Positions 1 to 64,000 of a stretch of 64,000 nucleotides of DNA are shown here, piece by piece. The notes beneath the pieces were generated by a model that was given only the letters and a program-made list of their open reading frames with translations, made no database searches and was not told the DNA's origin. Numbering within the stretch: the first letter of the stretch is position 1; every line of letters starts with the position of its first letter. Both the position numbers and the translations under genes were made by a program. Source of the stretch: Bacillota bacterium (GTDB taxonomy: Bacteria > Bacillota > Desulfitobacteriia > Desulfitobacteriales > JAJXUE01); contig JAJXUE010000005.1 in NCBI GenBank assembly GCA_021783135.1, positions 1 to 64,000 of the forward strand, in the 5' to 3' direction.

Positions 1-323
1 TTGGTAAATTAGCCGTAGATCATCTAAACAAGTCAAAAAGGATTGCTGCTTAGGTTTTCAAAAAGAATTTATTAACTAGATTCTGGAGGTCTCGCCTTCG
101 GAAATCAAACATTATGAAATTGACTCATATAGTAGCCTTTTTTTCTGTCCATAATAATGTGACGAAATAATGTGAGGACAACAAGTTTTGCCTTGTGTGA
201 TTGTTAACCTTTTTGAGTCGACAAAATGTTACTAAATAATGGAATATATTTTATTGTGTAGCCATTAAAATAGTAATAAAATGTAATAAAATAGTGCTTG
301 TACAAAAAAAGAGGTGATAGAGG
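1..323. other. Upstream region of Spo0E-like gene with possible 0A boxes
   Basis: No coding sequence is seen here. The stretch is AT-rich. It holds an exact match to the Spo0A-box core TGNCGAA at 160-166 (TGACGAA) and a one-mismatch match in the opposite orientation at 217-226 (TTTTGTCGAC on the minus strand). A perfect tandem 10-bp repeat, GTAATAAAAT, lies at 273-292, 31 bp before the start codon. Spo0A control of the downstream gene is an inference. Two 7-bp matches in 320 AT-rich bases are weak evidence alone. Confidence 0.35.
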
Positions 324-494
324 ATGGAAATTAGGCTTTTAAAAAGAATCGAGAGACTGCGTAAGGAACTATACAAATTTGAGCGTGAGAGAAAGTTGAT
401 TGATCCGGAGGTTGTCCGAGTCAGTCAACAATTAGATACTGTACTAAACCTATACTATACATATAACCGTTACCAACAACTGAGTTTTTGGTAA
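324..494 (+). CDS. Spo0E-family aspartyl-phosphate phosphatase
   Basis: A 56-residue protein that matches the Spo0E family, small two-helix phosphatases that remove phosphate from Spo0A~P and delay sporulation. The family signature SQQLD is at residues 34-38, within the expected pattern of a basic helix, a short linker (IDPE) and a second helix followed by YY. Length is typical for the family (50-85 aa). The ATG is preceded by a good ribosome binding site, GAGGTGAT at 311-318. A strong hairpin terminator follows at 526-557, so it is probably monocistronic. The assignment rests on the short signature and overall pattern. The substrate could be a response regulator other than Spo0A. Confidence 0.85.
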   Translation: MEIRLLKRIERLRKELYKFERERKLIDPEVVRVSQQLDTVLNLYYTYNRYQQLSFW

Positions 495-525
495 TTGCTT
501 TACAAATACGTTTGACTAAAGCAAA

Positions 526-557
526 AACCCGTCCAAATTTGGACGGGTTAAATTTTT
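526..557. terminator. Intrinsic terminator, probably bidirectional
   Basis: A perfect 12-bp stem (AACCCGTCCAAA pairing with TTTGGACGGGTT) with an A-run on the left and a T-run on the right. It can end the Spo0E-like transcript on the plus strand and the isochorismatase-family transcript on the minus strand. Confidence 0.85.
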
Positions 558-606
558 ACCCATGTAAAAATCGTTTAGGCTAATTTGGGCGCATAATGAG
601 CTGAGC

Positions 607-1164
607 CTATAATCCTTGAGTCCATTCATTTACGGTCATTACATTCGCCTGGCGGGGAAATACCTTTTCGATTAATACGCGATGAACCTCAGGATCAGCA
701 TCGAGACAAGCATCAGACAAAACGATTAGCCCGTAATCTTTATCAGCTGCTTCCCGCAGAGTAGAAAGCACCACGCCGCTCGTGGCAATACCTGTTAGGA
801 TGAGTGTCTCAATTTGCCTGGAACGTAGGATAACCTCAAGGTCACTACCGGCAAATGCACTTACCCTCAGTTTGGTAACCACAGGTTCATCCGGCTGAGG
901 TTCGACTGACGCGTGAATTTGTGTTGTGGAATCGGTAACTGTCATGTCTCCACGTCCTGAGATAGCCGAGAATGACTTGTTCTTGGCGCTAACTTCTGGA
1001 AAGCCCGGACGAAAGGCCACACGCACGAAAATTACCGGGATGCCTGCGTGACGGGCCGCGTTTACAGCAACTTGGAAAGGGGCTATGGCTTCAGGCTTTT
1101 CTGTAAAACGTGATACTATACCGTTTTGAACGTCCATAACTAGGAGTGCGGAGTGGTTTGACAT
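607..1164 (-). CDS. Isochorismatase-family (cysteine hydrolase fold) protein
   Basis: About 185 residues with the isochorismatase/nicotinamidase alpha-beta fold. The first strand ends in the conserved Asp (VMDVQNG), and a conserved Lys follows at VVTKLR. Family members usually have a nucleophilic Cys in the pattern G-x-x-T-x-x-C-V. Here the segment reads GIATSGVVLST, so Val takes the Cys position and the usual amidase chemistry is unlikely. The substrate cannot be named. An ATG 18 bases upstream is also in frame, but the GGAGGTG that would serve as ribosome binding site lies between the two ATGs, so the downstream start is preferred. It is transcribed alone, convergent with the Spo0E-like gene. 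Confidence 0.8.
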   Translation of the reverse strand: MSNHSALLVMDVQNGIVSRFTEKPEAIAPFQVAVNAARHAGIPVIFVRVAFRPGFPEVSAKNKSFSAISGRGDMTVTDSTTQIHASVEPQPDEPVVTKLRVSAFAGSDLEVILRSRQIETLILTGIATSGVVLSTLREAADKDYGLIVLSDACLDADPEVHRVLIEKVFPRQANVMTVNEWTQGL

Positions 1165-1324
1165 CACCTTGGACACCTCCATTTAGTATTTAAGGTTAAC
1201 GGAATCAAAAATTGTGCAGGAACTGGAAAGGGACTTGTATAATAAGATAGATAGAATGGATAGGAAACTGCAGAGCTGGGGAAGTTGCTGACTTGAGGAT
1301 TTTCATTGGCATCTGCTTTTGCGA

Positions 1325-1957
1325 TTAGCGAAGAATGGGGAAGAGCCCGGACAGACCGGTTGCAGCCATTTGTACGGCGATTACGGTTAGCAAAAGCCCC
1401 ATCATCCTGGTAATCAAATTGATCGTTGTTTGAGGCAAATGCTTCTGCACCCATAGGGCATGGTAAAAGAGGAAGAATGTAACCACTAGAACGGCCAAAG
1501 TAGCCAATATCACGATCAGTGTTCCTGTAAAAATGGACGAGTACCCCCCGGACAAAACCATAACTGTTGTGATTGTGCCTGGCCCGGCTAGAATGGGGGT
1601 AGCCAGTGGTACTATGGCGAGATCTTCCTTCACCATACTCTCCTCGTGTTCGTCCTGGTTGGGATCATGGACCTTTGATGTTTTACCCTGTAATAGGTTA
1701 AAGGCAATGAAGAAGAGAAGAATGCCACCTGCAATCCTAAAGGCGTTCAGGGTGATGCCTAGGATTTTTAAAATGATTTGACCGAATACAGCGAAAAAAA
1801 GCACGATAAAAAAAGCGATTAGCGTGGAACGGCGGGCGAGAATTCTTTTTTCAGTTTGAGACTGATTGGCGGTAAGCGCCAGGAAAATTGGCACATTGGC
1901 AATTGGATTCATAATTGCAAAAATCGAGGCAAGCGTAGATAGGGCAAAGTTACCCAT
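1325..1957 (-). CDS. MarC family integral membrane protein
   Basis: A 210-residue, very hydrophobic protein with six predicted membrane helices. The N-terminal segment reads IFAIMNPIANVPIFLALT, the hallmark of the MarC/UPF0056 family (NAAT transporter superfamily by annotation). A second family motif, ATPILAGPGTITTVM, lies in the middle. The name comes from the mar locus, but MarC does not confer multidrug resistance and the transport substrate is unsettled. Length matches the family (about 200-220 aa). It is a single gene divergent from the carbonic anhydrase gene. Confidence 0.85.
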   Translation of the reverse strand: MGNFALSTLASIFAIMNPIANVPIFLALTANQSQTEKRILARRSTLIAFFIVLFFAVFGQIILKILGITLNAFRIAGGILLFFIAFNLLQGKTSKVHDPNQDEHEESMVKEDLAIVPLATPILAGPGTITTVMVLSGGYSSIFTGTLIVILATLAVLVVTFFLFYHALWVQKHLPQTTINLITRMMGLLLTVIAVQMAATGLSGLFPILR

Positions 1958-2084
1958 TATTTTATCACCTTATTTATATCAATTTAACTTCTATTTTCGC
2001 ACAGAGCTATGGATGGTGCAACAGTATCTGAAGCAATGCTTCCTTGAACCGAAAAATATAACCTTAATTTTGGAGTGATTGCGA

Positions 2085-2705
2085 GTGGAAAAGCTTTTAC
2101 AAGGGCTAATCAGATTCCGTAAAGAAGATTTTGAAAAGCATAAGGAGTTATTTGGTCAATTAGAAAAACAACAGAGTCCCCATACATTATTTATCGGCTG
2201 CTCTGATTCAAGATTAGTACCTAATTTAATCACGCAGACCCTTCCAGGCGAATTGTTTGTAGTAAGAAATATCGCTAATATTGTTCCGCCCTACCGAAAA
2301 TCGGAGGAACATTTGGCTACTACTTCGGCTATCGAATACGCTATAAATGTGCTCGATGTACAAAACATCGTCGTATGTGGTCACTCCAACTGTGGAGGTT
2401 GTCACGCAATCTATGCTTCTGACGACCTTCTAAGTCAAATACCACATACAAGGAAGTGGCTAGAATTAGCTGAAGATGTAAAAAAGAGGGTCTTAGACGA
2501 ACTGCATGAAGAGGACGAACAAACCAGAGAGTGGATGACGGAGCAAATCAACGTTGTGGAACAGCTCAAACACTTGCTCACCTATCCGTTTATTCGTGAT
2601 AAATATAAAACCAGTGAAATTGAGATTCATGGCTGGTATTACGTCATCGAAACAGGTGAGGTCTATATTTATAACAAAGAAAATGGCAAGTTTGAAGTAG
2701 ATTAA
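2085..2705 (+). CDS. Beta-class carbonic anhydrase
   Basis: A 206-residue zinc enzyme that interconverts CO2 and bicarbonate. The zinc ligands are visible as Cys39 (in CSDSR, with the Asp41/Arg43 dyad), His100 and Cys103 (in HSNCGGC). The length and the C-terminal segment HGWYYVIETGEVYIY fit the class. A TTG six bases upstream could extend the frame, but GGAG at 2072-2075 sits only 3 nt from it and 9 nt from the GTG at 2085, so GTG is chosen. There is no membrane segment, so it should be cytoplasmic. The next gene begins 33 bp downstream on the same strand, and no terminator is seen between them. Confidence 0.95.
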   Translation: MEKLLQGLIRFRKEDFEKHKELFGQLEKQQSPHTLFIGCSDSRLVPNLITQTLPGELFVVRNIANIVPPYRKSEEHLATTSAIEYAINVLDVQNIVVCGHSNCGGCHAIYASDDLLSQIPHTRKWLELAEDVKKRVLDELHEEDEQTREWMTEQINVVEQLKHLLTYPFIRDKYKTSEIEIHGWYYVIETGEVYIYNKENGKFEVD

Positions 2706-2738
2706 AATTGCCGGCATCATAAATTTGGGGGTTTAGCT

Positions 2739-4820
2739 ATGCAGATTTTCTCCCTTCTATCTTTGCTAGCTTGTATCGTTTACCTGCTCTTGGGGTTACA
2801 AGTGTATCAAGCTGACCGTAAGTCTCGTTTAAACAGGTTATTTCTAGCTTTCACCGTAAGTCTTGCTATTTGGTCATTTGGGTTTATTTTTGTTTACCAT
2901 TATTTTAATCAAACAACGGCTCAATTTTGGTTTTGGAATAAGTTCGCTGCCTTTGGTTGGTCTGTCTATTGCGGAATTGCGCTCCACTTGTCGCTGGAAT
3001 TGACGCATAAAGAACGCTTTTTGCGCAATAAGTTAGCCTATGTGTTAATTTACGGCCCGGGCGTGGTTGTTTTGGCTGCGGAGCTGGCTTTCTTTGGCCC
3101 TACCTTCCATCCTCCGTATGCTAATGATATCTTCGTGTTACTAGATGGCTTGTATTATGTTACCTGCATTTTTGCGAGTTTGGTGCTCGTTTGGTGGTGG
3201 GGGCATAAGTCCCCGCTGAGCGTTGAGAGGAACCAGGCTAGGCTCATTGTGAGTGCCGGTTTAATTTCATTTGGAAGTGGCTTTGTAATTCAAACGATTA
3301 TGCCTTTGTTGGGTATGGACAAATTCCCTCCCAGTGGACAACTTATGGCTCTTGTATGGGCATATGGAGTCAGGCAAGCGATTATTAAGTACAAGTTCCT
3401 TAACCTGTCCGCGTTGGTAAGCGCTGACGAAATTTTGGCAGAGGTAACAGACCTAATATTCTTGTTAAATACGGAACGTAAAATCATTAGAGTGAATGCG
3501 AAGACCGAGGAGGTTCTTGGTTATACCATCGATGAACTGGCAGAAAAGCATTTTCAGACCTTCATAGCAGATGCCACAGAACTCCAAGCAACCTTTCTGA
3601 CCCTTTTCCATGGCGGAGAAAGTGCCAGGAGGGTGGAAGTGTACATACGCGCTAAAACAGGGGAAAGCATACCACTGCTTTTATACATAAAAACTGTTAA
3701 AGACGGTGTGGGCGATTTAGCGGGACTAATCCTAATAGGACAAGACCTGCGGGTTTTAAAAAAGTTGGAGTATCTAAGCTTCCATGATCCTTTGACAGGC
3801 TTGTTTAACCGTGTTTTCTTTGAACGCGAGATGGAACGCTTGGAAAACAAGACAGATGAAGCGGTCGGCATTATCCTGTCTGACATTGACGGTTTAAAGC
3901 TGATAAACGACACTTTCGGACATGCAGCCGGTGACAAGTTGATTCTTGCCGGTGGTCAAGCAATGGAGAGGGCAGTTGGTTCCGTTGGCATTGCAGCCAG
4001 GGTTGGCGGTGATGAGTTTGCAGTACTACTAAAAGGTACCAGTGCAACGCAAATGCAAGACATTTACCGGAAAATTAAAAACGAAGCAGTGGCCTTTAAT
4101 GAAAAGCATGTGGATCTTTCCCTTAGTCTTTCAGTCGGATATGCTTATAGTGAAGGTGTCGTAGACATAAGGAATCTCTTCAAAGAAGCTGATGATAATA
4201 TGTACCGAGGAAAACTTTTTAAAAGTAAAAGTATACACAGCGCAATCATTCGAACCTTAACTGAAACGCTGCAAGCCAGAGATTTTATTACTGAAGGACA
4301 TGCCGAACGGCTGCAAGATATAGTGGATGTGATGGGGAAGGCGCTACAGTTGCCTGACTCAAGCCTGAGAGACTTGCGGCTTTTTTCGCAGTTTCATGAT
4401 ATCGGCAAGGTAGGGATACCGGATAGAATCCTATTTAAGGCAGGACCGCTCACACATGATGAACAAAAGGATATGCAACGTCATAGTGAGATCGGCTATC
4501 GAATTGCTGTGTCTTCACCGGAATTGCTGCCAATTGCGGAGTGGGTCTTAAAACATCATGAATGGTGGGATGGTTCAGGGTATCCTATTGGACTTAAAAT
4601 GGAGGAGATTCCGTTGGCTTGTCGGATACTCGCCATTGCGGATGCGTATGATTCTATGACTAACGACCGTCCTTACCGCTTAGCTACAAGTGAGGCAGAT
4701 GCCGCTGCTGAACTGGTGCGCGGAGCGGGTACGCAATTTGATCCAACTTTGGTACAAGTATTTCTTGACGCCTTTTCAAATCGTGAACAAAATACTCAGG
4801 ATATCGACGTAGGAGCTTAA
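2739..4820 (+). CDS. 7TM-PAS-GGDEF-HD-GYP cyclic-di-GMP turnover protein
   Basis: A 693-residue membrane signalling protein. The N-terminal ~220 residues hold about seven hydrophobic helices of the kind found at the start of sensor kinases. A PAS domain (about 225-340) follows, then a GGDEF domain with an intact GGDEF at 423-427 (diguanylate cyclase), then an HD-GYP domain with the HD pair at 553-554 and HHEWWDGSGYP at 606-616 (cyclic-di-GMP phosphodiesterase). Both catalytic motifs are intact, so it could both make and degrade c-di-GMP, with the PAS or membrane domain choosing. The ATG is preceded by a GGGGG-type ribosome binding site. It follows the carbonic anhydrase by 33 bp, and a functional link is not established. 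Confidence 0.95.
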   Translation: MQIFSLLSLLACIVYLLLGLQVYQADRKSRLNRLFLAFTVSLAIWSFGFIFVYHYFNQTTAQFWFWNKFAAFGWSVYCGIALHLSLELTHKERFLRNKLAYVLIYGPGVVVLAAELAFFGPTFHPPYANDIFVLLDGLYYVTCIFASLVLVWWWGHKSPLSVERNQARLIVSAGLISFGSGFVIQTIMPLLGMDKFPPSGQLMALVWAYGVRQAIIKYKFLNLSALVSADEILAEVTDLIFLLNTERKIIRVNAKTEEVLGYTIDELAEKHFQTFIADATELQATFLTLFHGGESARRVEVYIRAKTGESIPLLLYIKTVKDGVGDLAGLILIGQDLRVLKKLEYLSFHDPLTGLFNRVFFEREMERLENKTDEAVGIILSDIDGLKLINDTFGHAAGDKLILAGGQAMERAVGSVGIAARVGGDEFAVLLKGTSATQMQDIYRKIKNEAVAFNEKHVDLSLSLSVGYAYSEGVVDIRNLFKEADDNMYRGKLFKSKSIHSAIIRTLTETLQARDFITEGHAERLQDIVDVMGKALQLPDSSLRDLRLFSQFHDIGKVGIPDRILFKAGPLTHDEQKDMQRHSEIGYRIAVSSPELLPIAEWVLKHHEWWDGSGYPIGLKMEEIPLACRILAIADAYDSMTNDRPYRLATSEADAAAELVRGAGTQFDPTLVQVFLDAFSNREQNTQDIDVGA

Positions 4821-4889
4821 GGAAGTGGAACATACTAGGTACGGGTAAGGGGAATAAGGGTACGGGTACAAGTTATAGTACAAGTTATA

Positions 4890-5918
4890 TTAAACGTTTT
4901 CGGCAATGTAATAAATTAACCGTTCTGTTTCGGCCCAGCCCAAGCAGGCATCTGTAATTGATTTGCCGTAGATGTTGGCGCCAATACCTTGATTGCCTTC
5001 AACAAGATAGCTTTCAACCATTAGACCTTTAATTATTTTTTTCAGTAATGGGTTATCCTTTCTACTCGTCAGTACTTCCCGCGTAATTCTAGGCTGCTCG
5101 GAGAAACATTTCATAGAGTTGGCATGGTTGGTATCCACAATAATGGCTGGGTTTAACAACTGCTGTTTTTCATACTCATTAGCAACGCGAATTAAGTCTT
5201 CATAATGATAGTTGGGGATATTGCGGCCGTAAGAATCGACTGCCCCTCGCAGGATCGCATGTGTTAAGGGGTTACCGCTGGTTTCAATTTCCCAACCATT
5301 ATAGATAAAGCTATGACAGTTCTGGGCGGCGCGAATTGAGTTCAACATGACGGAAAAGTCGCCGCTGGTAGGATTTTTCATGCCAACAGGGGTATCAATG
5401 CCACTTGATGTTAGACGGTGCTGCTGGTTTTCCACGGAACGGGCACCAATGGCCACATAGCCTAAAATATCCGAGAGAAATGTATAGTTTTCAGGGTAGA
5501 GCATTTCATCGGCTGCAGGCATGTAATATTCTGATAGGGCGCGGATATGCAACTTGCGGATAGCTTTGATGCCCATGAGCAAATCCGGTTCTTTCGAGGG
5601 ATCAGGTTGATGTACCATGCCCTTATAACCTTCTCCGGTGGTGCGAGGTTTATTGGTATAGATTCTGGGTATAATCAAAATTTGCTCGGCAACCTTTTCT
5701 TGAATTGTTGCCAGTCTGCTAATATATTCGCAAACAGAATCTTCGTTGTCCGCTGAGCAAGGACCGATAATAAGTAATAGTCTTTGATCCTCATTTTCAA
5801 AGATTTTTTTTATTGCGTTATCTCTGTTTAGCTTGGCATTTTTAGCCTGCTCAGGTAGGGGCATCTGGGCAATAATTTCTTCAACGCTAGGTATCTCCTG
5901 GATAAATTTCATACTCAT
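4890..5918 (-). CDS. 3-deoxy-7-phosphoheptulonate (DAHP) synthase, class I AroG/F/H type
   Basis: A 342-residue enzyme that condenses phosphoenolpyruvate and erythrose 4-phosphate, the first step of aromatic amino acid synthesis. Recognisable class I motifs are IIGPCSADNE, the KPRTT loop and the KNPTSGD segment. Length is near the 350 aa of the E. coli isozymes. The N-terminal extension that carries the feedback site in AroFGH is present, so allosteric control by an aromatic amino acid is likely, though which one cannot be read from sequence. AAGGAGC sits 8 nt before the ATG. The gene stands alone, with no other aromatic genes nearby. A 9-bp dyad lies in its upstream region (5966-5998). Confidence 0.93.
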   Translation of the reverse strand: MSMKFIQEIPSVEEIIAQMPLPEQAKNAKLNRDNAIKKIFENEDQRLLLIIGPCSADNEDSVCEYISRLATIQEKVAEQILIIPRIYTNKPRTTGEGYKGMVHQPDPSKEPDLLMGIKAIRKLHIRALSEYYMPAADEMLYPENYTFLSDILGYVAIGARSVENQQHRLTSSGIDTPVGMKNPTSGDFSVMLNSIRAAQNCHSFIYNGWEIETSGNPLTHAILRGAVDSYGRNIPNYHYEDLIRVANEYEKQQLLNPAIIVDTNHANSMKCFSEQPRITREVLTSRKDNPLLKKIIKGLMVESYLVEGNQGIGANIYGKSITDACLGWAETERLIYYIAENV

Positions 5919-5965
5919 GCTGTAAGCTCCTTCAATCTCTCATCCATTATCAGTTTTATAATAGT

Positions 5966-5998
5966 CTACTCCAGTATAAAAAGATTTTTCTGGAGTAG
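5966..5998. promoter_or_regulatory. 9-bp inverted repeat upstream of DAHP synthase gene
   Basis: CTACTCCAG at 5966-5974 and its exact complement CTGGAGTAG at 5990-5998 are separated by 15 AT-rich bases. There is no T-run, so it is not a terminator. It sits about 50-80 bp upstream of the DAHP synthase start and could be an operator. Function is inferred only from position. Confidence 0.4.
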
Positions 5999-6116
5999 CA
6001 ACGTATTTTTGCGAAAGGAATCAACCTCAATGCGTAGAAATCTATATGAGGAAACTACGTAGCCATTGAGTGGCAAAATCTCTAATTTACGGCTTGTTAG
6101 AGAGGAGATATTTACA

Positions 6117-6488
6117 ATGAACTGCGAAAGATGTGGAGATCTTTTGGTCGAAGGAGAAGTTTACAATCACCGTGGCAAGAACCTTTGTGAAGATTGTTAT
6201 GTGGGAGCCTTGCAACCGCCGAAATCTTGCGATGTGACAGCAGTGCATTTGGCGAAAAAACATCGGGAACTTTCCGACCAAACAGGTACGGAAGGTCTGA
6301 GTGAGCACCAAAGGGAGATTTATAATCTTATCAAACTTAAGGGCAAGCTGACCAGACAAGAGCTAATGGACCACTTTAAGCTGCCGGATTGGGAATTGGA
6401 AAAACAAATTGCTGTCTTGCGTCATTGCGAGTTAGTGAAGGGCAGAAAAGAGGCAGATAAAGTCGTTATAGTTTTGTTTGATGCTTAA
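6117..6488 (+). CDS. LIM-like zinc-ribbon / winged-helix small regulator
   Basis: A 123-residue protein. The N-terminus holds a LIM-like zinc ribbon (CERCGDLL near the start, then CEDCYVG about 20 residues later). After a linker, a helix-turn-helix-like segment (SEHQREIYNLIKLKGKLT followed by a DNA-reading-like helix) reaches the C-terminus. The ATG at 6117 follows the ribosome binding site GAGAGGAG, while a longer TTG-initiated frame has none. The CDGSH gene starts 20 bp downstream, so the pair is likely co-transcribed. The domain layout suggests a transcription regulator, but its targets cannot be deduced. Confidence 0.7.
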   Translation: MNCERCGDLLVEGEVYNHRGKNLCEDCYVGALQPPKSCDVTAVHLAKKHRELSDQTGTEGLSEHQREIYNLIKLKGKLTRQELMDHFKLPDWELEKQIAVLRHCELVKGRKEADKVVIVLFDA

Positions 6489-6508
6489 AGATTGAAGGGC
6501 GATGTTCA

Positions 6509-7192
6509 ATGATGGATGATGAACAGAAATATAAGATTAAAATACTGCAAAATGGACCTTACTTAGTCACAGGAAATGTTCCTTTGTCGGAAAAGATCAT
6601 AGTTTCCAAGGGTAGAACCAAAATATTAAAGGATGGCCGCATATTACCGCAAGCTGAAGTATATGCACTCTGCAGATGTGGCAAGTCGCAAAATGCTCCC
6701 TTTTGTGACGGATCGCATGAAAGGGTAGGTTTTCTTGGAACTGAGCGGGCATCAAGGGAAAATTTCGCAGCTAGGGCTGATGTGCTTGAAGGACCGGAGC
6801 TTGATCTTCTGGATGATAATCGCTGTGCATATGCCCGCTTTTGTCATCGGGAAGACGGAAATGTATGGGAGCTTACCGAAAACTCGGATATTCCTAAGCT
6901 GCGGCAAGAGGCAATTATTGCGGCCGTTGAGTGTCCGGCAGGAAGGTTAGTCCCGTATGACAAATCGGGTCAAGCAATTGAACCTGAGTATTCACCGGCC
7001 ATAGAAATATTGCAAGATCCTGAAGAAGGAGCGAGTGGACCAATTGCTGTGAAGGGGAATATCCCGCTTGAATCTGCCCATGGATTTACTTATGAAGTAA
7101 GAAATCGCGTAGCGCTGTGTCGTTGTGGCAAATCAAGCAATATGCCATTTTGTGACGCAACACATATTTCAATTAATTATACAGATGACTAA
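6509..7192 (+). CDS. Iron-sulfur protein with two CDGSH domains and a central mono-cluster domain
   Basis: 227 residues. The first CDGSH zinc-finger-type motif (CRCGKSQNAPFCDGSH) lies near residues 52-67 and binds a [2Fe-2S] cluster through three Cys and one His. A central domain with CAYARFCH and a later ECPAGRL resembles the divergent [4Fe-4S] mono-cluster ferredoxin family. A second CDGSH-type motif (CRCGKSSNMPFCDATH) is at the C-terminus, with GS changed to AT but all four ligands kept. The role is probably electron transfer or cluster handling in the cytoplasm. A hairpin terminator follows at 7213-7253. The partner is unknown. Confidence 0.88.
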   Translation: MMDDEQKYKIKILQNGPYLVTGNVPLSEKIIVSKGRTKILKDGRILPQAEVYALCRCGKSQNAPFCDGSHERVGFLGTERASRENFAARADVLEGPELDLLDDNRCAYARFCHREDGNVWELTENSDIPKLRQEAIIAAVECPAGRLVPYDKSGQAIEPEYSPAIEILQDPEEGASGPIAVKGNIPLESAHGFTYEVRNRVALCRCGKSSNMPFCDATHISINYTDD

Positions 7193-7212
7193 ATAGATTA
7201 TTTGTGCACTAG

Positions 7213-7253
7213 AAATAGGGACGGTTGTGAGAGATGCCCAGCCGTCCCTATTT
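7213..7253. terminator. Intrinsic terminator between CDGSH gene and mntH
   Basis: A perfect 12-bp stem (AAATAGGGACGG with CCGTCCCTATTT) around a 17-base loop. The T-run is short on both sides. It lies between convergent genes and probably serves the CDGSH operon. Confidence 0.6.
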
Positions 7254-7358
7254 GGCGCGTTATTTGCTACTAACCTTAGTTCTAAACCGCACATTACTTG
7301 GCAAAATCAAACAAAAAAACGTAAACTTATTTGTACCCCGATAATGCCTTCCTGTTGT

Positions 7359-8630
7359 TTAGCCCGCAAAAGAAAGATAGAGCAATACGGCATTGAGGGA
7401 CACGATCATCGTTACAATCACTACACCAATCCAATTGGTGATTGATTTGTTGACGAAAGCACCCATAATTTCCTTGCGTTTGGTGATTAACATTAAGGGA
7501 ATTATTGCTGCGGGCAAGGCGAAACTTAGCGTCACTTGACTCATAATCAAAATTTTCATCGGGTTAAACCCTAACCACAACAACACGATGGCTGGGATTA
7601 TTGTGATGATGCGGCGCACACTTATCGGGATATCGAGACCGATAAATCCTTTGAGCATACACTCTCCTGCCATAGCCCCTACGGTTGAGGAGGAAAGCCC
7701 AGAGGCCAAAAGCGCCAGGCCAAATGCCCCGGCTGAGAAACTTCCTAGCAGGGGAGCTAAAGATTGGTGGGCCTGTTCAATCGAGTCAACAGGTGAGCCT
7801 TGACCGTAAAATACTGCCGCAGCAACCACGACCATGGCTGCATTGACTAAAAAGGCAATGTTCATGGCAAAAATTATGTCAAATCGTTCCATTTTAAAGT
7901 GACTTTTAGCTTCTTCGATACTGTCCGATTTGCGTCGTGCTTTCATTAAGTCAGAGTGCAGGTAGATCACGTGGGGCATTACTGTGGCGCCGAGCATGCC
8001 GACTGCGACCAAGATGCTCTCCGGACCTAAATTCGGTACCAAGGTATGGAATACAACGGCACCCCAGTCTGGTTTAGCCAAGAATATTTCGGCCAGATAT
8101 GAGATGCCAATTACAGCAACTAAGCCGATAATTACCCTTTCTACTACGTGCTGTCCATAGCGACGCAGAAATACAATGCCAAATGTAAGTGCAACCGTGA
8201 TACATCCTGCAGTAACTAAGGGAATGCCGAAAAGCAAATACAGTCCTAAGGTGGCACCTAAAAATTCTGCCATATAGGTGGCGATAGCGGCAAAAAGCAT
8301 AGTCGTCCAAAGCAATATGTTGGTTTTGCGGCTAAAAACCTTGCCACAATGTGTTGCCAAGTCTTCCCCGGTTACAATTCCGAGCTTTGCGGACAAAGTT
8401 TGCAGGAAAATGGCCATTAAGTTACTCCACAACACAACCCAAACCAACCCGTAATTAAAATTTGACCCGGCACTGATGTTGGTTGCAAAATTCCCAGGGT
8501 CTATGTAGGCGACACTCACTATAAAGGCCGGACCGAGGAATTTGGACAGTGCGCGCAGCTTTTCTTGCCAAGTCAAATTGAGATTTAGGGGTACGGCTAC
8601 ATTACGCGGTACGTTAATTCCTTCACTCAC
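7359..8630 (-). CDS. mntH: Nramp-family divalent metal (Mn2+/Fe2+) transporter
   Basis: A 423-residue membrane protein with about eleven helices. The metal-site motif DPGNF in the first helix (Asp44-Phe48) and the MPH motif in the sixth (GATVMPHVIYLHS) are both intact, which marks a true proton-coupled Mn2+/Fe2+ importer. The ATG is preceded by a purine-rich GGAGGAG. The gene is divergent from a DtxR-type regulator with 103 bp between the starts. A 6-bp dyad in that space is a candidate operator, so repression at high Mn is expected by analogy with the B. subtilis mntH/mntR pair. Confidence 0.95.
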   Translation of the reverse strand: MSEGINVPRNVAVPLNLNLTWQEKLRALSKFLGPAFIVSVAYIDPGNFATNISAGSNFNYGLVWVVLWSNLMAIFLQTLSAKLGIVTGEDLATHCGKVFSRKTNILLWTTMLFAAIATYMAEFLGATLGLYLLFGIPLVTAGCITVALTFGIVFLRRYGQHVVERVIIGLVAVIGISYLAEIFLAKPDWGAVVFHTLVPNLGPESILVAVGMLGATVMPHVIYLHSDLMKARRKSDSIEEAKSHFKMERFDIIFAMNIAFLVNAAMVVVAAAVFYGQGSPVDSIEQAHQSLAPLLGSFSAGAFGLALLASGLSSSTVGAMAGECMLKGFIGLDIPISVRRIITIIPAIVLLWLGFNPMKILIMSQVTLSFALPAAIIPLMLITKRKEIMGAFVNKSITNWIGVVIVTMIVSLNAVLLYLSFAG

Positions 8631-8688
8631 TTGTGCGTCTCCTCCTGTAATGGTAGTTCTAAAATTTTTTGGGCAGGAATATAGTGAT

Positions 8689-8715
8689 ACCTAACTAAGG
8701 CCACACGGATTAGGT
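8689..8715. promoter_or_regulatory. Candidate DtxR/MntR operator between mntH and its regulator
   Basis: ACCTAA at 8689-8694 and TTAGGT at 8710-8715 form a perfect dyad with 15 bases between. The half-site resembles the DtxR-family half-site (TTAGGTTAG-like). It lies in the 103-bp divergent promoter region, 19 bp before the regulator start. The position supports shared or self-regulation, and binding is inferred. Confidence 0.45.
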
Positions 8716-8733
8716 GGGTTAAGGAGGGAAAGT

Positions 8734-9174
8734 ATGCTCTCACCCAGTTTGGAGGATTATTTGGAAGAACTATACCGATTCTCTTTAACCACCCCAACTG
8801 TTCGTGTTACGGATTTAAGCACTAAGCTGCATGTTAAACTGCCGTCAGTAACCAAGGCGTTACATCGGCTCAAAGACTTAAACTACATCAAGTATGAACC
8901 CTATGGGGAAATCGAGTTGACGGAAATGGGGCGGGACAAAGGGACATTTTTGGTCAAGCGCAACAAGCTGCTACTGGAGTTTTTGACGCTAATATGTAGT
9001 GATTGTAATGTTGAGGCGGAGGCTGAAGCTATGGAACATTACTTATGTGCTGCGACTATAGCCGCAATCGATAACCTCGTAGCGTTTGCGCGAAGCAGGC
9101 CGGAGTGGTATGGACAGTTTTTGCAATACCTAGGGCAAACTTCTGAGTCAGAGCTAACACCTCCTAAAGCTTAG
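8734..9174 (+). CDS. mntR: DtxR/MntR-family metal-dependent transcription regulator
   Basis: A 146-residue protein opening with the family pattern SLEDYLEELY, followed by a winged helix in which the recognition helix reads VKLPSVTKALHRLKDLNYI. A helical dimerisation and metal-binding region follows with a Glu-rich stretch (VEAEAEAMEH). The length fits the short MntR branch without the SH3-like domain of DtxR. The ATG follows AAGGAGGG. Divergence from mntH supports Mn-dependent control of that gene. The symbol is given on family plus context. An iron-sensing relative (IdeR-like) is not excluded. Confidence 0.85.
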   Translation: MLSPSLEDYLEELYRFSLTTPTVRVTDLSTKLHVKLPSVTKALHRLKDLNYIKYEPYGEIELTEMGRDKGTFLVKRNKLLLEFLTLICSDCNVEAEAEAMEHYLCAATIAAIDNLVAFARSRPEWYGQFLQYLGQTSESELTPPKA

Positions 9175-9320
9175 TTATGGGTATACGACGCTTGGTCATA
9201 GATCATTAGCCTTAGCTAACATGATTTACTCTAAAATAGCCTATGGCATCGGCCTGTCATCGGTGCCTCTGGACAGGTAATTTGGCAAATTCCATATTTT
9301 AATAGTAATAAAGCATAAAA

Positions 9321-9370
9321 ACAAAAGGTACGAACCGTCTCGGTGAGAGGGGCTAGTACCTTTTGTTTTT
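9321..9370 (+). terminator. Intrinsic terminator
   Basis: ACAAAAGGTAC at 9321-9331 pairs with GTACCTTTTGT at 9356-9366, followed by a T-run. The 24-base loop contains a smaller GC hairpin. It ends the regulator transcript. About 150 bp before it (9175-9320) hold nothing recognisable. Confidence 0.75.
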
Positions 9371-9402
9371 CGTTCTGCTATAATTGACGCAAAGGGGGTG
9401 AC

Positions 9403-9783
9403 ATGTTAAGCGTGAACGTTAAAAAGATTAATGATTTTGTCGCTGAAAAATCAACGCTTTTATTCGGCACGATGTGGATGTTTTATGCCTTTTTTGTCTA
9501 TGGGTTATTACCTCTGATTCCACAAATATCTGCTTTTCAAAGCCAAATCTTCTATTGGTCAGGTTGGGTGCAACTCTGGGCTTTACCGTTGCTGATGGTA
9601 GGGCAAAACGTCATGGGGCGTTCTGCGGAACTGAGGGATCAAGAAACCCATGATGCAGTAATGGGTGAATTAGCCATAGTTCAAGAAGAGTTGGCACTGG
9701 CACGGGAGGAACGTGAAAGGCTGACGAACTTACTATCAGAGCTACATGCCAGGATTCCGGATGTACTTAATAGCTGTGAATAG
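9403..9783 (+). CDS. Small membrane protein with two TM helices and a C-terminal coiled coil
   Basis: 126 residues, no family recognised with confidence. Two hydrophobic helices lie at about residues 20-38 and 50-68 (the second ends at WALPLLMVGQNVMG). A charged heptad-like region (ELAIVQEELALAREERERL) then suggests a cytoplasmic coiled coil. The layout resembles small inner-membrane proteins sometimes labelled low-affinity iron permease-like, but that comparison is weak. The start follows GGGGGTGAC. It is flanked by a terminator upstream and 90 bp of spacer downstream, so it is probably monocistronic. Confidence 0.6.
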   Translation: MLSVNVKKINDFVAEKSTLLFGTMWMFYAFFVYGLLPLIPQISAFQSQIFYWSGWVQLWALPLLMVGQNVMGRSAELRDQETHDAVMGELAIVQEELALAREERERLTNLLSELHARIPDVLNSCE

Positions 9784-9873
9784 CCATTTTTGTATAACTA
9801 TTGACAAGTAATGGTATGCATTATTAAATGGGGTTGTCTTGTTGTAGTTATAAATAATTAGCGAGGTGATGGT

Positions 9874-11046
9874 ATGTATCCGTTGCTGCAAGGTATGCGC
9901 ATTCTAGATTTAACCAGGTTGCTACCGGGAGGCTACGCTACTCAACTATTGGGTGACTTAGGGGCGGAAGTATTGAAGGTTGAGGATACGAGTCAGGGCG
10001 ACTATATGCGCCAACTAGGTGTACATTTTCCGGACAGTGAAGAAAGTGCTTTGTACTGGGGTTTAAATCGTAATAAAAAAAGTATTAGGCTTAACCTAAA
10101 AAGTGAAGCGGGTAAGGAAATATTTTTTCAGCTCTTACAAACCTACGATGTTGTTATGGAGGGTTTTAGACCTGGGGTAATGGAGAAGCTAGGCTTGGGC
10201 TATGAGCAATTAAAACAGGCTAATCCGGCCGTTATTATGTGTTCTATTTCCGGCTATGGTCAGGATGGACCTTATAAGCAACGAGCGGGTCATGACATCA
10301 ACTTCACTGCTATCGCCGGTGCGTTGGGTCAAACCGGTGCGGCAGAAGGCACTCCAATCATTCCGGCTGTGCAGATTGCCGATATTGGTGGCGGAGGTCT
10401 GATGGCTGCAGTTGGCGTGTTGGCAGCCAGTATCGCCAGACAGAATACGGGTCAGGGTCAATATGTGGACGTTGCGATGTTGGATGGGGTGGTCTCTTGG
10501 ATGACGATGCTGTTCATGCAGTTGGCGGTGAATGACCCGACGGCTAAGCGCGGCAAGGGCTGGTTAAACGGAGGGCTTCCCTGCTACTCTGTCTATGAGA
10601 CCAAGGATGCAAGATATGTGAGTATCGGAGCTCTGGAAGATAAATTTTGGCAGGAGTTTTGCCGAGTCGTGGGTAGGGAAGACCTTATTTGTCAGCAGTT
10701 TTCACCGGAGGCTTGGGTGAAAAGTGAGGTAGAGGTAATCTTTAAGGCCAAAACCAGAGAGGAATGGCAGGGGATAGCAGCTGAGCATGATTTATGCTTA
10801 GAGCCTGTGTTGGATTTGGCTGAGGTCAAGCAGCACCCACAGGTGCTTGCGCGCGAGCTATTTAGTCCACTCACCCATCACCTGGCCGGCGAGGTTGACG
10901 TTGTTGGCATACCGCTTAAGTATCAGGTGGAGCAGCAGAGAGACAGTGTACCACCGGGTTGGGGTGAACACACCCGCGAGGTGCTTTTAGGCTTGGGTGT
11001 GACTGAAGCACGCATTAAAGAGCTTGGTCAAACCGGGGTGATTTGA
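9874..11046 (+). CDS. CaiB/BaiF-family (class III) CoA-transferase
   Basis: 390 residues. The N-terminal part is typical of the family (LLQGMRILDLTRLLPGGYATQLLGDLGAEVLKVE). The catalytic Asp lies in the segment AGHDINF near residue 138, which becomes acylated during CoA transfer or racemisation in this family. The closest functional types are alpha-methylacyl-CoA racemase and formyl- or succinyl-CoA transferases, and the substrate cannot be fixed from sequence. The start follows GCGAGGTGAT. An SDR gene lies 88 bp downstream on the same strand and could act on the same or a related acyl metabolite. Confidence 0.9.
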   Translation: MYPLLQGMRILDLTRLLPGGYATQLLGDLGAEVLKVEDTSQGDYMRQLGVHFPDSEESALYWGLNRNKKSIRLNLKSEAGKEIFFQLLQTYDVVMEGFRPGVMEKLGLGYEQLKQANPAVIMCSISGYGQDGPYKQRAGHDINFTAIAGALGQTGAAEGTPIIPAVQIADIGGGGLMAAVGVLAASIARQNTGQGQYVDVAMLDGVVSWMTMLFMQLAVNDPTAKRGKGWLNGGLPCYSVYETKDARYVSIGALEDKFWQEFCRVVGREDLICQQFSPEAWVKSEVEVIFKAKTREEWQGIAAEHDLCLEPVLDLAEVKQHPQVLARELFSPLTHHLAGEVDVVGIPLKYQVEQQRDSVPPGWGEHTREVLLGLGVTEARIKELGQTGVI

Positions 11047-11134
11047 TTTTGCACAACTTAACACACCAATTCGGCAAGTGCGTGTTAAAGTACGCGTCTT
11101 AGTGAAATAAATAAAACAATAGGAGGCTTTTAAC

Positions 11135-11896
11135 ATGCAAACAAGGGGCAGGATGGTTTTAATCACGGGGGGAGGCTCTGGCATCGGCTTAGCTCTGGTC
11201 GAGCGTTTTTATCAAGCCGGCAATACAGTTATTATTTGTGGACGCCGCTCGGAAAGACTGCAAGCGGCCAAGGCTAAATTTCCCAAGCTAGTTACCAAGG
11301 TATGTGACGTCGCGGATGAACCCCAGCGGCTAGCACTGTTTGCTTGGGTTGTTAATGAGTTTCCGAGCTTGGACGTTCTCGTAAACAATGCCGGGATGCA
11401 GCAACGCATCAACCTCAAACAACCAAACGCTGCTTGGAGTTATTATCAGCAAGAAATTGCGGCCAATTTGGAGGCGCCGATTCACCTGTCTTTGCTCTTT
11501 CTGCCGCATTTACTGCAGCAAGAGGCTGGGACAATTATTAATGTTTCCTCCAATTTAGGCGTTACACCTGCGGCTTGGGCGCCTATCTATAGTGCCACCA
11601 AAGCTGCGATGCATTCATTTAGCATGAGTCTTAGGTTGCAAATGGCGGAGACAAAAGTAAATATTGTGGAAGTGTTACCTCCTGCGGTTAATACGGATTT
11701 AGGCGGGGTTGGACTACATACCTTTGGCGTACCGGTGGATGATTTTGCTGACGCCGTGTTTACCGGCTTGGCCAATGGAGATAAGGAAATAGGGTATGCC
11801 GGCACGGAGAGAACAATTCGAGCTTCGCGCGATGAAATTGATGCAGGCGCCGCAGGCATGTGGCAAAATTTTATTAAGCATAATCCCGGATTTTAA
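11135..11896 (+). CDS. Short-chain dehydrogenase/reductase, DltE-like
   Basis: 253 residues with a Rossmann fold. The cofactor motif TGGGSGIG is at about 10-17, NNAG near residue 88, and the catalytic pair Tyr152-x3-Lys156 in YSATK. The pattern with a long loop after NNAGMQ is like the DltE/YciK subgroup of classical SDRs. The residue set suggests NADP(H), because Arg residues follow the second strand (CGRRSER). AGGAGGC precedes the ATG. Substrate unknown. Confidence 0.9.
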   Translation: MQTRGRMVLITGGGSGIGLALVERFYQAGNTVIICGRRSERLQAAKAKFPKLVTKVCDVADEPQRLALFAWVVNEFPSLDVLVNNAGMQQRINLKQPNAAWSYYQQEIAANLEAPIHLSLLFLPHLLQQEAGTIINVSSNLGVTPAAWAPIYSATKAAMHSFSMSLRLQMAETKVNIVEVLPPAVNTDLGGVGLHTFGVPVDDFADAVFTGLANGDKEIGYAGTERTIRASRDEIDAGAAGMWQNFIKHNPGF

Positions 11897-11948
11897 TAAA
11901 CAATACGTGAGTAAACGAAACTAGCAGGAAAAAAAGCAGCAAGAAAAG

Positions 11949-11980
11949 AACTGCCGGGACATATACGTCCTGGCAGTTTT
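11949..11980 (+). terminator. Intrinsic terminator after SDR gene
   Basis: AACTGCCGGGAC pairs with GTCCTGGCAGTT (one G-T pair) around a 6-base loop, followed by TT. It separates the CoA-transferase/SDR pair from the sigma-54 regulator gene. Confidence 0.75.
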
Positions 11981-12063
11981 ATGGTGACGTGCAGAACAAA
12001 TATAATTTGGTATAATTGACTTACACAAGAGCCAGATGGCTATAAGTTAAATGGGGTGTACTA

Positions 12064-13467
12064 ATGCAGCGGATTTTGGTGGCGGACGACGAAGTTAATA
12101 TGCGATGGGCTCTCCAGCGGGCCTTGCAAACGGCCGGCTATGAGGTGGAAACTGCAGAAGACGGGCAGTCTGCTGTCGAACAAGCTTTAGGTGATTGTCC
12201 CGACTTGGTTTTGCTTGATTATAAAATGCCCAGGCTTAATGGCTTGGACGCCCTGAAGAAGTTAAAAAGTCACTATCCGAATTTACTGGTTATCTTAATG
12301 ACTGCTCATGGCAGTACCCCAAATGCTGTTGAGGCAATGAAAGCAGGCGCCTATGATTATATCATGAAGCCGTTTGATATCGAGGAACTGCTGTTGACAG
12401 TTGCCAAGGGGCTCGAGGTTGAAAATTTACGGCAACAGGTTGATTATCTCAAAGAGGAAGTTAACGATCGTTCCGGGTGGGGCCAATTCGTAGGTACCAG
12501 CGCACCCATGACGCAAGTGTATAAGTTAGTTGAGCAGGTTGCGCCTACCTCGGCTACTGTCTTGATTCAAGGTGAATCGGGAACGGGCAAGGAACTAGTG
12601 GCCCATGCCATTCATGCGTTGAGTCCGCGCCGGGATAGGTCTTTTATTCGGGTCAATTGTGCGGCCTTACCCGAGGCTCTCTTGGAAAGTGAACTCTTTG
12701 GGCACGAAAAGGGTGCATTCACCGGAGCAATAGCTCGCAAGGCGGGGCGTTTTGAACTGGCGGACGGCGGTACGCTATTTCTCGATGAAATTGGCGAGTT
12801 ATCGCCCCATGTTCAGGTCAGATTATTAAGGGTCTTGCAAGAGCGGAGCTTTGAACGGGTCGGCGGCGAGAAAACAATCACGGTTGATGTGCGGATTATT
12901 ACGGCTACCAACCGTGACTTGTGTGTCGAAATGCAGGAAGGTCGCTTCCGGGAGGATTTGTTTTATAGGCTGAATGTTTTTCCTCTTACAGTACCACCGC
13001 TGCGCGAACGCAGCGATGACATACCTTTATTAGTGAACCATTTTCTCGCAGTATACTCCCAGGGCCAAGATAAACGACTTACGCCTGATGCCTTAGAGGC
13101 GCTTTTAAACTATACTTGGCCCGGAAACGTGCGTGAACTGCAAAACTTCGTGGAACGGATGGTGATTATATGCCCCGGGCGCGAAATCGGACGGGAATAT
13201 CTACCTCAGTTAATCTTATCACCCCGCTTAGGCAGAGAGTCCGCACAGATTAATTTACCCCCCCAAGGTATTTCCTTAGAACAGTTAGAAAAATCCTTGT
13301 TGCAGCAAGCTATCGAACAAACCAAGGGCAATCAGAGCAAAGCTGCCCGGTTGTTGGGTTTATCCAGGTATTCTTTTTTGTACAGGCTGAGCAAACATCA
13401 AATTGACGCACATCATCAGGAGGAAGTCGGTACGGGTAAACAAAAAAATCCTACGAAGGAGTCATAA
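12064..13467 (+). CDS. NtrC-type sigma-54-dependent response regulator
   Basis: 467 residues in three parts. A receiver domain has the acidic pair Asp8-Asp9, the phosphorylation site Asp52 (LLDYKMP) and the conserved Thr and Lys (LMTAHGS, IMKPFD). A central AAA+ domain has Walker A GESGTGKE at 170-177 and the sigma-54 contact loop GAFTGA at 217-222. A C-terminal Fis-type helix-turn-helix reads [20 protein letters not shown]. It should activate RNA polymerase-sigma-54 from upstream sites when phosphorylated. The kinase gene starts 6 bp downstream. The only sigma-54 promoter recognised in the window lies just past the kinase gene, with two repeated dyads in the expected enhancer position. Confidence 0.96.
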
Positions 13468-13473
13468 AGCAAC

Positions 13474-14622
13474 ATGAGCGAGCCATACTCGGTTAAGCCC
13501 AGCCACTTAAGAAATGCTATAGACTTGATTATCATTTTTTTGTTCATCATTGTCCTAACCTATATTCACTATACTTCCTATCAGTATGCTGTTGACTACC
13601 ACATTTTGTTGCAATTTGGCTACTACATTCCGGTCATATATGCTGCTATGCGGTTTGGTCCGTCCGGCGGTATTGCATCGGGTTTGGTAATTACAATTCT
13701 CTTTTTGCCTCACTTAGCCCATTTTCGCACTATAAGTCTGGCTGCGTGGTATACGCAGTGGGTAGAAATTATTTTGATTAACGTGATTGGTTGGTTAACC
13801 GGATTTTTAATCCGCCAGGAGCGCCAGGTCACGCGGCGTTACCGGCACGCGCTGGCGGTGCAAAGTGATCTCGTAGAACAGCTCAAACGCGAAGGTGAAC
13901 AACGCGAGCGTCTGGAGCAAGAGGTGCGACGGGCGGAGCGGTTGACGGCGCTAGGCCACCTGAGTGCCGGGCTTGCCCATGAAATTCGTAACCCTTTAGG
14001 CGTAATTCAGGTAACCGCTCAATTGCTCACCCGTGAAAGACCTCAGGATGAAGTGGTGGGTGAATATTGCCGTGTTCTGCAAGAAGAGGGTGGTCGACTC
14101 AACCGTATGGTTAGTCAATTTCTGGATTTTGCCCGTCCGAAGGAGCCGATCCGGCAACGGATGGCTTTAAAACGGGTAGTAGAAGAGGGAACAGCTTTAG
14201 CAATACCGCTTTTGCGGCAGTCCAAAATTCGCTTTGAGCAAAACTTGGGAGGGGTCGGAGAGCAGGTGGTTGAAGTGGACTTTGACCAAATGAAACAAGT
14301 TATGCTCAATGTCTTAATTAATGCCATCGAAGCCCAAGGACAAGACGGTGTAATTACCCTTGAAGGCCATCAGGCCCCCGGATTTGTCGGTTTGGTTGTT
14401 AGTGATCAAGGCCCCGGTATCCCAGTCGACATTCTTCCCTATGTCTTTGACCCTTTTTTCACGACCAAGGATAAAGGGGCAGGCTTAGGCTTGTCGGTAG
14501 TCCACGGCATTATTACGCAGCACGGCGGCAAGATTTCTCTGGTCAACAATACCGCTGGAGGGATCAGGGTCGAGATCCTCTTGCCGATTCAAGTTAAGGA
14601 TAAAACTGACTCTAGCACTTAA
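13474..14622 (+). CDS. Membrane sensor histidine kinase, partner of the NtrC-type regulator
   Basis: 382 residues. Four hydrophobic helices occupy about residues 15-115 with almost no external loop, so it probably senses within or at the membrane or in the cytoplasm. A coiled linker leads to the phosphoacceptor His169 in LAHEIRNPLG. The ATPase domain shows the N box (MLNVLINAIEAQ), the G1 box (VSDQGPGIP), an F box (DPFFTTKDKGAGLGL) and the G2 box. It belongs to the NtrB/AtoS/ZraS-like group that pairs with sigma-54 activators. It follows the regulator by 6 bp and a terminator lies at 14685-14726. Confidence 0.95.
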   Translation: MSEPYSVKPSHLRNAIDLIIIFLFIIVLTYIHYTSYQYAVDYHILLQFGYYIPVIYAAMRFGPSGGIASGLVITILFLPHLAHFRTISLAAWYTQWVEIILINVIGWLTGFLIRQERQVTRRYRHALAVQSDLVEQLKREGEQRERLEQEVRRAERLTALGHLSAGLAHEIRNPLGVIQVTAQLLTRERPQDEVVGEYCRVLQEEGGRLNRMVSQFLDFARPKEPIRQRMALKRVVEEGTALAIPLLRQSKIRFEQNLGGVGEQVVEVDFDQMKQVMLNVLINAIEAQGQDGVITLEGHQAPGFVGLVVSDQGPGIPVDILPYVFDPFFTTKDKGAGLGLSVVHGIITQHGGKISLVNNTAGGIRVEILLPIQVKDKTDSST

Positions 14623-14684
14623 TTGCCTTCCGGGCTTTGGTCTTTCCCCCTAGATCATGATATTTATAGTTTTTTATAGCCATT

Positions 14685-14726
14685 GGCTCCTACTGTTAGG
14701 TATTCCTGCAGGAGGAGTCTTTTTTA
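14685..14726 (+). terminator. Intrinsic terminator after the two-component genes
   Basis: A 7-bp stem (GGCTCCT with AGGAGTC, one G-T pair) with a 21-base loop and a six-base T-run at 14720-14725. It separates the two-component operon from the sigma-54 promoter region. Confidence 0.6.
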
Positions 14727-14733
14727 ACATGCG

Positions 14734-14769
14734 TGTGCTAAATGACACAAGAATGCGCTATATGGCACA
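14734..14769. promoter_or_regulatory. Two phased 16-bp dyads, candidate enhancer sites for the NtrC-type regulator
   Basis: TGTGCTAAATGACACA at 14734-14749 and TGCGCTATATGGCACA at 14754-14769 match at 13 of 16 positions and each has TGYG...CACA symmetry. Their starts are exactly 20 bp apart, close to two helical turns. They lie about 97 and 117 bp upstream of the predicted start of the sigma-54 promoter, the usual enhancer distance. They are the obvious binding sites for the adjacent regulator, though binding is inferred. Confidence 0.65.
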
Positions 14770-14831
14770 AGCCTGCAATTTGACCGTGTTACAAGTGTTC
14801 TGAACCAGCCCAAAACTCCACTTGTGAACGT

Positions 14832-14847
14832 TGGCACGATCCTTGCT
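14832..14847 (+). promoter_or_regulatory. Sigma-54 (-24/-12) promoter
   Basis: TGGCAC-N5-TTGCT, a full match to the sigma-54 consensus TGGCAC-N5-TTGCW with the invariant GG and GC correctly spaced. The expected transcription start is near 14858, giving a 45-base leader before the Met-rich protein. It is directly downstream of an NtrC-type regulator and kinase. Confidence 0.88.
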
Positions 14848-14902
14848 TAAAATAATTGCGCTCCTCGTATTTGGACAAAAAAATGAGAAAGTAGGTGCGA
14901 AA

Positions 14903-15226
14903 TTGCAAGGTAGTACTCGAAAAGTATGCGGTTCTATTTTATTAAGTTTAGTTTTGCTGTTTAACCTTGCCGGTGTGGTCTTAGCGGATGGTAACAATCA
15001 AAGTATGCCTGGGATGAATATGTCCAGCTCAGACCAAAACACCAATCAAAACAGTATGCCCGGGATGAATATGCCGAGCACCAACCAAAACAGTATGACC
15101 GGGATGGCTAGTCAATCCTCTGCCCAGGGAGTTAATTGGTATATTGTCGGCGGATTCATCTTATTTAATTGCCTAATAGTGATTTCAGCCGCCCTAGCCA
15201 AGCCCTCGGCCAAGGGCCTTAAGTAG
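14903..15226 (+). CDS. Met-rich exported membrane-anchored small protein
   Basis: 107 residues, no family recognised. A signal peptide or first membrane helix lies at about 10-30 (ILLSLVLLFNLAGVVLADG). The exposed middle contains two copies of SMPGMNM and one SMTGM, separated by Asn/Gln/Ser-rich linkers. A second hydrophobic helix (WYIVGGFILFNCLIVISAALA) is near the C-terminus. Clusters of Met with spacing M-x2-M-x-M are seen in proteins that bind Cu(I) or Ag(I), so metal binding is plausible but not shown. The TTG start follows AGTAGGTG at a 5-base spacing, and in-frame upstream codons would place the start at or before the promoter. It is the first gene of the sigma-54 unit, 15 bp before the polyferredoxin. 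Confidence 0.7.
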   Translation: MQGSTRKVCGSILLSLVLLFNLAGVVLADGNNQSMPGMNMSSSDQNTNQNSMPGMNMPSTNQNSMTGMASQSSAQGVNWYIVGGFILFNCLIVISAALAKPSAKGLK

Positions 15227-15241
15227 AAAGGTGGTAAAATA

Positions 15242-16648
15242 ATGTCCATTGCCAGAGTCCCCGACAGTCCCAAACCTGAAGACCAAGAGCCAAAGCCTAA
15301 CGCAAAGTCAAAAAATTTGCTGCATAACAAAACAATTAAAGCTATCCTGCAAAGCCCATGGTTTCCCGGCATTATTCAGGTTCCGGTTTTGCTGGTTTTT
15401 GCTCTTATAGTATTTGAACTGGTAGCAGGTCCCAGCGATGCCCATGGTAATTTTGGTACAGCGGGAACTTGGGTGTTGTGGTGGCCGTTAATTCCTATCA
15501 TTTTAATTGTTTTGGGACGTTTCTGGTGTGCTATTTGTCCCTTTGCGACTGTAAGCGACTGGGTGCAAAAGTGGGTTGGCAACCAACGACCTGTGCCCAA
15601 GTTCCTTAAGAAGTATGGTATTTGGTTAATCGACATTTTCTTTATCCTGATTACTTGGTCTGATCATGTTGTCGGGATTGTGGAAAATCCACGTGGCTCA
15701 GGCACACTGTTACTGCTCATAACTACCGGTGTAATTGCCAGCGGGGCATTTTTTGAACGGCGTACTTGGTGTAGATACTTGTGTTTTTTGGGTGGGCTTT
15801 CCGGCAACTATGCCCGTTCCGGTGGCTTGGAACTGAGCGCAACCCCGGAAAAGTGCGCTAGTTGTAAAACTCAATCCTGCTATAAAGGGAATGAAAAAGC
15901 ACCGGGCTGCCCGATGTTTGAATTTCCGCGCACAATGGATAGCATGGCAAGCTGTAACTTGTGTGCCAACTGCATTAAATCCTGCCCAAATGACTCAATT
16001 CAGTTGCACACGCGGATTCCCAGTACAGGCCTTTGGTTTATTAATAAGCCGAAATTTGAGGAATCATTTTTAGCGATCATAATTATGGGCATTGTGTTTG
16101 TGCAGAATATAACGATGATAAGCATCTGGCAGCCTATCCTTACAGCCTTACAAAATATTGTCGGCACGACAAATTACTATATAACATTTACAATTACTTT
16201 TATAATTGCGATGGGTCTACCTGTCTTGGCCCTTTTCGCTGCTAGTTGGGGAGCAAAATTGGCAAACGGCAAAAAAACAGTGGAAAATTTCGCCCGCTTT
16301 GGCTATTCCTTAATTCCCTTGGATTTGGCCGGACACATCGCGCACAATCTTTTTCACCTTCTAGCAGAAGGAAAGTCGGTGTATTTTACTTTTCTAGCAC
16401 TATTCGGCCAGGCAATTCCGAACGGATCTACGGCTTTGGTCGCCACTCCAACTATTCAGCTCATGCAATTTATCTTGATTGCCCTGGGCACGATTGGTTC
16501 CGGTTATGCCGCTTATAGAATAGCTAAGCATAACTTTGGCGGGGAAGGCAAGACTGCGGGCAGCTTCGTGCCCTATGGGGTGTTAATTGTAGTCTTGGCG
16601 GCTATCAATGTTTACCTGTTTACGTTGCCGATGTCGATGCGGATGTAA
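15242..16648 (+). CDS. Polytopic membrane [4Fe-4S] protein, NapH/NosR/CcoG-like
   Basis: 468 residues. Membrane helices near 40-65 and 75-95 precede CAICPF at about 98-103. A second CxxxC segment follows (RRTWCRYLCFLGG). Next is a soluble ferredoxin-like part with CASCKTQSC and CNLCANCIKSCPNDSI, enough Cys for two [4Fe-4S] clusters. Four or five more helices fill the C-terminal half. The polyferredoxin families with CxxCP in membrane loops include NapH, NosR and the Cu(II) reductase CcoG. It should pass electrons across or along the membrane. Co-transcription with the Met-rich protein from the sigma-54 promoter suggests a shared metal or redox role. The electron donor and acceptor are unknown. 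Confidence 0.85.
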   Translation: MSIARVPDSPKPEDQEPKPNAKSKNLLHNKTIKAILQSPWFPGIIQVPVLLVFALIVFELVAGPSDAHGNFGTAGTWVLWWPLIPIILIVLGRFWCAICPFATVSDWVQKWVGNQRPVPKFLKKYGIWLIDIFFILITWSDHVVGIVENPRGSGTLLLLITTGVIASGAFFERRTWCRYLCFLGGLSGNYARSGGLELSATPEKCASCKTQSCYKGNEKAPGCPMFEFPRTMDSMASCNLCANCIKSCPNDSIQLHTRIPSTGLWFINKPKFEESFLAIIIMGIVFVQNITMISIWQPILTALQNIVGTTNYYITFTITFIIAMGLPVLALFAASWGAKLANGKKTVENFARFGYSLIPLDLAGHIAHNLFHLLAEGKSVYFTFLALFGQAIPNGSTALVATPTIQLMQFILIALGTIGSGYAAYRIAKHNFGGEGKTAGSFVPYGVLIVVLAAINVYLFTLPMSMRM

Positions 16649-16680
16649 ATTTTGTTGTTTCATTGCTACTTTTATAGCTT

Positions 16681-16715
16681 AGGCTCAGTCAGGGTAATCC
16701 TGCTGAGCCTATTTT
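16681..16715. terminator. Terminator between polyferredoxin gene and MFS remnant
   Basis: AGGCTCAG at 16681-16688 pairs with CTGAGCCT at 16703-16710, with an inner CAGG/CCTG pair, followed by ATTTT. It lies between convergent genes and can act in both directions. Confidence 0.7.
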
Positions 16716-17224
16716 CATTCTTGTTCTAAAGTTTTGACGCCAAGGAGTTCAGGGAATAGCTTCATCCACATTAACGCTACGATAATCGTCCCTATGCCGC
16801 CAATCACGACCGAGGGTACTGTACCAAACCAGGCAGCCGTGGTTCCGGACTCGAACTCTCCCAGTTGGTTAGATGTGCCGATAAACAAACTATTCACCGC
16901 ACTGACCCTCCCGCGCATTTCATCGGGGGTCTTTAGTTGCACCAAAGCTGACCTGATCACAACGCTGACAACATCTGATGCGCCTAAAACTGTAAGCGCG
17001 GCTATTGACAGGGCAAAAGAAGTCGATACAGCAAAAACTAGGGTTGAGATACCAAATATAATGACTGCATAAAACATGATGCGTCCAACGCGCCGACGGA
17101 TAGGATGACGTGCTAAAAATAACGACATGATTACTGCACCAACAGCCGGTGCGGCACGCATAAGGCCCAATCCTGCCGGACCGGTATGAAAAATGTCCTG
17201 CGCAAATCTACGTGTGGTTCGGCA
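16715..17224 (-). pseudogene. Truncated MFS transporter (C-terminal half only)
   Basis: About 170 codons that read as the C-terminal half of a major facilitator transporter of the EntS-like MFS_3 group. The segment DIFHTGPAGLGLMRAAPAVGA corresponds to the loop and helix that begin the second six-helix bundle. The motif TPDEMRGRVSAV is also present. An intact member has about 400-420 residues, so the first half is missing. On the minus strand the frame is closed by a TAA at 17225-17227, just beyond the recognisable homology, and no N-terminal half is found upstream. An internal ATG at 17168-17170 could start a 151-residue protein, but this would lack half the fold. It is treated as a decayed gene. 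Confidence 0.75.
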
Positions 17225-17398
17225 TTACTGTGAAGGTAATGTGGTATTGACCAATACATGGTTTGATAAGAAATATAGAGGAAAACGTCAATTTGACGAG
17301 AAGTAAAAGTAAATAGATTTAGAGAAAAGTGCTAATTAAATTTTTTCAGATATTTGGGTACTAAATATTGTAAGTTGTGACTTAAAGGAGGATGAGTT

Positions 17399-19711
17399 AT
17401 GGATAGTCAGCTAGGAGAGGATTATTTCCATTCGATTCAAATGTTAATTCGCAATTTCAGTGTTTCTGGTACTGAACAGGATTTTTTTGATAACGTTGTC
17501 GACCTGATTCAAACCGTAAGTGGGTGTCGGTTTATTGGCATTCGGATGTTGGATGAAACAGGTTTTATTCCGTACCAATCTTACGTTGGTTTTAGTCAAG
17601 AATTTTGGGAACACGAAAATGTGCTGTCAGGTGATAAATCCATTATCAATCCAAACGGTGCGTTGGTAAGTAATGATACCACATTAGCTAACTTTGTTGG
17701 CTTGACTAAAGAGGAGCGGGATAGTTTTCGTGCAGCGTGTGTCAATGCCGGGAATCGAAGTCTAGCCATAATACCGATTGTTTATCGTAACATTACTATA
17801 GGAGTTATTCACATAGCAGATCCACTCCCCAATCAGATTAGCGTTGCAACTATTGAGTTTGTCGAGTCTATTGCTCCGCTTATCGGGGAAGTGATTGATC
17901 GAGGTAAGATTGAGCAGTCGCTGGAAATAAGTCGCTATAACCAAGAAATAATCAAAAATATTGTGAGTGGCATCAGCAGTCTTGCCTATGTCGTGAATGT
18001 TGCCTCCTTTGAGATTATTTATGCTAACAACTCTTTGTTCGAACTTAGCGGCCAAGACTTCACTGGAGCCAAGTGTTATGAAATATTTAACCGTGTGTCG
18101 GCCTGCCCGGATTGTCCTATCCAGGCTAATCCCCTTGAGCAATGTACAGGACAATGCTGGGAGCGTTACGAGGTCAGTTCAGATCGGTATTATATTGCGG
18201 AGCAGAAACTAATTAGGTGGCCGGATGGAAAGAACGTTAATGCTGCTTTTGTATCGGATATCACGCAACAAAAACAGACGGAAAAGGCCCTGCAAGCAGC
18301 TAATACGCAATTAGAACATTCTGTGAGTGAATTACAAGACCTAGGGACATCACTCGAAGAAGAAATCATGGAACGCGCCGCGGCCCAGGAAGAATTAAAT
18401 CAAAAAAATGAGGAATTTAGGAAACTTGCTTATTTTGATGTATTAACCGGTCTGCCGAACCGTGCCTTTATTAACAAGAAACTAGCAGAGGAAGTGGCCA
18501 AGAGTCTGTGCGGTGAAGGTTTCGGCGTGGTCTATTTTATCGACTTGGATGATCTTAAGTTGGTAAATGATACCTTCGGGCATACGTACGGTGATGCGCT
18601 CATTTGCACGGCAGGACAATGGCTCGTGCGAGAATTTGGCGAAGGCACTTTTGTCGGGCGTATCGGCGGGGATGAGTTTATGGTCATCGTGCCTGGCGAG
18701 CGCGATCCCCTCAAGATTAGTCATGCAGCTGATCGCATTATTAAGCTCTTTGATCAGGAGATAGAGGTACTGGGAGTGCACTTTCATGTTTCAGCCAGTT
18801 TAGGTATTGCCAGTTATCCTGAAAATGGCGTTGACGCCGAGGAGATTTTCAAAAATGCGGATAACGCAATGTACGCTGCGAAAAAATCCGGCAAAAACAG
18901 GTGGCGTTTTTATAAGCCAGAGATGCAGATGGAGGCTTATGGGCACATATTATTATCATATAATCTACGCAAGGCTGTTGAACAAGACGAATTTTTCCTG
19001 CACTATCAGCCGCTAGTGCAGATCAGCAATGGTTCCATCATAGGATTTGAAGCTTTAATCAGGTGGAATAGCTCGTTTGGCGAGCCGATACCTCCGTTAG
19101 CCTTTATACCGCTTGCGGAACAAAATGGGCTGATTCATGCCATCGGTAAACGGGTCTTAAGTGAAGCCTGTTTGTTTGCCAGGCGGGTATCTGACAGCGG
19201 GCTAGGTGATATTCGTATAGCTGTGAACGTGTCTCCCTATCAGTTATGCAGTGTTGATTTTATCAAGAACGTACGGGAAGCCTTGGCAAAAGCTGCAATA
19301 GCACCTGGAAGACTTGAACTGGAAATCACTGAGAATGCCCTCATCGCTTCGTTGGAGGACAGCCTGGCTAATCTTAATGAGCTAAAGACTATGGGAGTTC
19401 GCTTGGCGCTCGATGATTTTGGTACCGGGTACTCATCCTTGACTTATTTGCAACAGTTGCCGGTAGACATTCTGAAGATTGATAAATCGTTTATCGATAT
19501 GCTGATAGCTGCAGGAACGAAAAAGGAAATAATCGGGGCTATTGTGGACATGGCACATGTCATGGACTTGTCGGTCGTTGCCGAAGGAGTGGAAACCTCG
19601 GCACAACTGGAGTATTTAACCAACTGTGGGTGTGACTATTATCAAGGCTATTTTAAGAGCCGGCCTGTTGCAGAAGATGCAGCGCTACAGCTGCTTGCGA
19701 AGAATATATAA
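17399..19711 (+). CDS. GAF-PAS-GGDEF-EAL cyclic-di-GMP signalling protein
   Basis: 770 residues, no membrane helix, so cytoplasmic. A GAF-like domain (about 15-165) is followed by a PAS domain (about 185-295) with a Cys-rich loop (CPDCP, then CTGQC). A coiled linker leads to the GGDEF domain, with an intact GGDEF at 423-427. The EAL domain has its signature at about 551-553 and the DDFGTGYSSLTYL and KIDKSFI motifs. Both cyclase and phosphodiesterase motifs look intact. AAAGGAGGATG precedes the ATG. The TetR gene starts 45 bp downstream, and co-transcription is possible but not required. Confidence 0.95.
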   Translation: MDSQLGEDYFHSIQMLIRNFSVSGTEQDFFDNVVDLIQTVSGCRFIGIRMLDETGFIPYQSYVGFSQEFWEHENVLSGDKSIINPNGALVSNDTTLANFVGLTKEERDSFRAACVNAGNRSLAIIPIVYRNITIGVIHIADPLPNQISVATIEFVESIAPLIGEVIDRGKIEQSLEISRYNQEIIKNIVSGISSLAYVVNVASFEIIYANNSLFELSGQDFTGAKCYEIFNRVSACPDCPIQANPLEQCTGQCWERYEVSSDRYYIAEQKLIRWPDGKNVNAAFVSDITQQKQTEKALQAANTQLEHSVSELQDLGTSLEEEIMERAAAQEELNQKNEEFRKLAYFDVLTGLPNRAFINKKLAEEVAKSLCGEGFGVVYFIDLDDLKLVNDTFGHTYGDALICTAGQWLVREFGEGTFVGRIGGDEFMVIVPGERDPLKISHAADRIIKLFDQEIEVLGVHFHVSASLGIASYPENGVDAEEIFKNADNAMYAAKKSGKNRWRFYKPEMQMEAYGHILLSYNLRKAVEQDEFFLHYQPLVQISNGSIIGFEALIRWNSSFGEPIPPLAFIPLAEQNGLIHAIGKRVLSEACLFARRVSDSGLGDIRIAVNVSPYQLCSVDFIKNVREALAKAAIAPGRLELEITENALIASLEDSLANLNELKTMGVRLALDDFGTGYSSLTYLQQLPVDILKIDKSFIDMLIAAGTKKEIIGAIVDMAHVMDLSVVAEGVETSAQLEYLTNCGCDYYQGYFKSRPVAEDAALQLLAKNI

Positions 19712-19755
19712 AATGTCTAAGATATAGCTATGCTAATTTGATTGTGGGAGGTAAA

Positions 19756-20319
19756 ATGTCTAGTTCACAGCTGACCAAAAGAGCCCTGGCAAATTCCCTC
19801 AAGGAGTTAATGCAGCATACGCAGCTCAATAAGATTTCGGTTCAGAACATCACGGACAGCTGTGGTCTTAACCGGCAGACTTTTTACTATCATTTTCACG
19901 ACATATTTGAGTTATTGGGCTGGATCTACGCCACTGAGGCTATTGACAGTGTTGATGCTTACAAGAACTATACAAACTGGCCGGAAGGTTTGCAGCGGAT
20001 ATTTATGTATATTGAAAGAAATCGTGCATTTTGCCTCAATACCTTAAATTCCTTAGGGCGCGATCATCTAGACACATATCTGTATGCAGTAACCTTTGAA
20101 TTAATTATGGGCGTTGTAATTGAACTTGCCGCTGACCTGCAGGTTGAACCGGAAGCTAAGAAATTCTTGGCTAATTTCTATACCCTGGCTTTTTCCGGGC
20201 TGGTCATTCAGTGGATGAAAAACGGCATGAAAGATAAACCAGAGCTAATAATCAGTCGACTTAGCGAATTGCTGGAGGGCAACTTTTTGAAGGCCTTGCA
20301 AAGATATGCTAAAGGGTGA
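19756..20319 (+). CDS. TetR-family transcription regulator
   Basis: 187 residues. The N-terminal helix-turn-helix (KISVQNITDSCGLNRQTFYYHFHDIFEL) is typical of the TetR family, and the C-terminal half is the DhaS/TetR_C_7 type of ligand or coactivator domain. GGGAGGT is 4 bases before the ATG at 19756, and a TTG 18 bases upstream is less likely. The oleate hydratase gene lies 154 bp downstream on the same strand with a dyad in between, so control of that gene is a reasonable inference. Confidence 0.9.
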   Translation: MSSSQLTKRALANSLKELMQHTQLNKISVQNITDSCGLNRQTFYYHFHDIFELLGWIYATEAIDSVDAYKNYTNWPEGLQRIFMYIERNRAFCLNTLNSLGRDHLDTYLYAVTFELIMGVVIELAADLQVEPEAKKFLANFYTLAFSGLVIQWMKNGMKDKPELIISRLSELLEGNFLKALQRYAKG

Positions 20320-20340
20320 CTTTTGACACTTTTGTAGTTT

Positions 20341-20357
20341 TGTCTAAAAACCAGACA
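20341..20357. promoter_or_regulatory. 17-bp dyad upstream of oleate hydratase, candidate TetR operator
   Basis: TGTCT at 20341-20345 and AGACA at 20353-20357 are a perfect inverted pair with 7 bases between. It sits between the TetR gene and ohyA, about 115-130 bp before the ohyA start. The size fits a TetR-type operator. There is no direct proof. Confidence 0.4.
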
Positions 20358-20473
20358 GCCACTAACAATTGTGCATGCCCTTTTGCAGCCGTCCGCTCTA
20401 TAGTTAAGGTGTTGGGAACAGCCAAGTTAAGGCGTTCTTAGCACGCATTTTTTAACTGTGGAGGGTGGTTAAT

Positions 20474-22066
20474 ATGATAAAGGAACATGCTAACAAACAT
20501 GCCAACCAACAGGTATATTTTGTCGGAGGCGGGATAGGGTCGCTGGCGGGTGCTGCCTTTTTAGTGCGCGACTGTGATTTCCCCGGCCCCAATATTCATA
20601 TTCTGGAAGAGATGAATATTCTGGGCGGTAGCAATGATGGGGCAGGTAACCCGGACCAAGGTTATGTAATTCGCGGTGGCAGGATGCTTAATGATGAAGT
20701 ATATGAAAATACCTGGGATTTGCTGCTGTCCATTCCGTCTTTAGATGATCCGCACAAATCAGTCAGGGAAGAAATTATTGCATTTGACACGGCCCACCCT
20801 ACCCATTCTAAGGCCAGATTGGTCAATAAGGAGGGTGAAATTGAGGACGTCCTGTCGATGGGGTTTGACCTTGCGGACAGAATTGCTCTGGCGAAAATGA
20901 TGGTTGCGCCGGAGGCCCAAATGGGCAAGGCGCTCATTAATGATTGGTTTGGGCCGCATTTCTTCGAGACGAATTTCTGGTACATGTGGGCGACAACTTT
21001 TGCGTTTCAGCCTTGGCATAGTGCGGTGGAATTCAAGCGATATCTAGTGCGCTTCATCCATGAGTTCCCGCGCATTCAAACCTTGGAAGGTGTGACCAGA
21101 ACCACTTATAATCAATACGATTCTATCATCCTGCCTCTACAGAACTACGTTGCCGGGCACGGTGTTGATTTTGCCATGCAATGTACGGTAACTGACTTAG
21201 ACTTTACCGCCTCGGCTGATATTACCGTGAGCAAAATTCACTATGTTAAAGGCGGGGTAGCCGGAAGTATTGAGCTCGCACCGGATGACTTGGTAATAGT
21301 TACGAACGGCTCGATGACGGAAGGATATGGCTTGGGTTCAATGACCAAGGCGCCAAGCCTGAACGGTAAGGGGAGCTCCTGGCAGCTATGGGACAAGATA
21401 GCTGCGAAAAAACCGGGTTTAGGCAATCCGTCTGCTTTTGACGATCACATTCAAGGTTCGAAATGGGAATCCTTCACGGTGACTTGTCAGGATGCGAAAT
21501 TCTTCGATTTGATGGAGCAGTTTTCCCGCAATCAAGCCGGAAGCGGTGCGCTGGTTACCTTTAAAGATTCAAGCTGGTTTATGTCGATTGTGTTAGCGCA
21601 CCAACCGCATTTTAGAAACCAACCAGAACACGTCAAGGTGTTTTGGGGCTATGGGCTGTATCCTGACAATGTGGGTGATTATGTCCGTAAAAGAATGTCG
21701 GATTGTACAGGCGAAGAAATATTAACTGAACTGCTGCACCATCTCAAATTTGACCAGGACATGGCTGCTATCATCCAATCCGCTAACTGCATTCCTTGCA
21801 TGATGCCTTTTATCACGGCGCAATTTATGCCGCGCGCCCTTGGCGACAGGCCGCAAGTTGTACCTGAAGGCTCAACAAACCTGGCCTTCATCGGGCAATT
21901 TTGTGAAATACCAGATGATGTGGTATTTACGGAAGAATATTCAGTGCGGGCGGCCCGCATCGCGGTGTACCAGTTGTTGGGCATCAATAAACCCGTTGCC
22001 CCGATTAATCAGTACCAATATGATGTCAGGACCTTGTTTAATTCATTTATAACATCCTTCAGATAA
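20474..22066 (+). CDS. ohyA: Oleate hydratase (FAD-dependent fatty acid hydratase)
   Basis: 530 residues. The FAD-binding start reads VYFVGGGIGSLAGAAFLVRD, then EEMNILGGSNDGAG and RGGRMLNDEVYENTWDLL, which are characteristic of the bacterial 10-linoleic hydratase (MCRA) family. The enzyme adds water to the cis-9 double bond of oleic and related acids to give 10-hydroxy acids, which detoxifies free unsaturated fatty acids. Known members have 560-650 residues, so this is a shorter form. GGAGGG sits 8 bases before the ATG at 20474. A strong terminator follows at 22150-22180. It is likely regulated by the TetR protein upstream. Confidence 0.92.
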   Translation: MIKEHANKHANQQVYFVGGGIGSLAGAAFLVRDCDFPGPNIHILEEMNILGGSNDGAGNPDQGYVIRGGRMLNDEVYENTWDLLLSIPSLDDPHKSVREEIIAFDTAHPTHSKARLVNKEGEIEDVLSMGFDLADRIALAKMMVAPEAQMGKALINDWFGPHFFETNFWYMWATTFAFQPWHSAVEFKRYLVRFIHEFPRIQTLEGVTRTTYNQYDSIILPLQNYVAGHGVDFAMQCTVTDLDFTASADITVSKIHYVKGGVAGSIELAPDDLVIVTNGSMTEGYGLGSMTKAPSLNGKGSSWQLWDKIAAKKPGLGNPSAFDDHIQGSKWESFTVTCQDAKFFDLMEQFSRNQAGSGALVTFKDSSWFMSIVLAHQPHFRNQPEHVKVFWGYGLYPDNVGDYVRKRMSDCTGEEILTELLHHLKFDQDMAAIIQSANCIPCMMPFITAQFMPRALGDRPQVVPEGSTNLAFIGQFCEIPDDVVFTEEYSVRAARIAVYQLLGINKPVAPINQYQYDVRTLFNSFITSFR

Positions 22067-22149
22067 GCTAACATTGTTCAGATGGGTAGGTGCGTTCTAC
22101 ACAGGTGCACAGTTAAGGTGCACTGCTCCGACGCTCTAAATAGACATAT

Positions 22150-22180
22150 AAAAAGCCACCGTTCACAGCGGTGGCTTTTT
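22150..22180 (+). terminator. Intrinsic terminator of ohyA
   Basis: A perfect 12-bp stem, AAAAAGCCACCG with CGGTGGCTTTTT, around a 7-base loop and ending in a T-run. It marks the end of the ohyA transcript, 6 bp before repeat copy A. Confidence 0.9.
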
Positions 22181-22186
22181 GTGGTA

Positions 22187-22430
22187 CTATCCTGAAACTA
22201 GCTTCGGGTCGCTGGGGTCGAGTTTACTTTCTGCTCCGTTTCGCAGACTACGTCGCCTAGCATACTTTTCGGTTCGCTTCCTCACTTCCGCAAACGTAGC
22301 CTTAAATTGGGCGCGAGCATGCGTGCTCTCGTTAGGGCGCTCGTCGAGCATGCTAACGGCGCCTCCGTAATGCTTCTCTGCGCAGAAAGTAAACTCACCC
22401 TTTAGCTAATCGGCCCCAGCGGAAGATAGT
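22187..22430. repeat. Palindromic repeat element, copy A (inverted relative to copy B)
   Basis: A ~220-bp unit whose reverse complement recurs at 26110-26365 with roughly 90 percent identity by eye. Inside are perfect 15-bp inverted ends, GAGTTTACTTTCTGC at 22220-22234 and GCAGAAAGTAAACTC at 22382-22396. Outside these is a further pair, CGCTGGGG at 22210-22217 and CCCCAGCG at 22414-22421. The interior is also partly self-complementary (GCCTAGCAT against ATGCTAACGGC). No open frame of convincing length or family is present. It could be a non-autonomous MITE-like element or a structured RNA. It occupies most of the 532-bp gap between ohyA and addB. Confidence 0.8.
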
Positions 22431-22436
22431 ACGAGG

Positions 22437-22473
22437 AAAAGCGCGCGCAGAGGAAATCGATGCGCGCTTTTCT
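22437..22473 (+). terminator. Second intrinsic terminator, between repeat A and addB
   Basis: AAAAGCGCGC at 22437-22446 pairs with GCGCGCTTTT at 22462-22471 around a 15-base loop, followed by CTT. No gene lies between this and the ohyA terminator, only repeat A. The remaining 125 bp to addB are AT-rich and contain TATAAT-like sequences but no clear promoter. Confidence 0.7.
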
Positions 22474-22598
22474 TATCAGCTTGTCTAGTCTACAGCCAGG
22501 ATTACGGAGCTGGAAGATGGACATACGCTGTATATAATGTCTGCTATCTGTGTTACATTTATAATAGTTAAAAGCAATTACCGATATGGAGTGCGAGT

Positions 22599-25500
22599 AT
22601 GAGTTTGAGATTTATTTACGGCAGGTCGGGTAGCGGCAAAACCCACTACTGTCTGAATGCGATTAAAGAACAGATTGCTGCCGGCGCTACTCAGCCTTTG
22701 GTGCTTTTGGTGCCGGATCAGTTTTCCTTTCAGACTGAGCGAGCTTTAATCGCGATGCTGAAGACGGGGGGTATTCTGCAAACTGAAGTGTTGAGTTTTC
22801 GACGCTTGGCTTTCCGTATCTTTAATGAAGCGGGCGGGATCACCTATCCGCATATCCACCCCGCCGGCAAATCCATGCTTATCTACCGCATCTTGGACAA
22901 AACGCGTGACAGTTTTCAAGTGTTTGCTAAATCGGCGGACTATCCCGGTTTTGTCACCACTTTGTCCGCCTTGTTGACCGAGTTTAAACGTTACAACATA
23001 GCGCCGCAAGACTTGGCGAGTGCCGCAGAGGCACTAACGGCAGACAGTCCGTTAAAGGATAAATTAAGCGAACTAACTGCAATTTACGCAGCCTTTGACC
23101 AAACCATAGCTGCAAGATATAGAAACGCGGATGATGACCTAACTATAGCTGCCACTCAACTGAACTCGATTGACTTATATGCCGGGGCTGAATTCTGGCT
23201 AGATGGCTTTGCAGGCTTTACGCCCCAAGAATACGACCTGATTTTGGCATTGGCGCGTAAGGCTGGGCGGGTCAATATCAGCTTATGTACGGACTGTCTG
23301 GACGATAATTGCGCAGAAACCGATGTGTTTGCTGCCGTGAAGGGCGCCCATCGGAAATTCAAACGGTTCGCGCAGGAAGCGGGTATTGTACTTGAACCCG
23401 CAGTTGCGTTAGTTAAAGAACCCCTGTTTCGTTGGCACGCGAGTCCGGAGCTGGCGCATTTGGAGCGTAATTTTAATGCGTACCCGTATTCTACATATAG
23501 TGACAAGACCAGGGATATTACGCTTTTTTCGTCCGTGAATGTTTTCACGGAAATTGAAGCTGTGGCCCGTGACATCGTCCGCTTGTGTCGGGATCAGAAT
23601 ATGCGTTATCGCGACATTGTGGTTGTGGTGAGAAATTTAGCGGGCTATGCTCAATTGATTGAAGTAATTTTTGCGCAGTATGCTATTCCTTGTTTTATTG
23701 ACCGGAAAGTGGATATTGCCAATCACCCGCTAGTGCGTTTGATCGAGGCCATGCTGGAGATTTTCACAGAAAATTGGTCTTACGAAGCAGTGTTTCGCTA
23801 CCTTAAAACCGGGTTGACAGGCATTGAGCGGAACTGCATCGATAAGCTGGAAAACTATGTTTTGGCGTGTGGAATTCGCGGTAAGCGTTGGACAAATGGG
23901 CAAGCGTGGGATATGAGTCCAGGCGTATTGCCTGACGAGCGGGATGTCGAACGCTTAGCCGACGAGCTCGCGGAGCTTAACAGCATTCGTGCCGCCATTG
24001 CCGAGCCACTACTGGACTTTCGACGCAAGACCAAAGGGAGAAGCACGGCAGCCGAAATATGTACGGCCTTGTTTGATTTTCTCGGCGCAATCGGTGTGCC
24101 GGAACGTATCGAATTAAGCATTAAGGAATTCACCGCCAGCGGTAAGCTTAGCCTGGCTAGCGAATACTCACAGGTTTGGAATATTGTGATGGAAGTGTTT
24201 GATCAGATCGTCGAGGTTATGGCGGACGAGAGCTTTGGGCTGGAGAGGTTTGCCAATATTCTAAGCATAGGCCTGGCCGAATACCAAATAGGCTTGATTC
24301 CGGCTTCGCTGGATCAGGTGTTGGTCGGAAGTGTGGAACGATCTAAGAGCCATGCGGTTAGAGCGCTTTATATTTTGGGTGCCAATGATGGGGTATTTCC
24401 GGCGGCTGGCGCAGAAGAGGGTATTCTTTCCGATCTGGATCGGGCGACCCTTAATGCCGCCGGAGTTGAATTGGCCAGCGATACCAGAACACAGGCCTTT
24501 GATGAACAATACCTGGTGTACCGGGCCTTGACGACAGCAAGCAGCTTCCTCAGGTTAAGCTGGCCGATTGCGGATGCGGAAGGACGCAGTATGCGCCCGT
24601 CCATGATTATAGCCAGGCTGCGGAAAATATTCCCGCACATCTCGGAAGGAAGTAATATCGTCAAGCCGGCAGCCGATGAAACAGAATTTGAACTGGTAGC
24701 AGGCAGGACACCGGCCTTTGCGCAAATGGTTGTGGCCTTGCGGCAAAAGGCTGACGGCAAGGAACTGCACCCCCTGTGGCGGTGCGTCTATCTGTGGTTT
24801 GCCGCGCAGACTGATTGGCAAGAGCAGTGTACGGCTGTGAGTCAAGCCTTTCGCCAAAGAAATATTGCTCAGCCGGTTAGCAGGGATAAGATCGCCAAGT
24901 TGTATGGTGACCCTGCCTATGCCAGCGTGTCTAGACTGGAGAGGTATACCGCTTGTCCGTTTGCCTACTATGTGCAATACGGGTTAGGGGCTAAAGGCCG
25001 CAACGTCTATCGTTTGAGTCCGCCGGATGTGGGGACATTCATGCATGCCGCCATTGAAATGTTTTCGCGCCGCGTTGCCGCCCAAAATATTTCTTGGCGG
25101 GAATTCACGCGGGAATGGTGCGTCGCAGAGGTTGACGCTGTGGTAGAGGCCATGCTCGCTAAAATGCAAGGTTCAGGGCTGGCAGGCACACGCCGCTATA
25201 CCGCTTTGACCTTACGCTTGAAGCGGGTAATTGCCAAGGCCGTCTGGGTTATTGCCGAGCACATCCGGCGCGGCAGTTTTGAGCCTGTCGGCTATGAGGT
25301 GGATTTTGCTACGGGAGGAAAGTTTCCTCCCATTACGCTTGAACTGGAGTCAGGTGAAACGATTTGCCTGACCGGGCGCATTGACAGGGTTGATGCCTTG
25401 CAAACGGAAGCAGGCACGTATCTCAGGATTATTGATTATAAATCAGGCCGCAAAGACTTTAAGCTTTCGGATGTATTCTACGGGCTGCAAGTTCAGCTGA

Positions 25501-26036
25501 TTACCTATCTGGATGCCATCTGGGAAAGTAATGCCCTCGAACTTACCCAGCCTGTCCTGCCGGGAGGCATGTTGTATTTCCGGATTGATGATCCGATGGT
25601 GAGAAATGACGCTAAAATAGCTCCGGCCGAGGTGGAGCAAGCCCTGATGAAGCAGCTAAAAATGAAGGGGCTGCTGTTGGCTGATGTCAAGTTGGTGCGG
25701 GAAATGGATCACATGCTTGAGGGGTCATCTCTGATTATTCCGGCCCGCATCAATAATGGTGACGTACTGGGTAAATCTTCGGCAGCTTCTTTAGCGCAGT
25801 TTAAGTTGCTCAGACAATATGTGAAACGGCTGTTGAAGGGCCTGTGTACAGAGATTATGCAGGGCAATGTTGCGATTCAGCCGTACAAAAAACAGAACGC
25901 AACTTCCTGCCAATATTGCGATTTTGCGGCGGTGTGTCAGTTTGATGTGGTACGGCCGGAAAATAGCTTTAAGCTGCTGCATGATCGTGCGGACGAAGAG
26001 GTTTGGCGCTTACTGCAAGCAGAGAGCGATATTTAG
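22599..26036 (+). CDS. addB: ATP-dependent helicase/nuclease subunit AddB
   Basis: 1145 residues. The N-terminal Walker A (GRSGSGKT at 8-15) belongs to the inactive-helicase-like part of AddB. The C-terminal RecB-type nuclease domain contains GRIDRVD and the catalytic IIDYKSG motif. The four Cys that hold the AddB [4Fe-4S] cluster are present at 786 (TACPFAYYV), 1104, 1107 and 1113 (CQYCDFAAVC). With AddA it forms the helicase-nuclease that processes double-strand ends for RecA in Bacillota. Length is typical (1150-1170 aa). The ATG follows GGAGTG. It is followed by addA, but 345 bp holding repeat copy B separate them, unlike the usual tight addBA operon. Confidence 0.97.
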   Translation: MSLRFIYGRSGSGKTHYCLNAIKEQIAAGATQPLVLLVPDQFSFQTERALIAMLKTGGILQTEVLSFRRLAFRIFNEAGGITYPHIHPAGKSMLIYRILDKTRDSFQVFAKSADYPGFVTTLSALLTEFKRYNIAPQDLASAAEALTADSPLKDKLSELTAIYAAFDQTIAARYRNADDDLTIAATQLNSIDLYAGAEFWLDGFAGFTPQEYDLILALARKAGRVNISLCTDCLDDNCAETDVFAAVKGAHRKFKRFAQEAGIVLEPAVALVKEPLFRWHASPELAHLERNFNAYPYSTYSDKTRDITLFSSVNVFTEIEAVARDIVRLCRDQNMRYRDIVVVVRNLAGYAQLIEVIFAQYAIPCFIDRKVDIANHPLVRLIEAMLEIFTENWSYEAVFRYLKTGLTGIERNCIDKLENYVLACGIRGKRWTNGQAWDMSPGVLPDERDVERLADELAELNSIRAAIAEPLLDFRRKTKGRSTAAEICTALFDFLGAIGVPERIELSIKEFTASGKLSLASEYSQVWNIVMEVFDQIVEVMADESFGLERFANILSIGLAEYQIGLIPASLDQVLVGSVERSKSHAVRALYILGANDGVFPAAGAEEGILSDLDRATLNAAGVELASDTRTQAFDEQYLVYRALTTASSFLRLSWPIADAEGRSMRPSMIIARLRKIFPHISEGSNIVKPAADETEFELVAGRTPAFAQMVVALRQKADGKELHPLWRCVYLWFAAQTDWQEQCTAVSQAFRQRNIAQPVSRDKIAKLYGDPAYASVSRLERYTACPFAYYVQYGLGAKGRNVYRLSPPDVGTFMHAAIEMFSRRVAAQNISWREFTREWCVAEVDAVVEAMLAKMQGSGLAGTRRYTALTLRLKRVIAKAVWVIAEHIRRGSFEPVGYEVDFATGGKFPPITLELESGETICLTGRIDRVDALQTEAGTYLRIIDYKSGRKDFKLSDVFYGLQVQLITYLDAIWESNALELTQPVLPGGMLYFRIDDPMVRNDAKIAPAEVEQALMKQLKMKGLLLADVKLVREMDHMLEGSSLIIPARINNGDVLGKSSAASLAQFKLLRQYVKRLLKGLCTEIMQGNVAIQPYKKQNATSCQYCDFAAVCQFDVVRPENSFKLLHDRADEEVWRLLQAESDI

Positions 26037-26109
26037 GCATATGGGTAGCAATGCTTGATAGACCCCCATGCCGCGGGTGCAGCACCACCGGAAAATAAAA
26101 CAAAGGCCT

Positions 26110-26365
26110 ATTAGCTAAAGGGTGAGTTTACTTTCTGCGCAGAGAAGCATTACGGAAGCGCCGTTAGCATACTCGGCGAGCGCCCGAACGAGAGCACGTA
26201 TGCTCGCGCCCAATTATGGCTACGTTCGCGGAAGTGAAGAAGCGAGCCGATAAGTATGCTAGGCGCTGTAGTTTGCTGAACGAAGCAGAAAGTAAATTCG
26301 ACCCCAGCGACCCGAAGCTATCTTCCGCTGTCCTCGCCTGGTTGGCGAAGCTAATTTCAGGATAG
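26110..26365. repeat. Palindromic repeat element, copy B (inverted relative to copy A)
   Basis: The reverse complement of copy A, with the inner inverted ends GAGTTTACTTTCTGC at 26124-26138 and GCAGAAAGTAAATTC at 26285-26299 (one mismatch). Relative to A it carries a 33-bp extra segment, bounded by two copies of CGAAGCTA at 26313-26320 and 26346-26353, and it lacks the distal CCCCAGCG arm at its left end. It ends 16 bp before the addA start. The preceding 73 bp after addB hold nothing recognisable. Together they fill the 345-bp addB-addA gap. Confidence 0.8.
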
Positions 26366-26381
26366 ACCAGAGGTGAAAAAT

Positions 26382-29300
26382 GTGACGAGGGAAACTACTA
26401 AATGGACAGATGAACAATGGGACGCTATTTCGGCCAAGGATTGTAATTTGCTTGTGGCGGCTGCTGCCGGTGCGGGTAAGACCGCTGTGCTCGTGGAAAG
26501 AATCATTCGTAAGATTACGGACCGCGAGCAGCCTGTGGATATCGACCGCCTGCTGATTGTAACCTTCACCAATGCTGCTGCCGCGGAAATGCGCGAACGT
26601 ATTGCCGAAGCCATTACGGCTGTTATTGAGGACAAGCCTGATGCCGTAAATATGCACAGGCAGCTAACGTTGCTAAGTAAGGCCAGAATCACGACGATTC
26701 ACTCGTTTTGTCTCGATGTCATCCGCAGCAATTTTTCCAGCCTTACTATTGATCCAGGTTTTCGTATCACAGATGAAACAGAAGCTACTTTGCTGCAACT
26801 TGAGGCTTTGCAGGAGCTGTTTGAGGCCCAGTATGAAGCTGAAACGGAAAACCAAGCTTTTTTGGCACTTTTAGATTGTTACGGTGGCAACCGGGATGAT
26901 CAGGCGCTGCAGGACATGGTGTTAAATATTTATAAGTTTATGCAAAGCAGTCCCTGGCCGGAGCAATGGTTAGACGCTATGACGGCGGGCTTTGACGTCC
27001 CGCAAGGACAGGACTTTGGCACCACAGTATGGGGCAAGGTCTTGTTGGAGGCAGTGGGTCTGGAGCTCATCGGCTTGCACGCCTTGTTGGCACAGGCAGT
27101 TGATCGGTTGCGCTCAGCTGGGGGCTTGGAAAAGTATTTGGCAGTTTTCGCGCAGGATTTAGCTAATCTTACGGCACTGGTTACGCTGGTTACTGGTAGT
27201 GGCAGTACAGACTGGGACTCCATTTTTCGTGCGCTGCAAAGTATTAGTTTCAACCGCCTGCCACCGTTGGGCAAGGATGTTGATAAAGCAATGCAGGAGT
27301 ATGCGAAAAAAACCCGCGATAATGTCAAAGCTCAGATTAAGAAGATCCAAGCGAAGGCCTTTACGGCGGATTCGGCTGCTATCTTGGCGGATATGCACAG
27401 CATCTACCCTTTGCTAGGGTGTTTGACTGAGTTAGTTAAGTCTTTTAGTGCTAGATATGCTGCGAAAAAGCAAAAAAAATCCGTGGTAGATTTTAACGAC
27501 CTGGAACACTTCTGCCTTGCCATTTTGTCGGAAGCGGCTGAGGCCGGCGAACTGAAACCGTCTGAGGTCGCCTTGGGTTATCGAGAACGTTTTGCCGAAA
27601 TCTTGGTAGATGAATATCAAGACAGTAATTTGGTGCAAGAAATCATGCTCAAGTTGATTTCGAGGACCGATTCCGTTAAGCCCAATCTGTTTATGGTTGG
27701 CGATGTCAAGCAGAGTATCTACCGGTTCAGACAGGCCAAGCCGGAGCTCTTTCTGGAAAAGTATAACCGTTACGCTACTGCACAAGGTGAACTTAATCGC
27801 AAAATAATGTTGTTTAATAACTTCCGCAGTCGGCATGAGGTAGTGGATGCGGTTAACTTTATATTTAAGCAAATCATGTCAGTTCAAGTAGGTGAACTTG
27901 ATTATTTGGATGATGAAGCCCTACATCCGGGGGCAGTGTTTCCCGACGATGCGTTGGCGCCCGGCATTGTCGGGGGCGAGACGGAGCTTCATCTGCTGCA
28001 AACCGATGGTAATTCGGCGGGGAGTGAGGCGAGAAATGATATAGAGTCTGAGCCGGATGCAGATTCTGCGTCAACGTCAGCAGCAGCAGAGCCTGAAGGT
28101 GGAGCTCAGGGATTTTCGGGTGAAATGTCGGAAACGCCGGAAGATGAGGAAATGCTGGATAATATCCAAGCAGAAGCCCGGATGGTGGCTAAACGAATTG
28201 GGCAACTGAGGGAGAGTGACGCGCAGGGCCACAAGTTTTGCGTGTTCGATAAAAACAGGCAGGTATATCGTGCCGTGGAGTATCGGGATATTGTCATTTT
28301 GTTACGCACGACCAGGAATTGGGCCAATATTTTTATGGAGGAAATGGTTCTGCAGGGTATCCCGGCTTTTGCTGATACAGGTACTGGTTTTTTTCGCACT
28401 GCTGAGGTACAAGTCATCTTGTCCTTGCTGCAAATCATCGATAATCCCCTGCAGGACATCCCGCTGTTGTCCGTGCTGCGCTCTTCCATCGTGGGTTTTA
28501 CCACAGATGAGCTGGCTGAACTGCGTTTAGCGGAACGCCAAGTGTCGCTTTATGCCGCCCTGAAGGTTTTGGCTGCTAATGGCTCGAGTGAGGCAGCACG
28601 CAAAGCGGGGCATTTCCTGGCTAATTTACATAGGTGGCGGGACAGTTCTCTGTATACGTCGACTGACCAGCTTATCTGGCAGCTCTACCAGGAAACTAGT
28701 TATTACGCAATCGTGGGGGCGATGCCAGCCGGCGAGCAGCGCCAAGCTAACTTACGCATTCTGTTTGAACGGGCCAGGCAGTTTGAAGCAACTAGTTATA
28801 AAGGGTTGTTCAATTTCATTAATTTTGTGGAAAAGCTCAAGAGTAGCAAAGGGGACATGGGCAGCGCCAAGCTGCTGGGCGAAAATGATAATGTAGTTCG
28901 CATTATGAGCATTCATAAAAGTAAGGGTTTGGAGTTCCCTGTAGTAATTTTGGCAGGCTGTGGCAAGAAATTTAACCTGCAGGATATGAATAAAGCTATC
29001 CTACTGCACCAGGACTTGGGTTTTGGCCCGGACGTGGTTGACCCTACGCTGCGCTTAGCTTACCCCTCGGTCGCTAAGCAGGCCATCCGGGAGAAAATCA
29101 AAGCTGAAACCTTGTCGGAAGAAATGCGGATACTTTATGTCGCTTTAACCAGGGCGAGGGAAAAGCTGATTATCACCGGGACGGTGCAGGACAGTGCCAA
29201 GGCTCTGAGCAAATGGTCCGCTTGTGCCAATACCCAAGCCCTTAAGCTGCCGGCGTATGAGATGTTAAAGGCGGGGCGATATCTGGATTGGCTCGGACCA

Positions 29301-30251
29301 GCTTTATTACGCCACAAAGCCGCACTCCCTTGGCAGGAAAGTGGAGAGTTTGGCGCTGCTGCCGGCAGGCTGCAATTTGAGGACCCGTCCGTATGGAGTA
29401 TCCGCTTGTGGCAAAGAAGCGAAGTGCAAAACACCACTACAGCAGGCGAACAAGATGGTGGAGAATTTAGCTGTTGGTTGGACACTCTAGAAAAAGAAAC
29501 TAAGTACCCAGTGGAACCGGAAGTCTGCCAAGCAGAAACTGACGACTGTTCCGCCGCAATTGCCCGGCGGCTCAGCTGGGAGTATCCGTACCTTAAGACT
29601 GCCTCAGTACCGGCGAAGGTATCGGTATCCGAATTAAAAAGGCGCTTTGATGCTGAGCTGCGCGAGGCAACCGGCAGCCTAGACGCCAACTTCACCTTAG
29701 TTAAAAAACCAATGTTTCTCGCGGCCAAGCAGGGAATGAGTCCTGCCGAGGCCGGAACTGCGCTGCATTTTGTCATGCAACACCTTGACTATAAGCGGTA
29801 CGACATTGAGTGCCAGCTTGAGGCCATGGTGGCGAAGGAACTGCTGACCCCACAGCAAGCTCAAAGCGTAAATGCTGCCAAAATTCGGCGCTTCTTAGCC
29901 TCGGACTTGGGTCAAAGAGTGCTGCAGGCAGAACATGTTTACCGCGAGGCGCCGTTTAATATGGCAATACCCTGCGCGGAATTGTATCCTGATTTACACG
30001 CAGACGCCTTTGGGGCAGAAACCGTATTACTCCAGGGGGTAATTGATTGCTATTTTGAAGAACCTGATGGTATTGTGTTGTTAGATTATAAGACGGATTT
30101 CGTACCGGACGGCAACACGGCACTGCTCAAAGAGCGCTACAAGGTGCAAATTAACAATTATGCGCGGGCCTTGGCCCTGTTAACGGGGAAGCAGGTTAAG
30201 GAAAAGTATATTTATTTATTCTGGACTGGGGAAGCAGTTGCATATTCTTAA
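26382..30251 (+). CDS. addA: ATP-dependent helicase/nuclease subunit AddA
   Basis: 1289 residues. It is an SF1A UvrD-like helicase with Q motif (WTDEQWDAI), Walker A (AAAGAGKT), the motif II segment LVDEYQDSN and the motif IV-VI blocks (VRIMSIHKSKGLEFPVV, LYVALTRAREKL). The C-terminal nuclease domain has LLDYKTD near residue 1233. It is the motor and one nuclease of the AddAB complex. A ~65-residue acidic Ser/Glu/Ala-rich insert starts near residue 540 between helicase blocks. Two in-frame GTG codons are possible. The one at 26382 has AGGTG 6 bases before it, and the one at 26373 has no clear site. Either start lies within 20 bp of repeat copy B. Confidence 0.96.
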   Translation: MTRETTKWTDEQWDAISAKDCNLLVAAAAGAGKTAVLVERIIRKITDREQPVDIDRLLIVTFTNAAAAEMRERIAEAITAVIEDKPDAVNMHRQLTLLSKARITTIHSFCLDVIRSNFSSLTIDPGFRITDETEATLLQLEALQELFEAQYEAETENQAFLALLDCYGGNRDDQALQDMVLNIYKFMQSSPWPEQWLDAMTAGFDVPQGQDFGTTVWGKVLLEAVGLELIGLHALLAQAVDRLRSAGGLEKYLAVFAQDLANLTALVTLVTGSGSTDWDSIFRALQSISFNRLPPLGKDVDKAMQEYAKKTRDNVKAQIKKIQAKAFTADSAAILADMHSIYPLLGCLTELVKSFSARYAAKKQKKSVVDFNDLEHFCLAILSEAAEAGELKPSEVALGYRERFAEILVDEYQDSNLVQEIMLKLISRTDSVKPNLFMVGDVKQSIYRFRQAKPELFLEKYNRYATAQGELNRKIMLFNNFRSRHEVVDAVNFIFKQIMSVQVGELDYLDDEALHPGAVFPDDALAPGIVGGETELHLLQTDGNSAGSEARNDIESEPDADSASTSAAAEPEGGAQGFSGEMSETPEDEEMLDNIQAEARMVAKRIGQLRESDAQGHKFCVFDKNRQVYRAVEYRDIVILLRTTRNWANIFMEEMVLQGIPAFADTGTGFFRTAEVQVILSLLQIIDNPLQDIPLLSVLRSSIVGFTTDELAELRLAERQVSLYAALKVLAANGSSEAARKAGHFLANLHRWRDSSLYTSTDQLIWQLYQETSYYAIVGAMPAGEQRQANLRILFERARQFEATSYKGLFNFINFVEKLKSSKGDMGSAKLLGENDNVVRIMSIHKSKGLEFPVVILAGCGKKFNLQDMNKAILLHQDLGFGPDVVDPTLRLAYPSVAKQAIREKIKAETLSEEMRILYVALTRAREKLIITGTVQDSAKALSKWSACANTQALKLPAYEMLKAGRYLDWLGPALLRHKAALPWQESGEFGAAAGRLQFEDPSVWSIRLWQRSEVQNTTTAGEQDGGEFSCWLDTLEKETKYPVEPEVCQAETDDCSAAIARRLSWEYPYLKTASVPAKVSVSELKRRFDAELREATGSLDANFTLVKKPMFLAAKQGMSPAEAGTALHFVMQHLDYKRYDIECQLEAMVAKELLTPQQAQSVNAAKIRRFLASDLGQRVLQAEHVYREAPFNMAIPCAELYPDLHADAFGAETVLLQGVIDCYFEEPDGIVLLDYKTDFVPDGNTALLKERYKVQINNYARALALLTGKQVKEKYIYLFWTGEAVAYS

Positions 30252-30278
30252 CAGTAAAAGTTAAAGTGGTGTTGCTAT

Positions 30279-30890
30279 ATGCTTGTAGTTAAAAAAGGGA
30301 TATATATAGAAGGAGCATCGATAATTTGGCTGGTTATTGAGGCTGGGGTTGCCATAGGGGCAGGGTTACTGGCCCACTCGCTGGCTTTGGTTGCCTTTGG
30401 GTCTGACAGTATCATTGAACTGATTGCCGGGGTTGTGCTACTCTGGCGGTTAGTAATTGAAGCACGTGGTGCAACTTTTGCCCGTGTGCAAAAAGCTGAA
30501 AGAACTGCAGCAGGGGTGGTAGGTGCTGCCTTGTTATTACTCGCGGTCTATATCGTAATTGCCGCAATTCATAAACTATGGACACATCAAGGCGCGGAAG
30601 CCAGCCCTTTAGGGATAGGCTTGGCTATTGTTTCCACTGTATTAATGCTATATTTCTCTCGCGCTAAGCTGCAAATTGGTGACGCAATTGGTAGTAAAGC
30701 GTTAAAAGCAGATGGGGCGTGCAGTATCGTCTGTGCGTATATGGCGATTACGGTGCTAATAGGGGCAGCCTTGACGGCCTTGTTGGGGTGGTGGTGGATA
30801 GATGCCGTGATATCTTTTGGCTTGACATACTTTGTGGTCAAGGAAGGTATTGAAGCTATTCAAGCAGCTCGCGGTGTGGTGGATACCTGA
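30279..30890 (+). CDS. CDF-like cation transporter, membrane domain only
   Basis: 203 residues with five or six membrane helices. The second helix region reads HSLALVAFGSDSIIEL and the fifth KADGACSIVCAYM, positions where cation diffusion facilitators carry their metal-binding Asp and His residues. The C-terminal cytoplasmic domain of typical CDF proteins (about 90 aa) is missing. The metal is unknown, and the altered fifth-helix site (KxDG rather than HxxxD) leaves transport of Zn uncertain. It starts 27 bp after addA on the same strand and may be co-transcribed with it. Confidence 0.75.
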   Translation: MLVVKKGIYIEGASIIWLVIEAGVAIGAGLLAHSLALVAFGSDSIIELIAGVVLLWRLVIEARGATFARVQKAERTAAGVVGAALLLLAVYIVIAAIHKLWTHQGAEASPLGIGLAIVSTVLMLYFSRAKLQIGDAIGSKALKADGACSIVCAYMAITVLIGAALTALLGWWWIDAVISFGLTYFVVKEGIEAIQAARGVVDT

Positions 30891-30946
30891 AGTTGCCAAA
30901 GTCATTAAGCCTCGGTTCGAGGTGATTAGGCAGAGCTTAGGGGTAT

Positions 30947-32326
30947 CTAGTCGGCAAGCTGCTTGCCTTTGGGTAGTAAATAATATAAGCCGGCAAAAAG
31001 CAGTAGGATGGCAATACCTGCGATAAGACCGATCAGTTGGTTGTGGCTCAAGGCAGACGTTGCCACGGCTACTAGTAGCAACACCAGAGCTGTAATAGTG
31101 GTGTAGGGAAACCCGGGGTATCTTACTTGCCCCGGGTTTTGACTGCTCTTGACCCGGTGGCGGAAGCGCATATGAGTGACGGCAATAAGAATCCAATTTA
31201 AGACAAGGGTTATGCCGCTGGCACTGGCTACGTACACGAAAATTGTCTGCGGCAACAGATAGGATATTCCCACCACGAACAGTAAAAAGGCACCAGAAGT
31301 CAATACGGCCGCCACCGGGACACCTCGCCGGTCATCCTTGGCTAAGCGTGAGGGGGCTTCGTGGCGTTTGGCTAGGGATTTAAGCATCCGCGGTACGCCA
31401 TACATATTGGAATTCATGGCCGATAGTATAGCACTTAAAATAACGGCGTTGATTACTCCGGTTATTGCGCCCATGCCAAGACGCTTAAATACAAGGACAA
31501 AACCACTGGCATTTTGCGGGATTTGGTTCCAGGGAATTATGCCGACGAGGGTAGTCATTGACCCCAAATATAATATCACCAGGGTAAAATTGATGATGAT
31601 TACTGCCTTGGGCACGGTGGTTACCGGCGACTTGGTTTCCCCTGTGGCCGGTCCGATGACTTGCTCCCCAGCGTATGTATACAAGACCAGCAGGAGTGAG
31701 GGTAAGACACCTTGCCACCCGTGGGGAAAAAACCCGCCGTGACCGATGTAGTTGGTTAGGCCGGGTGATCTTAGTCCTGGCCATAATCCGGCAAAGACTA
31801 CTACGCCCATAACAATTACAACTAATAAAATACCTACTTTAATAAAGGACATCATTTCTTCGATGCGAGCGAAGGCCTTCACGTCCAAAAGGCTGATGCC
31901 GATGATAAGCAAAGCAACAATCAGGCTTATGAGCCAGATGGGCCATGAGGGCAACCAATACCTAATAATCAATGCAGCCGCGACCATTTCTGTGGCCATG
32001 GTCAAAATTCCCGCTGTCCAATACATCCAACCAGAGATAAATCCGAAGGTAGGACCCAGATATTCACCTGCATAAACGCTAAAAGAACCGCTAGTAGGAT
32101 GATGCACGCTCATTTCTGCCAACATCAGCATTACCAGTGAAGATATGATACCGCCGATGATAAACGATAGGATTATCGCTGGTCCGGCCAGATTTATGGC
32201 TATGCCACAAGCGACAAATATGCCGGAGCCGACAGCTCCGCCTAAACCCAGCATAGTTAAACCCAAAAGGTTCAGTTCACCCTGCCCCTTAGGTTGGGAG
32301 GGTTTAGTCTGATTTTCCACACCCAT
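30947..32326 (-). CDS. APC-superfamily amino acid permease
   Basis: 459 residues, twelve predicted membrane helices. The first helix carries the family motif GLGGAVGSGIFVACG, where the unwound GSGIF segment binds the substrate backbone. A later segment, SAMNSNMYGVPRML, is typical of AAT/GabP-type permeases. GGAGGTACCA precedes the ATG. It is a single gene, transcribed toward the addA/CDF unit with a 56-bp gap. The substrate is not determinable from the sequence. The 283-bp divergent region to cfa (32327-32609) is very AT-rich and shows no distinct regulatory motif to the eye. Confidence 0.93.
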   Translation of the reverse strand: MGVENQTKPSQPKGQGELNLLGLTMLGLGGAVGSGIFVACGIAINLAGPAIILSFIIGGIISSLVMLMLAEMSVHHPTSGSFSVYAGEYLGPTFGFISGWMYWTAGILTMATEMVAAALIIRYWLPSWPIWLISLIVALLIIGISLLDVKAFARIEEMMSFIKVGILLVVIVMGVVVFAGLWPGLRSPGLTNYIGHGGFFPHGWQGVLPSLLLVLYTYAGEQVIGPATGETKSPVTTVPKAVIIINFTLVILYLGSMTTLVGIIPWNQIPQNASGFVLVFKRLGMGAITGVINAVILSAILSAMNSNMYGVPRMLKSLAKRHEAPSRLAKDDRRGVPVAAVLTSGAFLLFVVGISYLLPQTIFVYVASASGITLVLNWILIAVTHMRFRHRVKSSQNPGQVRYPGFPYTTITALVLLLVAVATSALSHNQLIGLIAGIAILLLFAGLYYLLPKGKQLAD

Positions 32327-32609
32327 TGGTACCTCCGCATTTTTACAGTTGAATAAATATTAAAAAAATTTAACAAAAAATAAGTTAGAATAACGTCGTT
32401 TCAAGCATTAACTATAGGTAATTTTACGCCAAATAGCAAATATTTCACAATATTTAGCCCTAAATGGCCGATTTTGGAGATTCGATGCGGGAGTGGTACA
32501 ATTATTATGTTCCCTAATTAGAGAAATATTTGTCGTTTTGATATCGTATAATCCCTCGCGTAGAAGTTAAGTGGGGAACAGACTACTTTTTTGTACGGAG
32601 GTGTCGACT

Positions 32610-33785
32610 ATGAATATTGACAAAGCTTTTTACCAAAACCTCATGCAAGACCTGTTTGATGATCCTTGTGAAGTACAGTTCTGGGATGGCGAAGTAGTAC
32701 AATACGGCGACGGGCAGGCTCAGTTTCGTATTGCAATGAACGAACCGATTGCGAAGTCGGAGCTTATCCGTGATCCATCGTTAGCGTTTGGTGAAGGGTA
32801 TATGCACAACAAGATTGACGTGGATGGCAGTGTCCAAAAAGCAATTGAATCTCTTTTCAAGAACCAGGATAGCTTTCTTAATCAGAAAAACGCTTACATC
32901 AAGGTGGTTAGAGTTCTCGCAAATACAATGCGCAAAAGCAAAGCTGATGTGCAATTTCACTATGATATAGGTAATGACTTTTATAAGCTATGGCTCGATG
33001 AGACCATGACCTATTCGTGTGCTTATTTTAAGTCACCTGATGATAGTCTGGTTCAGGCGCAGAAGAATAAAGTCGAGCATATTCTGCGCAAGCTCAACTT
33101 GCAGCCAGGCCAAACTTTGCTCGATATCGGCTGCGGTTGGGGAGAATTGATCATGGCGGCAGCCAAAAATTATCAGGTCAAAGCGCTGGGCATCACGCTT
33201 AGTGTCGAGCAATATGACAAGGTATGTGAGAGAATTGTCAACGAGGGATTACAGGATTTGGTTGAGGTCCAACTTAGTGATTACCGGGAGTTAAAGGGCA
33301 GAACTTTCGACCGGGTGGTAAGTGTCGGTATGATTGAGCATGTTGGCAAGGAGCACCTTAATGGGTATTTTTCTGCGGTGAATTCGCTCTTAAACGATGG
33401 TGGAGTATCTCTGTTGCACTGTATCACAGGCTATGTAGAAGCGGGAACGAATAGTTGGATCAACAAGTATATTTTCCCCGGTGGCTACATTCCGGCGGTG
33501 CAAGAATTGGTGGCGTTGTTGGCTGCCAACAAGTTTTATCTAATTGACTTGGAGAGTTTGCGGGAACACTACACGCGAACTCTAGAACTGTGGGCCCAAA
33601 ATTTCGAGGCGGCAATTCCCCAAATTAAAGAGATGAAGGATGATACCTTTATTCGCATGTGGCGGCTTTATCTTAACTCTTGCGCAGCGTCTTTCCATTG
33701 TGGGAATATTGATTTACATCAGCTCTTATTTACTAAGGGGGTTAACAATAATTGGCCACTTACGCGCACGTACATGTATGCTTAA
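32610..33785 (+). CDS. cfa: Cyclopropane-fatty-acyl-phospholipid synthase
   Basis: 391 residues. The S-adenosylmethionine motif LLDIGCGWGELIM lies in the C-terminal half, preceded by the family hallmark FHYDIGNDFYKLWLDETMTYSCAYF and followed by SVGMIEHVGKEHL. The enzyme methylenates unsaturated acyl chains in phospholipids, a common response to acid or stationary phase. Length is close to E. coli Cfa (382 aa). ACGGAGGTG sits 7 bases before the ATG at 32610, and an upstream GTG frame extension has no ribosome binding site. Together with oleate hydratase, it acts on cis-unsaturated acyl chains. Confidence 0.95.
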   Translation: MNIDKAFYQNLMQDLFDDPCEVQFWDGEVVQYGDGQAQFRIAMNEPIAKSELIRDPSLAFGEGYMHNKIDVDGSVQKAIESLFKNQDSFLNQKNAYIKVVRVLANTMRKSKADVQFHYDIGNDFYKLWLDETMTYSCAYFKSPDDSLVQAQKNKVEHILRKLNLQPGQTLLDIGCGWGELIMAAAKNYQVKALGITLSVEQYDKVCERIVNEGLQDLVEVQLSDYRELKGRTFDRVVSVGMIEHVGKEHLNGYFSAVNSLLNDGGVSLLHCITGYVEAGTNSWINKYIFPGGYIPAVQELVALLAANKFYLIDLESLREHYTRTLELWAQNFEAAIPQIKEMKDDTFIRMWRLYLNSCAASFHCGNIDLHQLLFTKGVNNNWPLTRTYMYA

Positions 33786-33863
33786 ATGGTGTTAATGCCA
33801 TAGCAAGAAAATGACGCTCACTTGCGGTATAATAAACCTAGATGATGCAAGGAGGGTGAACAG

Positions 33864-35132
33864 ATGCGCATACTACATACTTCCGACTGGCATTTAGGCA
33901 AAACCCTAGAGCAGATTAACCGCATTGAGGAGCAGCGGGAGTTTGTCGATTGCCTCTGCGCGATGGTAGAGGAACAAGCTGTAGATCTCGTCTTAATCGC
34001 CGGCGATGTATATGATACCTATAATCCCTCTGCCGCGGCAGAGGAACTTTTTTATGATGCCATCGACAGGCTAAATGCTAAAGGCAAAAGGGCGGTAGTG
34101 GTAATCGCGGGCAACCATGATAATCCGGAGCGGCTATGTGCGGCCAGCCCGTTGGCTTATAAAAACGGTATAATTCTTTTGGGCTATCCAAATAGTGATG
34201 CGGGAGAATATCCAACGAGTGAACGCAATATTCAAGTAGTAGCTTCCGGGCCGGGGTGGTTGGAGCTTGCGCTGCCGGAATGTGCGGAACACGCGGTAAT
34301 AATTACACTGCCCTATCCGTCGGAAGCCCGCTTGGAAGAGGTGCTGTCAACTGAGGCCGAGGAGGGAATCCTCCAAAAGGCGTACTCGGAAAAAATCGGC
34401 AGTATTTTTACTGCTCTAAGTGAGAAGTTCCGCGCAGATACGGTAAACCTGGTGATGGGTCATCTTTTTCTGATGGGGGGTAAAGAATCTGATTCGGAGC
34501 GTACCCTTCAGGTAGGGGGAGCATTGACGGTTGCCCCCAGTGTGCTGCCGGAGCGGGCGGATTATGTTGCGCTAGGTCATCTACACCGACCTCAGACAAT
34601 TAAGAGTGCGCCCTGCCCGACGGTGTACTCCGGTTCACCGCTGGCGTACAGCTTCTCGGAAGCGGATTATAGCAAGGCGGTTTATTTGGTTGATATAACT
34701 CCGGGTCAGAAGGCAGAAGTCAGCCCGCTCTATCTTAGTTGCGGCAAACCGCTGCGGCGCTGGGAGGCGGAAAGCGGCATTGAGCAAGCCTTGCAATGGT
34801 GTGCGGAAGGTCGGGATCAAAATGCTTGGATTGATTTGGAGATTATGACCGATAGAGTGTTGACGGCAGAAGAGCAAAAGAAGCTTCGTTCCCTGCACGC
34901 CGGGATAGTTAACATTCGACCCAGGTTAAAAACTGAGGCCTATGCGGCAATGCCGGCGGAAAGTCGGGAAGGCAGGAAAGCGGACGAATTGTTCAAGGAT
35001 TACTATAAATACAGGATGGGGCTGGATATTTCGGAGGAATTGTTGGAAGCGTTCATCGAGATTTTGAACGACGATGCCGGGTCCGACGACCTGCCGGAAG
35101 GGGGTGACTCAGTTGCGACCCAAGCTTCTTGA
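33864..35132 (+). CDS. sbcD: Nuclease SbcCD subunit D (Mre11-like)
   Basis: 422 residues. Phosphoesterase motifs for the di-Mn site are clear: HTSDWHLGK at the N-terminus, AGDVYD, AGNHDNPER, GHLFLMGG and LGHLHRPQ. Together with SbcC it cuts hairpins and protein-blocked DNA ends. The C-terminal 120 residues form the cap and SbcC-binding part. AAGGAGGGTG precedes the ATG. The sbcC start overlaps the last 20 bases, so the two are translationally coupled. Confidence 0.97.
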   Translation: MRILHTSDWHLGKTLEQINRIEEQREFVDCLCAMVEEQAVDLVLIAGDVYDTYNPSAAAEELFYDAIDRLNAKGKRAVVVIAGNHDNPERLCAASPLAYKNGIILLGYPNSDAGEYPTSERNIQVVASGPGWLELALPECAEHAVIITLPYPSEARLEEVLSTEAEEGILQKAYSEKIGSIFTALSEKFRADTVNLVMGHLFLMGGKESDSERTLQVGGALTVAPSVLPERADYVALGHLHRPQTIKSAPCPTVYSGSPLAYSFSEADYSKAVYLVDITPGQKAEVSPLYLSCGKPLRRWEAESGIEQALQWCAEGRDQNAWIDLEIMTDRVLTAEEQKKLRSLHAGIVNIRPRLKTEAYAAMPAESREGRKADELFKDYYKYRMGLDISEELLEAFIEILNDDAGSDDLPEGGDSVATQAS

Positions 35133-38100
35133 GGTTGAAGGTCTGCAGAGTTTTCGGGACGTGCAAAAAATTGATTTTGATGGGCTGGGCGAGACCGGCT
35201 TGTTCGGAATCTTCGGACCGACCGGCAGTGGCAAATCTACTGTCTTAGACGCAATTACTTTTGCCTTATATGGTAAGGTTAAGCGGGCTGAGCGCGGTAC
35301 CCAGGGTATCATCAACACCAATCTTAATACTGCCAAAGTGGCCTTTACCTTTGAGTTGCAGAAAGAAGGCGGCAGAAAAACATACCGGGTGGAGCGGACT
35401 TATCAACGCAAAAAGGGCACAGATAATGCCTGTGAGCCTAAGGTTGTTCGGTTGATTGAAATCACCGAAGTTGGGGAAATTCCGCTGTGTGATAAGGCGT
35501 CAGATGTGAGTAATAGTATTGAGGAATTACTGGGGCTTAGTCATGATGATTTTACGCGTGCGGTAGTATTGCCGCAAAACAGCTTTCAAGAATTTCTCAT
35601 GCTTGATAACAAGAACAAACGTGAAATGTTAGAGCGGATATTCTACCTTGAAAAGTATGGCAAGGTGCTGAGTGAAAAATTGGCACTCAAGCTGGCAAAG
35701 TTAAAGAATCGGCTTGATATGCTTACCATGCAATTGGGGGAATATAGTGATGCTTCGGCAGAAGCGTTGGCAGAAGCCCATAGCCTGTTGCAAGAGGCTA
35801 TGGCGACCAAAACTACGCTCGAGCAGGAACTAAAGACAATTGAGCTTCAATATAATGAAGCTAAGGATGTATGGCAGCTGACTCAGGAGCTTGCGGGCGT
35901 AAAACAACGCGAAGCACAGCACATAGCGGCGCAAGGTGATATAGACTTAAAACGCACCTCCTTGGCGCAGGCGGTAAAAGCAGACGGATTGCAAGAGCCG
36001 ATTAGGCGTAATAAGGAACTGACGGACCGACTGGCTGTAACGAAAAACAACCTACAGGAGATAATGGACAAATTGCCTGCGATAACTGCGGGCTTGATGG
36101 CAAAGCGTGATGCATATGAAGCTTTAAAACGTAACTCAGTGCGGGAGCAACCACTACTGGTGGAACATAAGACAAGGCTTACCGACGCCCTTGGCATCAA
36201 ATCAGATATGAGTATACTGCAAACAAAAATAGCGGAGCTTAAAGCAGCAGCAAGTGGTTTGGATGCCCAGATTGCGGCAAAAAACGCTGCGATCAACAAT
36301 TCTGCTGCTGAGCTTGTAACACTTGCCCAGAATTCAAGTCAGTTGTGCGCGGCAATGGAATCAGTACGAGTAGAACCAGAGTACAGGCAGAAGATGCTTG
36401 AGGGTGCAGAACTGGAAAACGAAGTCAAGACACTTAAGTTCAATGTTACAGAGCGCCGGCAAAGTGTGGAGTTACTGCATGGGGTGGTCGGAGGGCTGGA
36501 AAATTCACTCAATGGCCTCAGTGCGCAGCTCGAACAGTCACAACAGGCCTTGGCCAAGATGCAGGTAGCACAACAAGAGCACGCCGCCGCAAAGCCTGAA
36601 GACAGTATCTTTGTGCTCCAATACCGAGAAAAGATAAATTCCCTGCAAAATACTTATCATGGCTTAAAGCTAAGTGCCAGTGACCTGGCCCAAATGGAGG
36701 AAAAACTTAAGCGGCTGCAGTCCGCTTGTCAGGAGGCGACCGACAAGAAGTTGGCTTTGGCAGAAGGTGTAGCGCTAGCCCACGCGACGCACGAGAAATA
36801 TCAGTTGAATTTAGACAACGCGTTAATAAGGCTGGAACAGAATGCGGCATATCAGCTGGCTGACAACCTGCGCGAGGGGGAGGCTTGTCCGGTGTGTGGT
36901 TCGGTTCACCATCCCCAACCTGCTACTCGGAGCGAAGGAAGTGAGTCTGAGGTAATTGAGCAGCAGGTGGAAGAGTGCCGCAGGCAGCTGACTAAGGCTG
37001 AACAAGCATATAGGGTGATGGACAAAGAGTATCTAATCGCCACTGAACAGCTGCGAGGCTTAACTGAACAGCTTAACCAAGCTACGCAGGAACTGCAGGC
37101 TAAAAGTGCCGAATATACTGCTGCTAAGCTTACCTTGCCAGAGGGGCTAAAAGGGCTTGAACTTACTCAAATTGAATTAGAGTTGGTTAACATGCAAGAG
37201 CTGGCGGAACAAAAGCTGGCGGACGGCGATCGTTGGCAGCAACAGCAAACTGAATATCAGACTGAGATAGCTAAGCTCATTGAACGTGCGGCGGCAGATA
37301 AGGTAGCCGCCACTGAAATTGCTGGTCAGTTAAAGGTAAACCTGGAAAATCGTCTCCAGGCTGAGCAGGCGCAGCATGAAGCTATTACTATATTTAATGC
37401 CAAACAGTACAAGCACCAAGAATTTTTGCAGCAACACCAAATTGCCAGTGTGGCAGCAGAATTAAACAGGTTGGCAGATAACGACCGCAAATTAAACGTG
37501 CTGCAACAAAGGTTGGCGGAAATCCAGGCATTAATCGGGCAAAAGACGGAGCTTGTGGATAAATTAAAGGAAGAGCTCGCACAGTTAAGTAATAGACGCA
37601 TCGAAGTGCAAACCGAAGGAATTACCGTGACTAGGCAGTTGCGTCAAGGGCAAAGCAAGCTGCAGGAGCTGGCAGGGGACTCGGATATCGAGACGGAAAT
37701 CAAGCTAATTGATGCCAAACTGGCCCAGTATGTGGAACTTGATACGAAGTATCAGGACGCAGTTAAAGTGCTGGAAACGGAACACAATGCCCTAAGCGGC
37801 CAAAGAGCAACTTTGGAGAATCAACGCAAAATTTTTACAGAAAGTTTTCAGGCTGAGGCCGAGCGGCTGAATAAGGCACTTGACGAGCATGGGTTTAAGG
37901 ATATTGCGGCAGTGGAAGAATGCCTGCTGTCTGGGGCAGAACAGCAGGTTTTGCAAACAGCGGTTCGTGAATATGATGAAGCGAGCGGAAATATCCGGGC
38001 CCATTTGGCCATGCTAGGGCAAAAGTTGGCTTCGCGCAGTATCACTGCGGACGAGTGGCAAGCGTTAAGCAGTGAATACCAGGTAAAATTGGCTGCCAAA

Positions 38101-38736
38101 GAGAATAGTGTTGCACACTATGAAGTGGCGAAGAATAACGTTCAGCAGCTTGAAATAAGGCATGTAAGATGGGTAGAGCTAAACAAGAGTTATCGTGAGC
38201 AAAACGACAAATACGGCTTATTTGACCAGATTCAAAAACTTTTGCGCGCTGAAAGAGGCAAGGATAACAGTTTCATTGACTATATTGCGGAGGAAAGGCT
38301 GCGTTATGTTGCGGCCAAAGCCTCAGAAACCCTAGGTATTATGACTAAGTACAAATATGCCTTGGAGCTAGATACGAATGCCGGGTTTATTATCCGGGAT
38401 AATGCCAATGGCGGCGCCTACCGCACGGTCAACTCCCTCTCGGGGGGAGAAACCTTCTTGACTGCATTGTCCCTTGCCTTATCCTTATCGGAACAGATAC
38501 AATTGAAGGGACAAAGTCCGCTCGAATTATTTTTCTTGGATGAGGGCTTTGGTACCTTGGACAATAGTCTCCTCGACGCGGTGATAGACTCGCTCGAACG
38601 CCTTAGTAAAAAGGAACGCGTGATTGGGTTGATCAGCCATGTACCCGAACTGCGCAATCGGATTGCTCGCAGGTTGCTTGTTACACCACCGTCGACAGAT
38701 GGAGCAGGCAGCAGGGTCAAACTGGAGCGAGCCTAG
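35113..38736 (+). CDS. sbcC: Nuclease SbcCD subunit C (Rad50-like ATPase)
   Basis: 1207 residues. The N-terminal Walker A reads FGPTGSGKST. Two long coiled-coil arms (roughly 180-560 and 630-1010) flank the zinc hook CPVC at Cys592-Cys595. The C-terminal ABC signature LSGGETF and Walker B LFFLDEGFGTLD complete the ATPase. The TTG at 35113 sits 8 bases after GGAAGGGGG and gives the usual start MRPKLLEVEG. A GTG at 35104 is also in frame but overlaps that site. Overlap with sbcD is 20 bases. Confidence 0.96.
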   Translation: MRPKLLEVEGLQSFRDVQKIDFDGLGETGLFGIFGPTGSGKSTVLDAITFALYGKVKRAERGTQGIINTNLNTAKVAFTFELQKEGGRKTYRVERTYQRKKGTDNACEPKVVRLIEITEVGEIPLCDKASDVSNSIEELLGLSHDDFTRAVVLPQNSFQEFLMLDNKNKREMLERIFYLEKYGKVLSEKLALKLAKLKNRLDMLTMQLGEYSDASAEALAEAHSLLQEAMATKTTLEQELKTIELQYNEAKDVWQLTQELAGVKQREAQHIAAQGDIDLKRTSLAQAVKADGLQEPIRRNKELTDRLAVTKNNLQEIMDKLPAITAGLMAKRDAYEALKRNSVREQPLLVEHKTRLTDALGIKSDMSILQTKIAELKAAASGLDAQIAAKNAAINNSAAELVTLAQNSSQLCAAMESVRVEPEYRQKMLEGAELENEVKTLKFNVTERRQSVELLHGVVGGLENSLNGLSAQLEQSQQALAKMQVAQQEHAAAKPEDSIFVLQYREKINSLQNTYHGLKLSASDLAQMEEKLKRLQSACQEATDKKLALAEGVALAHATHEKYQLNLDNALIRLEQNAAYQLADNLREGEACPVCGSVHHPQPATRSEGSESEVIEQQVEECRRQLTKAEQAYRVMDKEYLIATEQLRGLTEQLNQATQELQAKSAEYTAAKLTLPEGLKGLELTQIELELVNMQELAEQKLADGDRWQQQQTEYQTEIAKLIERAAADKVAATEIAGQLKVNLENRLQAEQAQHEAITIFNAKQYKHQEFLQQHQIASVAAELNRLADNDRKLNVLQQRLAEIQALIGQKTELVDKLKEELAQLSNRRIEVQTEGITVTRQLRQGQSKLQELAGDSDIETEIKLIDAKLAQYVELDTKYQDAVKVLETEHNALSGQRATLENQRKIFTESFQAEAERLNKALDEHGFKDIAAVEECLLSGAEQQVLQTAVREYDEASGNIRAHLAMLGQKLASRSITADEWQALSSEYQVKLAAKENSVAHYEVAKNNVQQLEIRHVRWVELNKSYREQNDKYGLFDQIQKLLRAERGKDNSFIDYIAEERLRYVAAKASETLGIMTKYKYALELDTNAGFIIRDNANGGAYRTVNSLSGGETFLTALSLALSLSEQIQLKGQSPLELFFLDEGFGTLDNSLLDAVIDSLERLSKKERVIGLISHVPELRNRIARRLLVTPPSTDGAGSRVKLERA

Positions 38737-38764
38737 CAAGAATACATAACAAAGGATGAGGGAA

Positions 38765-39313
38765 ATGAACGTATTGATTATTACAGCCAGCCCTAATGTC
38801 GAAGGTCTGACCGCGGCTTGCAGTAACGCTGCTAAGGCCGGTGCTGAGGCAGCAGGTGCAAACGTAGTTACAACCAATCTTAACAAACTGCATATTGGCA
38901 ACTGTCAAGCATGCGGTAATGGCTGGGGGACTTGCCGTAACGAACATAAATGTCAGGTACAAGATGATTTTCAGGAGTTGCATGCTTCCCTAAGCGGCTT
39001 CGATGCATTTGTGATGATTACGCCTGTATATTGGGGAGACTTGAGCGAGTCGGCCAAAGCATTTACGGATCGAGCGCGGCGCTGTGAGGCCTTAAAGCAA
39101 GATAAGACTGTCTTTGAGGCCAAACCTTTTATGGCGATAGCTGCAGCCGGTGGGAGCGGGAATGGCTTGGTTTCTTGCCTTGCAACTATGGAGCGATTTT
39201 TGACCCATGTCAAAGCGGATAAGTTTGATTTGCTGGGGATTACGCAGAAAAGCCGCGGCTATAAGCTCGACACGCTCTATGCTGCGTCTAAAGCTATGAT
39301 TTCCTATGCATGA
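38765..39313 (+). CDS. Flavodoxin-fold NAD(P)H-dependent oxidoreductase
   Basis: 182 residues. The N-terminal phosphate loop for FMN is VLIITASPNVEGLT. A Cys-containing segment, CQACGNGWGTCRNEHKC, is like that of iron-sulfur flavoproteins and NADPH-dependent FMN reductases. The middle TPVYWGDLSESAKAFTDR is typical of the family. The physiological electron acceptor is unknown. ATG 38765 has AAAGG 9 bases before it. An ATG at 38756 is too close to that site. The next gene overlaps its end by 8 bases. Confidence 0.88.
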   Translation: MNVLIITASPNVEGLTAACSNAAKAGAEAAGANVVTTNLNKLHIGNCQACGNGWGTCRNEHKCQVQDDFQELHASLSGFDAFVMITPVYWGDLSESAKAFTDRARRCEALKQDKTVFEAKPFMAIAAAGGSGNGLVSCLATMERFLTHVKADKFDLLGITQKSRGYKLDTLYAASKAMISYA

Positions 39314-40019
39314 CCAAACTGTTCTGGATGAGTTTTTTCGCGCTCGTATGAACGAAGAAGCTGTGAGCGTAGAAAGAGTATATTTTTACAAGACCGACAA
39401 AAGGGTCAACCCTAAGCAAGAAGATCCGATGTTGTTTTTTCCCGGCACCCTGCCGGTGCTAGTATCTGCCCCGCATAGTGTGCGGCACTGGCGCAATAAG
39501 AAGATCAAGGTTTCAGATCAATTCACAGGCGCGATTGCCTACCTATTACATAAGCTCACGGGTTGTTCAGCTTTGGCCGTGGCTAAGCTGTATGGCGGTG
39601 ATCCAAACCATGATAATCCATGTATTTATAAAACAAGAATTGGCGATATATGTGACCAAACCAAGCTTAAACTGGTATTGGATTTGCATGGCGCAGCGCG
39701 AGAGCATGAGTTTGATGTGGACTTGGGCACAGCCCATGGTCAAAACTTGTTAGGGTGCAACGAGATTCAGCAAGTATTGGAGCGTAATTTGCGCGAGTTT
39801 GGTCTTGGCAAAGTCGAGCGTAACCATTTTGCGGCAGCCGGACCCAACACAGTAGCTAACTTTGCGGCGCAACAGCTGGGCATTCCGGCGGTACAGCTGG
39901 AGATAAACAAGCAATACCGGGTGCCTGCCCAAAATCCGTCGGGCTTTCACCGCCTGCTGGCTGCGTTGGCCGCAAGCATTGAGGATTTAAGCTCGGTACA
40001 ATTGCGCAAAAATAAGTAA
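39306..40019 (+). CDS. N-formylglutamate amidohydrolase family protein
   Basis: 237 residues. The segments LPVLVSAPHS, GDPNHDN, LDLHGAA and AVQLEINKQYR match the N-formylglutamate amidohydrolase (HutG-like) family, zinc enzymes that release formate from formylglutamate in histidine breakdown. No other hut genes are near, so the true substrate may differ. The start codon overlaps the flavodoxin-fold gene by 8 bases, which suggests coupled translation. A terminator follows at 40025-40052. Confidence 0.85.
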   Translation: MHDQTVLDEFFRARMNEEAVSVERVYFYKTDKRVNPKQEDPMLFFPGTLPVLVSAPHSVRHWRNKKIKVSDQFTGAIAYLLHKLTGCSALAVAKLYGGDPNHDNPCIYKTRIGDICDQTKLKLVLDLHGAAREHEFDVDLGTAHGQNLLGCNEIQQVLERNLREFGLGKVERNHFAAAGPNTVANFAAQQLGIPAVQLEINKQYRVPAQNPSGFHRLLAALAASIEDLSSVQLRKNK

Positions 40020-40024
40020 AATTT

Positions 40025-40052
40025 GACTGGGATAGCTGCCCAGTTTTTCTTT
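40025..40052 (+). terminator. Intrinsic terminator
   Basis: ACTGGG at 40026-40031 pairs with CCCAGT at 40039-40044 around a 7-base loop, followed by TTTTCTTTT. It lies just after the amidohydrolase stop codon. Confidence 0.7.
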
Positions 40053-40119
40053 TGCGTCAGATTTAGCCGCTTGAGTGCGTCTATATTAGCGAACGAGTGG
40101 AGAGGAGGTCGCAGTTGCT

Positions 40120-40629
40120 GTGCCGAAAGAAGCTTCATTTGAGCAAGTTTATGAACAGCTTTTTGCTCCCGTGTATCGGTTTGTCAAGTTGAGAATTCCT
40201 GAAAGTGAAGTGGATGATGTCACGTCGGAGATAATTGTCAAGGTATGGCGTTCCTTGCCTGGGTTTGCCGGCAAGAGTTCCTTGACGACCTGGGCGTTAC
40301 GCATCGCTTATCATCAAGTGGCAGATTATTACCGCGCGCTACAGGCTAAGCCTAAACTCCAACTGCAGGCGGAGATAGGCGAGGATACGGCGGAGGGTGA
40401 CCCTAGCGAGCAGGTAGCGACCTCGCTCTCAGTCAGTCACACTCTGGCGCAAATGTCGGAGGCGCAGGTAGCGGTTATTCAGCTGCGCTTAGTCCAAAGT
40501 TTGAGTGCGGCGGAGACCGGGGAAATTCTCGGTATGAGCGGGCGAGCAGTTGATAGTCTGTTGTATCGTGCCAAAAAAAGCTTTCGCAAACTTTATTGCG
40601 TGGAAGCCGCAGGAGGGAATGCCACATGA
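40120..40629 (+). CDS. ECF-type RNA polymerase sigma factor
   Basis: 169 residues, the usual ECF length. Region 2 is FEQVYEQLFAPVYRFVKLRI followed by a DDVTSEIIVKVWRSLPGF segment typical of region 2.2-2.4. Region 4 is the C-terminal helix-turn-helix (SAAETGEILGMSGRAVDSLLYRAKKSF). GTG start, with GAGGAGGT 10 bases before it. Its stop codon overlaps the start of the next gene (ATGA), which encodes a membrane protein likely to act as its anti-sigma factor or sensor. Confidence 0.93.
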   Translation: MPKEASFEQVYEQLFAPVYRFVKLRIPESEVDDVTSEIIVKVWRSLPGFAGKSSLTTWALRIAYHQVADYYRALQAKPKLQLQAEIGEDTAEGDPSEQVATSLSVSHTLAQMSEAQVAVIQLRLVQSLSAAETGEILGMSGRAVDSLLYRAKKSFRKLYCVEAAGGNAT

Positions 40630-41798
40630 CAAAACAAGAACAATTGTTACGTTTGTGGGAACAGGACGGTGACCTGGCAATGATACGCAAATTTTTTGCG
40701 GCTAGCACCCTAAGTGAAAGTAATACCAAGGAACGCATTAAGCAAATTACTTTAGCCAAGCTAGAGCAAGCTCAGTCTAGTGACACTAAAGGCCAAAGTG
40801 GAATGTACACCTCGCCACACTTGACCCATCCAGGGAGAGCTGGGCAGCGACGTTGGGGTTGGAAGTTGGTGTTACCGGCTGCGGCCCTTGTGTTAGTGGT
40901 GTTGCTGGGACAAACCGGGCTGCCTACGGCAAACGGACCGGGACATGTTTATGGGCCGACGGTAAAATCTAGCGTACATGACATGGCGCAAAGCGCACAG
41001 AATATGGTTGGAGGGGTAACCAAAGGTGTAGATTACCAATCTGCTGCAAATTCATCTGGCGCAATAGGGGTGCTGCCGCCGCTAACGAATCCTCCACCGG
41101 CTGATCCAAATCTCGCACATAAGATTACCCGCAATATGAACGCATCCCTGCAAGTAGCAAACGTGCCGAGTGCGGTCGATAAGTTAAACAATCTGGCTAC
41201 GACGCTGGGTGGCTATACGGTTAATTCTCAGCTGGACAATCAAACGGATAACTCCACAGCTATGGCACAGGTAACGCTTAAAATTCCTAGTGGCAAATTC
41301 GCCGGAATGCAGGATAGTCTAGCAGCTATCGGCAAGGTGCTGAGCGAAAATATTAACGCTGAGGATATTACTAATCAGTACTATGATACCAGCACTAGAC
41401 TTAAAGACTGGCAAGCGGAAGAACAACGTTATTTGGAAATTATGCAACAGGCTAAAACCGTAGATGATATCGTCAAAGTAGAAAGTGCTTTAAATAACAT
41501 CAGGCTGCAGATTGAACAGCTTAAGGGGCAGCTTAAACTTTGGGATAATCAGGTTGCCTATTCGACAATACAAGTACAATTGCAGACGACCCCCAATCCT
41601 GTCAAGGTGAATGAGCCTTGGCAGCCAATCGCTTGGCATACCACCTGGCAGGCCGCCCAAGATGCGGTGCTTAAAACAGTCAGTGTGGCCTGGAACAGCC
41701 TGAATTACTTAGTGGTGGGCATTGGTTATCTACTACCACTTGGCCTGGTGGCTGGTCTCGGGTATTGGGGATACCGTAGATGGCGCAAAAGACAGTAA
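40626..41798 (+). CDS. DUF4349-type membrane protein, putative anti-sigma partner
   Basis: 390 residues. The N-terminal ~75 residues are hydrophilic and Glu/Lys-rich. A membrane helix follows at about 82-100 (LVLPAAALVLVVLLG). The exposed part holds a DUF4349 domain (THKITRNMNASL-like start through the VPSAVDKLNNLATTLGGY segment and a DTSTRLKDWQAEEQRYLEIM coiled region), and a last helix with a basic tail (YRRWRKRQ) ends the chain. ATG 40626 follows GGAGGG and overlaps the sigma gene stop. An N-terminal cytoplasmic tail beside an ECF sigma gene fits an anti-sigma role, but no recognised ASD or ZAS (HxxxCxxC) motif is present. Confidence 0.8.
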   Translation: MTKQEQLLRLWEQDGDLAMIRKFFAASTLSESNTKERIKQITLAKLEQAQSSDTKGQSGMYTSPHLTHPGRAGQRRWGWKLVLPAAALVLVVLLGQTGLPTANGPGHVYGPTVKSSVHDMAQSAQNMVGGVTKGVDYQSAANSSGAIGVLPPLTNPPPADPNLAHKITRNMNASLQVANVPSAVDKLNNLATTLGGYTVNSQLDNQTDNSTAMAQVTLKIPSGKFAGMQDSLAAIGKVLSENINAEDITNQYYDTSTRLKDWQAEEQRYLEIMQQAKTVDDIVKVESALNNIRLQIEQLKGQLKLWDNQVAYSTIQVQLQTTPNPVKVNEPWQPIAWHTTWQAAQDAVLKTVSVAWNSLNYLVVGIGYLLPLGLVAGLGYWGYRRWRKRQ

Positions 41799-41863
41799 TT
41801 AGTCCTCTTTATTTCGAGTACAAAAATAATTAGTTTTAAATCAGCCACTGCTTGATGTACAAT

Positions 41864-41894
41864 AATAACCGGGAGATTATCTTCCGGTTATTTA
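41864..41894 (+). terminator. Possible terminator before MFS gene
   Basis: AATAACCGG at 41864-41872 pairs with CCGGTTATT at 41884-41892 around an 11-base loop, followed by TA. The T-run is weak, so it could also be a leader hairpin of the following MFS gene. Confidence 0.5.
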
Positions 41895-41920
41895 GCTATA
41901 TTTAGGGAGTAGGGCACGAA

Positions 41921-43201
41921 TTGCAAGCAAAAATACATCCACAGGCCAAGCGCTTGATGCTTGTCCGCGGTTTGCGTAGTATAGGTCAAGGCGCGATGGT
42001 TGTCGATTTAGCGCTCTATTTACGGGCCCTAAACTGGTCTGCCACTGCAATTGGCACGATTCTTAGCGCGGGAGGGTTATTCGGGGCCGCGCTGATTCTG
42101 GTGGTGGGAGTGCTGAGTGACAGGTATGGGCGCAAGAGATTTTTGCTCGTGTATGAGGCCTTAACTGTTCTTTGCTCGGTCATAGCAATCTGGGACACAC
42201 ATACGATATTTTTAGCGCTGGCTATCATTATTGCCGGTTTTGGCCGGGGACAGAGCGGAGCTGCCGGACCATTTTCCCCGGCGGAACAAGCCTGGATGGC
42301 GCGTTTGGTCCCACGGTCTGAACGTGGGCGGGTGTTTAGCTATAACAGTGCTATCGGCTTTTTGGGGATGGCACTAGGAGCGGTAATCGGGGGATCAACT
42401 CAATTATGGCAGAATAAGTTTCCCGGGTATCTTGCTTTCCACCCGGTATTTATGTTAATCGCTCTAATATCCTTGGTCTGTGTTTTGATTATTGCCAGCA
42501 TCAGTGAAGCGGTGGACGAAGCGTCGGATGACGCGTATCCCACTGCTCCTTCGGCGCAGATTGCGCCCCTTGATCGCACGGGCAACACACGGGCGGAATC
42601 CGAGTCGGAAATATGGCGCAAGGAAAATTGGGCAATGTTTAAGTTAGGGCTGATTAACGCGCTTAACGGCTTGGCGATAGGTATGACAGGACCGATGATG
42701 GCCTATTGGTTTGCAGCGAGATATCATGTGGATGCGGCGGCGATAGGCTCGACCATGGCGGTTGCCTTTCTATTGACCAGCGTGTCTTCAGTTTTAAACG
42801 GTCTGCTTGCCGCTAGGTTTGGCATGGTAACAGCCGTGACATGGGTAAGAATAGTTGGTGCGATACTTATCCTATTTTTGCCGCTTTCCCCGAACTTCGC
42901 GATCGCTGCGGTAATTTATGTAGCCCGTAATGCCCTTAACCGCGGTACTCAGGGTGCTCGCTCGGCTTTGGGGGCCAGCTTAACTCGGGATAAGCGGAGG
43001 GGATTTGCTACCAGTATCAACGCTTTTTCGATGCGGATTACTTCGTCAATCGGACCGACTATTGCCGGTTATTTGTTAGACATGAATCAGTTTGCGCTGC
43101 CTTTTTATATCACAGCAGGACTTCAATTTATCTACGCGGGAGCCTACCAAAAGATGTTTCGCAGTTATGAGCGCGACGAAAGTCCAGTGCTTGAGGGGTA
43201 A
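41921..43201 (+). CDS. Major facilitator superfamily transporter
   Basis: 426 residues with twelve predicted helices. The conserved loop between helices 2 and 3 reads GVLSDRYGRKRFLL. A central hydrophilic loop of about 50 residues (from EAVDEASDD to WRKENW) divides the two halves. The TTG start follows GGAG at 11 bases, so the start is moderately certain. The acyl-ACP thioesterase gene begins 23 bp after it and may be co-transcribed. The substrate is unknown. Confidence 0.88.
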   Translation: MQAKIHPQAKRLMLVRGLRSIGQGAMVVDLALYLRALNWSATAIGTILSAGGLFGAALILVVGVLSDRYGRKRFLLVYEALTVLCSVIAIWDTHTIFLALAIIIAGFGRGQSGAAGPFSPAEQAWMARLVPRSERGRVFSYNSAIGFLGMALGAVIGGSTQLWQNKFPGYLAFHPVFMLIALISLVCVLIIASISEAVDEASDDAYPTAPSAQIAPLDRTGNTRAESESEIWRKENWAMFKLGLINALNGLAIGMTGPMMAYWFAARYHVDAAAIGSTMAVAFLLTSVSSVLNGLLAARFGMVTAVTWVRIVGAILILFLPLSPNFAIAAVIYVARNALNRGTQGARSALGASLTRDKRRGFATSINAFSMRITSSIGPTIAGYLLDMNQFALPFYITAGLQFIYAGAYQKMFRSYERDESPVLEG

Positions 43202-43224
43202 ATTTAGTGATAAGGGTGAGCACA

Positions 43225-43980
43225 ATGGCGGGAACAAGGTTTAAGAAGGACTTTCTAATCCACTACTATGAAGTGGACAAAAACCAGAATGCAACGCCGA
43301 TTTCTATTTTGAATTACTTGGAAGATGCTGCGGTATCGCATTCCGAGGCGGTAGGATTGGGTATCAAGCAGTTACAAGCTGACGGAGTGGCCTGGGTACT
43401 AACACGGTGGCAATTAAAAATGGACAGGTATCCTAAGTGGAACGAACAGATACAGGTTCAAACCTGGCCGTCTAGTTTTGTACGGTTCTACGCTACGCGG
43501 GAATTTTCCATATCGGATTCAGCAGGAATTGAGATCGGTCGAGCTAGTTCGTTGTGGGTGTTTTTGCATATAGCCAAGAAGCGACCGCTGCGGATTCCGG
43601 ACTCGTTTCAGGGAGATTATGGCTTGGATGCGGCTAAGGCCCTGGTAGTGCAAAACAGCGAACTACCGGAAGTTGAGTCAGACGATTTTCAGGAATTTAT
43701 GGTTCGACGTAGTGACATTGATTCTAATAACCACGTGAATAATACGCGATACGTGGAGTGGATTTTGGAAACTGTGCCGCATGCCGTGAATGAAATCTGT
43801 GAACTTGGCTATCTAGAAATAGCATATAAACAGGAAACAGGCTATGGTATGCCGGTTAGAACAGATGTTGAGCCGATAGTTAATAGTGCGGATCTAAATG
43901 AATTTGCGCATACAATACGGCAGGGTAACTCAGGCACTTGCTTAGCTGTGGCTAAGACTTTGTGGCGGCCTGTCTTGTAA
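43225..43980 (+). CDS. Acyl-ACP thioesterase
   Basis: 251 residues with two hot-dog folds, as in the plant FatA/FatB family and its bacterial relatives. The first repeat starts FLIHYYEVDKNQNATPISILNYLEDAA. The second contains the catalytic Asn and His in DIDSNNHVNNTRYVEW. The enzyme releases free fatty acids from acyl-ACP in the cytoplasm, setting chain length in lipid metabolism. ATG 43225 has AAGGGTG 7 bases before it and is preferred over the GTG at 43207. Together with the oleate hydratase and cfa genes, it points to active management of membrane acyl chains. Confidence 0.92.
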   Translation: MAGTRFKKDFLIHYYEVDKNQNATPISILNYLEDAAVSHSEAVGLGIKQLQADGVAWVLTRWQLKMDRYPKWNEQIQVQTWPSSFVRFYATREFSISDSAGIEIGRASSLWVFLHIAKKRPLRIPDSFQGDYGLDAAKALVVQNSELPEVESDDFQEFMVRRSDIDSNNHVNNTRYVEWILETVPHAVNEICELGYLEIAYKQETGYGMPVRTDVEPIVNSADLNEFAHTIRQGNSGTCLAVAKTLWRPVL

Positions 43981-43987
43981 AAACTAT

Positions 43988-44015
43988 TGCTTTTTTGCAG
44001 ATTATGCTTATAATA
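43988..44015 (+). promoter_or_regulatory. Sigma-A-type promoter
   Basis: TTGCTT at 43988-43993 and TATAAT at 44010-44015 with a 16-base spacer, 37 bp before the start of the 113-residue protein. The -10 is exact and the -35 has two mismatches. Confidence 0.6.
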
Positions 44016-44051
44016 TTTACAGTAAAGCCTAGTGAAACTGGAGTGTAATGC

Positions 44052-44393
44052 ATGGAAGAGTATTTGGCCAAGCTTAAAGAGTATCTGAACATGGAAACCG
44101 AGCTCCCCTTTGCAGAATTTGCTGCTTTCTTCGAAGAATTTACGGCCTTTTTGGGAGCCAATTATGAACAGTTCGACCAAACTACGAGCCTTAACGCGCG
44201 GTTTGTTGCCTCTATTTTGGAGGCGAACAGTCAAGAAAGGGCAAAACGTAAGACACCTGAGACTAAGCGCTTCAAAAAGATGGCGCAAAAAAGCCGTATC
44301 TGGTTGGATGCCATGAACTATCGTCTGCTCAAGTCCGGAATGAGCCAGGCGCAGATCGATAAGGCCAATGCTGAAATAAGCGATGCAATGTGA
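44052..44393 (+). CDS. Hypothetical 113-residue protein, mostly alpha-helical
   Basis: No family recognised. The chain is charged, lacks Cys, and is almost entirely predicted helix, with an acidic N-terminal half (EEYLAKLKEYLNMETELPFAEF) and a basic C-terminal half (RAKRKTPETKRFKKMAQKSRIWLDAM). There is no signal peptide or membrane segment, so it is probably cytoplasmic. It has its own promoter and a strong terminator, so it is monocistronic. It may be DNA- or RNA-associated because of the basic half, but this is speculation. Confidence 0.65.
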   Translation: MEEYLAKLKEYLNMETELPFAEFAAFFEEFTAFLGANYEQFDQTTSLNARFVASILEANSQERAKRKTPETKRFKKMAQKSRIWLDAMNYRLLKSGMSQAQIDKANAEISDAM

Positions 44394-44399
44394 TTTAAT

Positions 44400-44447
44400 A
44401 ATCAAAAAGGAGTGTTAATTCGTGAGAATTAGCACTCCTTTTTGATT
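44400..44447. terminator. Strong bidirectional terminator
   Basis: A perfect 15-bp arm, AATCAAAAAGGAGTG with CACTCCTTTTTGATT, with an inner TTAATTC/GAATTA pair. Runs of T on both strands let it end the 113-residue protein gene and the pseudouridine synthase gene. Confidence 0.9.
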
Positions 44448-44470
44448 ATTCATAACTGCTGTGCTCCATG

Positions 44471-45379
44471 CTAGTTAGTTACTGATTGGCCTCGAATAAT
44501 TTGTAGCAGATCCGGTGGTAAGGGTGCAGTGAAGCATACCTTCTGTTTGGTGCGAGGATGAACAAACCCGAACTTGAAGGAATGGAGAGCTTGCCGTTTA
44601 AGGTGAGAGACTGTGCCGCCGTATAGTGTGTCGCCCAACAATGGATGACCAATGTAGCTAAGGTGGACTCTGATTTGATGGGTGCGACCGGTCGTAAGAC
44701 GCAGCTTGAGTAAAGATATGTCCTGGTAAGTGCGGATAACCTCATAGTGTGTGATTGCACTCTGACCAGTGTCGGCGACGCAGCGCGCAATAATGCTCTT
44801 AGGGTCGCGTGCAATCGGAGCGTCGATTGTACCCTTTAGAGGAGTTAAGTGCTCTTGCACCAAACCAAGGTATACCCGGTCCACACAATGCTCGCTTAGC
44901 TGCTTGTAGAGGGCCTGATGCGCAAACTGATTTTTGCCGACGACAACTACGCCGGAGGTGTAGCGATCGATGCGGTGAATGGGTCTGAACTTGCTGGCAA
45001 TACCCTGTTGCTGCCACCTGTACATAACACCGTTTGCCAAAGTGCCGGAGTTATGTACGCCAACTGGATGAACCAGAATACCGGGCGGCTTATTTAAAAC
45101 CAGAAAGTCTGCATCTTCAAAGATGACATTTAGATCCATAGCCTCAGGCACAATAGCGCTGGTCTCATCAAATACAAGATCTACACTAATCAAATCACCT
45201 GCTTGCGCGAACTGAGTCAAATAGACTGCCTGCTCGTTCAGTTTTACCCGATTATTCTCTCGGAGACGTTGAATTAAGGCGCGGGAAAGGCCAAGTCGGC
45301 TAGCCAGTAGCTGGCGAATTCTGCGACCTGCATCAGCCGGAAGTACTTCATACATGAGTTTTTCGCCGGAGGCTAACAT
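44471..45379 (-). CDS. RluA-family rRNA/tRNA pseudouridine synthase
   Basis: 302 residues. An S4-type RNA-binding domain at about 20-75 (IRQLLASRLGLSRALIQRL) precedes the catalytic domain. The catalytic Asp is in HRIDRYTSG, where most family members read HRLDRDTSG. LTTGRTHQIRVHL and GHPLLGDTLYGG are also present. It isomerises uridine in rRNA or tRNA, and the site cannot be given. The start at 45379 has no clear ribosome binding site. An internal ATG 24 bases downstream is possible, so the N-terminus is uncertain. A terminator lies beyond the end. Confidence 0.9.
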   Translation of the reverse strand: MLASGEKLMYEVLPADAGRRIRQLLASRLGLSRALIQRLRENNRVKLNEQAVYLTQFAQAGDLISVDLVFDETSAIVPEAMDLNVIFEDADFLVLNKPPGILVHPVGVHNSGTLANGVMYRWQQQGIASKFRPIHRIDRYTSGVVVVGKNQFAHQALYKQLSEHCVDRVYLGLVQEHLTPLKGTIDAPIARDPKSIIARCVADTGQSAITHYEVIRTYQDISLLKLRLTTGRTHQIRVHLSYIGHPLLGDTLYGGTVSHLKRQALHSFKFGFVHPRTKQKVCFTAPLPPDLLQIIRGQSVTN

Positions 45380-45429
45380 CTACTTTTCATCTACTTTTCA
45401 TCCTAAACTTTGCGCTAAACTTTGCAGCA
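45378..45429. repeat. Two short tandem duplications
   Basis: CATCTACTTTT is repeated with period 11 at 45378-45399 (a third CAT follows), and CTAAACTTTGC with period 12 at about 45403-45425. They sit in the 94-bp gap between the peptidase and the pseudouridine synthase genes and look like replication slippage. Confidence 0.6.
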
Positions 45430-45473
45430 ATAGCACACTGACTTCGCGACACTCTGCTGTATAGCCTTTGGTA

Positions 45474-47072
45474 TTACTTTGTAACGGCAATAAATTGTCG
45501 GGCAAAATGGCGTGGCGATAGTGACTCACCGGTGGCTTTGGTAAGCATTTCTGCCCATGGATAGCGGGCAGCCGGCGCAAAAATTCGGTCAATAAGGTAT
45601 TGACCAAGGCCTGGATCGTTGACAGGCAAAGGGGAACCAAACTGTTTTTCCAGGGTAGTTTGCAATTGGGATGCCGTTAGGGCACCTAAAATATAGTTTT
45701 GATAGTATACAGGGGCGGTGGCAATATGAATCTTAGCTGCCCAGTCCGGGGTCAGTCGGTCTGGCGGTCTTTGTACGAGCTGAAGTTCTTCAACTAAATC
45801 CCACCATAATTTATTCAAGTCTTGTTCCGGGTTTGCATACAGTGCTTGCTCAAAATAAACGACCACGAGGCCCCAACGCATAAAAATCAGCTGTCCGAGT
45901 GCTAACCTGTAAGTAAGCTTTTCCTCCAATTGTGCTGCTTTATGTGGATCGAATTCGGCAATTTGTGTGAGCCAGTCAGGATTTGCCAGTTGCCGCTCCA
46001 TCAGCATTGCGATAGCCTCAGTCGTAAATGTGTGTGCAGGAGTGCGTAATAAAAAGGGAAGATCAGAGTCGTGGTAGAGATCATAGACACCGTGCCCCAA
46101 TTCATGCAACAAGGTGCTCAACCAATATTCGTCATTACGCACATTACATAAAATACGAATGTCTCCGGCACGGTCAATGTCGGTACAATAAGCGTGCTGA
46201 TTTTTACCGGGACGCTCGTATAGGTCACTACGCGCTAAAATACTCGCTGTGTCAAGCCCAATTCCCGTATAGTATTTAGCGGCAAGGTCTGCGATGTTGG
46301 TGTTGGACAAGAAGTCGTCCAGACCCAATTCATCTGTTGCGGGGACCTCTTGAAAGAAGGGGTCGCTGTAGTGCCAAGGCATCAGTTGATCAACGCCAAA
46401 GTGTTTTTTTAGTTTGGCGTCTTCCGCCTCTTTTAGTCTACGGAATGGGGTGTCGGTTAGTTGCTTTAATTCGGCTAAGGTCGTAAATAACCACTCCGGA
46501 TCGATTTCCGAGAGGGTAAGTTCCATCTGTTGGTAATTAGAAAAATTTAGATCACGGGCAATGCGATTGCGTAATTTGACCAGCTCAATGACCTGCTCGG
46601 CAACCTCTACACCAATTTGTTTGCTCGCTTCCCAGGCATGCTGTCGTTTAAGATTGTCAGTCTCTACGCGTAGAATATGGTCAATTTCGTTATTGGTGAC
46701 AGCTTGACCGCGGTAGGCAGCACGAAAGTTAGTGTAAGTGCTTTCCACTTCTGTCTCCATTTGTACCAAGCGGCTGATCAATGTCGGGTCTGTTTGGTTA
46801 GCCAAATACATGTTGTACAGTACATCCGCCTGACGCCGGAGAAGCGGTTCGTACGCAGCAGGGGAGCCCTTAATGCCTGCTAGAGTTTGAAAGTCCTCGC
46901 GGTTCGAGAGCAGGTGGAGGAGCTCCTCGCGTGCTCGGGCATATTCCTGTTCGTATTTAGCATCACCTGTGGTTGTGGCCAACCAGTAGGCCTGAGCCTC
47001 GGCCTTGGACAGGCGAGCGATTGTGGGAATCCTTGCCGCCATAAAGTCAGTAAGTAGCGTAGGCAAATTCAT
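45474..47072 (-). CDS. M2/M3/M32-type zinc metallopeptidase (gluzincin)
   Basis: 532 residues. The zinc site is HELGHGVYD in the second half, followed by FTTEAIAMLMER, which supplies the third ligand Glu. The pattern (HExGH-x-VYD and T(T)EAIAM) resembles the angiotensin-converting-enzyme-like M2 family and the M3 oligopeptidases, all mostly helical carboxy- or oligopeptidases. No signal peptide is present, so it probably acts on cytoplasmic peptides. The ATG is preceded by AAAGG at a short spacing. It is transcribed toward the pseudouridine synthase gene, 94 bp away. Confidence 0.85.
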   Translation of the reverse strand: MNLPTLLTDFMAARIPTIARLSKAEAQAYWLATTTGDAKYEQEYARAREELLHLLSNREDFQTLAGIKGSPAAYEPLLRRQADVLYNMYLANQTDPTLISRLVQMETEVESTYTNFRAAYRGQAVTNNEIDHILRVETDNLKRQHAWEASKQIGVEVAEQVIELVKLRNRIARDLNFSNYQQMELTLSEIDPEWLFTTLAELKQLTDTPFRRLKEAEDAKLKKHFGVDQLMPWHYSDPFFQEVPATDELGLDDFLSNTNIADLAAKYYTGIGLDTASILARSDLYERPGKNQHAYCTDIDRAGDIRILCNVRNDEYWLSTLLHELGHGVYDLYHDSDLPFLLRTPAHTFTTEAIAMLMERQLANPDWLTQIAEFDPHKAAQLEEKLTYRLALGQLIFMRWGLVVVYFEQALYANPEQDLNKLWWDLVEELQLVQRPPDRLTPDWAAKIHIATAPVYYQNYILGALTASQLQTTLEKQFGSPLPVNDPGLGQYLIDRIFAPAARYPWAEMLTKATGESLSPRHFARQFIAVTK

Positions 47073-47151
47073 CACCTTTTTCGTGCGTTTATAACTGTTG
47101 TAGCGTTCTAGGTTAAGCTGTTAATCCCTGCTTCTGATTTTAAGTTTATGG

Positions 47152-48906
47152 CTAATCAGTTGATTCGGCTTCAGGCGGAAAAACGCGGCGAATGAAAAAC
47201 GCCAAGAGCAATGCCACAACTGTAATTCCGGTTGCCACTATGAAGGCATCATTAATACCATCTACGGCAGCCTGTTTCGCAACAATACCATAAACTGTCT
47301 GGACAGCTACTGCTGGACCGGCTTGAGGCGGGAAGCCTAAATTTTGGGCTAATGAGCTTAATTGGGTGGTGATGACAGGATTGGCAGCGCTGACTACATT
47401 GGAATAGTTAGCTAAGTGGATAGTCGTTCTAGTGCTCATAACGGTAACTAAGACGGCGGTGCCAAGGCTTCCCGCTACTTGCCGAACCGTATTGCGCATA
47501 GCTGTACCGTGACTGTTAAGCACGCGAGGTAGTTGGTTAAGTCCAGCTGCCATTAACGGCATTAGTAACAAGGACATACCGAAGGATCGGAAGATGTAAA
47601 GCGTGATAATATGGCTATACATGGTACCTAAGGTTAATTTGCTAAATTCCCAGGTGGTTAGCGTCATGACAACCAAACCTATGATAGATAAAAGACGTGC
47701 CCCAATACGGTCAAAGACAGCACCGGCAATAGGTCCCATAAATCCCATAATCAGTGCGCCAGGAAGCAACAAAAAGCCAGATTGCAGGGCGGTAAAGTTA
47801 CGGATGTTTTGTAAATAGATAGGCAAGAGCAGCATGCCGGCATACATGGACATATTTACGATCGCGCTAATGACCATGGTTAACGTAAACATATCATATT
47901 TAAATACTCTGAGTTCTAATAAAGGAACGGTAATGCGCAGCTCCCGCCTGACAAAAATGATTAGCGCCACCACACCGATGCCTAGGGCACTGAGCACGAT
48001 ATCGTTACCCCATCCCTTATTTCCGGCTTCACTCACGCCGTACAACAAGCCGCCAAAGCCTATCGTTGATAAAACAGCGCCAGATAAGTCGAATTTGGGA
48101 AAGCTACGGTCCAACACATTCTTCATCCATATTGAAGCTAAGATCAAATCAAAAATGCCTATAGGAACCATGGCGTAAAACAGCAGGCGCCAGGTATAGG
48201 TTTCTACGACCCATCCCCCTACCGTTGGCCCTAATGCAGGTGCAAAAATCATGGCTATTCCCATAATTCCCATAGCCTTGCCCCGCGATTCCGGTGGAAA
48301 GATACTGAGGAAAACATTGGTCATAAGTGGCAGAAGTATACCTGAACCTACAGCTTGAATCACTCTGCCGGTGACTAATACGGCAAAGGTGGGGGATAAA
48401 CCGCAAACAAAAGATCCAATTGAGAAGAAAAGCATAGCCACAATCAGGAGTTTACGGGTGCCGAAAGTCTCCATAAGAAAGGCACTGATGGGAATAAGCA
48501 CCCCGTTTACCAGCATATAAGCGGTCACCAACCATTGGACTGTGCTGGCGGATACATTAAAATCCAGCATCTGGTGTGGAATCGCTACGTTGTCAATAGT
48601 TTGGTTTAAAATGGCGACAAATGCTCCCAGCATCAGCACTGTTACAATCTTAATTGTTTCTGATTTTGAAGGCCGCGCGGCCAGAATGGGCGTGGACGCG
48701 CGAGGCGGGGTAAGGGGGGAACTGATTGGTCCTGAGATGCTGGAAGTGGCCGAAGGCTCGACAAGTACAGACGCGTCTAAGGTAGGTTGTGACTCACTAC
48801 CACTCGGTGTTTTTAGGACTGAGTTGCCCTTATTTGCGAACAGCAAGTTGACAACCACTAACACAACTATGGCGAATATCAGGTACCCAAACAGCAGTAC
48901 AATCAT
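47152..48906 (-). CDS. DHA2-type MFS drug efflux transporter (EmrB-like) with N-terminal extension
   Basis: 584 residues. The main part (from about residue 85) carries 14 helices and the motifs LNQTIDNVAIPHQM and AIGMGSGILLPL-like loops of the DHA2 family (LDQTIVNVALP in EmrB). The typical start is around residue 80. The extra 80 residues begin with one hydrophobic helix (LLFGYLIFAIVVLVVVNLLF) and a Ser/Pro/Ala-rich linker. It follows the adaptor gene with 2 bases between the stop and the ATG, so they are coupled. The likely role is proton-driven export of amphiphilic compounds. Confidence 0.9.
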   Translation of the reverse strand: MIVLLFGYLIFAIVVLVVVNLLFANKGNSVLKTPSGSESQPTLDASVLVEPSATSSISGPISSPLTPPRASTPILAARPSKSETIKIVTVLMLGAFVAILNQTIDNVAIPHQMLDFNVSASTVQWLVTAYMLVNGVLIPISAFLMETFGTRKLLIVAMLFFSIGSFVCGLSPTFAVLVTGRVIQAVGSGILLPLMTNVFLSIFPPESRGKAMGIMGIAMIFAPALGPTVGGWVVETYTWRLLFYAMVPIGIFDLILASIWMKNVLDRSFPKFDLSGAVLSTIGFGGLLYGVSEAGNKGWGNDIVLSALGIGVVALIIFVRRELRITVPLLELRVFKYDMFTLTMVISAIVNMSMYAGMLLLPIYLQNIRNFTALQSGFLLLPGALIMGFMGPIAGAVFDRIGARLLSIIGLVVMTLTTWEFSKLTLGTMYSHIITLYIFRSFGMSLLLMPLMAAGLNQLPRVLNSHGTAMRNTVRQVAGSLGTAVLVTVMSTRTTIHLANYSNVVSAANPVITTQLSSLAQNLGFPPQAGPAVAVQTVYGIVAKQAAVDGINDAFIVATGITVVALLLAFFIRRVFPPEAESTD

Positions 48907-48908
48907 CT

Positions 48909-49580
48909 TTACTGCTCCCTCAGGTGAATGCGCACGGAAGCACTCATGCCAGGCACCAAATTTACGCCTTGGTATCCATCCAGCGTAATGACAACAGGGA
49001 TAACCTGCGTAACCTTGGTGTAGTTGGCAGTGGTATTTTGCTGCGGTAAGAGTGAAAACTGGGCAGCAGTGACCAGTCCGATTTGGCTAACCTTTCCGGT
49101 TAACGTTGTACCTGGGAAGGCGTCAAGGTACACATCGACAGTTTGATTCTGTTTAAGATTGTTCATTTGTGTTTCATTGATGTTAGCACTTATCCATAGC
49201 TTGTCCATGGCATAGGCACGGGCTAGCGTGGTTCCGGTAGCAACAAAACTGTTTGTAACTGCGCTTTGCTGCACAATAGTCCCAGCCGCGGGAATTGTAA
49301 CATTGATGCTGGTGGGAGTTGCGGCTACCTGTGGAACACCAGCTGACTGTATGGTTCCTATGGTTTGACCGGAGTTAAATTTGTTGCCGACTGCACCGCT
49401 CCACGCTGTAAGCTTCCCTGTCGTAGGGGAAATTACGGTGATAAGCTGACCATCAACTTGGGCATTATCCGTGGCGATGTAGTTGACTGACTGGTTATAA
49501 TAATAAACAGCTGCGAACGCGCCTCCAACTAGGACCACTAAGACTAGGACATTAACTAAAATTAGACGGCTAGGATTCAA
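48909..49580 (-). CDS. HlyD/EmrA-like membrane fusion adaptor, short form
   Basis: 223 residues. One N-terminal helix (LILVNVLVLVVLVGGAFAAVYYYN) is followed by the half-lipoyl part (YIATDNAQVDGQLITVISPTTGKL) and a beta-barrel (LWISANINETQMNNLKQNQTV). The alpha-helical hairpin of Gram-negative EmrA is missing: the second lipoyl half follows directly. This fits a single-membrane organism with no TolC contact. A TTG start is indicated because GGAGG is 8 bases upstream and no in-frame ATG is near. It is first in the operon with the DHA2 exporter. The 270 bp upstream (49581-49850) show no clear operator or regulator gene. Confidence 0.88.
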   Translation of the reverse strand: MNPSRLILVNVLVLVVLVGGAFAAVYYYNQSVNYIATDNAQVDGQLITVISPTTGKLTAWSGAVGNKFNSGQTIGTIQSAGVPQVAATPTSINVTIPAAGTIVQQSAVTNSFVATGTTLARAYAMDKLWISANINETQMNNLKQNQTVDVYLDAFPGTTLTGKVSQIGLVTAAQFSLLPQQNTTANYTKVTQVIPVVITLDGYQGVNLVPGMSASVRIHLREQ

Positions 49581-49850
49581 AGCATTAACCTCCTCTAAAC
49601 CGTAAGCGGATACACTTTAGTTGTTTTCTTGTTACAGCATAGTGTTTGAAGGGTTGCAAATCCTATGTTAGGAAATGTTAGGTAATTTCAGTTTTATGTG
49701 TAGAGTCAGGATATTAAAATGATTGCTATATTGAAAATAAACTCTATAATATTATGTAACCTTGTGAATATGCACTATCTGCTGGATGGATTAAAGATTA
49801 CTCAGGTTTTAATGAAGTGAATTAATGACGCGAATTAATGAGGTGAAGAG

Positions 49851-50681
49851 ATGAAACTGGACAGTATTTTGGAAATTGCGCCGCATCTACACCTATGGTA
49901 CGACCAAGATATCACAGTTTTTGTAGTCGACCCAGAAAAGGTTCTATTAGTAAGTATCGGAAATAGTTTGGATTTGGGTGTGCGCGAAGGTCAGCCGATG
50001 GAGATGTATCATAACTCGGGAGCGTACAAAGCATTAATTTCCGGTAAAAGGGTAATAACGCGTGTCAACGATCCGGCAGTCTTTAAGATCCCGTACGTGG
50101 CGATAGCCGCGCCAATAATTGATAATGGTGAAATAGTGGCCGCCCTGTCGATCACTATTTCAATTGAAAAGTACGACAGACTACTTAGATTGGGTGAGGA
50201 TTTGATGGCTGCGATTCAACAAGTGTATGCTTCCGGGGAAAACCTGTCAGCGCAAAGTGAAGAATTGGCAGCTACAGCCCACAACATGGACAGTGAAACT
50301 GCTAATGTGCGGCAAGACATCAATCATATCAACTCCATCGCTTCGGAAATAAAGAGTATTTCGGACCAATCTAATATTCTAGGTATTAACGCCTCTATTG
50401 AAGCAGCACGGGCCGGGGTCAAAGGTGCAGGCTTTAAGGTAGTAGCTGATGAGGTGCGCAAACTGGCCGAGCATTCTAAGGCTTCGGCCGTAAATATCGA
50501 AAGTGATTTACAAAAAGTGCAAGATTCGGTAGGCATTCTAATTGAGTCAGTCGGTCAGCTGGCTATGGTTAGTGAAGTGCAGGCAATAGGTGTTACCGAA
50601 CTCACGCAAGCCTTAGCGCATATCAGCCAACTGGCGGAACAACTCGTAGGAATGGGAAGTCAGGATATGGAACAAACCTAG
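49851..50681 (+). CDS. Soluble methyl-accepting chemotaxis-type signalling protein
   Basis: 276 residues, no membrane helix. The first ~125 residues form a small PAS/cache-like sensory domain ([17 protein letters not shown] through [19 protein letters not shown]). The rest is a shortened MCP coiled hairpin with the conserved tip-like segment [20 protein letters not shown] and [13 protein letters not shown]. Full-length MCP signalling domains have about 300 residues, while here it has about 140, a form seen in many Bacillota. GAGGTGAAGAG precedes the ATG. It stands alone with a strong terminator downstream. Ligand unknown. Confidence 0.88.
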
Positions 50682-50712
50682 ATGGTCATTTCGCTCACCG
50701 GTGTGCTAAATT

Positions 50713-50742
50713 AAAAACCCGTCGCAATTGCGGCGGGTTTTT
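50713..50742 (+). terminator. Intrinsic terminator
   Basis: An imperfect palindrome, AAAAACCCGTCGCAA with TTGCGGCGGGTTTTT, one G-T pair, ending in a T-run. It follows the MCP-like gene. Confidence 0.9.
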
Positions 50743-50871
50743 CGTTGTAGATGCTGGCAAAGTACCATAAGTTGTCAATGCCGCAACAATTAGTTGCTTT
50801 CTGAGCATAGCTTTTAGGGAACTTGGTAAGCTATCCACAAGACATTTAGTCAAACGGAGTATAACTTTGCC

Positions 50872-50900
50872 TTGACAGATACGCAGATTAGCTCTATTCT
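50872..50900 (+). promoter_or_regulatory. Sigma-A-type promoter of the AbrB-UbiB operon
   Basis: TTGACA at 50872-50877 (exact) and TATTCT at 50895-50900 with a 17-base spacer. Downstream of it are two copies of AATCATA (about 50909-50925). Autoregulation by the AbrB-type protein is possible. Confidence 0.7.
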
Positions 50901-50951
50901 TACTATATAAATCATACTAATCATATTTTTCATACATAGGAGGATGATTTG

Positions 50952-51284
50952 TTGCATAAGCATGGTCTGGGCGGTCCGTTCGGTTCGCATGGGATGCATG
51001 GTCCTGGCAAATGTTATGGTTCTACGGTTGTGGGGGAACGTGGACAAGTGGTAATACCGGCCGATGCCCGCGACGAGTTGGGAATTCAGGCCGGGGAAAA
51101 GCTTGTGGTATTTGGTAACCCTAGACGGGGTATGGTCATTCTGCTTAAGGGCGACATCATGGCTCGTTTCACTGAGGTTTTGCTGAGCAAGTTTAGTTTT
51201 GTGGAAAAAATGTTTAAGGAATTTACTCCAGGCGACTTGGAGACCTTTGAGGATCAAGCACCAAGCGAGGAAAGGAAGGATTAG
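50952..51284 (+). CDS. AbrB/SpoVT-family DNA-binding protein with His-rich N-terminus
   Basis: About 110 residues. The N-terminal ~22 residues contain four His, one Cys and several Gly. The swapped-hairpin AbrB domain follows (STVVGERGQVVIPADARDELGI). A helical C-terminal part ends EEFTPGDLETFEDQ. TTG codons at 50949 and 50952 are both possible. AGGAGG at 50938-50943 favours 50952 at an 8-base spacing. It lies in an operon with a UbiB-type protein (3 bp apart) and a 78-residue protein. A metal-sensing role for the His/Cys tail is inference only. Confidence 0.85.
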   Translation: MHKHGLGGPFGSHGMHGPGKCYGSTVVGERGQVVIPADARDELGIQAGEKLVVFGNPRRGMVILLKGDIMARFTEVLLSKFSFVEKMFKEFTPGDLETFEDQAPSEERKD

Positions 51285-51287
51285 GTT

Positions 51288-52958
51288 ATGTCCAGACTTT
51301 CCGACGCACGGCGATCTTGGTCGATTTTAAGACTCTTTGCCGGTTTTTTTCTGGAACTAGCTTGGTTTAAAGTGTGGCGTCGTTTTAAAAACGAACAACA
51401 AGTTCAATCTAGGCTACACAAAATATACAGCAGGCAAGCGGTGCGGTTTCGGGAAACAGCACTTAACTTGCAAGGACTTTTAATTAAACTCGGCCAATTT
51501 TTTAGCACGCGTGTTGACGTTTTGCCACCCGAATATACGAGCGAGCTAGCCCAGCTACAGGATGAAGTACCCTGTGTAGACTTTGCCAGTATTCGCTCGG
51601 TAATCGAAGCGGAACTGGGAAATATTAATGAAATCTATCAGGCGGTAGACGCCGACCCGCTAGCTGCAGCATCGCTGGGACAGGTGCACAGAGGTCGTTT
51701 GCCGGGTGGAGAAGAAGTTGCCATTAAGGTTCTTAGACCCGGGGTAGATAAGATTATTGAGGTTGACCTCAACGCCTTTCGCGGTGTAATGTGGATGATT
51801 AAGATGTTTACGGACTGGGATAGAACCATCGATTTGGATGATTTGTACAAAGACTTTTCCAGTACGTTGCGGGATGAACTCGACTATGCCAAAGAACTCG
51901 CTAATCTGCAGCGTTTTACCCAAAGTTTTGCCGGTGACTCCAAGATAACCGCCCCGGCCGTATACCCGCAATTTTGCAGTGCCCATGTTATCACCATGGA
52001 ATATGTAACAGGCTTCAAGATCACGGATTATGACTCCTTGCGTCGAGCCGGACTGGACTTTAAGGAGCTGGCCCTCACGCTGGTCAATGCTTACTTAAAA
52101 CAGGTCTTGGTAGATGGTTTTTACCATGCTGATCCGCATCCTGGGAACCTTTTTGTGCAGCCTGACGGAGGCATTACCTTTATCGATTTTGGCATGGTGG
52201 GACGTATAACTCCGAAGGATAGGGCAGCGATTCGTAAAATCATTGAGAGTGTAATTAGCGGCGATCCTGAAATAATGGTCGAAGGTCTCGTTGGTCTTGG
52301 GGTGATTCGGCCGCATGCCAATTTGGTTACACTGCGCAAGGGTATTAATTTGATGTTATCGGAAATGCGTTCCGTTAGTTATGATGAACTGGGTAATCTT
52401 CATGTTGATAGTCTATTGGCGGAAATGCGTGAATTTATTTATTCACAACCCTTTCAGTTTCCGTCGCACTACACTTTCTTGGGGCGGGCGGTTGGAACTT
52501 TATCCGGCCTAGCAGCTGGGCTTGATCCCACGCTAAATGTGCTTGAAATGCTTAAACCTTACGCGCAATATGTGTTAGGGGAGGAAAACGAGTCCTGGCT
52601 GGGCATCGTATGGGATAGGGCTAAAGTTGTAGGCGGGTCTCTCCTCAACATTCCGCCTCTGTTGGAAAAAACTTTGCATCAAGTGCGTAATGGTGAGGTT
52701 CAGGTAAAGACAGAGCTTGGTCCGTTGACCAGAGGGATTCAATTTCAAGCTGTACTGGCCAATCGCCTAGTGTGGGCCATCCTATTAGCCACAGCGGCTG
52801 TGATCAGGACGATGTTCGTTTTGGCTGGGCATGCTGGGGAAGCCGTCGGTGCCACGTATGCGACCGTATTTTTCGCCCTGCTGCTTCTCCTTAATTTGCG
52901 CAAGCGGGCGGACAAACAACTCCGTTCACCACATGGCAACCGGCATAACAATAACTAA
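51288..52958 (+). CDS. ABC1/UbiB-family atypical kinase-like protein
   Basis: 556 residues. The UbiB signature KLGQFFSTRVDVLPPEYTSEL lies near residues 65-85 (the KxGQ motif). The atypical kinase core follows with AAASLGQVHRG, HADPHPGNLF (catalytic loop) and IDFGMVGR (metal-binding DFG-like). Two helices occur at the C-terminus (LVWAILLATAAVIRTMFVLAG and ATVFFALLLLLNL). Family members support quinone synthesis or membrane lipid function through ATPase activity. Whether this host makes a quinone cannot be seen here. It is the second gene of the AbrB operon. Confidence 0.93.
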   Translation: MSRLSDARRSWSILRLFAGFFLELAWFKVWRRFKNEQQVQSRLHKIYSRQAVRFRETALNLQGLLIKLGQFFSTRVDVLPPEYTSELAQLQDEVPCVDFASIRSVIEAELGNINEIYQAVDADPLAAASLGQVHRGRLPGGEEVAIKVLRPGVDKIIEVDLNAFRGVMWMIKMFTDWDRTIDLDDLYKDFSSTLRDELDYAKELANLQRFTQSFAGDSKITAPAVYPQFCSAHVITMEYVTGFKITDYDSLRRAGLDFKELALTLVNAYLKQVLVDGFYHADPHPGNLFVQPDGGITFIDFGMVGRITPKDRAAIRKIIESVISGDPEIMVEGLVGLGVIRPHANLVTLRKGINLMLSEMRSVSYDELGNLHVDSLLAEMREFIYSQPFQFPSHYTFLGRAVGTLSGLAAGLDPTLNVLEMLKPYAQYVLGEENESWLGIVWDRAKVVGGSLLNIPPLLEKTLHQVRNGEVQVKTELGPLTRGIQFQAVLANRLVWAILLATAAVIRTMFVLAGHAGEAVGATYATVFFALLLLLNLRKRADKQLRSPHGNRHNNN

Positions 52959-52978
52959 AAAGTAAAGGAGCTAATGGT

Positions 52979-53215
52979 ATGAAGAAGCGCTTTGGTATCG
53001 AGTTCAAAGAAAACGAAAAAGGCTTTACAATTGAGTTTACCGGCGATGAGGAATCAATTAAAGCACGTAAAGAGGCGGTAGCCGCCTGGAAAGAATTCAT
53101 GGAAAAGGCCGAAAAGGCCGGCTTCCCGCGACCTTTCCACCAGCTGTATAAGCATCGCCACGGTTGCTGTTGTAACACCACGGAAGATGCAGAAACCTCC
53201 ACGGAACAAGAGTAA
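52979..53215 (+). CDS. Hypothetical 78-residue protein with Cys/His cluster
   Basis: No family recognised. The sequence is highly charged (KKRFGIEFKENEKGFTIEF) with a beta-hairpin-like first half, a helix (EEAVAAWKEFMEKAEKAGF-like), and a C-terminal segment with HRHG followed by CCC, then an acidic tail. The Cys/His cluster could bind metal. AAAGGAGC precedes the ATG. It is third in the AbrB-UbiB operon, 20 bp after it, and is followed by a strong terminator. Confidence 0.7.
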   Translation: MKKRFGIEFKENEKGFTIEFTGDEESIKARKEAVAAWKEFMEKAEKAGFPRPFHQLYKHRHGCCCNTTEDAETSTEQE

Positions 53216-53254
53216 ATCGGCCTGGCGCAAAAGCAAATTGTCTTACCTAGCGCA

Positions 53255-53297
53255 ATAAACCCTGGAATAATATACCTTTCCAGGGTTTATTTTTTAT
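53255..53297 (+). terminator. Intrinsic terminator of the AbrB-UbiB operon
   Basis: AATAAACCCTGGAA pairs with TTCCAGGGTTTATT around a short AT loop, followed by TTTTT. It is well placed 40 bp after the 78-residue protein. Confidence 0.9.
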
Positions 53298-53343
53298 GGC
53301 CTGAAGGTGCAATATTGCAGGCAAGCCGGTAAACACTACAGGT

Positions 53344-53763
53344 ATGTTAATACGCTTTGTATTTTACGGCCTGTTAGGTTGGATTATAGAAATTTTGTAC
53401 ACCGGAATGGACTCATTGCTTAGGGCTGATTGGCGCCTTCCGGGGTCGACCTATCTCTGGATGTTCCCGGTCTATGGCATGGGGGTATTTTTGGAGCCGC
53501 TGCATGCGCGCATCCGCCACTTGCCCTGGATTGTCAGGGGTGTTATTTGGTTAGGGGTGTTTTGGACAATTGAATATTTTGCCGGGTGGTTGCTGCAAAT
53601 GTTTACGGGTACTTGTCCTTGGGACTACAGTTCTTCACCTTATGCTGTTAATGGTTTTATCCGCTTAGACATGGGGGTGCAATGGTTCGTGGCCGGGCTA
53701 GTCTTCGAGCGTATCCACGATTGGCTGGACCAGATAATGCAACGCTTGAAAAAACCATATTAG
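53344..53763 (+). CDS. CmpB-like (putative ABC-type IV) membrane protein
   Basis: 139 residues. Four or so membrane helices and the segments FYGLLGWIIEILYTG and FTGTCPWDYSS fit the CmpB/PF06541 family of small membrane proteins. Function is poorly known, and the ABC-transporter label comes from older annotation. The start has no strong ribosome binding site, so the N-terminus is uncertain. It is followed by an 18-bp-stem terminator that also serves the convergent flavodoxin-fold gene. Confidence 0.75.
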   Translation: MLIRFVFYGLLGWIIEILYTGMDSLLRADWRLPGSTYLWMFPVYGMGVFLEPLHARIRHLPWIVRGVIWLGVFWTIEYFAGWLLQMFTGTCPWDYSSSPYAVNGFIRLDMGVQWFVAGLVFERIHDWLDQIMQRLKKPY

Positions 53764-53776
53764 GTTAAGCTAAGAT

Positions 53777-53822
53777 GACAAGAACAGCAGGGGTGATAAA
53801 GTTTACCCCTGCTGTTCTTGTC
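53777..53822. terminator. Long hairpin between convergent genes
   Basis: A perfect 18-bp stem, GACAAGAACAGCAGGGGT with ACCCCTGCTGTTCTTGTC. It reaches the stop codon of the minus-strand flavodoxin-fold gene and can act for both genes, though T-runs are short. Confidence 0.75.
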
Positions 53823-54411
53823 AGTGCGCTAAGATTAAATCTTGACCTGCCTGATAAACGTCCTGCAAAGCATTAGGATGATTAAGAATCTCACCCTTGG
53901 CGTCGACTTTGCTATAGCAGAATTCTTTCAGGTATTTGATGTCAGCCATTTTATAATAATACTTAACTCCTCTGATTGCACAGTCAAACACACCCGGCAA
54001 ATCTGTTCCAGCGGCACTAAGGAACAAACCAAGGCGTGCCGGGCCGTCGGGTCTGGGCGCAACTGCTTGGTTGAGGATGTATTTCGTTGCCCAAAATCGT
54101 TGACCCCGGTCAATAAAACCTTTGCCAAGGGCATTCATGCCCATAGAGAAAATTGGGGCAGCCAAGATAATTCTGTCGGCATCCAATAATTGCCGGTAAA
54201 TCATCTGCATCTCGTCCTTTAATACGCACTGACCGGCTTGATTGCATCCCCCACAGGCGATACACGGGGAAAATTTATAATCGCGCAAATAGATGGTTTC
54301 ACATTTCGCGCCGGCCTCTGCTGCCCCTTGCATGGCGTTGGCTAAAAGCAGGGAGGTATTGCCCTGGATACGCGGGCTGCACCCAATTCCCAGACATTTT
54401 AGTTGCTGCAT
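53821..54411 (-). CDS. Flavodoxin-fold NAD(P)H-dependent oxidoreductase, ISF-like
   Basis: 196 residues. The FMN phosphate loop is GCSPRIQGNTSLLL. A Cys cluster, CIACGGCNQAGQC, in the position used by iron-sulfur flavoproteins could hold a [4Fe-4S] cluster. AAPIFSMGMNALGKGFIDR follows. It resembles, but is not identical to, the flavodoxin-fold protein at 38.8 kb (which has one Cys fewer in this region). Likely role is electron transfer to an unknown acceptor. The start follows a GGGGTG. Confidence 0.87.
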   Translation of the reverse strand: MQQLKCLGIGCSPRIQGNTSLLLANAMQGAAEAGAKCETIYLRDYKFSPCIACGGCNQAGQCVLKDEMQMIYRQLLDADRIILAAPIFSMGMNALGKGFIDRGQRFWATKYILNQAVAPRPDGPARLGLFLSAAGTDLPGVFDCAIRGVKYYYKMADIKYLKEFCYSKVDAKGEILNHPNALQDVYQAGQDLILAH

Positions 54412-54593
54412 TCTTTCACCCCTAACTGTGTGCTCGGATAGTACTAGGTTGTGTCAATGTACTAATTACTATTTGTTTGACATAATTTCATAAATTACCT
54501 CTTTTTTGGTATGGTACATAGACAGCTTGGCATAATAATTCAAGTGGTTGCATTACTCTAATTTAAAACTGTAATTTGAAGGAGGCTATGTTT

Positions 54594-55376
54594 ATGTTTA
54601 AGCACTTTAAGGATATGGAGTATACCGTACATGTGGACAGACCTGATCCAGTGTACGCTATCAAATTATTGGAGCAGTTCGGTGGGGGCAATGGTGAACT
54701 TAAGGCGGCAATGCAGTATTTTTGCCAGAGTTTAGGCACTAATGATCCTAAAATACGCGATTTAATGCAGGATATTGCGGCAGAGGAACTCAGTCATTTT
54801 GAAATGGTGGGCGAATGTATTGCGATGTTGTTGGGGAATACCAGTGAGGTTCCGAAGGATTATCCTGCGCCCAGTATGGCGTTGTTAGGCGGTCCGTTGT
54901 TGACTGACTCGAATGGAATCCCCTGGAACGGATATTATGTAAACTCCATGGGTGACATGTATTCCGATTTGCGTTCGAACGTGGCGGCAGAGTTACGCGC
55001 TAAGATAATTTATGAGCGTTTGCTGCAGCAAACAGACGATCCGGGTGTAAAAGACATGATTCGCTTTTTACTGAGTCGGGAGGAGTCCCATTCAGTTTCG
55101 TTTACGGAAGCTCTTAGTACTTTACAGGGCCAAGAGGTTATGCTGGATTTTCGTGATTCAGAGTTTTCTAAGCAATATATGGACTTGTCAACCGGTCAAG
55201 GCAATGCCACAGGGCCTTGGAATACCGGTAATGATTTCAAAATTGAGACTGATCCCCAGAAAAAATACGGCGGTATGCCATCATACGGTAAGGACCGCCA
55301 GGCAGACAATCCACGCGAATTTGGTCCGGGTATGAATGATCATACTCGCAATAACCCTAATTTGACACAGCATTAA
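54594..55376 (+). CDS. Manganese catalase / CotJC-like spore coat protein
   Basis: 260 residues. The ferritin-like four-helix bundle shows the di-metal ligands in AAEELSHFEMVG and in LSREESHSVSF, as in dimanganese catalases and the spore coat protein CotJC. The C-terminal 60 residues are Gly/Asn/Asp-rich and disordered-looking. It should dismutate H2O2. Two more upstream ATG/TTG codons are in frame, but only ATG 54594 has GGAGG at an 8-base distance. It is monocistronic, with a GC-rich terminator after the stop. Expression may be sporulation-linked, but no sigma-E/K promoter was identified. Confidence 0.9.
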   Translation: MFKHFKDMEYTVHVDRPDPVYAIKLLEQFGGGNGELKAAMQYFCQSLGTNDPKIRDLMQDIAAEELSHFEMVGECIAMLLGNTSEVPKDYPAPSMALLGGPLLTDSNGIPWNGYYVNSMGDMYSDLRSNVAAELRAKIIYERLLQQTDDPGVKDMIRFLLSREESHSVSFTEALSTLQGQEVMLDFRDSEFSKQYMDLSTGQGNATGPWNTGNDFKIETDPQKKYGGMPSYGKDRQADNPREFGPGMNDHTRNNPNLTQH

Positions 55377-55382
55377 ATCCAT

Positions 55383-55403
55383 GGCCCCCGCAAGACGGGG
55401 GCC
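55383..55403 (+). terminator. GC-rich hairpin after manganese catalase gene
   Basis: GGCCCCCG at 55383-55390 pairs with CGGGGGCC at 55396-55403 around a 5-base loop. A T-run is weak (TGTCTCT), so termination may be partial. Confidence 0.65.
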
Positions 55404-55416
55404 TGTCTCTATAGCA

Positions 55417-55501
55417 ATATGGTAAAACGTCCAATCTAGAGGTTTGTGGCAGGAGTATGGTGGGACGGAGGCGAACGTTTTAGGTGTGAAGTTTGCCATA
55501 T
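55417..55501. promoter_or_regulatory. Possible structured leader of the lipid kinase gene
   Basis: ATATGG and AAAACGT near 55418-55430 find complements ACGTTTT at 55475-55481 and CCATAT at 55496-55501. A long-range hairpin of about 80 bases is possible just before the start of the kinase. It does not match a riboswitch class recognisable by eye. Confidence 0.35.
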
Positions 55502-55522
55502 CGGCTTAAACGGGGGTGAGGT

Positions 55523-56455
55523 ATGAAACGGGCCAGGTTAATCTACAATCCTGTGGCCGGCAAAAGAATGGCAGCACCCAAACTGGATACAATAATTAAC
55601 CACTTGCAAGCTCATAACTGGCAAGTACTGCCCTACCGCACCACAGGAGCTGAAGATACTGAAAGTTTTGGCAAACTGCTTCAAGAACCTTATTTAGATG
55701 CAGCGATCGTTGCAGGTGGCGACGGAACATTGCATCATGTAGTGAATGCGCTTATTGGGGGTAACTTTGATTTGCCTCTAGGAATTATCCCGGTAGGTAC
55801 CGCCAATGACTTTGCTGTGCACATAGGTCTTCCGTCTGACATTGAAGCGTGTTGTCAGGTAATCTGCCAGGGGAATCGGATGCAAGTTGATGTAGGATGG
55901 GTCAACGGAACATATTTTATCAATACCGCCAGTGCCGGTTTGATGGCTGAAATTCCGTATAAAACAGATGTCACCCTGAAAAATGTATTGGGGAAAATGG
56001 CGTATTATTTAAAGGGCATTGAGGAACTGCCTAATTTTAGTCCGATCAAAGTGGGGTTTGTCAGTGCAAATGGTGCATACAAACAAGAAGTATTGCTTTT
56101 TATAGTCATGAATGGCGCCGCAGCCGGCGGGTTTACTAATATTGCGCCCAAGGCCAGCATTATGGATGGTTTGCTTGATGTTATTGTGGTCAAACCATGT
56201 CATATCGGTCAATTATTTTCACTTTTGCTTAAGTTGATCAAAGGAGAGCTCGTTAATGACCCGAGGGTTGAATATTTTCAAACCAGTGAACTAAGAGTGA
56301 CGTGCACTCCCCCAGTACTGACTGATTTGGATGGTGAACTCGGACCGGAATTTCCTTTAGAGTTTAAGCTCTTGCCGGGCAAGTTAACTGTATTGACGCC
56401 AAAATTAAATTTGGATTCTAGCAGGAGAACTATGTCCAGGGGAGAATTATTCTAA
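55523..56455 (+). CDS. Diacylglycerol kinase-like (YegS/BmrU family) lipid kinase
   Basis: 310 residues. The catalytic-domain motif GGDGTLHHVVNAL and the downstream GIIPVGTANDFA are diagnostic of the DAGK_cat superfamily. The C-terminal half is the beta-rich second domain with KPCHIGQLFSLL and LDGELGPEFP. The enzyme phosphorylates a lipid alcohol, probably diacylglycerol or undecaprenol-like; the substrate is not fixed. GTGAGGT precedes the ATG. It is followed by a rubredoxin gene 53 bp downstream. Confidence 0.93.
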   Translation: MKRARLIYNPVAGKRMAAPKLDTIINHLQAHNWQVLPYRTTGAEDTESFGKLLQEPYLDAAIVAGGDGTLHHVVNALIGGNFDLPLGIIPVGTANDFAVHIGLPSDIEACCQVICQGNRMQVDVGWVNGTYFINTASAGLMAEIPYKTDVTLKNVLGKMAYYLKGIEELPNFSPIKVGFVSANGAYKQEVLLFIVMNGAAAGGFTNIAPKASIMDGLLDVIVVKPCHIGQLFSLLLKLIKGELVNDPRVEYFQTSELRVTCTPPVLTDLDGELGPEFPLEFKLLPGKLTVLTPKLNLDSSRRTMSRGELF

Positions 56456-56508
56456 TGTTGCAACTAATTGCTAGTTAGAAAACGCGTAATGGAATAGGAG
56501 TGAACAAA

Positions 56509-56847
56509 ATGCAAAAAATTTGGAAATGTGGTGTTTGCGGTTATCTCCATCATGGGGATGAAGCACCGGAGAGTTGTCCTAAATGCGGTGCACCGAAGAG
56601 TCAATTCAGTCTGCTAGCCGAGGATGCAGCGGCTTTGGTGCTTAAGTCCAGTCGCACCAACGACATCCATATGGAAATCGCCAGCTTGCTGGAGCAAATT
56701 GCGGTGTTGAGCAAGGAAGGCCAGGACATTAACCTAGACCCCGGTTGTAAAGCCATTTTTGATAAGGCTGCAGCTAAAGCTCAAATCTTACGGCAACAAA
56801 TCAAGGCTGAGATAGTTACCCACATCAGCAAAGGTAAATGGGGTTAA
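56509..56847 (+). CDS. Rubredoxin-like protein with helical tail
   Basis: 112 residues. The first ~40 residues contain a rubredoxin-type iron site, CGVCGY and CPKCGAP. The remaining ~70 residues form a charged helical segment (EIASLLEQIAVLSKEGQDI). Classical rubredoxins are 52-54 residues, so the tail is an addition, as in rubrerythrin-related and ferritin-linked forms. It is likely an electron carrier. GGAG is 9 bases before ATG 56509, and a GTG at 56500 lacks spacing. A strong terminator follows. Confidence 0.85.
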   Translation: MQKIWKCGVCGYLHHGDEAPESCPKCGAPKSQFSLLAEDAAALVLKSSRTNDIHMEIASLLEQIAVLSKEGQDINLDPGCKAIFDKAAAKAQILRQQIKAEIVTHISKGKWG

Positions 56848-56854
56848 GAAACTT

Positions 56855-56879
56855 AAGCCGCGGCAATCCGCGGCTTTTT
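56855..56879 (+). terminator. Intrinsic terminator of rubredoxin gene
   Basis: A perfect 9-bp stem, AAGCCGCGG with CCGCGGCTT, a 4-base loop, then a T-run. Confidence 0.9.
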
Positions 56880-56994
56880 AATTATTTACGGTTGTGAAAC
56901 ATAACGGAGCATAATACCTCTGAGCAATCTCATACTATCAGTATGATTTGTTTAACGGTATAATTATATTAACTAGCGTACACTAGAAGGCATA

Positions 56995-57732
56995 GTGGTT
57001 GATTATATAGGGGGTATTGATACGGAATTCTATCGTGTGCTGGCCAAGTATTATGATGAGATATTTACGCTTAAAGAACAACAAAGGAAGTTTTTGCGTG
57101 CTTTTGTGGAGCGGGAGAAACTTAACTCAGTCCTGGACGTAGGGTGTGGCACAGGAACATTAGCCCTGGAGCTTAGTGCATGGGGTGTAAGTGCCACAGG
57201 AATTGATCTGAGTGATGCCATGATTGACATTGCGTGTCACAAGGCTGCACAGCAAGGGAGCACCGCGAAGTTTTTGGCGGCAGATATGCTTGCGCTTGAC
57301 CGTTTGCGGGGCCAGTTTGACGCTGTGGTTTGTGTCGGTAATACCTTACCACATTTAACCCAGCCAGCACAATTGCAGTTGGCAATGGAACAGTTTGCGG
57401 TAAAATCACACTGTTTGCTGCTACAGGTAGTAAACTATGACCGGATTTTAGCGCAAAACGTTACCGAACTACCGGAAATATGTACGCCGAATTTAGTATT
57501 TAGGCGTTACTATAAACATTTGCCTGGCATGATTGAATTTTCCATGCGGTTAGAAACGGCCAACCCAAAAGAAGTTTTGACCGCAGTCAATAATCTCGTC
57601 CCGTTGACCAGACAGGATTTAGTAAATATATTTGCCGGCACCGGTTGGGAAGCAACTGACTGGTGGGGGAGTTATGCGGGTGAAAAATGGTCGGTGGATG
57701 GGGCCGCGACTATAGTTGCGTTGCGAAGATAA
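56995..57732 (+). CDS. Class I SAM-dependent methyltransferase
   Basis: 245 residues. Motif I is VLDVGCGTGTLALEL, followed by ATGIDLSDAMIDIA (motif II) and FDAVVCVGNTLPHL. Substrate not identifiable. It may be a small-molecule or lipid-quinone methylase. The GTG start has AAGG 4 bases before it, so the start is moderately supported. It is followed by the Hrb-like gene 33 bp downstream, so co-transcription is likely. Confidence 0.88.
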   Translation: MVDYIGGIDTEFYRVLAKYYDEIFTLKEQQRKFLRAFVEREKLNSVLDVGCGTGTLALELSAWGVSATGIDLSDAMIDIACHKAAQQGSTAKFLAADMLALDRLRGQFDAVVCVGNTLPHLTQPAQLQLAMEQFAVKSHCLLLQVVNYDRILAQNVTELPEICTPNLVFRRYYKHLPGMIEFSMRLETANPKEVLTAVNNLVPLTRQDLVNIFAGTGWEATDWWGSYAGEKWSVDGAATIVALRR

Positions 57733-57765
57733 GGTTGATTAGAGGAATTGGAAGGGGAAAATGAT

Positions 57766-58419
57766 ATGAGTGAGAAACAGTGGCGTTGTACAGTATGCGG
57801 TTATATTCATGTGGGGGAAAATCCACCGGACGTTTGCCCAGTTTGCGGCGTAGACTCCAGCTTCTTTGAGCTATTAAGCGGGCAAGCTGAGGCCCCAGCG
57901 AATGCACATGTCGTGGCTCCGGCTCCGGTTCCGACGCCGGTCGGAAATATTCAGCACGGGATAAAGCAGGCACTCTACAAAATATCGTATGGGCTGTTCA
58001 TTATTACTTCCGCTGCGGGTGACAAACTTGCCGGGCAATGCGCTAATACTTGTTTCCAGATAACATCTGATCCGGCGCGTGTTGCTATCGGTATTAATAA
58101 ACACAATCATACCCATGCAATAATTGAGGCCAGCGGGTTAGTGGGGATTTCTATTTTGGGTCAACACGGGCAGGACTTAGCCCGTAATTTCGGCTACCGT
58201 TCCGGTTACAATGTGGATAAGTTTGCTGGCCTTACCTATAAGAAAGGCCAATTTGGGGTTCCGCTGCTGGAACAAGACTGTGTAGCTTCACTTGAAGGCA
58301 AAGTTATTAATCAAATGGACTGCGGTACACATACGCTGTTCTTGTTGGATATTGTAAATGGTGATTCGATGGCCGATGCGGAACCAATGACCTATGACTA
58401 TTTCCGCCAAACGAAATAA
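57766..58419 (+). CDS. hrb: Rubredoxin-flavin reductase fusion (high-molecular-weight rubredoxin)
   Basis: 217 residues. A rubredoxin domain with CTVCGYIH and CPVCGVDS occupies residues 1-45. After a Pro/Ala-rich linker comes an FMN-binding flavin reductase domain (LYKISYGLFIITSAAGDKL through GILGQHGQD-like and VASLEGKVINQMDCG). The order matches Hrb of Moorella, which supplies electrons to flavodiiron proteins for O2 and NO reduction. No flavodiiron gene is in the window. GGAAGGGG sits upstream of ATG 57766. Its stop codon shares one base with the start of nth. Confidence 0.9.
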   Translation: MSEKQWRCTVCGYIHVGENPPDVCPVCGVDSSFFELLSGQAEAPANAHVVAPAPVPTPVGNIQHGIKQALYKISYGLFIITSAAGDKLAGQCANTCFQITSDPARVAIGINKHNHTHAIIEASGLVGISILGQHGQDLARNFGYRSGYNVDKFAGLTYKKGQFGVPLLEQDCVASLEGKVINQMDCGTHTLFLLDIVNGDSMADAEPMTYDYFRQTK

Positions 58420-59072
58420 TGCCACCTATTTTAGCTATGACTGCAGGGCAAATAACTCAAATATTACGTATTTTGGCGGATGCTTATCCTGACGCTCATT
58501 GTGAACTTAACTTCAACTCACCGTTTCAACTATTGATCGCTGTAATTCTGAGTGCCCAATGCACGGACAAAAGGGTCAATATAGTGACAGAGCGGCTATT
58601 TGCTAAATATGCCATGCCGGAGGACTTTGTCCAACTAAGTCAAGCTGAGCTGGAAGCTGAGATTAAGGAATGCGGACTTTTTCATACTAAGGCGAAGCAT
58701 ATTCTGGCCACTTGCAGCGAATTGTTGCAAAAATTTCACGGACAAGTTCCGGCGGACTTAGCTTTGCTAGTTGGCTTACCAGGAGTGGGACGCAAGACAG
58801 CCAATGTGGTGGCTAGCAACGCATTTGGCATTCCTGCGATCGGCGTGGATACACATGTGTTGCGTGTGGCGAACAGAATAGGATTGGCGAACTCGCAAAA
58901 AGTTGAGCAAGTGGAAATGCAACTGATGCAAGTCATACCGCAGGAGCAGTGGATTAACAGCCATCACCGCTTAGTATGGCACGGTCGCCGCGTGTGTGAA
59001 GCGCGGCACCCTAAATGCGCGATCTGTCCTCTCCAACAAAACTGTCGTTATTTTGCTGCGTTGGGTGCTTGA
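58419..59072 (+). CDS. nth: Endonuclease III, DNA glycosylase/AP lyase
   Basis: 217 residues. The helix-hairpin-helix segment GLPGVGRKTANVV carries the catalytic Lys, and the Asp is in IGVDTHVLRVANR. The C-terminal iron-sulfur cluster pattern C-x6-C-x2-C-x5-C is exact. It excises oxidised pyrimidines. ATG 58419 overlaps the hrb stop by one base and lacks a strong ribosome binding site, so a start at 58437 is possible. It probably belongs to the hrb transcript, so translational coupling is plausible. Confidence 0.96.
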   Translation: MPPILAMTAGQITQILRILADAYPDAHCELNFNSPFQLLIAVILSAQCTDKRVNIVTERLFAKYAMPEDFVQLSQAELEAEIKECGLFHTKAKHILATCSELLQKFHGQVPADLALLVGLPGVGRKTANVVASNAFGIPAIGVDTHVLRVANRIGLANSQKVEQVEMQLMQVIPQEQWINSHHRLVWHGRRVCEARHPKCAICPLQQNCRYFAALGA

Positions 59073-59163
59073 CGCAATCCCGGTTAGGTTACCATGTATG
59101 GTATGGTTTGCTTTGGGGAACATTATTTTTTGCAATATGTTTTAGAACGAGGAGCAAGGAATA

Positions 59164-59403
59164 ATGAGCTTCATTCAATTTAATTTTTGTCCTGAAATTG
59201 ACACGGCGGGTGATCATCATCGGTTAAGGGAACATTTGGCTAATATCGGGGTGGATGACAAAGTAGACATTGTGGTGGAAAATGCGGATGCTCATCAAAC
59301 TGACTCCTTGATGAATACACTGCACACTTATGGTTTCGACTATCAGCCACATGGGGGACAGGGTCAAGCCTATCATATTTTAGCCTGGCGGCGACCCCAT
59401 TAG
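59164..59403 (+). CDS. Hypothetical 79-residue protein
   Basis: No family recognised. It is small, soluble and rich in His and Asp, with DHHRLREHLANIG, DAHQTD and HGGQGQAYHILAW as notable segments, and only one Cys. The start follows GAGGAGCAAGG. It is flanked by 90 bp upstream and a strong terminator downstream. The His-rich composition could suggest a metal-binding or regulatory protein, but this is weak. Confidence 0.6.
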   Translation: MSFIQFNFCPEIDTAGDHHRLREHLANIGVDDKVDIVVENADAHQTDSLMNTLHTYGFDYQPHGGQGQAYHILAWRRPH

Positions 59404-59427
59404 GCCTCAACTGATTGCTTTGTCAGG

Positions 59428-59462
59428 CCCGTTTTCTTGCAATGCAAGAAACGGGTTTTTTT
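59428..59462 (+). terminator. Intrinsic terminator
   Basis: CCCGTTTTCTTGC pairs with GCAAGAAACGGG (one bulged T) around a 3-base loop, followed by a seven-base T-run. Confidence 0.88.
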
Positions 59463-59495
59463 ATATTGCGCGTGCTTGTACTTAGGGGGTGAACA

Positions 59496-60626
59496 ATGCT
59501 AAAAAAAGTAATTGGGCAAAAGGCCGCAGAGTTGGGTATTGATCTACTTGGTTTCTCCGGTGCGCGTGAGCTCGACGAAGTTAAGCGCTGCTTAGTAAAG
59601 CGGCGCGACGAAGGTCGCCAAACCAGTCTAGAATGGCAGGATATTGAGCTAAGGGTTAATCCGCGTTTACTGCTGCCGGGTGCGAACACAATTATTACCG
59701 CAGCGATATCTTACTTTACCGCCAATCACGCTCGGACGAGCGGGATGTGTGGCACACTTAGCCGGTCAGCTTGGGGCACAGATTATCACCGTGTTTTAGG
59801 CAGTAAGCTTAAAGCCTTGGCCCAATATATTAGCGAAAGCACAGGTACCACCACTAAGGTTTTTGTTGATACCGGTCCGCCGGTAGACAGAGCCCTGGCT
59901 ATTGAGGCCGGTTTGGGCTGGCAGGGTAAAAATTGTGCTGTTATCAGCCCGGACTATGGCTCTTGGATATTTGTGGGACATATCTACACCGAATTGGAAT
60001 TGTTCCATGATCGACCCTTGACGCGAGAGTGCGGGGAGTGTGAGTTATGCCTTAAGGCTTGTCCTACCGGAGCTCTGGGTGAACCGTATGTGCTTGACCC
60101 GATGCGATGCGTATCGTATTTGACTCAAATGAAAGGGTTTGTGCCCAACGAGTATCGGCATTTGATGGGCGTTAAGGTGTATGGGTGTGATACCTGCCAA
60201 GAAGTTTGTCCGGTTAACCGCGATGTTAAGCCAAGCCAAATTAGCGATTTCTATCCTAACCAGGCGAGCGCCAGGCCTGATTTGCTCGAACTGATTCAAA
60301 TCAATAATCGAGGGTTTAAAGCGTTGTTTGGGCAGACTGCTGCAGGTTGGCGGGGGCGTACTGTTTTGCAACGCAATGCGTTAATTGCGTTGGGCAATCT
60401 GAAAAATCCCGCGGCTGTGCAACCAATTGCAGCTTGTTTGACAGACGTACGTAGTGTTATCCGAGGACATGCCGCATGGGCCTTGGGCCAAATCGGGGGG
60501 CACATCAGTTTAGCCGCCTTGCTGCAAGCTATCGAGCGAGAAACCGATCCGGTGGTGAGGGAGGAACTGGGTGCTGCAATACACGGCTTGGAGGGATATG
60601 TAAGTAAAGGGGGCGTCTCAACGTAA
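59496..60626 (+). CDS. queG: Epoxyqueuosine reductase
   Basis: 376 residues. It carries two [4Fe-4S] ferredoxin motifs, CGECELCLKACPTGAL and CDTCQEVCPVN, and the cobalamin-binding region of the QueG family. The C-terminal ~80 residues are a HEAT-like repeat (AVQPIAACLTDVRSVIRGHAAWALGQIG). It performs the last step of queuosine synthesis in tRNA. Length is typical (370-390 aa). GGGGGTG sits before the ATG, and a terminator overlaps the stop. Confidence 0.95.
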   Translation: MLKKVIGQKAAELGIDLLGFSGARELDEVKRCLVKRRDEGRQTSLEWQDIELRVNPRLLLPGANTIITAAISYFTANHARTSGMCGTLSRSAWGTDYHRVLGSKLKALAQYISESTGTTTKVFVDTGPPVDRALAIEAGLGWQGKNCAVISPDYGSWIFVGHIYTELELFHDRPLTRECGECELCLKACPTGALGEPYVLDPMRCVSYLTQMKGFVPNEYRHLMGVKVYGCDTCQEVCPVNRDVKPSQISDFYPNQASARPDLLELIQINNRGFKALFGQTAAGWRGRTVLQRNALIALGNLKNPAAVQPIAACLTDVRSVIRGHAAWALGQIGGHISLAALLQAIERETDPVVREELGAAIHGLEGYVSKGGVST

Positions 60627-60648
60627 ATTGAGACACCCCCTTTACTTT
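60602..60648. terminator. Strong terminator overlapping queG stop
   Basis: AAGTAAAGGGGG-C-GTCTCAA pairs with TTGAGAC-A-CCCCCTTTACTT with one mismatch. It lies between convergent genes, including the stop of queG. Confidence 0.88.
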
Positions 60649-60665
60649 CCTCAGATCAGGACTTT

Positions 60666-61301
60666 TTATGGGTTTACTAGTTTGGACGGTACGGAGAAAG
60701 GAGCAATCCCACCAATTTGAGTTATTTCGAAGTCGGCCCCCACACTTTTGTCACTTAAAAGGACTCCTGTTGAGTTAGATAGGGCAATTTGATAAGTTTG
60801 TGTGACCTGCGGTTGGCCTAAGTAGATGGTATAAGCGGTTGCTGACGTACCGGCGACTTTGAGCGATCCTGTTTGCTTAACGTGTGTGCCTGACGCTTTT
60901 AAAAGTCCCTTGAGCTGGGCAACTACACCTCTAAAGGGATAGTTTGAGCCAACGCCGCCTTTAGTCCAGCCAAGAGATTTCATATACGTGTATACTTGGT
61001 TGTGAATATAGATAGTCTTAAATGAATTAAAATCAACTTCGTAATTTGTGGGATTTGCTACTTTCCCTATTAAAGTCATTGGCGTTGCGCCGCCTGAGAT
61101 TTTGTAGGTGAAAGCGTAGTTGGTCATATTGCCAAGCTTAGCTAAAGCGGCAGGGGCTGGAAATTCGCTGGCATGGCCGGTATTTGGGTTTGCTGAGTTA
61201 GTCTGAGAGGGGGACTTTGCGGAGTTGTTACTACAGCCTGTGATGAAAAGGGTAAGACCGAGCGAGAGAAGAACAAGCAACCCGGTGCGATGTACATCCA
61301 T
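60666..61301 (-). CDS. Lipoprotein of unknown function
   Basis: 211 residues. A lipoprotein signal with a lipobox (FITGCSNN) is clear at residues 19-26. The mature protein has no recognised domain. Segments such as LIGKVANPTNYEVDFN and VYTYMKSLGWTKGG suggest a beta-rich fold similar to LolA/LppX-like lipoproteins, but this is weak. GGAGGAAAA sits 9 bases before the ATG. It is likely anchored outside the membrane. It is divergent from the DUF2089 operon, separated by 220 bp of AT-rich DNA. Confidence 0.8.
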   Translation of the reverse strand: MDVHRTGLLVLLSLGLTLFITGCSNNSAKSPSQTNSANPNTGHASEFPAPAALAKLGNMTNYAFTYKISGGATPMTLIGKVANPTNYEVDFNSFKTIYIHNQVYTYMKSLGWTKGGVGSNYPFRGVVAQLKGLLKASGTHVKQTGSLKVAGTSATAYTIYLGQPQVTQTYQIALSNSTGVLLSDKSVGADFEITQIGGIAPFSVPSKLVNP

Positions 61302-61412
61302 TCAAATTTTCCTCCTTTTCTGACGGTGTATGTGTCGTTTTTCGACAAATACTGCTATTATCCTCTTCTAAAGAAAATTATTCTATTGTACACACGAAGG
61401 GCTGCGCATAAG

Positions 61413-61448
61413 ATAATATTAATATATTATCAAATATATTAATATTAT
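61413..61448. promoter_or_regulatory. 15-bp perfect AT-rich inverted repeat, candidate operator
   Basis: ATAATATTAATATAT at 61413-61427 and ATATATTAATATTAT at 61434-61448 are exact complements with a 6-base spacer. A related 10-bp palindrome, TTAATATTAA, lies at 61481-61490 inside the promoter spacer below. These repeated TTAATATT motifs suggest a shared binding site for the DUF2089-type regulator. Confidence 0.5.
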
Positions 61449-61471
61449 AATTAAAATAATTAACACCACAA

Positions 61472-61500
61472 TTGACTAAATTAATATTAAGTGATATTCT
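61472..61500 (+). promoter_or_regulatory. Sigma-A-type promoter of the DUF2089 operon
   Basis: TTGACT at 61472-61477 and TATTCT at 61495-61500 with a 17-base spacer that holds the palindrome TTAATATTAA. Same -10 sequence and spacing as the promoter at 50872-50900. Confidence 0.7.
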
Positions 61501-61521
61501 TGAGGCAACATTTAGGGAGAT

Positions 61522-61929
61522 TTGCTTTTGGAGGTGAGTGGTATCAACTACAAAGCACCTGGTCTGTGTCCAGTATGTGGTCATGGCTTAAATATCAGCC
61601 GGCTAACCTGCAAAAATTGCAGTACACAAATCGAAGGGAATTTTAGTTCCTGTAAATTTTGTCAACTGCCCATCGAGCAGATTGAATTTGTTGAGGTGTT
61701 CATTAAGTGCCGGGGTAATATCAAAGATGTGGAAAAGGAACTGGGGATTTCTTATCCCACGGTGCGTGGGCGCTTGGATGCCGTAATTCAAGCTTTAGGT
61801 TTTGACGTGGAAAAAACTGACCGTGAGGCCGAGAGTAAGCGCCGGAGTGAGGTTTTGGCCGCCTTGGAACGTGGCGAAATTTCTTCCCAGGAAGCAGCCC
61901 AACAGCTCAAGAAGCTTGCAAACAAATGA
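61522..61929 (+). CDS. DUF2089 zinc-ribbon/HTH regulator
   Basis: 135 residues. An N-terminal zinc ribbon (CPVCGHGL, CKNCSTQI, CKFC) is followed by a helix-turn-helix (VEKELGISYPTVRGRLDAVIQAL) and a C-terminal 30-residue tail (VLAALERGEISSQEAAQQLKKL) of the SHOCT-like type. The family sits ahead of YvlB/YvlD-like genes in many Bacillota. TTG 61522 follows GGGAG at 5 bases, and nearby TTG 61528 is also possible. It is the first gene of a four-gene unit and a likely autoregulator. Confidence 0.88.
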   Translation: MLLEVSGINYKAPGLCPVCGHGLNISRLTCKNCSTQIEGNFSSCKFCQLPIEQIEFVEVFIKCRGNIKDVEKELGISYPTVRGRLDAVIQALGFDVEKTDREAESKRRSEVLAALERGEISSQEAAQQLKKLANK

Positions 61930-61943
61930 AGGGAGTGTCGCAG

Positions 61944-62360
61944 ATGAGCAATGAGAAACTCAAGATTTTAGAGATGGTTGAACAGGGTAAAATAACCGCG
62001 ACTGAAGGCATGGAACTACTTAAGGTAATTGATGACACCGATCAAAGTAGCGGAGGAGCAGGTGAAATGTCCAACCGGTTCCTCCGGGTTCGTGTGGAGG
62101 GGGACAAAATAGCCAAAGTTAATGTAAATATTCCCCTTAGTTTGATTAGATCGGCGGCAAAACTAGTCAATATCGCAATGGGCTTTGTTCCGCCCGAAGC
62201 TAAGGCGGAAATGGAGCGCAAAGGTATCAACCTAGCCGAATTGGACCTGAATGAAATTGTCGCTGCTATCCAAGAAGGTGCATCTGACGGCAAACTAGTC
62301 GACGTCGATGTCGATGATGACCACGAAGGAAGGATTAAAGTTGAAGTATTTGTGGACTAG
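61944..62360 (+). CDS. SHOCT-like domain / YvlB-like protein
   Basis: 138 residues. The first 30 residues (EKLKILEMVEQGKITATEGMELLKVI) match the SHOCT-like helix pair found in anti-sigma and adhesin-like YvlB proteins and also seen at the end of the DUF2089 protein upstream. The rest (RFLRVRVEGDKIAKVNVNIPLSLI) has a beta strand then a helical part. The C-terminus is Asp-rich (DVDVDDDHEGRIKV). GGGAGTG sits before ATG 61944. It overlaps the next gene by 20 bases. Confidence 0.82.
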   Translation: MSNEKLKILEMVEQGKITATEGMELLKVIDDTDQSSGGAGEMSNRFLRVRVEGDKIAKVNVNIPLSLIRSAAKLVNIAMGFVPPEAKAEMERKGINLAELDLNEIVAAIQEGASDGKLVDVDVDDDHEGRIKVEVFVD

Positions 62361-62685
62361 GCAGCACCGTAATTACCTATTGCTGGTGCGGATACACCTT
62401 CGGGGCAAGCAAAAAATAACCCTCCCAATTTCGCTTTGGGCGTTGGAAGAGAGTCTGCGTGCTTTGCACGATGTTGTAGGGCTAGGGCAGTCTCTGTTGC
62501 GCTACGGGAGTAAACGGCTGAGCGACAAGTCCAAACACAAGTGGATAGCATATGTGGCCGCGCTCCCAACCCAAGCACCGCTAGATTTAGGCCTGGAAAT
62601 ACTGTCGGATTTGCGCAAGCAAGACAGATTTCGCCTCGCAGAAATAGAAGAGTATAAATATCAAATTCAGGTTGACCTGTTCTGA
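62341..62685 (+). CDS. Hypothetical protein in the DUF2089/YvlD operon
   Basis: 114 residues, no family recognised. It is basic with alternating hydrophobic and charged strands (LLVRIHLRGKQKITLPI at the start) and a helix with SLLRYGSKRLSDKSKHK. The TTG start at 62341 has AAGGA 6 bases before it and overlaps the preceding gene by 20 bases, so coupling is likely. An ATG at 62308 would extend into the previous gene and lacks a clear site. It probably acts with its neighbours, with unknown function. Confidence 0.6.
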   Translation: MKYLWTRQHRNYLLLVRIHLRGKQKITLPISLWALEESLRALHDVVGLGQSLLRYGSKRLSDKSKHKWIAYVAALPTQAPLDLGLEILSDLRKQDRFRLAEIEEYKYQIQVDLF

Positions 62686-62698
62686 GGAGGTTACAAAT

Positions 62699-63052
62699 AT
62701 GCGCAAAGCCATTTTGGTATCTCTGGCTAATATTTTGGCTCTGTTTATCGCGGCCTACTTATTACATGGAGTACACATCAGCAATACAGCGACGTTGGTT
62801 TGGGCGGGTGTATTTTTAGGTTTGGTGAATTTACTGCTTCGCCCCATCTTGCTCTTGCTAACTTTGCCGATTAATGTTTTGACCCTAGGCCTGTTCACTC
62901 TGGTCGTCAATACTTGGATGATCATGCTGACAGGATTTTTTACACCCGGGCTTAGTATTCACGGCTTCGGCACGGCATTTTTGACATCGCTTATCGTAAC
63001 GGTATGTAATTGGGTAACTCGAGATGCTTATCGGAAAAAAGATCATTTCTAG
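62699..63052 (+). CDS. YvlD-family membrane protein (phage-holin-like fold)
   Basis: 117 residues, four membrane helices with only short loops. The segment VFLGLVNLLLRPILLLLTLPINVLTLGLFTLVVN is the hallmark of the family (annotated as phage holin family 4). The family is chromosomal and widely distributed, and not phage-derived in any direct sense. GAGGAGG sits 7 bases before ATG 62699. It is the last gene of the operon and ends next to a GNAT gene on the opposite strand. Confidence 0.9.
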   Translation: MRKAILVSLANILALFIAAYLLHGVHISNTATLVWAGVFLGLVNLLLRPILLLLTLPINVLTLGLFTLVVNTWMIMLTGFFTPGLSIHGFGTAFLTSLIVTVCNWVTRDAYRKKDHF

Positions 63053-63586
63053 TTAAGACCGCAGATATTCTTCGCGTAAAATTCCCATCACAAACTGATC
63101 ATGGTATTGTCCGTCGCGAAATATTTCCCGGCGCAAAATTCCTTCCCTTTGAAAACCGCATTTTTCGTAGCATTTTATAGCTCTTGGGTTGAACGAGTAT
63201 ACCAAGAGCTTTACTTTGTTCAGGTTCATCTGCTCAAAGATGAATTTAAGTAAGATTTGCATAGCATCAGTGCCCAACCCTTTACCCCAAAAGCCTTTGT
63301 CACCGATGAAAATGCCGACCGTAGCTACACTGTTTTTCCAATCCACGTTATTTATACCACACCCACCGATATATTTGCCGCCTTGCAATGTTTCGATGGC
63401 GAAATTATAGGTATCGTTATAGGCTGAAATATTTTCAAACCACTTTTCTTCTTCACCAAGTGTCAAGGGAAAGGGGATTCCCGGCGACAACAGCCGCTTT
63501 ACCTCAGGATCATTGATATATTCCCAAGCTAAGGGAATGTCGCCTCTGCGATAAGCTCTAAGCTTAACCAAATTACCTTGATACAT
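63053..63586 (-). CDS. GNAT-family acetyltransferase (RimJ/RimL-like)
   Basis: 177 residues. The fold is seen from LRAYRRGDIPLAWEYINDPEVKRLL, the acetyl-CoA loop IGDKGFWGKGLGTDAM, and NPRAIKCYEKCGFQREG near the C-terminus. Similar proteins acetylate ribosomal protein N-termini or small amines. The substrate is unknown. GGAGG sits 6 bases before the second of two adjacent ATG codons, so 63586 is chosen. It is convergent with the YvlD gene, with no bases between them. Confidence 0.9.
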   Translation of the reverse strand: MYQGNLVKLRAYRRGDIPLAWEYINDPEVKRLLSPGIPFPLTLGEEEKWFENISAYNDTYNFAIETLQGGKYIGGCGINNVDWKNSVATVGIFIGDKGFWGKGLGTDAMQILLKFIFEQMNLNKVKLLVYSFNPRAIKCYEKCGFQREGILRREIFRDGQYHDQFVMGILREEYLRS

Positions 63587-63655
63587 CATAATCCTCCTTT
63601 AGTAGCCCTAATTACTTGCTAATTCTTTTCGCCGCTGGCCGGATAATACCTGCAT

Positions 63656-63701
63656 AATAGTAAAACCCCAATCCGCCTTGTCGGATTGAGGTTTTACTAT
63701 T
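63656..63701. terminator. Bidirectional intrinsic terminator
   Basis: A 20-bp stem, AATAGTAAAACCCCAATCCG with CGGATTGAGGTTTTACTATT (one mismatch), around a 6-base loop. Runs of T lie on the minus strand for the aminotransferase gene. Confidence 0.9.
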
Positions 63702-63739
63702 GCGTTGAAGCGCAAAATCGTAAGTATAGGGGCTAACTG

Positions 63740-64000
63740 CTAGAGCGTGGTCAAAAAATCTTTAATCCGAGACATTGCTTCTTTGAGATGAGGAGTGGAG
63801 GTAGCATAGGAGCAGCGGATGTGTCCTTCGCCGGAGCTGCCAAAGGCCGTGCCCGGGACTACCGCTACTTTGGCCTCCAGAACAAGTCTCTCCGCAAAGT
63901 CAGCGGAGCTAAGTCCTGTGGCCTTAATGGACGGAAAGACGTAGAAAGCCCCTTTGGGTTCAAAGCAATCTAAGCCCATTTCGCGCAAGGCAGCCACGAC
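63740..64000 (-). CDS. Class I aminotransferase, C-terminal part (cut by window edge)
   Basis: 87 codons at the window end, 5' part outside. The segment PKGAFYVFPSIKATGLSSADFAERLVLEAKVAVVPGTAFG and HIRCSYATS, with the Arg that binds the substrate carboxylate, is typical of the aspartate aminotransferase-fold C-terminal domain of PatA/AspC-type enzymes. Substrate range cannot be inferred from this piece. It is a true partial gene rather than a truncated one: the open frame reaches the last base. Confidence 0.85.
   Translation of the reverse strand, partial: VVAALREMGLDCFEPKGAFYVFPSIKATGLSSADFAERLVLEAKVAVVPGTAFGSSGEGHIRCSYATSTPHLKEAMSRIKDFLTTL

Follow-up and report, generated by a model that had tools for sequence, protein, structure and literature searches.

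A predicted local sigma-54 switch next to a Met-rich protein and a membrane polyferredoxin in a relative of Desulfosporosinus: a possible extracytoplasmic metal-redox unit

The DNA analysed (hereafter, the window) is a stretch of 64,000 nucleotides of contig JAJXUE010000005.1 (GCA_021783135.1) from the Bacillota bacterium JAJXUE01, a relative of Desulfosporosinus; genome-wide counts refer to the window's own genome (2.71 Mb). The elements that a first-pass annotation had listed between positions 12064 and 16648, i.e., a regulator, a kinase, a terminator, two dyads, a promoter and two genes 15 bp apart, were all found again where it had placed them:

12064 to 13467, forward strand: NtrC-type response regulator/sigma-54 activator, 467 residues (Pfam Response_reg, Sigma54_activat and HTH_8)
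13474 to 14622, forward strand: membrane histidine kinase, 382 residues (Pfam HisKA and HATPase_c)
about 14685 to 14725, forward strand: intrinsic terminator 3' of the kinase gene, a hairpin of -19.2 kcal/mol (z -3.6) followed by T6
14734 to 14749, forward strand: putative activator site 1, the 16-bp dyad TGTGCTAAATGACACA
14754 to 14769, forward strand: putative activator site 2, the 16-bp dyad TGCGCTATATGGCACA, 20 bp from site 1
14832 to 14847, forward strand: predicted sigma-54 promoter TGGCACGATCCTTGCT, an exact consensus
14903 to 15226, forward strand: Met-rich small protein (MET), 107 residues, TTG start, with a signal peptide, a Met-rich segment (SMPGMNM repeats) and a C-terminal membrane anchor
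15242 to 16648, forward strand: membrane polyferredoxin (PFD), 468 residues, with Fer4_5 domains above cut-off

The translation of the regulator gene contains Asp52, and its REC domain, AAA domain (with GESGTGKE and GAFTGA) and Fis-type HTH, together with the cognate kinase, correspond to an NtrC-family two-component system. The regulator shares 66-70% identity with orthologues adjoining MET-PFD or PF10080 genes in Desulfosporosinus, and the kinase 58-64% with orthologues adjoining MET-PFD in the same genus. The N-terminal part of the kinase is formed by membrane segments and lacks any large domain on the extracytoplasmic side; six of its residues (H32, H43, Q47, R60, W96 and E98) are invariant among the orthologues. 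The genome harbors one rpoN gene, and an Rfam search of positions 7000-20500 gave no match. The first-pass annotation had likened the system to ZraSR. The anatomy is indeed that of ZraSR and AtoSC (a REC-AAA-Fis regulator, a membrane kinase and a sigma-54 promoter with upstream dyads), but the regulator falls below the equivalog cut-offs of both ZraR (433.9 versus 760 bits) and AtoC (509.1 versus 714 bits), and its target is MET-PFD.

The predicted promoter is the sole exact match to TGGCACN5TTGCW in the window; ten such matches occur in the genome, and none to the reversed pattern. Since sites 1 and 2 are the only unmismatched copies of the dyad in the genome, where a search for other regulon members returned no third one, the regulator looks local. 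A -24/-12 promoter, paired dyads upstream of the target and rpoN in the same genome represent the combination expected for NtrC-type control, and the case for a predicted local sigma-54 switch is strong. As for MET, the mechanical open reading frame begins at TTG 14831; however, the most likely translation start is TTG 14903, because no other canonical in-frame start follows the point, at about 14858, where transcription is expected to begin. It also yields a signal-peptide-like N-terminus, matching the MET homologues.

The phylogenetic distribution of these elements was then compared among loci with and without the regulator. A sigma-54 site (counted at a score of at least 9 of 11) precedes MET at 17 of the 20 loci with the regulator versus 8 of the 59 without it, and paired dyads occur at 16/20 versus 3/59, these being counts from related sequences and not independent events. 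Seven of the eight regulator-less loci with a site belong to Desulfosporosinus, and in the eighth (L124) the site lies inside the reading frame. In Desulfosporosinus the matching promoter is located about 4-59 bp before the predicted start of the MET reading frame, and the dyads are of the TGTGGGAAATCCCACA type, 22 bp apart; the dyad sequence of the window was also found in L039 and, less exactly, in L041. A kinase orthologue is present in all seven Desulfosporosinus-type genomes tested, and none of ten related genomes outside Desulfosporosinus and the window's own family gave a kinase match at E<=1e-60. In one genome of that family, the best kinase match reaches only 35% and no promoter precedes MET. 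According to these data, regulator/kinase, promoter and dyads accompany MET-PFD only in the window's bacterium and in Desulfosporosinus.

Most lineages harbor the pair without an NtrC-type regulator or a sigma-54 promoter, as would be expected if MET-PFD were a housekeeping pair that lies outside the control of its neighbour and adjoins it by chance. The exactness of the promoter, a dyad pair with no further exact copy in the genome, and the presence or absence of both in step with the regulator make this highly improbable. The switch is co-inherited with its promoter. The first-pass annotation had proposed a self-contained sigma-54 two-component module, to be supported by conserved four-gene synteny with upstream dyads; the regulator/kinase genes do lie beside MET-PFD in Desulfosporosinus, where gene set, promoter and dyads are all conserved.

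Twelve Cys residues, H142, H365, H368 and H372 are invariant over 53 PFD homologues. In the AlphaFold2 model (pLDDT 85.9) the C-terminal half of the protein is a helical, His-rich membrane domain. A Foldseek search of the model against the PDB gave no match at E<=0.001, and the sequence matched solved structures only over generic ferredoxin segments. In a set of 22 sequences, the PFD profile scores 66-212 bits for FtrD, FTR1-fused and cNMP/AAA-fused polyferredoxins (66-77 bits for FtrD alone, whose rhizobial members were recognised by FtrA-, FtrB- and FTR1-type neighbours) and, weakly, 34-36 bits for NapH and YccM; CcoG was not reported at E<=10. In the tree of the same 22 proteins, PFD, FtrD, haloarchaeal, FTR1-fused and cNMP/AAA-fused polyferredoxins form one group with a support of 94/95, which is limited by long branches, and CcoG, NapH and YccM fall outside it. 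One FTR1-polyferredoxin fusion occurs in L007. Allowing for the long branches, PFD belongs to the FtrD-side branch.

CcoG, which the first-pass annotation had named as the relevant relative, was ruled out as an identity of PFD, given the missing profile match and its position in the tree of the 22-sequence set. CcoG/RdxA/FixG with CcoH (FixH) resembles the pair in combining a CxxC-type Fe-S membrane protein with a small anchored extracytoplasmic one, but the C-terminal half of PFD is, in the model, not Ig-like. NapH and YccM share the Fer4_5 membrane Fe-S architecture; however, PFD reaches 29.4 bits with the NCBIfam NapH model TIGR02163 (cut-off 213.05), has no NapG partner and possesses the extra C-terminal domain.

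We examined 82 distinct PFD genes, 80 of which had the upstream neighbour in view. At 70 of these 80 loci a gene for a short protein with a hydrophobic N-terminus and a C-terminal anchor lies directly 5' of PFD on the same strand, at a median distance of 5 bp. Of the other ten loci, several look like errors in the start of the reading frame; in L049 the two proteins are fused into one. PFD orthologues within the order are 75-77% identical, with a smaller group at 66-67% and a clade at 55-59%. Relatives with 44-76% identity among the 80 named loci kept come from Clostridium, Moorella, Heliobacterium, Desulfotomaculum-type organisms, Propionispira, Anaerolineales and others; the pair also recurs in Desulfosporosinus and Chloroflexi, and a Deinococcus plasmid carries a PFD relative (53.5% identical). 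The first-pass annotation had named no described system with such a pairing, and we found no earlier description of the unit in the literature searched; the pairing itself is widespread.

Residues 30-80 of MET, a segment picked after inspection, include eight Met (P about 4e-5 versus the local background). The YtkA domain (PF13115) gave no Pfam match in the window's MET; it is found in many MET homologues (42.5 bits in Clostridium L117), and the homologue of L056 scores 20.4 bits, below cut-off. The domain was either lost from the window's MET or never there. In B. subtilis, YtkA/CtaK takes part in the delivery of copper (PMC13344008), and Firmicutes such as this species are described as lacking a CcoG homologue (PMC13344008). 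The genes around the pair vary. In some lineages copper ATPase, cupredoxin or multicopper oxidase genes adjoin it; ResB-CcsA-CcdA genes lie 3' of PFD in L055, and DsbD-thioredoxin genes are close to several loci. Because of this variation, a single role in metal handling may not hold for every lineage. In Clostridium, polyprenyl synthase, DoxX, UbiA and UbiE genes surround MET-PFD, and the quinone-synthesis genes among them (polyprenyl synthase, UbiA and UbiE) suggest a quinone partner.

The Met repeats, the YtkA domain and the copper-gene neighbours of some lineages suggest copper. The unit might thus be a CcoG-like Cu(II) reductase with a Cu(I) chaperone, serving copper resistance or delivery under a copper-sensing kinase, for which the MxM repeats of MET, the known role of YtkA/CtaK (PMC13344008) and the CcoG precedent (PMC7558416) can be quoted. 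Yet PFD is no CcoG, the regulon common in Desulfosporosinus is Fet-like (see below), the window's unit includes no copper gene, and the kinase has no domain for binding metal outside the membrane; moreover, Met-rich segments are no proof of copper. We regard this explanation as possible, though doubtful.

Another explanation is the maintenance of extracytoplasmic thiols or cytochromes: under oxygen or redox stress PFD would export reducing power to CxxC proteins (PF10080, DsbD/thioredoxin, ResB/CcsA), with MET protecting or scavenging. The ResB-CcsA-CcdA and DsbD-thioredoxin neighbours would fit, as would the CxxC motifs carried by PF10080 (DUF2318) proteins (PMC6083913). Such neighbours are rare, however, with none in the window or in the Clostridium units, and neither MET nor PFD has a thiol-reductase domain, so that we consider it unlikely. 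A paper on Desulfosporosinus O2 stress makes no mention of the regulator, kinase, MET or PFD genes.

At three Desulfosporosinus loci (L075, L076 and L078) the regulator-kinase genes, the sigma-54 site and the dyads stand directly before PF10080-ABC-FtsX-FtsX, without MET-PFD; at many others the order is MET-PFD-PF10080-ABC-FtsX-FtsX. PF10080, ABC and permease proteins are components of Fet iron uptake (PMC10783030, PMC6083913), and their Campylobacter counterparts FetA, FetD, FetB and FetC are needed, with FetMP, for growth under iron limitation (PMC10783030). Among the order's 74 genomes, 38 have PF10080 whereas no more than 7 have P19; therefore, MET-PFD often occupies the place of FetMP. 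A search of the window's genome for PF10080, FTR1 (PF03239) and P19 (PF10634) retrieved none of them, which means that in this bacterium the pair does without Fet partners. The Desulfosporosinus switch resembles FetMP-FetABCDEF of Campylobacter jejuni in governing PF10080, ABC and two FtsX genes, whether or not MET-PFD precedes them, but differs in that those loci lack P19/FTR1, and the window's genome lacks PF10080 as well. FtrABCD is similar in that FtrD groups with PFD and a small extracytoplasmic partner, predicted to bind metal in the case of MET, is encoded beside each; it differs in that MET stands in place of the missing FTR1 and P19, and in the sigma-54 two-component control.

The FtrD relationship and the common Fet-like regulon suggest iron. 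By analogy with what is thought of FtrD in FtrABCD, PFD may give or take electrons for Fe(II)/Fe(III), with MET replacing P19/FtrA. The FtrD-side phylogeny, the FTR1 fusion, the co-regulation with PF10080-ABC-FtsX and the requirement for Fet genes under iron limitation (PMC10783030) speak for such an iron-redox unit; the absence of FTR1, P19 and PF10080 from the window's genome, and Met-rich sites that would be unusual for iron, speak against it. We would not favor it, although it deserves some credence. As to the copper or redox role first proposed for the locus, the metal/redox theme is retained; copper specifically becomes one option, with neighbours and regulon pointing equally to iron redox of the Fet/Ftr type.

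The reading that we prefer, with a probability of roughly 0.5, leaves the metal unspecified: MET-PFD would be a two-protein extracytoplasmic metal-redox unit in which a quinone-linked electron carrier serves a metal-binding partner, and which is controlled by a local sigma-54 switch of its own. Once phosphorylated by the local kinase, the regulator would bind the paired dyads, which lie about 80 bp further upstream, and activate the sigma-54 polymerase at 14832-14847. With its iron-sulfur clusters and the membrane domain rich in His, PFD would shuttle electrons between quinones in the membrane and the outer face; MET, tethered on the outside next to PFD, would bind Cu or Fe, and the bound metal would be reduced, or held in its reduced state, so that it can be taken up or detoxified. 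Electron transfer by PFD is likely, and its passage through quinone is presumed; we also infer a metal substrate (Cu or Fe), a direction of the electrons and a signal of the kinase. More tentatively, the pair may represent a new and widely distributed type of extracytoplasmic metal reductase that is powered by quinone, differs from CcoG and has a YtkA or Met-rich metal carrier as its constant partner; Desulfosporosinus and its relatives would have recruited a sigma-54 two-component system that drives it together with a Fet-type transporter lacking P19/FTR1.

To our knowledge, the ways in which anaerobic Gram-positive bacteria achieve extracytoplasmic reduction of copper or iron have hardly been described. 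The pair is kept across several phyla, its clean local switch makes the inducer directly testable, and its gene context would tie the still unexplained PF10080-ABC-FtsX iron-uptake module to an electron carrier. Literature searches on Desulfosporosinus polyferredoxin and copper, or on YtkA with 4Fe-4S and copper, retrieved nothing. A survey of sigma-54 regulation in Clostridiales lists a regulator called XhpR for Desulfosporosinus, Carboxydocella and Desulfotomaculum; its site is of the TGT-N10-12-ACA type, and the target assigned to it, 'hyp-memP', has no known function (PMC6615313). XhpR may or may not be the window's regulator. In one annotated record, the products of the pair are labelled only '4Fe-4S binding protein' and 'hypothetical protein'.

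In Clostridium, the Met-rich protein (MET) and the membrane polyferredoxin (PFD) of the unit have counterparts in an operon-like order, polyprenyl synthase-DoxX-YtkA/MET-PFD-UbiA-CAAX protease-UbiE (loci L091 and L117, among others), and this polyprenyl synthase-to-UbiE set is found, whole or in part, in C. ljungdahlii, C. magnum, C. folliculivorans, and others. The gene content of the set, with polyprenyl synthase, UbiA, and UbiE alongside MET-PFD, points to a possible quinone-based pathway in acetogens/fermenters.

The polyferredoxin module also occurs in two types of fusion proteins:

L006:1468-3942 (-) and L183:1690-4404, cyclic-nucleotide-binding, sigma-54-type AAA, and membrane polyferredoxin domains, 824 aa
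L007:445-2595, 716 aa, joining an FTR1 iron permease and a polyferredoxin

The AAA domain of the former is of the sigma-54 type and lacks GAFTGA; many genomes of the order harbor matches to this fusion with a similar open-frame length. A cyanobacterial representative is annotated as a "nitrogen assimilation regulatory protein". Some Desulfosporosinus-type genomes have FTR1 matches in frames of 732-734 aa, near the length of the L007 fusion, and some harbor stop-interrupted or fragmentary PFD copies (G021:C24:387155-388228, and in genomes G017 and G025).

Homologues of the kinase were also retrieved without MET-PFD (L080:8019-9140 and L079:8107-9359); one of them adjoins genes resembling those of a heavy-metal P-type ATPase and ArsR, and one is a broken copy close to a CopZ-like gene.

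Elsewhere in the window lie the following genes:

7359-9174, gene pair roughly 3 kb 5' of the unit, in which an NRAMP metal transporter and a DtxR-type repressor are divergently oriented
16715-17170 (-), short piece of an MFS transporter, 151 aa, directly 3' of PFD, probably a remnant
20465-22066, MCRA-family protein (PF06100), a family whose known representatives are oleate hydratases

Besides the promoter of the unit, the genome harbors nine exact sigma-54 sites (L060-L068), several of which lie 5' of genes that appear to encode an iron alcohol dehydrogenase (L066) and proteins of the RidA-like (L062) and lysine aminomutase-like (L064) types.
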